A stretch of DNA of 32,489 bases, from contig CALLKY010000159.1 in assembly GCA_938083135.1 (NCBI GenBank), forward strand, positions 1 to 32,489. Direction: 5' to 3'. The stretch's first letter is position 1. Every line of letters starts with the position of its first letter. This document shows positions 1 through 32,489 of the stretch, piece after piece. The DNA is from an uncultured Alphaproteobacteria bacterium. Lineage in GTDB: Bacteria; Pseudomonadota; Alphaproteobacteria; Bin95. Made by a program: the position numbers and the translations under genes. Under the pieces are notes generated by a model. The model had not been told where the DNA came from, searched no databases, and worked only from the letters and a program-made list of their open reading frames with translations.

Positions 1-142
1 TCATGGCTCCGTCGAGCGTCATTGGCGCCGTCATCCCTTCAAGACGGAGCGCGCCAACGAATGTGGTCGTCTTCCAGTGGCCATGAGGCACGGCCGCCCG
101 GCAGCGCTCGCCTCTGGGCGCGCGGCCATAGCGGCGGGCCAG
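1..142 (-). pseudogene. IS630-family transposase remnant (central part, continues off the window)
   Basis: Read leftward from about 142, the minus strand encodes LARRYGRAPRGERC, then VPHGHWKTTTFVGALR, then GMTAPMTLDG. This is the typical core of the IS630/DDE_3 transposase family, just after the first catalytic aspartate region. The expected DETW-type segment upstream is absent. The frame extended to higher coordinates is unrelated in sequence and meets a TGA near 206, so the N-terminal half is missing. The copy looks like a truncated relic unless the rest lies elsewhere. The C-terminal half would lie outside the window and cannot be judged. The family call is from recognition of the motif string, not a search. 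Confidence 0.75.
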
Positions 143-344
143 TCCGCTGGATTGCGTCTGGCTATGGGCACATTCTCTTTTTTTCGCTCGGATCTTTGCA
201 TATCAAGCCGCATGGCATGGCGTGACACATCCGAAACTCTAGCCTATTGAAAAGTCTGAGCTCTAATCTCCGGGCGTGACATTTCCACAGACGCTGCGTG
301 ACATACACAGAGCAAGCATCGCACAGCTGCGCCCGAATTCGCTT
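143..344. other. non-coding stretch between the IS remnant and the QueC-like gene
   Basis: No credible gene is visible. The stretch follows the 3' end of the QueC-like gene and carries three copies of GCGTGACA (annotated separately). Short open frames on both strands around 22-228 are explained by the transposase relic and have no recognisable protein character. Confidence 0.5.
220..303. repeat. three direct copies of GCGTGACA
   Basis: Identical 8-mers start at 220, 274 and 296. The last two are 22 bp apart and extend to CGTGACAT followed after 3 or 1 bases by CACAGA. On the other strand they read TGTCACGC. Clusters of short direct repeats of this sort occur at the ends of some transposons as transposase-binding sites, and also as operators. 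Which applies here is not determinable from the window. Confidence 0.45.
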
Positions 345-2192
345 CTATTCGGCGCTAATTGAAATCAGATGGACGACTGACGGATTAAGCCGATAGCCGC
401 GACGCGGCAGGTTCTCGATGATCATGTTATCGTCGATGAAGGCTTGGCTCTCGTTTAGTTTTCGCAGCCGACTACGGCAGCGCTTGACCACTTGGCGCAC
501 TGAATCTTCTGACGTCCAACCGAGACCATCCGCAATCTCACTGGCAGTCATGAAGCGAAAATTCTCAAGAGCTCGTCCTTGCGTCTGATCCTCCCAAAAT
601 ATGTTCGCGAGCAGTGTGAGAACCTCCGCGTTCTGGCCTTTCACGACGTCATTGCTAACTTGTACTTGCGGCCGAGCGCTAGGCAGAACACAGATCTCAA
701 TGGCCGCCGCTATGGGCAACCGCATCTCGTCCTGTGAAATTACAGGCTTTTCTGCCCGGTCGGTATCGGCGGCGCCCAATAATGCCAGGAGACAGTCGCG
801 CGGCAGCGTACCTTCTGCGAATTCGTGTCGATGAACTTCTAAGCCCCTGGCGACGGCGGTCACTACTGATTGCCCATGACGCTTCAGCAGCCCAAGAATA
901 CGGAGCGCGGCAAGGTCTTCTGCTCCTTCGTCCGCGCGTATGACACGCGATATTTCTGGAAAGGTGTGGAAGAGACCGGTGTCGTCTTCTCGGTGCATTG
1001 TCCGCGCGATCTCGACCATGCCAAGCGCCAAGGCCCGCTGGGGGCCGACAGGGCGGGCGCCTGTAAATAATGGGGTTTTATAGGCCTCCTGGGGGTCGTG
1101 CACTTCGGCTTGCGCAGCAACGACGGCGAGCCTTCGGTCGACGCATTGAGAGCAAATTCCGCAATGTGGATACTGAATTGTCGCTGACCGGACATTCGCA
1201 CAACTGCGCGTGTCTCTGATGTTGTCCTGCATGCCAGATTGCACGACAGCTTCAACAATCTCGGTTTTCGTGCGATCAGCAAAGGGATTACGCACGCTGA
1301 AAGATTGATTGAACAGCGCACTGAAGACTTGACCGAAACCCTTTAACGCAACTGGATGGGTCGACCGCGTGGCACGGGCGCCGACGACTTGGCGGGAGAT
1401 CGGCAAATTCAAACTTGTCACACCGTTCTCATAAAAGGCGCAGTCGTCTTTACCAAACAGCCTAGCGACGACAGCCGCCAGCGCGGCAAATAGAAAGGAA
1501 CGCGCGCGATGTGTGCTTTCCTTATTGGAACGCTGTGTCAGTTGCGTCCACACAGGAACATGAAAAACACGCGCCTTACCGAACTTTGCCTGGAGAGCCT
1601 GAATCAGTAGTAATTGGGCCTTCGCAATCTGGTTTGCTGATCGATGACTAATCAGCGCTAAGGAGTCATTACTCCGCGCCAGGATCTCTGCAGCGCCCGC
1701 GAACGAATCCAGCCCGCCAGAAAACAGCTGCACTCGATCTATCCTTGGTCGCTCCGTCGCGGCTTCGTCAAACTTGAAATACGCTTGACGTTTGGGTTGG
1801 TTTGTCAGGCCGACAAACTGAAATTCATAAAAATCGTCCGACAAGATCGAAAGCGTTTCTGTCAACGGCGTTAGGACATCTGACCGCTGCCAGAGCTTTA
1901 GGTCGCGCACCGGCACTGTCAGCTTGAATTTACGCCGCCACCGCTTACCCCATTCCGCATCCTTTGCCCCTCCGCGCACAACGTGGGCATCGGCGGCATA
2001 AACAAAGGCCGCGACCTCTAACAAATCGAGCAGCACATCGGGAATATCGGCAACCATCGGGCCGCTGACGTCTTCGATACGGAGCATGACTTCTGGGTCG
2101 AGACCATCCAATCTCAACGCATATGTGTTCGCGCCCAGTCTTTGGCCCTTGGCGGTCTCCCCGCAGAAGAAGACATGTTCACTGCCCGGCAT
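345..2192 (-). CDS. QueC-like PP-loop enzyme with C-terminal winged-helix domain (candidate defence protein)
   Basis: A 615-residue protein. Residues 1-150 are an unrecognised N-terminal region. A PP-loop ATP-pyrophosphatase motif FSGGLDSFAG lies at 157-166, and ENGVTSLNLP with QVVGARATRSTHP at about 255-280. A zinc-site pattern C331...C344-GI-C347-SQ-C350 matches the QueC arrangement. Residues about 545-604 look like an OmpR/PhoB-type winged helix ending in ENLPRRGYRLNP. QueC makes 7-cyano-7-deazaguanine (preQ0); housekeeping QueC is only about 220-240 residues, so this is not the queuosine enzyme. Related long QueC-like proteins are QatC of the Qat system and Cap9 of type IV CBASS, where a deazaguanine is attached to a partner protein (recalled from literature). 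Both catalytic and zinc residues are intact, which argues for activity. It overlaps the end of the upstream gene by 14 bp, so the two are translated together. The wHTH fusion suggests DNA binding or self-regulation (inference). Confidence 0.82.
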   Translation of the reverse strand: MPGSEHVFFCGETAKGQRLGANTYALRLDGLDPEVMLRIEDVSGPMVADIPDVLLDLLEVAAFVYAADAHVVRGGAKDAEWGKRWRRKFKLTVPVRDLKLWQRSDVLTPLTETLSILSDDFYEFQFVGLTNQPKRQAYFKFDEAATERPRIDRVQLFSGGLDSFAGAAEILARSNDSLALISHRSANQIAKAQLLLIQALQAKFGKARVFHVPVWTQLTQRSNKESTHRARSFLFAALAAVVARLFGKDDCAFYENGVTSLNLPISRQVVGARATRSTHPVALKGFGQVFSALFNQSFSVRNPFADRTKTEIVEAVVQSGMQDNIRDTRSCANVRSATIQYPHCGICSQCVDRRLAVVAAQAEVHDPQEAYKTPLFTGARPVGPQRALALGMVEIARTMHREDDTGLFHTFPEISRVIRADEGAEDLAALRILGLLKRHGQSVVTAVARGLEVHRHEFAEGTLPRDCLLALLGAADTDRAEKPVISQDEMRLPIAAAIEICVLPSARPQVQVSNDVVKGQNAEVLTLLANIFWEDQTQGRALENFRFMTASEIADGLGWTSEDSVRQVVKRCRSRLRKLNESQAFIDDNMIIENLPRRGYRLNPSVVHLISISAE

Positions 2193-2961
2193 CTCGCCGC
2201 ACCTTAAGTTCCCGCCGCATCTTCCGGAGTGCGTAAGCCGAGAAGCCTTTGATCTTGTCAGGCGTTAATCCGCCTTCCTGATAAACGGCTTTGCCATACC
2301 AACCGCCGGAGAACTTCTCGACTATCTCCGCCGCTTCCCAACAATGCCGGGCGATGTCATTTGAGAACCGCACCCTTGCGGCGTCGTCATCGAACCGCGC
2401 CGCTGGTCCAACATGATCCGGCAAAGCGCGGCTGAGATAGAAGTTCAGCGTCCGCTCTGTCACCTGTGCGAAAAAGCAGCGCGCCAGGAGGGCAAAACCG
2501 TTACCCGAAGCCAGGCGTCCCACAGCATGGCGAACGTCTTCCGCTGTTGGACCGAATAACGATGGCAACGCTGCGCCGACAATGCGATTGACACTTTCGA
2601 TCGCAGCCATCTGACCGATCTCACCGAGATCGGACCGTTCGCCAATTTTCAACGCTTTTGCATCGACAGCTTGAGATAAAGCTGAAGTCAGTTCGATAAG
2701 ACTAGGCGCGCTTGATACGTTAAGCCCAAGCGCCTGGAGATCGCGTACATAATCCGGCCCACGCGCCGCCAATGGGATCTCTGTCAACAAGGACAGGCTA
2801 TAAAGGACTAGAGGATCAACCGCAGCAATCTTCAGGCCGCCTTCGGCCGCCAATGTGGCGCTTGCTGCGATCTCCGAAACATTGCCGCCGCCTTCAAGCG
2901 CAGCGATCACGTCCCGCCAACGCTTGGTCGCCAGCAATGGCCCAAGCCGAATATGACCCAT
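2179..2961 (-). CDS. unknown 260-residue protein, partner of the QueC-like enzyme, N-terminus Met-Gly
   Basis: I do not recognise a named family. The protein is soluble, largely alpha-helical and has no membrane segment. It begins MGHIRLGPLLATKRW and ends in a basic tail (RKMRRELKVRRDAGQ). The start is placed at ATG 2961, because GGGGAGAG sits about 4 bases upstream at the right distance. A GTG at 2991 in the same frame would add ten residues, but those codons contain that ribosome-binding site. With the ATG start, residue 2 is glycine, exposed after methionine removal. In type IV CBASS and, as I recall, Qat, QueC-like enzymes modify the N-terminus of a partner protein. This gene could therefore encode the substrate, in the position of QatB or CdnD, although no nucleotidyltransferase motif (GS...DxD) is visible. 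The gene is first in the operon; its last 14 bp overlap the next gene. Confidence 0.72.
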   Translation of the reverse strand: MGHIRLGPLLATKRWRDVIAALEGGGNVSEIAASATLAAEGGLKIAAVDPLVLYSLSLLTEIPLAARGPDYVRDLQALGLNVSSAPSLIELTSALSQAVDAKALKIGERSDLGEIGQMAAIESVNRIVGAALPSLFGPTAEDVRHAVGRLASGNGFALLARCFFAQVTERTLNFYLSRALPDHVGPAARFDDDAARVRFSNDIARHCWEAAEIVEKFSGGWYGKAVYQEGGLTPDKIKGFSAYALRKMRRELKVRRDAGQ

Positions 2962-3044
2962 TACTCTCTCCCCAAAGGAAGGTTGACGCACTCATAGGGG
3001 GAAAGGCAATAGGCAGCGAATCAACCCATTTTTTGGTGCGCGAA

Positions 3045-3063
3045 GCTTACCTAGCGCTTACCT
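3045..3063. promoter_or_regulatory. 11-bp-period direct repeat upstream of the QueC-like operon
   Basis: GCTTACCT occurs at 3045-3052 and again at 3056-3063, a period of exactly 11 bp. It lies about 85-100 bp upstream of the ATG at 2961, between the operon and the tRNA gene. OmpR/PhoB-type winged helices typically bind tandem direct repeats with 10-11 bp spacing, and the second gene of the operon carries such a domain. An autoregulatory site is therefore plausible. No convincing -35/-10 pair was identified. Confidence 0.35.
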
Positions 3064-3110
3064 TGGGGATTGTGTGGAGTTGCCAAATCTTCTTAAGCTA
3101 TTGAAAAATA

Positions 3111-3185
<75 letters not shown>

Positions 3186-3320
3186 AAAAAATTTGGTCCA
3201 GCGCTGAAAGGGCTGAAGCAGGAGGGTGATGTAGCAAATTCGGGGGGCTGTCCGCAATAGGGTATCTGGGCAGCCGGATTGCTGGAGCCAGCGGCGTATC
3301 AGCTCGTGCGCCCTTCGGCG

Positions 3321-4445
3321 TTAACGCAGCTTGAAAGCGCGGTACATCCAGGCCTTACCGCGCAGTTCAACCCAGCGATAGACAAGCGCGGAGATTGCTG
3401 TGACGACCAGCAGAAGCAGAATATTGAGCGGGATGGCGAATGAGGTTTGGATGAGGGGGTATTCACCGCTCAAGTAGATAGTATCCATCTTTAGAATGAA
3501 CCGGCAGAGATTGCTGACCGCGATCATGATAATCGCGTGGACCATGTAGATTGAATATGAGATTTCGCCCACATAACGGATCGACCGGGCGTTCATTATG
3601 GTGCTGATATACCCACCGCCTGAAGCGAAAATGTAGATCAACGCGCCAAAGCCAGCGATTGAAGCGAGCTGCCATTCCGGGTGATTGAAAGACCGCGCAA
3701 CAGCGAAAACAACTGCAAATACAACGCCCGCCTCTAGCACCGTTGCAGGTGCCCGGGCCAAGCGCCATGGCTTTGACCGGAACCCGATATAGAGCGCAGC
3801 GCCCGTAAAGAAGCTGGCAAAGCAGCGCAAAATCCCAAAGTCTGTCGTGAACAATATCCCGTGCTCACCGCCCATTTTCGCCAAGACATAGATCGCGACC
3901 AGGGACGCCGCAGCAACAAGCACAAAAACCAGTGCGGCGTGGGCCCGGAATGCCCAGGTCAGCAGAAAGAACATGAGATAGGTGAAGAATTCAACGCTGA
4001 TACTCCAGGCCGGTCCATTCCAGGTGAGGGTTTCGAGGAAGCCCATGGAATGCAGCAGGATTAAATTCAAGCCAAATGAAGCGACATTGTTGCGTTCTGT
4101 CGGGTCAGCGCCAATGCCGTACACCTCAAACACGCCAAGCCGCACCAGGACGAACGGAACCCATACGGCCAGCATGAACAGGTGCAGTGGATACAAGCGC
4201 GCCAGCCGTAACAGAGCGAATTTCTGGAAGCCTAGCCCTGCACGGATTTTATCAAGATAGGCATGGGCGATGACAAAGCCCGAAAGCACGAAAAAGAAAT
4301 CAACGAAGATGGCACCCTGCTTGACGATCATCAGCTTATCGCCGTCCACAAATGGTGCGTGAAACCAGGCAACGATCAAGGCGGCAACACCGCGCCAGGA
4401 TTCCAATGCGCCGAAAAATACGCGGCCGGTCTCCCCTTTCGCCAT
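3321..4445 (-). CDS. membrane acyltransferase, acyltransferase-3 (OafA/YrhL-like) family
   Basis: About 374 residues with roughly ten hydrophobic segments. The N-terminus reads LESWRGVAALIVAWFH, the signature opening of acyltransferase-3 proteins with the conserved R and H. It is followed by FVDFFFVLSGFVIAHAY and the basic motif RLARLYPLH. These enzymes move acetyl or other acyl groups onto sugars of O-antigens or exopolysaccharides at the inner membrane. The length is normal and there is no extra SGNH domain. ATG 4445 gives a TGATG overlap with the upstream gene's stop; a GTG at 4454 adds three residues. It is last in the long minus-strand gene series and sits after a polymerase-like gene, which suggests it decorates the polymer made by the cluster (inference). 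Confidence 0.88.
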   Translation of the reverse strand: MAKGETGRVFFGALESWRGVAALIVAWFHAPFVDGDKLMIVKQGAIFVDFFFVLSGFVIAHAYLDKIRAGLGFQKFALLRLARLYPLHLFMLAVWVPFVLVRLGVFEVYGIGADPTERNNVASFGLNLILLHSMGFLETLTWNGPAWSISVEFFTYLMFFLLTWAFRAHAALVFVLVAAASLVAIYVLAKMGGEHGILFTTDFGILRCFASFFTGAALYIGFRSKPWRLARAPATVLEAGVVFAVVFAVARSFNHPEWQLASIAGFGALIYIFASGGGYISTIMNARSIRYVGEISYSIYMVHAIIMIAVSNLCRFILKMDTIYLSGEYPLIQTSFAIPLNILLLLVVTAISALVYRWVELRGKAWMYRAFKLR

Positions 4446-5770
4446 CACGCCCACCGACCACGCATGGGGGCGAACAGCCTTAAAGCCAGAACGATCAGAA
4501 CCATCGGGATCACCACCAGCACGTAGGTTTGCGGTGAGCCAACATTAATACCGCCAGGGAAAACGAAAAGCCCAACGACGATGCTCATCATCAGGGACCA
4601 CGGATTGCGCCACATATCATCATACGCATCCCGCGCCGCCCGCAGGACATAGCCCGACGCGGCCCCGCCGAGCGCTACGCCCGCCCAACCAAAGTTCACG
4701 AGCCATTCCCCCACCAATGTAATGGGCCAGCCATTCACGGTTTCAGGTTCATAGATTTGCCGGAACCATGCGCCAAGCGCTGAAACCGGTGGATCTGGCC
4801 AGATGGCGCGTGGCACCAAGGCCGCGATGCCGGCAGCGAAATCCTCCCCCCAGCGGAGACCAGCGGATAGATCAAAATCCCGCATGACCAGCAGCAAAGC
4901 GTCGAATTGTGAGCCATGCATGGAGATCGCGATTTGGCGCCAGATGTTTACGCCTTCCAGCGGGCTGATCACACCTTCGGGGAACAGCAGAACATCACGC
5001 GCGACCCGTAAGCCCAGGAACACTGCCAGCATCGCCGTCGCTAGGGCTCCCAGCCGGATTACGGATAGCCGGGCGACGAAATAGTGATATCCGGCAATCA
5101 TGCCGACGGCAGCCATCGCGACGGAATATCGTTGCCCCCAGGCATAAATGCCGAATGCGTTGATGACGAAGCACAGCACGATCGCCCAGCTCCACCAGCT
5201 TGGAATGGCCAATAGGCGAACACGCCGCAAGTAGGACAGGTAGTACAGCGCGAATATCGACAAGAGCACACCGACAACGGCGAATTGCCTGAGAAAATAG
5301 AACCCGGCAACCGCTTTTTCCGCTTTAACGAAGCGGATGGATTCCGCCAGCCCGCCGCCAGACGCGGCAAACAGCCCAACCGTCACAGCGCCCGCCAGTG
5401 CTGTCACCGCAGCCAGACCAACCAGCACGAAGATCGGGCTTGGCTCCCCCTCCAGCCTTGGCAGTATGGCCGCAACAGGCCCTCCCACAGCGCCGCCGAC
5501 GGCAGCGCCTAAACCAAACCCTGCAAGCCATAGCAACGCGCCAGCTTCTGCGATGAGAAGCAACTGAAGGTGCCCGTCCGGGAACAAATAATCTGGCGTG
5601 GCGCTATCCAGGCCGATGGCGAGTTGGATCGGGCGAAACACGAACCAAAACCCGCTCAGCAATAGTGCCAGAAAGATCACATCGAAACGGCGGCGCACGA
5701 AAATGCGCGCCAGAATCATGATCGCGCCGAAAACTGCCAGGACGGACAGAACTGCGAGCACGCGTTCCAT
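4445..5770 (-). CDS. O-antigen/oligosaccharide repeat-unit polymerase-like membrane protein
   Basis: 441 residues with about ten to eleven hydrophobic helices and a large non-membrane loop in the second half containing FAAGIAALVPRAIWPDPP and ETVNGWPITLVGEWLVNFGWAG. That loop pattern (PRxxWPxPP, then a G-EW-NFG motif) is typical of oligosaccharide repeat-unit polymerases (Wzy-like), which join lipid-linked repeat units on the periplasmic face. Sequence identity in this family is low, so the family call rests on topology, loop motifs and neighbourhood. It starts 49 bp after the end of the permease gene and overlaps the acyltransferase gene, so it is probably co-transcribed with both. Confidence 0.72.
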   Translation of the reverse strand: MERVLAVLSVLAVFGAIMILARIFVRRRFDVIFLALLLSGFWFVFRPIQLAIGLDSATPDYLFPDGHLQLLLIAEAGALLWLAGFGLGAAVGGAVGGPVAAILPRLEGEPSPIFVLVGLAAVTALAGAVTVGLFAASGGGLAESIRFVKAEKAVAGFYFLRQFAVVGVLLSIFALYYLSYLRRVRLLAIPSWWSWAIVLCFVINAFGIYAWGQRYSVAMAAVGMIAGYHYFVARLSVIRLGALATAMLAVFLGLRVARDVLLFPEGVISPLEGVNIWRQIAISMHGSQFDALLLVMRDFDLSAGLRWGEDFAAGIAALVPRAIWPDPPVSALGAWFRQIYEPETVNGWPITLVGEWLVNFGWAGVALGGAASGYVLRAARDAYDDMWRNPWSLMMSIVVGLFVFPGGINVGSPQTYVLVVIPMVLIVLALRLFAPMRGRWA

Positions 5771-5819
5771 GTCTAACGATGCTCCCTCGGCTGTTCAGCG
5801 CCCTTGCGGGTGCGCCAGC

Positions 5820-6998
5820 CTATTTGTACGGATCCGCCGCATCGCGGAGGCCATCGCCCAGGAAGTTGAACGCCAGGATGGTCAGGATAACCGGTGCTAC
5901 AGGCAGCATCAGCCATGGATAAAGCGCCACCACGTTGATGTTCTGCGCTTCGGCCAGTAGCACACCCCAACTGGTGATAGGCGGTCTCAAGCCTAGCCCC
6001 AGGAACGACAGCGCCGTCTCACCAAGGATCATACTGGGGACGGATAGCGTCGCGGACGCGATTAAGTGGCTGGCAAAGCTTGGCAGCAAATGCTTGCCAA
6101 TCACGCGCCTGGGGGAAGCGCCCATGAGCTGGGCAGCCTGACAGAAATCTTCCTCACGCAGCGACAAGAGCTTCGATCTGACCGCGCGGGCAAGGCCTGT
6201 CCAATCCAGCAATCCAAGGATGATCGTGATGCCAAAGTAGATAAGCACCGGACTCCAGGTAACCGGCAAGGCGGCGGACAAGGCCATCCAAAGCGGCAGT
6301 TCAGGGAAAGACCGCACCACCTCAATCATGCGCTGGACAACGCTATCGACCCATCCGCCATAATACCCAGCGAGGCCGCCAAGGGTGATGCCGATCATGA
6401 AACTGATAGCGATGCCGAACAGGCCAACTGTTAGAGATATGCGCGCGCCATACACAATCCGGCTGAAGACATCCCGGCCCAAGCGGTCCGTCCCCATAAT
6501 ATGGAGGGCGCCGCCTTCGGCAGGGCAGAACAGATGGAAGCGTGAATTGAACAGGCCGAAATAGCTGAATTCGTCGCTCAGGCAGAAAAAGCGGATTTTC
6601 TGTGGCTTAGCCGTCTTCTCCGTGTAGTTCCGCTTCATCGTCTTAAAATCGAGCTTCTTCGTATACTCGTAGACGAACGGGCCGATGAACTCACCCTCAT
6701 GCATCACATGGATCGATTGCGGCGGGGCGTATATGAATTTGGAATTCCGCGTATCCAGGGCATAGGGCGCAATCACCTCAGAAATGATCGCCGAGAAGTA
6801 CATCAGCAGCAGGAACACGCCTGAGATAACGGCAAGCTTGTGGCGCTTCAGTTTCCACCACATCAGTTTCCACTGGGTGGCCAGGAAATAGCGTTCCTGC
6901 TCCGGCGTCAGCGTTTCAACGGAATATGGATCGAACGGCTCTATAGAGACATAATGTTCGATATTGTTCTTGGGGCCGGTGGGCTGCATGTCGCTCAT
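5820..6998 (-). CDS. peptide-type ABC transporter permease (OppC/DppC-like)
   Basis: 392 residues. There is an N-terminal cytoplasmic tail, TM1 at about 57-77, then a long periplasmic stretch. After that comes the BPD_transp_1 domain with MGTDRLGRDVFSRIVYGARISL and the EAA-type loop LREEDFCQAAQLMGASPRRVI that contacts the ATPase. The C-terminus ends FNFLGDGLRDAADP, standard for DppC/OppC. It is about 90 residues longer than typical OppC; the extra sequence lies between TM1 and the GTDRLGRD motif, reminiscent of YejE. It overlaps the OppB-like gene by 4 bp (ATGA), so the two permeases form one heterodimer. The substrate is unknown. Confidence 0.93.
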   Translation of the reverse strand: MSDMQPTGPKNNIEHYVSIEPFDPYSVETLTPEQERYFLATQWKLMWWKLKRHKLAVISGVFLLLMYFSAIISEVIAPYALDTRNSKFIYAPPQSIHVMHEGEFIGPFVYEYTKKLDFKTMKRNYTEKTAKPQKIRFFCLSDEFSYFGLFNSRFHLFCPAEGGALHIMGTDRLGRDVFSRIVYGARISLTVGLFGIAISFMIGITLGGLAGYYGGWVDSVVQRMIEVVRSFPELPLWMALSAALPVTWSPVLIYFGITIILGLLDWTGLARAVRSKLLSLREEDFCQAAQLMGASPRRVIGKHLLPSFASHLIASATLSVPSMILGETALSFLGLGLRPPITSWGVLLAEAQNINVVALYPWLMLPVAPVILTILAFNFLGDGLRDAADPYK

Positions 6999-7993
6999 TT
7001 CTCATTCCCCGCGCCAAGCCGGATGCGTGGATCAAGGGCGGCGAGTGCAATATCCGATATCAGCACGCCGACGACGGTTAGCAGCGCCAGGAACATCAAG
7101 AATGATCCTGCGAGATACATATCTTGCGCCTGCAGGGCCTCAATGAGCATTGGTCCCGTTGTTGGCAGAGACAGCACCATGGAGACGATGGCAGCGCCAG
7201 AGACGACTTGCGGCAACAGGTTGCCTATGTCTGCAATGAACGGATTCAGCGCCATTCGAAGCGGATACTTGATGAGTAATCGGCGCGGCGTCAGGCCCTT
7301 CGCACGGCCCGTCACGACATACTGCTTCTGCAGTTCATCCAGCAGGTTCGCGCGGAGACGGCGGATCATGCCTGCCGTGCCGGAAGTCCCGATAACAATC
7401 ACCGGCACCCACAGATGCTGCAGCACAGACACAAATTTATCCCAGCTGAACGGCTGATCCAGATAGATTGGGTCCATGAGGCCACCAATGGATATGCCGA
7501 AATACACCTTCGCCAGATACATCATCACCAGCGCCAGCAGGAAGTTCGGCGTGGCAAGGCCAAGGAAGCCAATGAGGGTTAACCCATGGTCACCCCAGCT
7601 GTATTGGTTGACTGCGGAATAGACGCCAATCGGGAACGCCATGGCCCAGGTAAATAGAATTGTTGAGAAGGACAGCAGGAAGCTTAAGTACAAGCGGTCG
7701 CCAACGACCTCCGAGACTGGCAGTTCATATTCGAACGAATAGCCGAAATCACCCTGCAACATCCCGAACAGCCAGATCAGGTACTGCTCCCACATTGGCT
7801 TATCAAGGCCGTACTGCGCGCGCAGGAACTCAACCTTGGCCTTATCGACATCCATACCAGATGCAACGGCTTCGTTGATCATGGTGGTCAGATAATCGCC
7901 AGGCGGCAATTGGATGATGACAAACACCAACACGCTGATAGCGAGCAGTGTAGGGATCATCAGCATGACCCTGCGGGCGATATATCTGAGCAT
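6995..7993 (-). CDS. peptide-type ABC transporter permease (OppB/DppB-like)
   Basis: 332 residues. The N-terminus MLRYIARRVMLMIPTLLAIS is the conserved first helix of DppB/OppB permeases, and five more hydrophobic segments follow. The EAA-like coupling region is RRLRANLLDELQKQYVVTGR followed by AKGLTPRRLLIKYPLRMALNP. It forms the inner-membrane channel with the OppC-like partner and is energised by the fused ATPase encoded upstream. It follows the binding-protein gene by 28 bp and overlaps the next permease gene by 4 bp. Confidence 0.94.
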   Translation of the reverse strand: MLRYIARRVMLMIPTLLAISVLVFVIIQLPPGDYLTTMINEAVASGMDVDKAKVEFLRAQYGLDKPMWEQYLIWLFGMLQGDFGYSFEYELPVSEVVGDRLYLSFLLSFSTILFTWAMAFPIGVYSAVNQYSWGDHGLTLIGFLGLATPNFLLALVMMYLAKVYFGISIGGLMDPIYLDQPFSWDKFVSVLQHLWVPVIVIGTSGTAGMIRRLRANLLDELQKQYVVTGRAKGLTPRRLLIKYPLRMALNPFIADIGNLLPQVVSGAAIVSMVLSLPTTGPMLIEALQAQDMYLAGSFLMFLALLTVVGVLISDIALAALDPRIRLGAGNEK

Positions 7994-8021
7994 TGGCGGC
8001 TCCGTTACGGCTTACGTACGC

Positions 8022-9932
8022 TTACTTAGACGCAAGCCAGAAGGTGTCAGGACGGTAGCAACCAAAATGCGCGCCCGGATCCCAGTTGTAATAGCCTTCA
8101 TCTGGGATGTTTTGGAGGCGCGCATTGGTTACGACCGGCTGTAGCACGCCAGCGACAAGACCGATCACATATACTTCGGACGTATAGAGATCCTGCATGT
8201 GATTCCATATCTTGGTCTTGCTCTCCTCGTTCACAGCATTGCGCCATTGTTTGTAGAGCCCGCTGAGCTGCAAGGGCACGGGCATATCTGCAATTTCGCC
8301 CGCGTTGCCTTTGGTTTCTACATACTGGCCCCATTTCGGCCATTGCAATTGCTGTTGCGATGTCGGTGCAAGCTCTTCCGGGCTCATCAGCGCGTTCGCA
8401 AGGCCATTCTCCAGGCCAAACCAGATTGACATCTGGGTATCGCCGGTAAAGACCCGGTTCCGCAGCACATCCCGCTGCAGTGGCTTCGTGAACAGCGCAA
8501 TGCCAGCCTTGAACCATGTTTGCTTGATCAGCTCGAGCACATCGGTTTCTTCAGTACTTTCGCCAGCGCTTTCAACAATGATTTCCAATTTGCGCCCGTC
8601 TGGCAGCATACGAATGCCATTAGAACCGCGCTTCAGACCAAGTTTGTCCAGCAGCTTATTGGCCTTCTTAAGGTCAAACTCTGCATAAGCCATCGCCGCT
8701 TTTTCGTTATAGAGTGGGCTGCCCGGCAGCAATGCATTGCCTTGCGGCAAGGCAACACCGAAATAAACCACTTCATTGATCTCACCACGGTCTGTCGCAA
8801 GCGACAGTGCCTGACGGAATTCTTTCTCCCGAAACAGCTTCCGCCATTCTGGATCATTGGTGTTCAAGTTCGGGTAGAGCGCCATATGTGAACCCTTACC
8901 GGTCCGCCAAAGGCGCGTTGTGTAACCGTAGCGTTCTTCATTTTCTTTCAGGAATGGGGTGTTCTTGAATTGCAGATAGCGGCCCTGCAAATCAACTTCG
9001 CCACTACCAGCTTTTGCGGGGATCAGCTTACCAGAGACAATGTCCATATTGACCTGGTCGATATAGGGCAATTGCACACCGTTCGCATCAACCCGGTGGT
9101 AGAAAGGATTGCGCTTGAAGATGAAACGTTCAGCCGGTGGTGCAGTTTGCGCGACCCAGGGCTGCAGCGTCGGCAGATCCGGGTTGTCATTCTTGTAGGC
9201 ATTGTCCTTGCGGTTATGCAGAGATGCCCAATTGCGACGTTTGTTTTCTTTTACGAGGACCGCAAGCTTATCTGGGTCCTGATATTTCCCATGGAATTGC
9301 TGCAGATAATGCTTCGGCGCGTAAATATACATCGGCGATGCTTGGGCCAGGGCCGGGATAAATGTGGGGTTCGGCACTGTCCATTCGAAACGGATTTCGG
9401 TTTCAGAAACAATCGTCACTTTTGGCGGCTTGCCATCTGCCAACATTTTGATCGGTGGCCCGGAAGGTGAAAGCTCCGGATTGTTTGCGATGTCTTCCCA
9501 CCAATAGCGGAAATCTTCGGTCGTGAACGGATGTCCGTCCGACCATTTGTGCCCCTTGCGCAAACGCAGGGTGAAGATACGACCTTCCTCGACCGTATAA
9601 TCCTTCAAGATGTCCGATACCAATTCAAGCCGGTCATTGAAGCCGACTAAGCGGGCATAGCCATAGACCACCATCTGCCGGGTCTCTTTGGCTTTTGCCA
9701 TCAGCACGCGGATTTCGCCGCCTGCCTGCCCGGGCTTGGCACCCTCACGGGTGAAGTCTGCAATGGATGGCTCAGCCGGCACCCGGTCGGCCACCGGCGG
9801 CAATGCACCGCTCGTGACAGCGCCCAGCAGAACGCCAGACTCTTTGTAAGTCATGGTCGCGGCGTTCGCACCCGACAATCCAACCGCTAAGCTGGCAATC
9901 GCGGCAAATGAGGTTAAGGACCGGATATGCAT
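8022..9932 (-). CDS. periplasmic solute-binding protein, family 5 (peptide/oligosaccharide type)
   Basis: 636 residues. A Sec signal peptide covers about 1-24 (MHIRS, a hydrophobic run, GANA cleavage). The mature part has the SBP family-5 features: LRKGHKWSDGHPFTTEDFRYWWEDI and, later, FRQALSLATDRGEINEVVYFG and a C-terminal segment on binding and export of extended substrates. The start at ATG 9932 is four bases after the upstream ATPase stop and is preceded by AAGGAGG about 12 bases away; longer in-frame openings would run into the ATPase gene and precede the signal peptide. At about 610 mature residues it belongs to the longer subgroup of the family. Members bind peptides, opines or oligosaccharides; the glycan-gene setting makes a sugar-peptide ligand conceivable, but nothing in the sequence decides it. 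Confidence 0.9.
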   Translation of the reverse strand: MHIRSLTSFAAIASLAVGLSGANAATMTYKESGVLLGAVTSGALPPVADRVPAEPSIADFTREGAKPGQAGGEIRVLMAKAKETRQMVVYGYARLVGFNDRLELVSDILKDYTVEEGRIFTLRLRKGHKWSDGHPFTTEDFRYWWEDIANNPELSPSGPPIKMLADGKPPKVTIVSETEIRFEWTVPNPTFIPALAQASPMYIYAPKHYLQQFHGKYQDPDKLAVLVKENKRRNWASLHNRKDNAYKNDNPDLPTLQPWVAQTAPPAERFIFKRNPFYHRVDANGVQLPYIDQVNMDIVSGKLIPAKAGSGEVDLQGRYLQFKNTPFLKENEERYGYTTRLWRTGKGSHMALYPNLNTNDPEWRKLFREKEFRQALSLATDRGEINEVVYFGVALPQGNALLPGSPLYNEKAAMAYAEFDLKKANKLLDKLGLKRGSNGIRMLPDGRKLEIIVESAGESTEETDVLELIKQTWFKAGIALFTKPLQRDVLRNRVFTGDTQMSIWFGLENGLANALMSPEELAPTSQQQLQWPKWGQYVETKGNAGEIADMPVPLQLSGLYKQWRNAVNEESKTKIWNHMQDLYTSEVYVIGLVAGVLQPVVTNARLQNIPDEGYYNWDPGAHFGCYRPDTFWLASK

Positions 9933-9936
9933 GGCT

Positions 9937-11811
9937 TTATGCAGCCTCCTTATGGTGTACCGCAACGCGGACAAAATGATTGGGCGCAACTTCTTCAAGC
10001 TTCGCCGGTGCGCCTGGCTGCAGCCCATAGGGTGCGGCCCAATTCGCAGGATTAGATGCACGCTCGCCCATCAGCTTGGCGAAGTCGAGCGGATGGTCTA
10101 GGTCAGGTTCCGGCACAGCAGCCAGCAGACCCTGGGTATAGGGATGGCGCGGATTAGCGAACAGCTCTGCTTTCGGCGCAATTTCAACCAGGCGCCCCGC
10201 GCACATAACCGCAATCCGGTCCGCCATATAATCGACGACAGCGAGGTTATGGCTGACGAACAGATAGGTCAGGCCAAGCCGGGTTTGCAGGTCTTTCAGA
10301 AGGTTCAAAATCTGCGCCTGTACGGACACATCCAACGCTGAAACAGGCTCATCACACAGGATCAGCTCAGGCTTCAAAGCCAAGGCCCGCGCGATTCCGA
10401 TCCGCTGGCGTTGTCCGCCAGAGAAACTGTGCGGATAGCGCGAAAGGTGACGGTCATCGAGGCCGACCAGCTGCATCAGCTCGCGCGCCATTTCTAACCG
10501 ATAGGCCGCATCGCCAACCTTATGGATAATCAGCGGCTCCAGCAGAATTTCCCGCACGGTCATCCGCGGATTGAGCGCGCTGAACGGGTCCTGAAACATG
10601 TACTGCATGCGCTTGCGGTAAGGGAACAACTGCTTTGGCGACATGTGGGTCAGGTCGATCTGCTTGCCGTCCACATTGAACAACACTTGGCCTTCATCAG
10701 GCTTTAGCGCGTTCATAATCATCTTGGATGTTGTGGATTTACCGCACCCGGACTCACCCACCAAGCCTAAGCATTCGCCGCGCTGAATCGTGAAGCCCAC
10801 ATCATCAACAGCCCTGAACGTCTTTGCATCGCCAATGCCGCTGCGGACACGGAAGCTCTTCTTCAGGCCTTGCACATCAAGCAGTGGCGGCTCACCCGGT
10901 TTGCCCTGCATCTCGATATCAGCAAGCAAGTGTCCTGTCGTCGGCTTGATTTCACGGATCGGGACGAGGCGCTCGCCTTCTTTCATGTCAAAGCGGGGCA
11001 CAGCAGCCAGCAGCGCCTTCAAATACGGATGCTGCGGATTGCGGAAAATATCTTCAACCGCGCCCTGTTCCATAACCTTGCCGTGGTACATCACGACCAC
11101 TTCATCAGCGACATTAGCGACGACGCCGAGATCATGGGTAATCATCAGCACGGCCATATGCAGTTCGGCCTGCAGGTCTTTTATCAGCTTCAGGATTTGC
11201 GCCTGAATGGTCACGTCCAGCGCCGTTGTCGGCTCATCTGCGATCAGCAGGCTTGGCCGGCATACCAGCGCCATCGCGATCATCGCACGCTGGCGGAGGC
11301 CACCTGAAAGTTCGAACGGATAAGCATCAACAGAGGTTTCGGGCGTTGGGAAGCCAACCAGCGCCAGCATATCCTGGACCAGCTTGCGGGCTTCTTTCTT
11401 GTTCACATCCCGGTGGAGCAGCAGTGCCTCGCCGATCTGGTCGCCGATGGTGTGAACCGGCGACAGGGAGGTCATCGGCTCTTGGAAAATGATAGACACC
11501 CGGCCACCGCGAATGTCGCGCATCTGGGCAGATTCCGGATTGAGCTGGACGATATCAACCGGCTCATGGTTCGGGTCGCGCAGCATGATTGAGCCCGATG
11601 CGATCCGCGCATTGCGGGGCAGAATGCCCATGATCGCCTGGGCCGTCACACTCTTGCCAGACCCAGATTCGCCAACAACTGCGACCGTGCCGCCCGGTGG
11701 AATGCGGAAAGACACGCCATCCACGGCTTTAACAACGCCACCCGGCGCGTCGAACTCGACCCGCAGATCGGTGACTTCAAGCAGATTAGTCACGGCGTCG
11801 CTATCAGACAT
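9937..11811 (-). CDS. fused double ATPase of a peptide-type ABC transporter (OppD-OppF fusion, GsiA/YejF-like)
   Basis: About 624 residues with two complete ABC domains. Domain 1 has Walker A GESGSGKS at 47-54, signature LSGGLRQR at about 168-175 and Walker B LLIADEP. Domain 2 has Walker A GESGCGKS at about 352-359, signature FSGGQRQR and Walker B LILCDEP. Each domain ends with the Opp-type C-terminal extension ([15 protein letters not shown] and [15 protein letters not shown]). One protein therefore supplies both halves of the ATPase dimer. ATG 11811 is preferred because GGAGG lies about 13 bases upstream; ATG 11820 would leave only about 3 bases. The start overlaps the end of the PH-like membrane protein gene. 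The C-terminal tail after the second domain is about 45 residues of unclear role. Confidence 0.94.
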
Positions 11812-12370
11812 TGGCCGCATATTCCTCCGCGCCGTCCATATTTGGGGTGAGGCCCATGGCGGCGAAATTAACGTCCGCGCTTTCAGTCATCGTCAGGCGA
11901 TGCTGTTCGATGGCACGCATGACACGGATAGCCAGGTCACGAAAATCATGAACGCTGGAATCAACTTTGATCGTTCCCCCAGCACCGTCCAGGCGTAGCT
12001 GCATCCATCCCGTCCCTTCGTCGGTTGCCGGTCCCCCCCGGCCCCGTTCGCGCTTTGTCGAAAAATACCTGAGATCGACGCGCGTTATTTCAGTCCATCT
12101 TAGCGCGGTATGGGTCGCACCTTCTGTCCAAATTCCATCATCGGTGACAGCGATCACAGTTCTGTGACGTCGCCATGTCGACCACGCAAAGCTTAGGAAC
12201 ATCAATACGATGGCACCCAAGATGACGACCGCATAGATGTTTGAATGCGCATAAGCCAAAGGAATTCCAAAAATCACAGCCCCTGCCGCCGCTTGGCCGT
12301 AGTCCTTGTACATGGCCCCAGAAGGGTAACTAAATCGTTGTTCTGGGCCATGATCATGCGATTCGGTCAT
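11804..12370 (-). CDS. small membrane protein with PH-like cytoplasmic domain
   Basis: 188 residues, no named family recognised. Residues about 24-65 form two adjacent hydrophobic helices separated by a few residues. After WRRHR the sequence continues VIAVTDDGIWTEG...LRWTEITRVDLRYF, the beta-strand pattern of bacterial PH-like domains anchored to the inner membrane. A helical end follows. The ATG at 12370 overlaps the deacetylase stop as ATGA, which fixes the start against a longer upstream opening. Its place between glycan genes and the ABC importer suggests a membrane accessory role, but function is unknown. Confidence 0.75.
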   Translation of the reverse strand: MTESHDHGPEQRFSYPSGAMYKDYGQAAAGAVIFGIPLAYAHSNIYAVVILGAIVLMFLSFAWSTWRRHRTVIAVTDDGIWTEGATHTALRWTEITRVDLRYFSTKRERGRGGPATDEGTGWMQLRLDGAGGTIKVDSSVHDFRDLAIRVMRAIEQHRLTMTESADVNFAAMGLTPNMDGAEEYAANV

Positions 12371-13140
12371 GCTTTCGCTCCAAAAATCGCAACGGGTGAC
12401 GGCCAGGATATGCGCGGGTCTGTGGCAAGTTTGGCAAGCAGCGCCTTCAGCGTCGCCCATGCCGTCCGGTCCATCGCCAAATGATGCGCCAGAATGCCAG
12501 TCGCCTCCTGTGCATCCGCAGCGCCGGTCCGCTTCGCAGCCAAATGCGCGGCCAATCCAGTTGTCATGTCCGCCAGGGCCGCACCCGTCCGGCCATCCCG
12601 CCAGCGGATCAAATCAACATGGGTATTGTTTTCAACAACGCCGGGCGCCGGTTGATGCACCGCGCGCGCTTTATAGCGGGTGAGGCCAGACAGGCCAGCG
12701 TCTGCAAGGCGCGCAACAAGACCCGCGCCAACACGATTCCACGGCGGCGCCAACACTGGCAGCGCCGCATCGCCGAAAAGCCCCGATAGCGTAGCCCGCC
12801 CCTGCACAAGTTCCCCCGTCATGACGTCCAGGGGGCGATTTTCGGCAAATTCCGACTTCTTTTCGCCCCCGACAGCATGGTTCGCATGGGCAAACCCATG
12901 TTGCAAGACAGAAACGTCCTCCAAACCCTGTAATCTTTGCGCCAATTGCACGGTTGCACCCGCTGGAATCACGGCGAGCGCTAATGGAATGCGATATTTG
13001 GCGCACAAACTAAGCAACCGGTCGAGCGAGTCCGTTGCATCCACTGCATCGTCATCGCGCAGCCAGAACTGTGGCGTTAGGCCAAGTGCGGCCCAGCGCT
13101 CAAGCTCCGCATCCAGCACGCGCCATGGGGTTTCGCTCAT
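12367..13140 (-). CDS. polysaccharide deacetylase-like protein (carbohydrate esterase 4-like fold)
   Basis: 257 residues without a signal peptide. It has a metal-site-like motif LRDDD at about 27-31, a second motif HGFAHANH at 81-88 (HxxxH type) and APPWNR at 131-136, the order expected in NodB-type deacetylases. These enzymes remove acetyl groups from N-acetylated sugars. The TFDDG form of motif 1 is replaced by LRDDD, common in a divergent cytosolic branch, so the exact substrate is uncertain. The gene overlaps both neighbours by 4 bp (ATGA), which ties it tightly to the MurG-like glycosyltransferase upstream and the membrane protein downstream. Confidence 0.82.
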   Translation of the reverse strand: MSETPWRVLDAELERWAALGLTPQFWLRDDDAVDATDSLDRLLSLCAKYRIPLALAVIPAGATVQLAQRLQGLEDVSVLQHGFAHANHAVGGEKKSEFAENRPLDVMTGELVQGRATLSGLFGDAALPVLAPPWNRVGAGLVARLADAGLSGLTRYKARAVHQPAPGVVENNTHVDLIRWRDGRTGAALADMTTGLAAHLAAKRTGAADAQEATGILAHHLAMDRTAWATLKALLAKLATDPRISWPSPVAIFGAKA

Positions 13141-14282
13141 TGCTTGCCTGCAAGCGCTTTGACAAGGGCGGATGTCTGCGCAGCACCGCCAATATCAACA
13201 CCGGCCGCGGAAGATGGCGGGCTCGCCAGCGCGCGGTCGATGGCAGCACCCAATCTGGCTGGTGATAAGTCATCTTCCGGCACGACCTGCAACGCCCCCT
13301 TGGCTGCAAGCGCTTCAGCCCGGAGGGTCTGTTCTGTCTCTAGCCCACCCGCGTAGGGCGCGATCACAGCGCGGGTGCCAGCGGCAAGCGTCTCCAGCAC
13401 GGTGTTATAGCCGCCCTGTGAGATAGAGAGACGGCAGCGCCGCAACAGGTCTGGGAAGTCACGGCGCGCCCGCTCCACAATGACATTGCTGCGCGCGGCT
13501 GCCTGCATTTCCTGAAACACTGCGTCCGGCAAATTATGGCCGACAAGGAACCGCCATTTCATATCCCGCGCTGCCGTTTCCGGCATGGCTGCAATCGCTG
13601 CCCGCAACAAAGGCTCCGCAACAGCACCACCACCGGCGGAGACCAGGATTTCATCCTGCCCGTCCAGACCATCTGGGCCAATCCGCTCATCCACGACATA
13701 ACCGGTATAGGACACACGGTCAGATAATTCAGCGAGATGGGGGAATGTGCGGTCGAACGGCACGAGGTTTGGGTCACCATGCACGAACACCTGATGATAC
13801 CAGGTACGCGCCCGCTCCAGCATTTCGGTCATGCGTTCAGGCTTTGCAGGGGCGACCAGAATATCGCGCACACTGGCAGCGATCTTAACGTTATCCGCCC
13901 GTGCCGCCTCTAATAACGGGCCCATCTCGAAGCGGAATTGGCGGCGGCCGAATGGGAAAAGTTCCGTGATCAGCACATCGGGCTTGAACGCGTGATAAAT
14001 GTCCAGCGTCGCCGCCGTCCGCCGTTCGCGCCAGGCATCATCGATTTGCTGGTCATTTTCGTCATGCAGCACTTTGAAATAGATATCGACAGCGCGGGCG
14101 GACGGTAGCTGTGCCAGCTTGGCCGCGCCAGTATCCGTTACCGGGGACGGCTCACCGCCACTGGCAACCAGCACCTCCATGCCATCCGCCGTCATCGCCC
14201 GCGCCAGCGTCGCCGCGCGGGATAAATGACCGATACCGAGTAGATGCTGCACCCAAAATAGAACGCGAACCGGTTGGGTCAT
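13137..14282 (-). CDS. MurG-like (GT-B fold) glycosyltransferase
   Basis: 381 residues. The N-terminus MTQPVRVLFWVQHLLGIGHLSRAA contains the glycine-rich loop GIGHLSR of GT28/MurG-type enzymes. The C-terminal donor-binding half has ILVSAGGGAVAEPLL, ISQGGYNTVLETLAAGTRAVI and a GGLETEQTLRAEAL stretch. A second enzyme of the same type is encoded at 17401-18648, so the operon has two paralogues. The start at ATG 14282 is used because the upstream extension (to 14447) overlaps the phosphatase gene and lacks similarity to the fold. The end overlaps the deacetylase start by 4 bp. Donor and acceptor sugars are unknown. Confidence 0.86.
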   Translation of the reverse strand: MTQPVRVLFWVQHLLGIGHLSRAATLARAMTADGMEVLVASGGEPSPVTDTGAAKLAQLPSARAVDIYFKVLHDENDQQIDDAWRERRTAATLDIYHAFKPDVLITELFPFGRRQFRFEMGPLLEAARADNVKIAASVRDILVAPAKPERMTEMLERARTWYHQVFVHGDPNLVPFDRTFPHLAELSDRVSYTGYVVDERIGPDGLDGQDEILVSAGGGAVAEPLLRAAIAAMPETAARDMKWRFLVGHNLPDAVFQEMQAAARSNVIVERARRDFPDLLRRCRLSISQGGYNTVLETLAAGTRAVIAPYAGGLETEQTLRAEALAAKGALQVVPEDDLSPARLGAAIDRALASPPSSAAGVDIGGAAQTSALVKALAGKQ

Positions 14283-14355
14283 TAAACATAGGTCCTTATC
14301 GTATATCTCGATTTCGCTCGGTTCTTTAGCCGCCCATACACTGGCGCTTCCAGCA

Positions 14356-14955
14356 TCACGATGAAGGCTCAGTCGGCAAAGGCGTATCGAGCGCCACAAC
14401 GCTTGGAGTCCCGTCCGCCGCCAAGCGCAGCATATTATAGGCACCATGCTGGCCTTTGACCGGTGACTTCCCCATGAAATTCCATCCTGTCGCCAACGCT
14501 ACAGCTGACCGGATAACGCCACGATGGCATACAGCCACGGTTGGTCGCCCCCGTGCAGCGACATCCTGAAAGAACGGCTTCAAGCGGTCCTGAACCATGC
14601 GCGGGCTCTCGCCATTGGGTGGCGTGAAATCCAGGCCGCGGGCTTCATTCTCTCGGAATGCATCACCCAAAGTCTCCGCAAGCTCTGCCCGAATGCAGCC
14701 TTCCCAATCGCCCCAATTCATCTCGATAATTCGCTCATCGCTCGCCACGATCCGCCCAACAAGGTGGCGCGCCGTGTCCTGGCAACGTCCGAGTGGGCTC
14801 GCGACCCAGTCAAATCCATTGAGTGCGGAGGGCGCGGCCCAAGTCGCTAGCGCCGCCTTGCCATCTTCCGACAATGGCGTGTCCCGACGGCCTTGCAAGC
14901 GGCCTTCCGCGTTCCAGGTTGTCGGCGCATGGCGAATGAGAGCAAGCAGCGTCAT
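14356..14955 (-). CDS. histidine phosphatase family protein (phosphoglycerate-mutase-like)
   Basis: 199 residues. The catalytic LIRHAPTTWNAEGRLQG motif lies at about 6-22, with phospho-accepting His9. A second RG...D/E set is present, including EMNWGDWEG and VCHRGVIRSAV near residue 142. Family members remove phosphate from sugar phosphates, phosphoglycerate, nucleotides or proteins. Lying between two glycosyltransferase genes and overlapping one by 4 bp, it may act on a phosphorylated sugar intermediate; this is inference. A 73-bp gap follows before the next gene, the largest within the glycosyltransferase block. Confidence 0.9.
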   Translation of the reverse strand: MTLLALIRHAPTTWNAEGRLQGRRDTPLSEDGKAALATWAAPSALNGFDWVASPLGRCQDTARHLVGRIVASDERIIEMNWGDWEGCIRAELAETLGDAFRENEARGLDFTPPNGESPRMVQDRLKPFFQDVAARGRPTVAVCHRGVIRSAVALATGWNFMGKSPVKGQHGAYNMLRLAADGTPSVVALDTPLPTEPSS

Positions 14956-16088
14956 CGAATATTTATCCTTGTTAAAACTGTTTCGAGCCGCATTGCTGCC
15001 GCATCCAGCGATTGCGTGGCTGCGACCCTGGCAGCGGCACTACGGCCAAAGGCCTGACGGGTCGCATCATCCTCCATCAAGTGCTGGACCGCAGCAGCAA
15101 ACGCTCTGGCGTCACCCAGGGGTGTAAGCAAGCCGGATTGGCCGTCCGCAACCACGCTATGCACGCCGCCAGTGCGTCCTGCAACGACGGGCAATCCGCT
15201 TGCTTGGGCTTCCAGCATCGCCATGCCGAAGGCTTCCCCCTGGGCAGGCCAGACCATAATGTCCGCTGCAGCATAGATGCGCGCAAGAGCGGCTTCATCA
15301 AGCGATCCTGCGAAATGCACGAGACCTGGCGCTGCCAGCAGTAATTGCGCTTCGATACTCGCCCGCTCTGGCCCGTCCCCAACAACGAGCAATCGCCAGT
15401 CCGGCGCGTCCGGCATCAATCGCAATGCATCGGCGAGTGCGGCATAGGATGCAGCTTTGTCACCCCCGCGCATCATGCCAACAGCCAATAGCCAAAGCGT
15501 GTTGGCGTCTGTCCCGGTTTCTGCTGCGATATGAGCCCGTGCTTCCGCGCGAATGTTCACCACGTCGGCATAGGGGGCCGTGTCCAGGAAAGGCGGGAAG
15601 TCGATAAGCGTGCTCTGGTCATCAAGCAGTGGTGCCAAACAAGCAGCATCATTCGGGTTCAGGCACAGGATGGCCACCGCCTCACGCACGCAATGGGCGA
15701 CGCGCTTATGGCTCAAATCCCAAGGGCCACCGGCGCGTTTGGGTGCGTAGCTTGCTTCCGCTAACACATAGGGAATACCCATGCGCGCGGCGGCTTCAGG
15801 GCCGAACCAATCCGCCGCCTTGTAATACAGATGATAGGTGAACCAGAAATCCGCGGCCCCGCCGAGCGCCTCAATCGCAGCCCCTGCCCGCGCCACACCA
15901 TCCCCCATCATCCGCGCCTGTGCGGCGGGATCACCCTTAGGTTCCCGGCTACGAAAGTCTGAAGCGAGCGGGGTCTCTACACCGATACGCGCGAACGCAG
16001 CCCGAAATAGCCGGGCAATCCGACGGTCACCAGAGGGTGCGGGATGATCGGGCGGCTTCAGGGGTGCGTAAAATGCAGCCCGCATCAA
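14952..16088 (-). CDS. glycosyltransferase family 4-like protein
   Basis: 378 residues. The N-terminal half begins MMRAAFYAPLKPPDHPAPSG, an acceptor-side Rossmann domain. The C-terminal half has the GT4 donor-site pattern: LLVVGDGPERA, then EAFGMAMLEAQASGLPVVAGRTGGV with the E-x7-E spacing, and GLLTPLGDARAFA. It is predicted cytosolic, acting on lipid-linked or nucleotide-sugar substrates at the inner membrane face. It overlaps both the upstream glycosyltransferase and the downstream phosphatase by 4 bp. The precise sugar specificity cannot be read from the sequence. Confidence 0.9.
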   Translation of the reverse strand: MMRAAFYAPLKPPDHPAPSGDRRIARLFRAAFARIGVETPLASDFRSREPKGDPAAQARMMGDGVARAGAAIEALGGAADFWFTYHLYYKAADWFGPEAAARMGIPYVLAEASYAPKRAGGPWDLSHKRVAHCVREAVAILCLNPNDAACLAPLLDDQSTLIDFPPFLDTAPYADVVNIRAEARAHIAAETGTDANTLWLLAVGMMRGGDKAASYAALADALRLMPDAPDWRLLVVGDGPERASIEAQLLLAAPGLVHFAGSLDEAALARIYAAADIMVWPAQGEAFGMAMLEAQASGLPVVAGRTGGVHSVVADGQSGLLTPLGDARAFAAAVQHLMEDDATRQAFGRSAAARVAATQSLDAAAMRLETVLTRINIR

Positions 16089-17404
16089 GCGACCGCGCGG
16101 CGGCCGGCATCCTGGGTCAGGAGCGCAGCAATCTGATCAACGCCTTCATTAAAATTGAACTCAGACCGGACATGGCCTTCCGCCGCCCGGCCCAGTCTGA
16201 GCCGCTGGTTAGGCTTGCGGATCAGGCTTTCAAGCGCTTTGGCGACCGCCGCTGCATCGCCCGGCGGGGTTAGCAAACCGGTCTCATCATGGCGGATGAA
16301 CTCTGGGATCGCTGAAACATCGGACGCGATCAGTGGCAGTGCCTGACTGGCAGCCTCCATCAGCACATTCGGCAGTCCATCCCGGTCCCCGTCCGCGGCA
16401 ATCTTAGCAGGCAGTACGAAGAGGTCGGCAGCGCCATACGCCCCGATGACATCGGCCTGCGCCATGGCACCGCGCCAGGTAATGTTGTCGGACAGGCCAA
16501 GGCTTTCCGCCTGACGCTTCAGTGCGTCTAACAGCGGCCCGCCGCCGATGTGATCCAAGCGCCAGTGCAGATCGTTCGGCAGCATAGAAAGCGCCGTGAG
16601 CAAGTCCTCCAGGCCCTTCTTCGGCACGGCCCGGCACACAGTCACCAATTTCACAGGTGCCTCCGGCTTAGAGCCATCGGCCATGCCATGGGGTGGTGCA
16701 GAGGGGAAACGGCGAAGATCTAAGCCGTGATAGACAAGATTCACACGCTCCCGTGGTGCTCCGCCCGCGAATGCCAAGTCCGCCAGATGGGCGGCCCCAG
16801 TGCCCGTACAGGTCGCCGCCCATTCACAATCAGCCAGCTTCTCCCGAAGCTCCCAATCGGGCGACGTCCAGATATCCTTGGCGTGGGCGGAGACACTCCA
16901 TGGCCGCATCGTCAGGATTGCGGCATAGCGGGCGACACTGGCTGGTGTGTGCAGAAAGTGTGCGTAAATATGCCCGATATCCGCTGGCAGTTCCGCCGCC
17001 AACACCAAGGCCTGCCCAAAACGGCGGACGCGATTGCGGGTTCGGTCGCGCTTTAAGTCCCGCCGCCAAACAGCATACGCAGTCTTATAAAGCGGGCCGC
17101 CTCGCAGCTTGCGCCACGCCCGGTAAACCCGCATCGGCTCTTGATGCAGATATTCCGGCAAATAGCGAACCGGTGCCTTGATCTCGCTATGGATCGGATG
17201 ACGTTTCTTGTCTGTCGGGTGGCGGAGCGAGAAGAACTTCAGCTTAAAGCCCCGTTCCTCCAGCCCACACAATTCCTGCGCGATGAACGTTTCGGAAAGG
17301 CGCGGATAGCCCTTCAGCAGAACAGCAACCGTATCGCCATCCGGCATTTCGCCCAGGTCTCTTAGCGGCCTTGCTTCACGCGGGGTTGGCTTGCGGCGCC
17401 TCAA
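16085..17404 (-). CDS. glycosyltransferase family 4 protein
   Basis: 439 residues. An N-terminal motif VLLKGYPRLSETFIAQEL is the KxYPRxSETF signature of colanic-acid/WcaL-like GT4 enzymes. The region around 130-190 has AHFLHTPASVARYAA and SVSAHAKDIW. The donor-binding half has LVTVCRAVPKKGLEDLL, GDRDGLPNVLMEAASQALPLIASD and GLLTPPGDA. The first about 20 residues (MRRRKPTPREARP) are basic and probably disordered; an ATG further in at MPDGDT is an alternative start. It overlaps the genes on both sides by 4 bp. The likely role is extension of an exopolysaccharide or glycolipid chain. Confidence 0.92.
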   Translation of the reverse strand: MRRRKPTPREARPLRDLGEMPDGDTVAVLLKGYPRLSETFIAQELCGLEERGFKLKFFSLRHPTDKKRHPIHSEIKAPVRYLPEYLHQEPMRVYRAWRKLRGGPLYKTAYAVWRRDLKRDRTRNRVRRFGQALVLAAELPADIGHIYAHFLHTPASVARYAAILTMRPWSVSAHAKDIWTSPDWELREKLADCEWAATCTGTGAAHLADLAFAGGAPRERVNLVYHGLDLRRFPSAPPHGMADGSKPEAPVKLVTVCRAVPKKGLEDLLTALSMLPNDLHWRLDHIGGGPLLDALKRQAESLGLSDNITWRGAMAQADVIGAYGAADLFVLPAKIAADGDRDGLPNVLMEAASQALPLIASDVSAIPEFIRHDETGLLTPPGDAAAVAKALESLIRKPNQRLRLGRAAEGHVRSEFNFNEGVDQIAALLTQDAGRRAVA

Positions 17405-18648
17405 GAAAGGCCGCCCTGCCCGGCGAGTTTAAGGCCAGGCTCGCGTCCCGCTTCGAATGCTTTACCCGTCAACCGCCGCACACTTGGCAGGCCATCCAAC
17501 AGCCCCGGCACGACCACATCCGAAGGCTTCGGCTGGTTTGGTAAGCGACGGAGCGCGGTTGCCATAGCCTCTGCCGTCCGTGGTCCATCGCCGTCCAGCA
17601 TGCCTGTCAGGCCAAGGTCTGCAGCGCGGCTAGCGCGGATATATTGCTCCATGCGCGGCTTGGTGCGCGGCATAATGATCGCACGCTTATCGAACGACAG
17701 AATTTCACAGAAAGTATTGTACCCACCCATAGCGATCACGCCTTCTGCAGCGTCGATCAGCGTTTCGATGTGCGCGTCAAACGTTAGTCCATCAACGGAA
17801 TTAAGCTGGGCGCAACGCTCGCGGAACTCACGCTGGCGATCCTGGCTCATGAACGGGCCAAATACGATGAGCGCACGCGGATGCAAATCAGGCGTCGCTT
17901 CATAGGCGCGCAGGACCCAGTCGACCAGATCTTCACCATCACCGCCGCCGCCGGGCGTCACCAAAATAAATGGCTCATCGATCAGGGAAAGCGCTTCAAG
18001 TGATCCGGGCGTTTCTGGCGCCTCACGCTCCAAATATCCGGTATAGACCAGCTTCCGGCGAACGGATTCCGGCACGTTTAGCCCAGCCAACGGTTCACAG
18101 ATATGCGGCAGGCCATAGACCCAAATTTCATCATACAGGTCACGCAGGGCCGGCATGGCGTTCTTGCGTTCCCATTCCGGTGCCAGCTGGTCCGGCTCAT
18201 CCATCACATCCCGGAGGCCAAGCACAAGCCGACATCCGCGCGATTTCAGCATCGTGAGTGTCTCATGGCATTCGCCGCGCAGGCCTAGCGGCTCTTTGTC
18301 GACGATAAAGATATCTGGATCAAACACCTCCGCCGTGTGTTGGATGATGGAGGCGCGGATAGACAGCGTATGTTCTGGTGCCAAATCAAGCGCCAGGCTC
18401 GTGTAGTCACCATCGGACAGTTTGATCATGCCCGGCACACGGACGAAATCGACGCGGGATGCGAAATCGAAGCTGCCAATGATGGGAGAGCCAGACAGGA
18501 TCAACACAGATAAGTCTTCGTAGGCCTTCACCAATGCATTGGCGATCGCACGGCATCGACGCAGATGGCCAAGGCCAAAACTATCGTGGCTATAAATCAG
18601 TACGCGTTTTCCGCCCTGGCGGCGCACCGGCACGTTGGTTGGCGTCAT
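17401..18648 (-). CDS. MurG-like (GT-B fold) glycosyltransferase, first gene of the glycan series
   Basis: 415 residues. After a basic leader (MTPTNVPVRRQGGKR) comes VLIYSHDSFGLGHLRRCRAIANAL, with glycine-rich GLGHLRR close to that of the paralogue at 13137-14282. The donor half has FILVTPGGGGDGEDLVDWVL, VIAMGGYNTFCEILSFDKRAIIMPR and a QYIRASRAADLGL tail. The start at 18648 has AAGGAGG upstream at good spacing. No gene on this strand lies directly upstream, so the promoter of the long minus-strand series should lie in 18649-18962. Acceptor and donor are unknown. Confidence 0.88.
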   Translation of the reverse strand: MTPTNVPVRRQGGKRVLIYSHDSFGLGHLRRCRAIANALVKAYEDLSVLILSGSPIIGSFDFASRVDFVRVPGMIKLSDGDYTSLALDLAPEHTLSIRASIIQHTAEVFDPDIFIVDKEPLGLRGECHETLTMLKSRGCRLVLGLRDVMDEPDQLAPEWERKNAMPALRDLYDEIWVYGLPHICEPLAGLNVPESVRRKLVYTGYLEREAPETPGSLEALSLIDEPFILVTPGGGGDGEDLVDWVLRAYEATPDLHPRALIVFGPFMSQDRQREFRERCAQLNSVDGLTFDAHIETLIDAAEGVIAMGGYNTFCEILSFDKRAIIMPRTKPRMEQYIRASRAADLGLTGMLDGDGPRTAEAMATALRRLPNQPKPSDVVVPGLLDGLPSVRRLTGKAFEAGREPGLKLAGQGGLS

Positions 18649-18962
18649 CGCTTCGCCGCCTCCTTCGCTGCATCCGCCCTATTGAGCGCACGCGTCTCCC
18701 CAAGTCTGCTGGGCTCTCATGGCTTATGATTGCTCTTACAAGCCCTTACAGGCCGCCACATATGACATAACCACACCCGACAGGAAAGGGTTCCCGCCTG
18801 TTCAGATGTTACAGCATCGGTTCGTTCTTGATGGGGCGTTTTCCCTGAGAATCGTATGGTGTAGTCTGTCGCTTAGTGGTAGTCCGAGGCATAGCCTTTG
18901 CAGGCAAGCGCAATTGCGCGCGATTTGGGCAGTTCAAGAGTACGCGTGTTGGGGAGCAAACT
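18649..18962. promoter_or_regulatory. divergent intergenic region (glycan operon / fabI)
   Basis: This 314-bp gap separates the minus-strand glycosyltransferase series from plus-strand fabI and must hold both promoters. No confident -35/-10 pair, operator or small RNA was seen. The imperfect inverted repeat ACAGG...CCTGT at about 18779-18802 is the only visible secondary-structure element. A plus-strand open frame running into fabI from 18876 is an upstream extension without a ribosome-binding site. Confidence 0.4.
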
Positions 18963-19799
18963 ATGAGCAACGGCGGCGTAATGGCAGGCAAACGCGGCTT
19001 GATTATGGGCGTTGCGAATGACCGGTCATTGGCCTGGGGCATCGCGAAAGCCGTGGCTGACGCTGGCGGCGAACTGGCGTTCACCTATCAAGGTGAGGCG
19101 CTGGAGAAGCGCGTTCGGCCCTTGGCTGAGAGCGTAGGTGCGAAATTGGTGCTCCCGTGCGATGTTACCTCCGCAGACAGCATGGATGCCACGTTCAAGA
19201 CGCTCAAGGATGAGTGGGGCACGATGGACTTCGCGGTCCACGCCATCGCCTATTCAGATAAAACTGAACTGCGCGGTCGCTATGCCGACACCAGCCGTGA
19301 GAATTTTCAGCGCAGCCTCGATATTTCCTGCTTCTCCTTCACGGACATGTGCCGCCGCGCTGGCGAGATCATGCCGAATGGCGGCAGCTTGCTGACGCTT
19401 ACATATTTAGGGGCCGAACGCGTTGTCCCCCATTACAACGTCATGGGCGTTGCCAAGGCCGCGCTGGAAGCCAGTGTCCGCTACCTGGCGCAAGACTTCG
19501 GCAAGGACGGCATTCGCGTGAATTCGCTGTCCGCTGGGCCAGTAAAAACGCTGGCGGCCTCTGGCATCGGTGATTTCCGCTACATTCTGAAATGGAATGA
19601 GCTGAACGCGCCGATGGAACGCAATGTGACGATTGAGGATGTTGGGGGAGCAGGCATGTATCTCCTCTCCGATCTCGCCAGCGGCGTGTCCGGCGAAAAC
19701 CACCATGTGGATGGCGGCTATCATGCTGTCGGCATGCTGAACACGCGGAACGCGCGCGAAGTTTCCGCGCTTCTGGCGGATTTCAAAGAAAAGGAATAG
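18963..19799 (+). CDS. fabI: enoyl-[acyl-carrier-protein] reductase (NADH)
   Basis: 278 residues, normal for FabI. It performs the last reduction in each round of type II fatty-acid elongation. The N-terminal segment RGLIMGVANDRSLAWGIAKA is the NAD-binding region of the atypical SDR branch. HAIAYSDKTELRGRY follows, then the catalytic pair Tyr158 and Lys165 in YNVMGVAK (Y-x6-K), and SAGPVKTLAASGI. It is the conserved triclosan-sensitive type. The ATG at 18963 has GGGGAG six bases upstream; an inner ATG at 18981 is less well placed. aroC starts 6 bp after its stop, so the two form an operon. Confidence 0.97.
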   Translation: MSNGGVMAGKRGLIMGVANDRSLAWGIAKAVADAGGELAFTYQGEALEKRVRPLAESVGAKLVLPCDVTSADSMDATFKTLKDEWGTMDFAVHAIAYSDKTELRGRYADTSRENFQRSLDISCFSFTDMCRRAGEIMPNGGSLLTLTYLGAERVVPHYNVMGVAKAALEASVRYLAQDFGKDGIRVNSLSAGPVKTLAASGIGDFRYILKWNELNAPMERNVTIEDVGGAGMYLLSDLASGVSGENHHVDGGYHAVGMLNTRNAREVSALLADFKEKE

Positions 19800-19805
19800 C
19801 CGCTT

Positions 19806-20948
19806 ATGGCTGGCAATAGTTTCGGCCAGGCGTTTCGCTTCACCACCTGGGGCGAGAGCCATGGGCCTGCAATCGGCTGCGTGATTGACGGCTGCCCTCC
19901 AGGCGTGCCGCTGTCTGAGGCCGACATCCAGCCCTATCTGGACAAACGCCGCCCAGGCCAATCCCGCTTTGTCACGCAACGCCAGGAACCGGATCAAGCC
20001 CGTATTCTTTCTGGCGTATTTGAAGGCCTGACAACGGGCACACCGATTTCCATCGAGATCCAAAACGCGGATCAGCGCTCCAAAGATTATTCCGAGATCG
20101 CAGCGCAATACCGTCCTGGGCACGCAGATTTCTCCTATGACGCCAAATACGGCCACCGGGATTATCGGGGCGGCGGGCGCTCCTCCGCCCGTGAAACAGC
20201 CATGCGCGTTGCCGCAGGCGCTGTCGCGCGGAAAGCGTTGACGTTCATTCTAGGCCAGTCCGCAATCATCCGCGGCGCTGTCGCCCAGATTGGTCCAGAT
20301 TATGTGGACAGGTCCCAGTGGGACTGGGACCAGGTTGCGGAAAACCCATTCTTCTGCCCAGAAGCCGCAACGGCTGTCCGCTGGGAAGGCTTGGTTGATG
20401 CGGCCCGCAAGGACGGATCATCGCTCGGTGCCGTTATTGAGATCGTAGCAGAAGGGTTTCCGGCCGGCCTTGGCGAGCCGATCTATTCAAAGCTCGACAG
20501 CGATATCGCGTGCGGCCTGATGACTATCAATGCCGTTAAAGGCGTCGAGATCGGTGATGGGTTTGCAGCCGCCGCCATGCGCGGTGAAGACGCCCATGAC
20601 GCCATGCGCGCATCGAACGAGGGCGGCGTGCGGTTTGAAAGCAATCATGCAGGTGGCATACTGGGGGGTATCTCCAGCGGCCAGCCTATCGTGGCGCGGT
20701 TCGCAGTAAAGCCAACCAGCTCCATTCTCATCCCCCGCCCCAGCGTCAATCGTGATGGTGAGGAAATTGAGGTCCGCACGAAAGGCCGCCACGATCCCTG
20801 CGTCGGCATCCGCGCCGTACCCGTGGGTGAAGCCATGGTCGCGGTGGTGTTGCTAGATCATCTTCTCCGCCAACGTGGCCTGCGCGGGCCGGATTGGCCA
20901 GATGCGAAACGCCAAACGGCACACATAGCCACACAGTCTGCTGGCTAA
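19806..20948 (+). CDS. aroC: chorismate synthase
   Basis: 380 residues. It converts 5-enolpyruvylshikimate-3-phosphate to chorismate using reduced FMN, the last common step of aromatic amino-acid synthesis. Signature stretches are [12 protein letters not shown] near the N-terminus, [20 protein letters not shown] at about 103-122 with [10 protein letters not shown] after it, and [11 protein letters not shown] and [17 protein letters not shown] toward the C-terminus. The length matches bacterial AroC and no residue looks missing. It starts 6 bp after fabI with AAGGAA inside the fabI end. The perfect terminator at 20987-21026 follows. Confidence 0.98.
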
Positions 20949-20986
20949 ACTCAGGCAGCTTAACTCAGGCGGCATGCACACAAAAC

Positions 20987-21026
20987 AAAAGGGCTGCGGA
21001 CATTCTCAAATGTCCGCAGCCCTTTT
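20987..21026. terminator. bidirectional rho-independent terminator between aroC and pckA
   Basis: An 18-bp perfectly paired stem runs from AAAAGGGCTGCGGACATT (20987-21004) to its exact complement (21009-21026) around the loop CTCA. A-rich and T-rich ends give a U-tract in both directions. It lies between two convergent genes, so it can stop transcription from either side. Confidence 0.92.
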
Positions 21027-21050
21027 GCGTTTGGGCGTGCCTGAAGCGGC

Positions 21051-22643
21051 TTAGGCTTTCTTACGAATAGCCGCTGCATTCACGGCGTCAGAAACATCAG
21101 CTTCGAACTGCTTGAAGTTCTCTTCGAAGTCAGCGGCGAGGCTTTGCGCGGTTGCGTCATAGGCATCTTTATCTGACCAGGAGCCGCGTGGGTCCAGCGC
21201 TTCAGCCGGGACATCCGGGCAGCTTTCCGGAACCTGGAGACCAAAGTTTGGATCTTCGCGCAGGGGTGCGTCTGCCAGCACGCCATCAAGGGCAGCCCGC
21301 AGCATTGCCCGGGTGTGCTTGATCGACATGCGGTGGCCAGTGCCGTAGGCGCCACCGGTCCAGCCCGTGTTCACCAGCCAACAATTGGCATCACTGGCGG
21401 CAATACGTTCACCCAGCAGCTTGGCATACTCGGTCGGCTTGCGCGTCATGAACGGTGCGCCGAAGCAGGTGGAGAATGTCGCCTGCGGTTCTGCGCCCAA
21501 GCCCTTTTCCGTACCCGCAACGCGTGCGGTATAGCCGGAGAGGAAGTGGTACATCGCCTGTTCCGGCGTCAGCTTAGAAATTGGCGGCAACACGCCAAAC
21601 GCATCCGCCGTCAGCATGATGACATTGGTTGGGTGCGGGCCTTGGCCGGTTTCAGACGCGTTCGGAATGAAATCCAGTGGATAGCAGGAGCGCGTGTTCT
21701 CTGTGAGCGACCGGTCCGCCAAATCAAGCTGGCGCGTAACGGGGTCCATCACGACGTTTTCCAGCACGGTGCCGAAGCGTTGGGAGGCCGCAAAAATCTC
21801 AGGCTCAGCCGCAGCAGAAAGGTCGATCACCTTGGCATAGCAGCCGCCTTCAAAATTAAAGACGCCCTTATCGCTCCAGCCATGCTCATCATCGCCGATC
21901 AGTGTACGGCTGGCATCTGCGGAAAGCGTGGTTTTGCCGGTACCGGATAGGCCGAAGAAGATGGCGCTATCGCCTTTCGGGCCAATGTTGGCAGAGCAAT
22001 GCATCGGCATAACGCCCTGGGGCGGCAGCAGATGGTTCATCAGCGAGAACACGCTCTTCTTGATTTCACCGGCATATGAGGTGCCTGCAATTACAATGAC
22101 ATGCTTGGTAAGATTGGCCGCAATCACGGTTTCGGAGCGGCTGCCGTCAATCGTCGGGTCGGCCTTAAAGCCGGGTGCCTGGATGACAACATAGTCTGGC
22201 TCAAACGAATTCAAATCTTCCCGCGCCGGGCGGATGAACATGTTGCGGGCAAACAGATTGTGCCACGCCTGTTCTGTGATCACGCGGACCTTCAGGCGAT
22301 AACCTGAATCGGCACCTGCATAGAGATCTTGTACATAGACATTCCGGTTCTGCAGATATGCGCGCACCCGGTGGTGCAGCCGGTCAAAAGCTTCTGGCGA
22401 CATCGGCTGGTTGACCGCGCCCCAATCGACCTCATTCTCAGACAGGCTATCACGGACAATAAACTTGTCCTTGGGTGAGCGGCCCGTGTGCTGGCCGGTT
22501 TCGCAAAGGAGCGCGCCGCCAGCCCCAATGTGACCATCGCCTGCAGCGACGGCGGCTTCGTAAAGCGCTTCAGCGCCCAAGTTCCATTGAGCGCCGGCCA
22601 CGTGGCCGAGCCCGTGACGTTCGAGCCGTGATGTGGTGTCCAC
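21051..22643 (-). CDS. pckA: phosphoenolpyruvate carboxykinase (ATP)
   Basis: 530 residues, the usual size for the ATP-dependent enzyme. It converts oxaloacetate plus ATP to phosphoenolpyruvate, the entry step of gluconeogenesis. Motifs include [16 protein letters not shown] (substrate site), the kinase-type P-loop GLSGTGKTT at about 231-239, LIGDDEHGW at 248-256 and the later [14 protein letters not shown] and IKHTRAM. It starts with GTG at 22643 with AGGA upstream. It ends 24 bp from the shared terminator and is likely transcribed alone. Confidence 0.97.
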
Positions 22644-22743
22644 CGGATTCGTTTCCTGGAGCGATTAGCGTTTGGGGTCCCCGCTCAGCCAGCCAAATCA
22701 CCCCCATCATTACAACGAGGTATTGACCGCACCGAACGCACTA

Positions 22744-22773
22744 AACATAGGCGCCCGCCAGTCCGGCTTGCAA
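22744..22773 (-). promoter_or_regulatory. possible pckA promoter
   Basis: On the minus strand TTGCAA (22768-22773) and TATGTT (22744-22749) are separated by 18 bases and lie about 100 bp upstream of the pckA GTG. The match to a sigma-70 promoter is reasonable but unsupported by anything else. Confidence 0.3.
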
Positions 22774-22822
22774 TATGACAAACGTGCTAACGCCTTCGCG
22801 TTTTGCCGATTGCGGCCCTATG

Positions 22823-23188
22823 TCACGGATTCCCGGTGGATAGCTTGATCATCCCTGGGTCCAACATCACTGCACGGCCAAAACCGGCGACGAGATGGGC
22901 TGATGTGAGTGCCAAGCGATAGAGCTTCATATCACCAAAGTCGATGTAGAACGCCGATTCGGGCCGTGCTGCAACATAGACTGCGCGATCCTGCTCCAGC
23001 GGCGACCGCACGGTTCCCTGAACTGTCAGCCTGGCGGTCTTCAAGGGTTGCTTTGGGTGAAGGCTATAGAACCCGGCTCGGTCTTAGGCTTCGATTAGGT
23101 CAAACCGGTCGCCGTAAACATCCGGCAATGGGGCGCCGGACTTGTCCAGGTGATCAAATATCCCAAAGCGCCGGCCAGCGTCAGACAT
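22823..23188 (-). pseudogene. in-frame chimera: LLM flavin oxidoreductase N-terminus joined to HugZ-like C-terminus, with internal stop
   Basis: From ATG 23188, preceded by GGGGAGG, the minus strand reads RRFGIFDHLDKSGAPLPD...DRFDLIEA, the N-terminus of a luciferase-like (LLM) flavin-dependent oxidoreductase. A TAA follows at 23084-23086 exactly where the family has a tyrosine (LIEAYDRAGFY), and the same frame continues DRAGFYSLH. Soon after, the frame becomes ARLTVQGTV...VAARPESAFYIDFGDMKLYRLALT and HLVAGFGRAVMLDP, the C-terminal part of a HugZ/pyridoxamine-phosphate-oxidase-like protein. Two unrelated genes have thus been joined by a deletion near 23050, and a nonsense change has since occurred. 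Both partners normally are several hundred residues, so this is a relic. The last 73 codons alone could look like a small ORF but lack their domain's N-terminal half. Confidence 0.72.
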
Positions 23189-23227
23189 TTTGATCCTCCC
23201 CAAACATGCCCATCATAAAACGCGAAA

Positions 23228-23255
23228 GAGGCGGCACCCGTTAGAGCGCCGCCTC
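23228..23255 (-). terminator. terminator of the liv operon
   Basis: GAGGCGGC (23228-23235) pairs with GCCGCCTC (23248-23255), an 8-bp GC-rich stem with a 12-base loop. On the minus strand the stem is followed by TTTCGCGTTTTAT. It lies just after the binding-protein stop. Confidence 0.65.
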
Positions 23256-23279
23256 CATCACAGTCTATAGAGAATAGGC

Positions 23280-24476
23280 TTACTTGGTAGCGTCGATGAC
23301 GCTGCCGAAGAGAGCCCATTTTTCGCCGTCAAACTTGGACAGCTGAGCAGCCTGGATCGGGTAGAAGTCCGTCGGGCTGGTGTTGACCAGAATGCCAGGC
23401 AGAACCATTGGCAGTTCAAGGTCTTTCACGTTAGCAGCACAAGCCATGATGCCAGCGCGGGTCATGTCTTCGCAGTTGTCCAGAACATGGTGCAGCAGCT
23501 TGGAAACGTTATAGCCAAGGCCATAGTTAACGTCGCCGCGGTCTGCGTCCGGAAGGTTCTTGTCCATCCATGCGGACCATTCCTGGTAGCCTGCGGTGCC
23601 TTTCCACTGCGGATCAGTTGGATCTTTCATCCACTGAGCTGTGATCAGGTCCTTAGAGCATTCCAGACCAGCTGGCTTAAGCGTGGCGCTCACGGAGGAG
23701 GACACGTTGTTCAGCAGGTGGAGAGGCTTCCAGTCAATTTCGCAAGCCTTGCGAATTGCCTGAGCTGCGAACTTCGGAATGGAGATGTTCACGAAGACAT
23801 TGGCACCGGAATCTTTAAGAGCCAGGATCTGGCTGTCGACTGTCGGGTCCGTTGTTTCGTAAGGCAGCATGGAAACGATAAGGTCTTTCTTATCGCCAAG
23901 GCCACGCAGGAACCCGTCCCGGTAATCTTTACCGTAATCGTCATTCTGGAACAGAACGGCGATCTTCGGGTTTTCTACGTTCTCAAGAACATATTTCGCG
24001 TAGATTTCGCCTTCGACGTCATAGGTGGGCTGGAAGCCCATCGTCCAAGGATACTTTTCTGGCTGGCCCCATTTGGAAGCGCCCGTTGCAACAAACAGCT
24101 GCGGCACTTTCTTTTGGTTCATGTACTTGTGAATGGCCGAGTTCGTTGGCGTGCCGAGCGACTGGAACAGGAACGCGATCTTTTCTTTTTCGACCAGCTT
24201 ACGAACCTGCTGCACGGTGCGTGGCGGGCTGTAGCCGTCATCCAAGGAAATGAACTCAATCGTGCGACCGTTGATGCCGCCTTGTGTGTTCAGTTCTTTG
24301 AAATATGCAGAAATGGCTTTGCCGATGACGCTGTATGCAGACGCCGGGCCAGAATACGGGTTCGTGTTGCCGATCTTGATCGACGTATCGGTGATGCCCG
24401 TGGAGTCAGCAACAGCTGCGCCCCCGGAGAGCACGCTTGCCGCAGCAGCGGCGAGCAGAATACGTTTCAGTTTCAT
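23280..24476 (-). CDS. livK: branched-chain amino-acid-type ABC transporter, periplasmic binding protein (LivK-like)
   Basis: 398 residues. A signal peptide covers about 1-23 (MKLKRILLAAAAASVLSG... ending AVA). The mature protein starts with TDTSIKIGNTNPYSGPASAYS, a typical type I periplasmic binding fold, and has SLDDGYSPPRTVQQVRKLVE and FQNDDYGKDYRDGFLRG. Members bind leucine/isoleucine/valine but also amides, urea and aromatic acids, so the ligand is open. Gene order livG-livF-livH-livM-livK on the minus strand is complete. AAGGGAGG precedes the start by about ten bases. A hairpin terminator lies just downstream. Confidence 0.92.
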   Translation of the reverse strand: MKLKRILLAAAAASVLSGGAAVADSTGITDTSIKIGNTNPYSGPASAYSVIGKAISAYFKELNTQGGINGRTIEFISLDDGYSPPRTVQQVRKLVEKEKIAFLFQSLGTPTNSAIHKYMNQKKVPQLFVATGASKWGQPEKYPWTMGFQPTYDVEGEIYAKYVLENVENPKIAVLFQNDDYGKDYRDGFLRGLGDKKDLIVSMLPYETTDPTVDSQILALKDSGANVFVNISIPKFAAQAIRKACEIDWKPLHLLNNVSSSVSATLKPAGLECSKDLITAQWMKDPTDPQWKGTAGYQEWSAWMDKNLPDADRGDVNYGLGYNVSKLLHHVLDNCEDMTRAGIMACAANVKDLELPMVLPGILVNTSPTDFYPIQAAQLSKFDGEKWALFGSVIDATK

Positions 24477-24519
24477 AGAAAAAACCTCCCTTGGTTTTCG
24501 TTTTTTAGATTTGTTGATC

Positions 24520-25506
24520 TCAGCTGGACGACGGGCGTTTCAGCCGTGCCATCCCGCGTTCGATTAAGCCCCAGATGCCGAAGGGGGCGAAGTACATCAT
24601 TAATATCAGGAATATGCCGAAAGTCACCCAAGGCGGCGGGATCAGTTCAGACAGATTACTGACTTCTTCGGCATATTCTTGGCCGAATACATAGAAGAGT
24701 CCGCCCAGCAACGCCCCAGGAATGGAGACGATACCGCCAACGACGGAGCCAACCAGTAAGTATACGGCAATGAAGAAATTGAACGTGTCCGGGGATACGA
24801 ACGCATTCGCAAAAGCAAAGAACGCGCCGCCAAGCCCGGCAAACATCGCGCTGATGCCAAACGTGGTCGTTTTATACAGCGCAGTATTGATACCCATGGT
24901 GCTGGCTGCAATCGGATTATCCCGAATCGCCATAATCGCGCGGCCAGACCGGCTGTGTAGCAAAGCCCAGGTCAGCGCCATAAGCACCACGAATACGATC
25001 CATGTCACGTAATACAACGACTGATCAATCGACATACCGCCCATGATTGGGTCTGGTTTATCGAAGAACAGGCCCTGCACGCCGCCGGTCCATTCTTCCA
25101 GCGCATCCACTTTCAGAATTTGCGGGGTAGCGACGGCGAGCGCAAATGTGGCCAGCGCTAGATACAAGCCTTCCAGTCGCAGTGCCGGAAAGCCGAACAA
25201 GAACCCAACCATGAATGCAGCAATCGCCACGAATGGCAGCGTTGCATAAGGATGCCAGCCAAAATGGGTGATCATGATCGCGGCTGTATATGCGCCAATC
25301 GCGAAGAATGCGCTGTGTCCGATGGAGAACTGGCCATTATATCCGGTCAGGATGTTCAGCCCCAGAATGGCGATGCCGTAAGAGAACGCCACCGTGATCT
25401 GGTAGGAGTCGTAGTCTTCAACAATGAGCGGAACGATGCAGCCTAAGACGACAAGCGCGCCGAAAGACAGGACCAGTTTCGGCGTTAGAGCGTTTGGACG
25501 GATCAT
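24520..25506 (-). CDS. livM: branched-chain amino-acid-type ABC transporter permease (LivM-like)
   Basis: 328 residues with about eight to ten hydrophobic segments. Characteristic stretches are LNILTGYNGQFSIGHSAFFAIGAY and the cytoplasmic coupling loop SRSGRAIMAIRDNPIAASTMGIN, found in LivM-type permeases. It pairs with the LivH-like permease encoded 5 bp upstream and is energised by LivG and LivF. Forty-three bp separate it from the binding-protein gene. Confidence 0.94.
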   Translation of the reverse strand: MIRPNALTPKLVLSFGALVVLGCIVPLIVEDYDSYQITVAFSYGIAILGLNILTGYNGQFSIGHSAFFAIGAYTAAIMITHFGWHPYATLPFVAIAAFMVGFLFGFPALRLEGLYLALATFALAVATPQILKVDALEEWTGGVQGLFFDKPDPIMGGMSIDQSLYYVTWIVFVVLMALTWALLHSRSGRAIMAIRDNPIAASTMGINTALYKTTTFGISAMFAGLGGAFFAFANAFVSPDTFNFFIAVYLLVGSVVGGIVSIPGALLGGLFYVFGQEYAEEVSNLSELIPPPWVTFGIFLILMMYFAPFGIWGLIERGMARLKRPSSS

Positions 25507-25511
25507 GTCTG

Positions 25512-26387
25512 CTACACCCTTTTCACGACGACGCGGCCGAACAGCCCCGCCGGTTTGAACATGAGAACGCCGACAATGAGCACCAGCGCGAAGGTGAGAC
25601 CAAGCTCACTCCCGCCCGGCACATATTGGCGTGCCCAGTTTTCCAGAACGCCAACAATCAGGCCGCCAGCAACAGCGCCACCGGGGCTGTTCACCCCGCC
25701 GAACAAGGCACCCGCGAAACCGTAAAGCAGCACGCCGGACATCATATTCGGCTCAAGGAACACGATTGGTGCCACCAGAACACCACCAACCGCACCAATC
25801 GCAGAGGCCAAGCCCCAACCGAGTGCGAGCATCCACCCGACGGATACACCGACGAGCCTAGCTGAATCTGGGTTTGCCGCCGCTGCCTTCATCGCCAAGC
25901 CCACTTTCGTGAACTTGAAGAACAGGAACACGACGAGCAGCAAGGCCAGCGTAAATACGATAACTCCCAGGTTATGGGAGCTGATCAGCGTGGACTCAAA
26001 GCCCATATCCTCCGGGAACAGGCTTGGAAGCGTCTTCGTCGTATGCTCCCAGAACCAGCCGGCGAGGTTGTTGAAAATCATCAACAAGCCGATGAACACG
26101 ATGATCTGGTTAAAGACCGGCGCACTTTCGACCGGTTTTACGATCACCCGCTCGATAATAATGCCTGCGATAAACGAAGCTGCCACCGCCAGCACAAATG
26201 CCAGCCAGATCGACCCGGTCGCTTGGAACAAGGCCCAGGCAACGAAGGTCGAGAACATCGCCATTTCGCCCTGGGCGAAATTAAAATGGTCTGTCGCTTG
26301 GTAGATCATCACGACCGCCAATGCGACACAGGCGTAAATCGAGCCGATTGCGAGACCGGCCAGCGTTAGCTGAAGAAATAAATCCAT
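25512..26387 (-). CDS. livH: branched-chain amino-acid-type ABC transporter permease (LivH-like)
   Basis: 291 residues, the normal LivH length, with about eight membrane segments. The N-terminus LQLTLAGLAIGSIYACVALAVVMIYQATDHFNFAQGEMAM is the LivH hallmark. A coupling loop follows at GLAMKAAAANPDSARLVGVSVG, then GALFGGVNSPGGAVAGGLIVGV. It starts 11 bp after the livF stop and ends 5 bp before livM. Confidence 0.95.
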   Translation of the reverse strand: MDLFLQLTLAGLAIGSIYACVALAVVMIYQATDHFNFAQGEMAMFSTFVAWALFQATGSIWLAFVLAVAASFIAGIIIERVIVKPVESAPVFNQIIVFIGLLMIFNNLAGWFWEHTTKTLPSLFPEDMGFESTLISSHNLGVIVFTLALLLVVFLFFKFTKVGLAMKAAAANPDSARLVGVSVGWMLALGWGLASAIGAVGGVLVAPIVFLEPNMMSGVLLYGFAGALFGGVNSPGGAVAGGLIVGVLENWARQYVPGGSELGLTFALVLIVGVLMFKPAGLFGRVVVKRV

Positions 26388-26398
26388 CGCCCGCTCTC

Positions 26399-27109
26399 CT
26401 AGTAACCGAGATAGGTGCGACGGACGGTTTCGTCGTCGCGGAGGATTGAAGCTTCGCCGCTCATCACCACATTGCCGGTTTCCAGCAAATAGGCGTGATC
26501 GGCCAAGTTAAGCGCGATATTCGCGTTCTGCTCGACCAGCAGCATGGAGGCTCCTTCGTCCTTACGGATACGCGCCATGATTTCGTAGATTTCCTGCGTA
26601 ATCAGCGGTGCCAGGCCAAAGGATGGCTCATCCAGCAACATCAGCTTTGGCCGGAGCATGAGGGCGCGGCCAATGGCGAGCATCTGCTGCTCACCGCCAG
26701 AAAGCGTTCCGGCCTGTTGCTTCAAGCGCTCTTTCAGGCGCGGGAAGTAAGCGTAGACACGCTCCACATCATCCGCGACGTCAGATTTGCTTTTGCGGGT
26801 GTAAGCGCCGAGCTCCAGGTTTTCCTCAACAGACTGGCGCACGAACGTGCCCCGGCCTTCAGGAACATGCGCTATCCCAAGCCGCGCAATCTTTTCAGAC
26901 GCGAGGCCAGTGATTTCCTCGCCCTGGAACTTGATTGAACCTTCGGTGCGAACCATCCGGCTAATCGCCCGGAGGGTTGTGGTTTTGCCAGCACCGTTTG
27001 CGCCTAGGATTGTTGTGATCGAGCCCTCGTCGAGCTCGAAATCTATGCCATGCAGAGCCTCTGTCTGGCGATAGTAGGCCTTGAGCCCCTTAACCTTGAG
27101 CAGCGGCAT
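26399..27109 (-). CDS. livF: branched-chain amino-acid-type ABC transporter ATPase (LivF-like)
   Basis: 236 residues. Walker A GANGAGKTT, Q-loop region, signature LSGGEQQMLAIGRAL and Walker B LMLLDEPSFGLAP, with the LivF-type sequence AHVPEGRGTF, are all present. The ATG at 27109 has GGGGA eight bases upstream and overlaps the end of livG by 20 bp. A longer reading to 27190 would run through livG coding sequence and is rejected. LivF pairs with LivG to form the ATPase of the importer. Confidence 0.95.
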   Translation of the reverse strand: MPLLKVKGLKAYYRQTEALHGIDFELDEGSITTILGANGAGKTTTLRAISRMVRTEGSIKFQGEEITGLASEKIARLGIAHVPEGRGTFVRQSVEENLELGAYTRKSKSDVADDVERVYAYFPRLKERLKQQAGTLSGGEQQMLAIGRALMLRPKLMLLDEPSFGLAPLITQEIYEIMARIRKDEGASMLLVEQNANIALNLADHAYLLETGNVVMSGEASILRDDETVRRTYLGY

Positions 27110-27872
27110 CTGTCGTCCCCAGATAAGCTTCGATAACTTTGGGGTCCTGCTGGACTTCCGTCGGCGTGCCGTCCGCGATTTTGCGGCCAAAGTCGATTGC
27201 GACGACCTTGTCGGAAACCTGCATGACCAAGCTCATGTGATGTTCGACCAAAAGCACAGTGATCTTGCGCTCATCCCGGACTTGCCGGATCTGCTGCTTC
27301 AGATGGTCGAGTTCTTCGTGGTTCAAACCGCCTGCAGGCTCATCGAGCAGCAGTAGTTCAGGCTCACTAGCCAGCGCACGGGCCATCTCGACCCGTTTCT
27401 GAAACCCGAAAGGCAGGCCGCCGACAGGTTTATCGATGACTTCGGTGAGTTCCATAAACTCGATTAGCGCCATCGACTTATCACGCAGTTCGCGCTCTTC
27501 GCGGCCAACCTTTGGCAGGCGCAGCGCGTTCGCGATGAAGCTGGATTCCGTCTTGCAGTGCCCGCCGATCATTACGTTGTTCAACACCGACAAAGTTGGG
27601 AACAGCGCCAAGTTCTGGAATGTCCGACCAATGCCCATGGGCGCGATGTCATCCGGCTTTTTGCCGAGAATGGATTCGCCCTTGAACGTGATATCGCCAG
27701 AATTCGGCGTGTAGAGCCGGGACAGGCAATTGAACAGCGTGGTTTTACCCGCGCCATTAGGCCCAATCAGACCAACAATCTCGCCTTTGGGAATCGTAAA
27801 TGTCACGCCGTCCAGCGCGACAATGCCGCCGAACCGAACTTCAACGCCACTAACTTCAAGCAATGCTGTCAT
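27090..27872 (-). CDS. livG: branched-chain amino-acid-type ABC transporter ATPase (LivG-like)
   Basis: 260 residues. Walker A GPNGAGKTT is followed by the LivG-type GIGRTFQNLALFPTLSVLNNVMIGGH. The signature region is unusual: GGLPFGFQKRVEMARALA, the Liv-type replacement for LSGGQ. Walker B LLLLDEPAGGLNHEE and switch VEHHM follow. It is the first full gene of the liv operon; its ATG overlaps the stop of a short upstream leader frame as ATGA. Confidence 0.95.
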   Translation of the reverse strand: MTALLEVSGVEVRFGGIVALDGVTFTIPKGEIVGLIGPNGAGKTTLFNCLSRLYTPNSGDITFKGESILGKKPDDIAPMGIGRTFQNLALFPTLSVLNNVMIGGHCKTESSFIANALRLPKVGREERELRDKSMALIEFMELTEVIDKPVGGLPFGFQKRVEMARALASEPELLLLDEPAGGLNHEELDHLKQQIRQVRDERKITVLLVEHHMSLVMQVSDKVVAIDFGRKIADGTPTEVQQDPKVIEAYLGTTDAAAQG

Positions 27873-27925
27873 GCCCGCGAATCTCCCGGACGCACAGCGA
27901 TCGCAAGGTTGATCGTATCAACCAC
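27869..27925 (-). CDS. possible 18-codon leader ORF coupled to livG
   Basis: On the minus strand GGGAGGG (27932-27938) stands six bases before GTG 27925. The 18-codon frame that follows reads VVDTINLAIAVRPGDSRA and stops at TGA overlapping the livG ATG as ATGA. A 7-bp inverted repeat GGTTGAT-CGT-ATCAACC (27907-27923) lies inside its 5' part. The peptide contains several Val/Ile/Leu codons. The arrangement fits translational coupling or a regulatory leader, but chance cannot be excluded from one sequence. Confidence 0.35.
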   Translation of the reverse strand: MVDTINLAIAVRPGDSRA

Positions 27926-28203
27926 GCGAAACCCTCCCTTGTTCATCTTTTCGCTATTCATTTTAAGCCGATAGCGATCTGGCTGTTCACTACCGCGCCC
28001 GGCTGCAGGATGCAATGTGATTAACGACACACAGAACGGATTGCTCAGGCCTGCTGTAAATTCAGCGCACCTCCGCCCGTTCTATATATCGGCTAGAAAG
28101 CCTGGATACGTCGGACAGCAGGAAGTAAGCCTTGATGCTAAACGCTGAGATCGCGGGCATTTCTCGGCGGGAGCGCCCTCTTTTGATATGCGGTGGCAAT
28201 AAT
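27926..28203. promoter_or_regulatory. intergenic region upstream of the liv operon
   Basis: This stretch separates the amidase end from the livG leader and should hold the liv promoter. No confident -35/-10, riboswitch or terminator is visible; the amidase 3' side shows no clear hairpin. A plus-strand open frame starting at 28132 runs into the amidase gene on the opposite strand and is not taken as real. Confidence 0.35.
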
Positions 28204-29592
28204 TTAGGCGACTACAGGCGGGATGTATTCGCGCATCCAGCGACCAAGGGCCGCCATTCGGGCGTCTTGGTGTTGCATGCCAATAAGCTGCACACCCACA
28301 GGCATGCTGCCAACACTGATCATGGGGGTTGTTACAACCGGCGCGAACAGCATTGAGCTTGGATAGTTAAAAACTGCATCACCGGTGGGCCGCCGCACCA
28401 GCGCTGCGCCTGCACTATCGCCGGGCCAGAGTGGTGCGGGGCCGGGACAGGACAGGCTAATCGCAGCATCCGCCACCGGGCCAATGTCCTCATGCGCTGC
28501 CTGGGTGGCGGCCCGGTCCACCAAGGTCGCCTGATATTCCGCTGGCGTCATCCGCTCTGCCGCTTCTAATACGGCAAGCGCGCGATCGCTGATGGCACCC
28601 TGGCCGATATCCGCCAAGTTCCGGTTGCCCCACCGGTTTTCCCACCCCGTGATCTGCACACAAATCCGCGTGGCCTCTGCAATTGCATCCTCAAGGCGGC
28701 TAGCTTCTGGCGATGTTGCCCGGCGCAGCAAGCGCACGCCAGCGGCGGCCAGGCGTTCCAGCAGCAGTTCGAATGCATCAATGGTTTGACTATCAAGCCC
28801 GGCCCAACCTGCCGTTTCCAGGACAATCAGCACCTCTGGCTTTGCTGCTGCAGGCGCTGCAGGCGGGCCGTTCAGGGCGCGTTTTCCAGGGTCCCCACCG
28901 ACGCGGGCTGCAATCTCGTAAGCAACCTGCCACATATCCTCAAATGCATTGGCATGAACGCCGTGGGTGCTCATGCTTGTTGCCTGCCGCTCGCCGCGGT
29001 TAATCGCACCCTGGGTCGGTTTCAATGCGATATTGCCGCAATACCCGGCCGGGCGGATGATTGACCCGCCAACCTGTGTCCCAATTGCCGCGGGCATCAT
29101 TCCAGCTGCAACAGCGGCGGCGGAGCCTGAAGACGATCCGCCGGGGGTACGTGCTGGATCAAACGGATTGGTCGTAGGGCCTGGATGGGAACCGCCGAGT
29201 TCTGCCGTCACGGTCTTGCCGAAGATCACCGCACCCGCTTCCCGCAGCGCGCGCACGGCGGCATTATCCTTCTTTGGGAAATTGCCCTGCAATCCAGCGC
29301 AGTTCATCTCCGTCGGCATATCCCGGGTTTCCAGAAGATCCTTGATGCCAATCGGCATGCCATCAATGGGCGACAGTGGACGCCCCGCTTGCCAGCGCGC
29401 CGTGCTTTCATCCGCGGCGGCACGGCTTGCGGCCTCGTTCAAATGGGCAAAGGCCTGGACCACGGGCTCGCGCGCAGCGACGGCCTCCATGCAGCGTTCC
29501 AGATAGGCCCTGGGCGTATCGGCACCATCACGGAATGCATCGCGCGCATCGTAAAATGTCAGCCCGCGAAAAGTACTGGGATCATAGGACAT
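28204..29592 (-). CDS. amidase signature family protein
   Basis: 462 residues. The core reads PIGIKDLLETRD (catalytic Lys of the Ser-cisSer-Lys triad), followed by TPGGSSSGSAAAVAAGMMPAAIGTQVGGSIIRPAGYCG. The latter holds both triad serines and the glycine-rich amidase signature. Family members cleave amides such as indoleacetamide, small aliphatic or aryl amides, or the Gln side in GatA. GatA is unlikely because gatC and gatB are absent here. It is separated from cpdR by 39 bp on the same strand and may be co-transcribed. It lies next to a Liv-type importer that could bring in an amide substrate (inference). Confidence 0.92.
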   Translation of the reverse strand: MSYDPSTFRGLTFYDARDAFRDGADTPRAYLERCMEAVAAREPVVQAFAHLNEAASRAAADESTARWQAGRPLSPIDGMPIGIKDLLETRDMPTEMNCAGLQGNFPKKDNAAVRALREAGAVIFGKTVTAELGGSHPGPTTNPFDPARTPGGSSSGSAAAVAAGMMPAAIGTQVGGSIIRPAGYCGNIALKPTQGAINRGERQATSMSTHGVHANAFEDMWQVAYEIAARVGGDPGKRALNGPPAAPAAAKPEVLIVLETAGWAGLDSQTIDAFELLLERLAAAGVRLLRRATSPEASRLEDAIAEATRICVQITGWENRWGNRNLADIGQGAISDRALAVLEAAERMTPAEYQATLVDRAATQAAHEDIGPVADAAISLSCPGPAPLWPGDSAGAALVRRPTGDAVFNYPSSMLFAPVVTTPMISVGSMPVGVQLIGMQHQDARMAALGRWMREYIPPVVA

Positions 29593-29631
29593 GGCACCGC
29601 CTCCGAACGTGTCGAAGAGGGAAGTCTAAGC

Positions 29632-29991
29632 CTAGGCGGCGAGAATGTCGTCTACTTGTGACACGAGATCACGGAGATGGATCGGCTTGGTCAGAACCTG
29701 CGCTGCACTCGGCGCTTCACTGTGCGCCCTAAGGGCGACCGCAGCGAAGCCGGTGATCAGCACGACACGCATCGCCGGGTCGTCATCAGATGCACGGCGG
29801 GCGAGTTCAATGCCGTCAAAGCCAGGCATGACAATATCCGCCAGCAGCAGATCAAACCGATCTGCAATCAGGGCCGCCAAAGCATCCACACCGTCGCCGA
29901 CGGCTTCCACATCGTGGCCAGCACGCTCTAACGCGCGCTTGAGGAATGCGCGCATAGAATCATCGTCTTCGGCCAACAAAATCCGCGCCAT
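29632..29991 (-). CDS. cpdR: single-domain response regulator, CpdR-like
   Basis: 119 residues, a receiver domain only. The opening MARILLAEDDDSMRAFLKRAL is close to CpdR of Caulobacter. Acidic residues at 8-11, phospho-acceptor Asp52 (LADIVMP), Thr80 (LITGFAAVAL) and Lys102 (TKP) are all present. In Caulobacter CpdR is phosphorylated through CckA-ChpT and, when unphosphorylated, brings ClpXP substrates such as PdeA to the protease. The presence of the gene suggests that this cell-cycle pathway exists here. The C-terminus ends ILAA, resembling a ClpXP degron. It lies 56 bp downstream of purK. Confidence 0.88.
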   Translation of the reverse strand: MARILLAEDDDSMRAFLKRALERAGHDVEAVGDGVDALAALIADRFDLLLADIVMPGFDGIELARRASDDDPAMRVVLITGFAAVALRAHSEAPSAAQVLTKPIHLRDLVSQVDDILAA

Positions 29992-30047
29992 TACAGTTCC
30001 TTATGTAAATCTTGGCCAGATTCTACCAGGGCCGCGTCACAGAACGG

Positions 30048-31154
30048 TTAACCGCTCTTGGTATTTGGAACGGGGCCAGTGCGGCGGTTCCAATGGCCCA
30101 TTTTGCGGCCAGGGCGGGCCTCCCCTTTCCCATATAGATGCAAGGCGACGCCCGGATCCGCCAGCAGTTCTGGCCAGTTATCCGATTCGTCGCCCAGAAG
30201 ATTGTGCATTTCCGCCATAGCTGTTGGCGATGGATCACCGAGCGGCAGCCCCATGACAGCCCGGGTCAACTGCTCAAACTGGCAGGTCGTCGCCGCGTCC
30301 ATGGTCCAATGGCCGGAATTATGCGGGCGCGGTGCCATTTCATTCGCCAACAAGCGACCATCCGGCGTCACGAACATCTCAACGGCCAACAGCCCGACCA
30401 TATCCAGCGCATCCATCGCCCGCATCGCCATGGATTCGGCTTCTACAGCCAGTGGACCAAGATTCTGGGCAGGTGCCAGGGTTGTTCGCAGAATATGGTT
30501 CTCGTGGATGTTTTCGACTGGCGGATAGGCAGCTGTGCGGCCATGGATATCCCGCGCTGCGATGACCGAAATCTCCCGTTCAAACCCGATGAACCCTTCA
30601 GCGATAGAGGGCGCTTCGCCCAAATCACGCCATGCAGCGTCTGCCGCGTCCGCAGTTTCAACACGCACTTGGCCTTTGCCATCATAGCCAAAACGCCGGG
30701 TCTTCACGATGATGGGCGCGCCGAGGCTTTGAAGCGCACGGCGAATATCGTCTGCGCTATCAACAGGCTGATACGGGGCGACGCCTGCGCCAACGCTTTC
30801 CAGGAAGCGCTTCTCGACTAGCCGGTCCTGTGCCGCTGCCAGACAAGCCGCACCAGGGCGCATGGGCACGATCGCCGCCAGGGTTTCAAGTGCTGAAACA
30901 GGTACATTCTCAAACTCAAGCGTGACGGCATCAACTGACGCTGCGAAGGCCTTAAGGGCGGCGGTATCTGTGTATTCTGCTTGCGTCACATTCGCGGTGA
31001 CCTGGCTTGCAGGCGTATCAGCTTCAGGGGCGAAAATATGGGCGCTATAGCCAAGCCGAGCTGCGGCCAGCGCCGTCATACGCCCAAGCTGTCCGCCACC
31101 CAGAATGCCGATCACACCGCCTGGCGGAATTGCGCTATCAGTCTTCGGGGGCAT
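30048..31154 (-). CDS. purK: 5-(carboxyamino)imidazole ribonucleotide synthase
   Basis: About 368 residues, an ATP-grasp enzyme that carboxylates AIR to N5-CAIR in purine synthesis. Motifs are [19 protein letters not shown] at the N-terminus, [36 protein letters not shown], and [27 protein letters not shown] near the C-terminus. The start is uncertain: ATG 31154 (MPPKTDSA) and 31163 are both possible and both overlap the end of purE by less than 30 bp. The longer frame from 31217 is unlikely. PurE and PurK act in sequence. Confidence 0.96.
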
Positions 31155-31638
31155 CGGGCACATCCGCTGTTTGCTTAGCCCGCCAGGCTGCCAATCGAAC
31201 ACCCAGCGCTGGATCACTGAGCGCCAGGATCTGCGCCGCCAACAGGCCCGCGTTTACGGCCCCTGCTTCTCCAATGGCCAAGGTCGCGACCGGTACGCCC
31301 CCCGGCATTTGCACGATGGAAAGCAGGCTATCCAGGCCATTCAGCGCACGACTTGGTGCCGGAACGCCGAGGACTGGCAATGCTGTCATAGACGCCGCCA
31401 TGCCCGGCAGATGCGCTGCACCGCCCGCGCATGCGATCAATACCTTCAAGCCACGCGCTTCAGCGCCCTGTGCGTAGTCGTACAATCGGCCTGGGGTGCG
31501 ATGTGCGGAAACGACTTTGCTCTCATGGGGAACGCCCAGCGCCTCAAGCACTTCGGCGGCGCGGCCAATCGTCGGCCAGTCTGAACGGCTACCCATGATG
31601 ATGCCGACGCGCGGCGTATCTTTGTCTGTCACGCCCAT
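31138..31638 (-). CDS. purE: N5-carboxyaminoimidazole ribonucleotide mutase
   Basis: 166 residues, class I PurE. It moves the carboxyl group of N5-CAIR to give CAIR. Signature stretches are [14 protein letters not shown] near the N-terminus, [23 protein letters not shown] and [20 protein letters not shown]. It is first in the purEK pair. The first seven residues before PRVGIIMG may be partly dispensable; the next in-frame start options are not better placed. Confidence 0.97.
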
Positions 31639-31897
31639 AAGGCTCCCACGATGCCTAGCTTTAAGCCCGGCTCAACGAAAGCGCCGCAGTATAGGGCGCA
31701 CCCTGTCTTGCGCAAGCGGACCAAGCGCCCAATTCGCACCCCAGAAGAGCCTGGGGAAATACAGCAATGTGCATACTTCTCTTTACTCGAACTTAATTCG
31801 CACCCGGCTAGTTTGCTTCAACTGTCGTGGGCCAGCGTTCTGCCTTGGAATACGCAGCGCAGTGTTGGTTCAGATCACGCAAGGAGGGGCGAGCCTT
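31639..31897. promoter_or_regulatory. divergent intergenic region (purE / GGDEF gene)
   Basis: This 259-bp gap should contain the promoters for purE (minus) and the GGDEF gene (plus). The only visible elements are a short palindrome CTTGCGCAAG at about 31707-31716 and AAGGAGG at 31881-31887, which is the ribosome-binding site of the plus-strand gene. No confident promoter was found. Confidence 0.35.
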
Positions 31898-32383
31898 ATG
31901 AAGATCAGCTCTCAGTCTCCGGTCCGGGCGACCACGGCGCCACGTGCTGCCGGGCGCTCTGCACCAGCGGGCAAAGCTGGCCCCGCCGGACAGGCCGCTG
32001 CAGCCGTGCCAACCACGTCCCTTATGGGAATTCCGACCGAAGAGCTGACCCCGAAAGTCCGCGTTGCCATCGAAACCCTGATGAATGAGGTCGAGCGCCT
32101 CCGCCGCGATCGTGACGAAGTGAAGCACCAGAATTCCCATCTTGAAAAGCTGGCGGATGAAGATTCGCTGCTGCCGGTGATCAACCGCCGCGCCTTCGTT
32201 CGTGAACTTTCCCGCGCCATGTCTTTTGCCCAACGCTACACACAGCCATCCAGCCTTGCGTTCTTCGACGTCAACAACATGAAGACCATTAATGATGAGC
32301 TTGGTCACGCCGCAGGTGATGCGGCACTGATGCATGTGGCTGAAATGCTGCTAGAGCGGATTGAGCGGCAATTGAATCATTAG
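31898..32383 (+). pseudogene. truncated GGDEF-domain (diguanylate-cyclase-like) gene
   Basis: 161 codons from ATG 31898, ten bases after AAGGAGG. An Ala/Pro-rich N-terminal 40 residues is followed by a coiled coil (about 54-88). Then comes the first half of a GGDEF domain: LADEDSLLPVINRRAFVREL, FFDVNNMKTINDELGHAAGD with a metal-type Asp124, and AALMHVAEMLLERI. Intact relatives continue RESDVVGRLGGDEF; here the frame ends ERQLNH and TAG before the catalytic GGDEF site. The 5' end of an IS630-type transposase follows within 65 bp. The gene is thus cut by an insertion and cannot make cyclic di-GMP. A longer upstream opening (from 31496) overlaps purE and is rejected. Confidence 0.85.
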
Positions 32384-32444
32384 GGATTCCGTTTGGCGTT
32401 ATTTTGTGATTCATCATGAGGGCTGGTGAAGGAGGCCAGCCTGC

Positions 32445-32489
32445 ATGGCCAAAGCCCTCTCTGTCGATCTTCGCCGTCGCGTCGTAGAT
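32445..32489 (+). CDS. IS630-family transposase, 5' end only (continues off the window)
   Basis: Fifteen codons from ATG 32445 read MAKALSVDLRRRVVD, the standard opening of IS630-type transposases (M-x-K/R-x-x-S-x-D-L-R-x-R-V-V) leading into the helix-turn-helix. GAAGGAGG at 32428-32435 stands nine bases upstream, flanked by GGCTGG (32421-32426) and CCAGCC (32436-32441). The ribosome-binding site therefore lies in the loop of a short hairpin. The left boundary of the element lies between about 32352 and 32384 and cannot be fixed from one copy. Confidence 0.8.
   Translation, partial: MAKALSVDLRRRVVD

What the first reader, a model, noticed from the sequence alone, without database searches (positions are those of the whole stretch)
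345..2961. Compact two-gene QueC-like operon: candidate undescribed deazaguanine-linked defence system
Seen: a 615-residue protein with an intact PP-loop (FSGGLDSFAG at 157-166) and QueC-type zinc cysteines (331, 344, 347, 350), far longer than housekeeping QueC, coupled to a 260-residue protein of no recognised family. Known: long QueC-like proteins are parts of Qat (QatA-D) and type IV CBASS (Cap9). Here there is no ATPase, TatD nuclease, nucleotidyltransferase or effector next to it, only the partner. This points to a minimal two-component arrangement, or a remnant of a larger one cut by the IS relic at 1-142.
Basis: partly seen in the sequence, partly recalled or inferred. Interest (0 to 1): 0.82.

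Follow-up and report, generated by a model that had tools for sequence, protein, structure and literature searches.

The report
Two-gene Qat-like defence with DNA-binding tail
This is an intact two-gene unit, carried on mobile DNA in many bacterial phyla, that looks like a stripped-down relative of the known Qat anti-phage system in which a DNA-binding or DNA-cutting part is fused onto the enzyme; it matters because it isolates the least understood step of Qat immunity, the marking of one protein's tip by a repurposed tRNA-base enzyme.

Summary
In detail: an intact 615-aa QatC-like protein (345-2192, minus) overlaps by 14 nt an intact 260-aa partner (2179-2961, minus). The partner is not an orphan. 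Its AlphaFold model has the QatB fold (Z 13.2; next best 4.1) without clear sequence similarity. The QatC-like protein matches QatC (Z 34.7) and carries an extra OmpR/PhoB/CadC-type winged helix at 498-612. The pair recurs on one strand, partner first, in 116 of 119 loci from Alphaproteobacteria to Leptospira, often in prophages, islands or viral contigs. QatA and QatD were found in none; 13 of 13 qatABCD control loci have both. The QatC-like proteins form their own clade; eight end in a DpnII/MboI-type nuclease domain instead of the winged helix. The partner's start, MGHxRLGxLPxTRxW, is its most conserved stretch and parallels the N-terminal glycine motifs of QatB (MGTS) and type IV CBASS (MGGS). 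Best reading: a QatBC-only anti-phage module in which the QatC domain modifies the partner's N-terminal glycine and the fused module supplies DNA targeting or cutting. The deazaguanine link is doubtful: the host and about a third of carrier genomes lack detectable QueC, QueD and QueE. New variant of a known kind; no defence was measured.

The parts
2179..2961 (-). Partner gene, 260 aa, QatB-fold all-helical protein, N-terminus MGHIRLG
2917..2961 (-). Codons 1-15 of the partner: conserved N-terminal motif MGHxRLGxLPxTRxW, putative modification site at Gly2
345..2192 (-). QatC-like gene, 615 aa, overlapping the partner by 14 nt
768..2192 (-). Residues 1-475: QatC-type domain (N-terminal extension, PP-loop core, C-terminal helices)
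   Evidence: QatC 9y02_B Z 34.7 over model residues 4-472; PDB sequence match 9vlk 3.8e-64
1695..1724 (-). PP-loop FSGGLDSFAG (residues 157-166)
1143..1202 (-). Zinc cysteines C331, C344, C347, C350
   Evidence: invariant
357..701 (-). Residues 498-612: OmpR/PhoB/CadC-type winged helix
   Evidence: CadC DNA-binding domain 5ju7 Z 9.6 over 93 residues; Trans_reg_C in family members, best E 1e-9; secondary structure
3111..3185 (-). tRNA-Thr(CGT), probable integration site; partner ATG lies 149 nt beyond its 3' end
3045..3062 (-). GGTAAGC-N4-GGTAAGC direct repeat (11-bp period), conserved in the tRNA-linked loci; probable att or integrase-arm site
1..142 (.). IS630-family transposase relic at the contig end

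Best explanation
The pair is a QatBC-only anti-phage module. The QatC-type domain binds ATP, holds the QatB-fold partner and activates a small carboxylate that it joins to the partner's exposed N-terminal glycine (Gly2 after Met removal), as Cap9 does to its CD-NTase and as is proposed for QatC acting on QatB. The extra C-terminal module, a winged helix here and a DpnII/MboI-type nuclease in a sister group, ties the complex to DNA and may stand in for the DNA-binding QatA and nuclease QatD that this lineage lacks. Shown by computation: gene structure, conserved linkage, QatB and QatC folds, conserved glycine motif, absence of QatA and QatD, mobile and defence contexts. Inferred: complex formation, N-terminal modification, DNA targeting, anti-phage activity. 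Unknown: the donor molecule, which need not be 7-carboxy-7-deazaguanine (CDG), and the trigger.
For: Partner model (pLDDT 93.4) matches QatB 9y01_A: Foldseek prob 1.00, Z 13.2 over 206 residues, next best 4.1. QatC-like model matches QatC 9y02_B, Z 34.7 over 408 residues; sequence 3.8e-64 to 9vlk; QatC signature residues invariant (compared with motifs in PMC13329287). Conserved co-occurrence. QatBC without QatA and QatD protects against lambda-vir, and QatB G2D abolishes defence (PMC13279940). Conserved MGH start: Gly2 in 54 of 55 homologues not recruited by that motif; conserved columns enriched in residues 2-15, P = 1.3e-4. Fused winged helix or nuclease. Prophage, integrase, Hma and type I R-M neighbours.
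Against: The partner's flexible tail is only about 12 residues, against 30-90 in QatB (PMC13279940), so its N-terminus may not reach the QatC active site in the same way. Sequence profiles link partner and QatB only weakly (hhalign probability 27%). The host lacks detectable QueC, QueD and QueE, so CDG is not made there by the known route. No activity was measured. QatC chemistry itself has not been reconstituted (PMC13279940).
Confidence: 0.72

Rival explanations
1. The pair is an accessory regulator of its mobile element: the winged helix binds element DNA and the modified partner controls excision, expression or immunity to related elements, so any defence would be against sister elements rather than phages in general.
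For: Winged helix; tight position between tRNA, repeats and integrase in most tRNA-linked loci.
Against: The 11-bp repeat follows the tRNA-linked elements and not the winged helix (the GGTAAGC repeat is absent upstream of 31 of 32 other winged-helix loci). The same pair occurs in prophages, on plasmids and beside Hma or type I R-M genes, and with a nuclease in place of the winged helix.
Confidence: 0.13
2. Toxin-antitoxin-like addiction module: one protein poisons the cell and the other restrains it, by modification or by binding.
For: Two overlapping genes on mobile elements.
Against: Both proteins match QatB and QatC, where the complex acts as the defence unit (PMC13279940). The genes are large, and the enzyme is more elaborate than usual antitoxins.
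Confidence: 0.06
3. Decayed qatABCD operon that lost qatA and qatD, for example through the IS630 insertion.
For: QatB and QatC folds; IS630 relic and contig end just downstream.
Against: 0 of 119 homologous loci have QatA or QatD; a separate QatC clade with its own C-terminal modules and partner family.
Confidence: 0.03
4. Queuosine or 7-deazaguanine nucleoside metabolism.
For: Distant QueC match.
Against: Scores 17.4 bits against a 150.3 cut-off for QueC; QatC-type motifs in place of the canonical QueC ones; no recurring que neighbours; the host has no detectable QueD or QueE to feed it.
Confidence: 0.03

Closest known systems
QatB-QatC complex of qatABCD anti-phage defence
   Same: Same two folds in the same gene order with overlapping genes; QatC signature residues, PP-loop and zinc cysteines; conserved N-terminal glycine on the partner; QatBC alone suffices against some phages in the known system.
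   Different: No QatA or QatD; partner has no clear sequence similarity to QatB, a short tail and MGHxRLG instead of MGTS; separate QatC clade with a fused winged helix, nuclease or helical module.
Type IV CBASS Cap9 with CD-NTase (CdnD)
   Same: QueC-family ligase next to a protein with a conserved N-terminal glycine.
   Different: Partner is not a CD-NTase; Cap9 is about 185 aa and keeps QueC's Tyr/Asp CDG pocket, whereas this protein has the QatC-type Thr/Ser pair (T275, S277); no effector gene.
Housekeeping QueC
   Same: PP-loop ATP pyrophosphatase fold and zinc site.
   Different: 615 versus about 220 aa; QatC-type motifs instead of the canonical substrate motifs; unlinked to queuosine genes.

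Membership tests
QatC | SGGxDS loop, D(x)4R...WxR, DxYxxxF, RxRxxxF, ExG, HP, P(x)4TK, zinc cysteines and RR (PMC13329287) | tested here: met
   Residues present and invariant or nearly so in the family alignments; the zinc-site spacing is shorter, C(x)12C against C(x)19C
QatC | QatC fold with N- and C-terminal extensions | tested here: met
   9y02_B Z 34.7, 408 residues aligned, model 4-472
QatC | NCBIfam NF041925 equivalog cut-off of 280 bits | tested here: not met
   213.2 bits: QatC-like, outside the curated equivalog
qatABCD system | QatA ATPase and QatD TatD nuclease in the operon | tested here: not met
   0 of 119 pair loci; 13 of 13 qatABCD control loci have both
QatB | QatB helical fold | tested here: met
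   9y01_A Z 13.2 over 206 residues, next best 4.1; Foldseek prob 1.00, though E is only 0.04
QatB | N-terminal MGTS motif | tested here: not met
   MGHxRLGxLP instead, Gly2 kept
QatB | Disordered N-terminal tail of 30-90 residues | tested here: not met
   First helix begins at residue 13
QatB | Sequence-profile similarity to QatB | tested here: inconclusive
   hhalign probability 27%, E 7e-4 for the single comparison; hmmsearch --max best 14.6 bits
Type IV CBASS | CD-NTase substrate protein | tested here: not met
   Partner has the QatB fold; no recurring third gene
QueC (queuosine) | TIGR00364 cut-off of 150.3 bits | tested here: not met
   17.4 bits
Anti-phage defence system | Measured reduction of phage plating | not testable with these tools
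OmpR/PhoB/CadC-type winged helix | Strands, three helices and C-terminal hairpin | tested here: met
   5ju7 Z 9.6 over 93 residues; Pfam Trans_reg_C hits in 3 family members, not in the window protein itself

The most novel reading that the evidence does not exclude
The QatC-type enzyme of this lineage attaches something other than host-made CDG to the partner's N-terminal glycine, or uses deazaguanine precursors that appear only when an infecting phage brings its own deazaguanine genes. Seventeen of 50 carrier genomes, the window's nearly complete host among them, lack detectable QueC, QueD and QueE, and the Tyr/Asp pocket that recognises CDG is replaced by Thr/Ser. This would be a new N-terminal protein conjugate, or a new infection cue, driving a two-gene immune system with built-in DNA binding or cutting.
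Probability: 0.35. Interest if true: 0.9.

Novelty: new variant of a known kind. Interest (0 to 1): 0.72.

Why it matters
Recent work showed that QatB and QatC alone can stop some phages but could not identify QatC's reaction or its donor molecule (PMC13279940). Here nature offers QatBC-only units, with the DNA-acting part fused on, spread across many phyla and present in bacteria that apparently cannot make CDG. That gives a compact system for working out the reaction, a genomic argument that host-made CDG is not a universal donor, and three partner families (QatB; MGHxRLG; M[ST]DGPHxSLP) to compare. The partner matches no family in the Pfam, PADLOC or NCBIfam searches made here, so annotation tools see at most half of the system.

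Tried and rejected
A search of genome contigs with the window partner alone found no relative; a three-sequence alignment then found 102. The INPHARED phage collection had no match. The partner family has no significant Pfam, PADLOC or PDB sequence match. The GGTAAGC repeat was first considered an operator for the winged helix, because its 7-4-7 layout resembles a pho box. It was rejected because it tracks the tRNA-linked elements and not the winged helix, and a congener in which the pair was not found has a similar repeat beside the same tRNA. A tRNA 3'-end duplication of 14 bp or more was sought within the held flank and not found. The convergent integrase of the relatives is not detectable in window 1-400; the contig ends there. 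No paper in the library held was found to describe this pair, but most subscription papers and preprints are not held. The neighbour survey was mechanical, based on longest ORFs, and some clusters are antisense ORFs.

Full report
Observation. The two ORFs are as described: a 615-aa QatC-like protein (345-2192, minus) and, overlapping by 14 nt, a 260-aa protein from the ATG at 2961. PP-loop residues 157-166 and cysteines 331, 344, 347 and 350 are in place and conserved in the family. Profile libraries place the first protein near QatC (PADLOC 5.6e-58; NCBIfam 213 bits, below the 280 cut-off) and far from housekeeping QueC (17 of 150 bits). The second matches nothing in Pfam, PADLOC or NCBIfam.

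Relatives. One homologue of the partner on a Leptospira noguchii plasmid and one in an alphaproteobacterial genome gave an alignment that retrieved 102 relatives in genome contigs (80 kept) and 36 in viral contigs. By record title they span Alpha-, Beta-, Gamma- and Deltaproteobacteria, Planctomycetota, Bacteroidota, Ignavibacteriota, Chloroflexota, Gemmatimonadota, Verrucomicrobiota, Bacillota and candidate phyla. In 116 of 119 loci the QatC-like gene follows the partner on the same strand; 113 overlap when longest-ORF starts are used. The converse holds where tested: of eight QatC-like hits in 289 genomes of the class, the two belonging to this clade both carry the partner. A plasmid copy without the partner sits next to IS3 transposase genes and may be truncated.

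Not qatABCD. tblastn with six QatA and six QatD sequences found neither in any of the 119 loci, while all 13 qatABCD control loci have both. On a tree of QatC cores (74 rows) the proteins with this partner form one group (58 rows, SH-aLRT 95, branch 0.89), separate from the qatABCD QatC proteins and from a third type. The tree was a quick search without bootstrap.

Folds. The partner model (pLDDT 93.4) has QatB as its only good match: Foldseek prob 1.00, TM 0.54/0.63, E 0.04; VIA-align Z 13.2 over 206 residues, next best 4.1. Helical proteins can reach such Z values by chance, but the gap to all other chains, the coverage and the gene context make the match credible. Sequence profiles give only weak support. 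The QatC-like model matches QatC over residues 4-472 (Z 34.7) and the CadC DNA-binding domain over 498-612 (Z 9.6). Pfam finds Trans_reg_C in three family members and the DpnII-MboI restriction endonuclease domain in eight. In the latter a PD...(E)xK pattern is conserved by eye in the alignment. Seed HMMs assign 54 of 97 proteins to the winged helix, 8 to the nuclease, 21 to an unannotated helical module and 14 to none.

Glycine motif. MGHxRLGxLPxTRxW is the most conserved part of the partner. The search used part of that motif, so conservation was re-measured on 55 homologues that do not match it: Gly2 and His3 in 54 of 55, Trp15 in 52 of 55. Columns conserved at 90% are concentrated in residues 2-15 (6 of 14 against 18 of 249 overall, P = 1.3e-4). 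Start codons were chosen with a loose motif, a mild bias. QatB has MGTS with conserved Pro16 and Trp18, and G2D abolishes defence; the type IV CBASS CD-NTase has MGGS and is deazaguanylated at Gly2 (PMC13279940). The shared order Gly, Pro, Trp suggests a shortened version of the same tail; this is inference.

Donor problem. In the host genome (99.99% complete) the QueE search finds only MoaA, QueC only short PP-loop matches, and QueD and the Cx14CxxC-type QueE nothing. Among 50 carrier genomes 27 have QueC over the cut-off; 17 have none of the three at the thresholds used, one of these (G341) with a weak, frame-split QueC-like match. All 19 QueC-less genomes tested keep Tgt, consistent with queuine or preQ1 salvage. 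Background QueC in the class is 102 of 289, so the pair shows no dependence on the pathway. Three of six sampled genomes with other QatC-like genes also lack QueC and QueD. The QueE model missed 7 of 27 QueC-positive genomes, so single absences are soft, but the joint absence includes isolate genomes such as Maritimibacter alkaliphilus HTCC2654 and Flavimaricola marinus. With the QatC-type replacement of the CDG-recognising Tyr/Asp by Thr/Thr (here T275/S277; residue correspondence inferred from the alignment), this makes host-made CDG an unlikely universal donor.

Mobility and context. In 19 alphaproteobacterial relatives the partner's ATG lies 124-149 nt beyond the 3' end of a tRNA-Lys, -Thr or -Arg gene; in the window it is 149 nt from tRNA-Thr(CGT). 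An 11-bp-spaced GGTAAGC repeat lies between them in nearly all, and a convergent tyrosine integrase directly follows qatC in most. A congener in which the pair was not found has the same tRNA followed by a similar repeat, then its contig ends. The repeat is therefore read as part of the attachment region. In the window the integrase side is missing: an IS630 relic and the contig end lie there. Other loci sit beside D5-type primases, terminase small subunits, Hma components and type I methyltransferases.

Conclusion. The pair is best filed as a QatBC-type module without QatA and QatD, a new variant. That it works like QatBC is well supported by anatomy; that it is a qatABCD system is ruled out; that it defends against phages is likely but untested.

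Noticed in passing
L015, L016 (upstream of the QatC-like genes at L015:6183-7559 and L016:5943-7307), L153:3824-5775: A third QatC lineage (SH-aLRT 100) whose partner is a 190-aa protein starting M[ST]DGPH[RK]SLP, without QatA or QatD; on one rhizobial plasmid (L153) it is followed by an XRE/IrrE-type regulator.
   Followed up: partly
window 3045-3185; L019, L022, L023, L026, L033 and others: A family of tRNA-targeting integrative elements marked by a GGTAAGC-N4-GGTAAGC repeat about 50 nt past the tRNA end and a convergent integrase directly after the cargo.
   Followed up: partly
C-termini of L027, L041, L111, L123 and 17 others: Unannotated mainly helical C-terminal module on QatC-like proteins, common in Planctomycetota and viral contigs.
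   Followed up: partly
L038, L040, L050, L054, L121, L131: QatC-like reading frame broken into pieces or cut short in several loci, suggesting frequent decay of the system.
   Followed up: no
G065, G100, G252: Three of six sampled genomes carrying other QatC-like genes also lack detectable QueC and QueD, so the donor question extends beyond this clade.
   Followed up: partly
window 3321-32489: Rest of the contig sampled by Pfam looks chromosomal: acyltransferase, oligopeptide ABC transporter parts, glycosyltransferases, PEP carboxykinase, amidase.
   Followed up: partly
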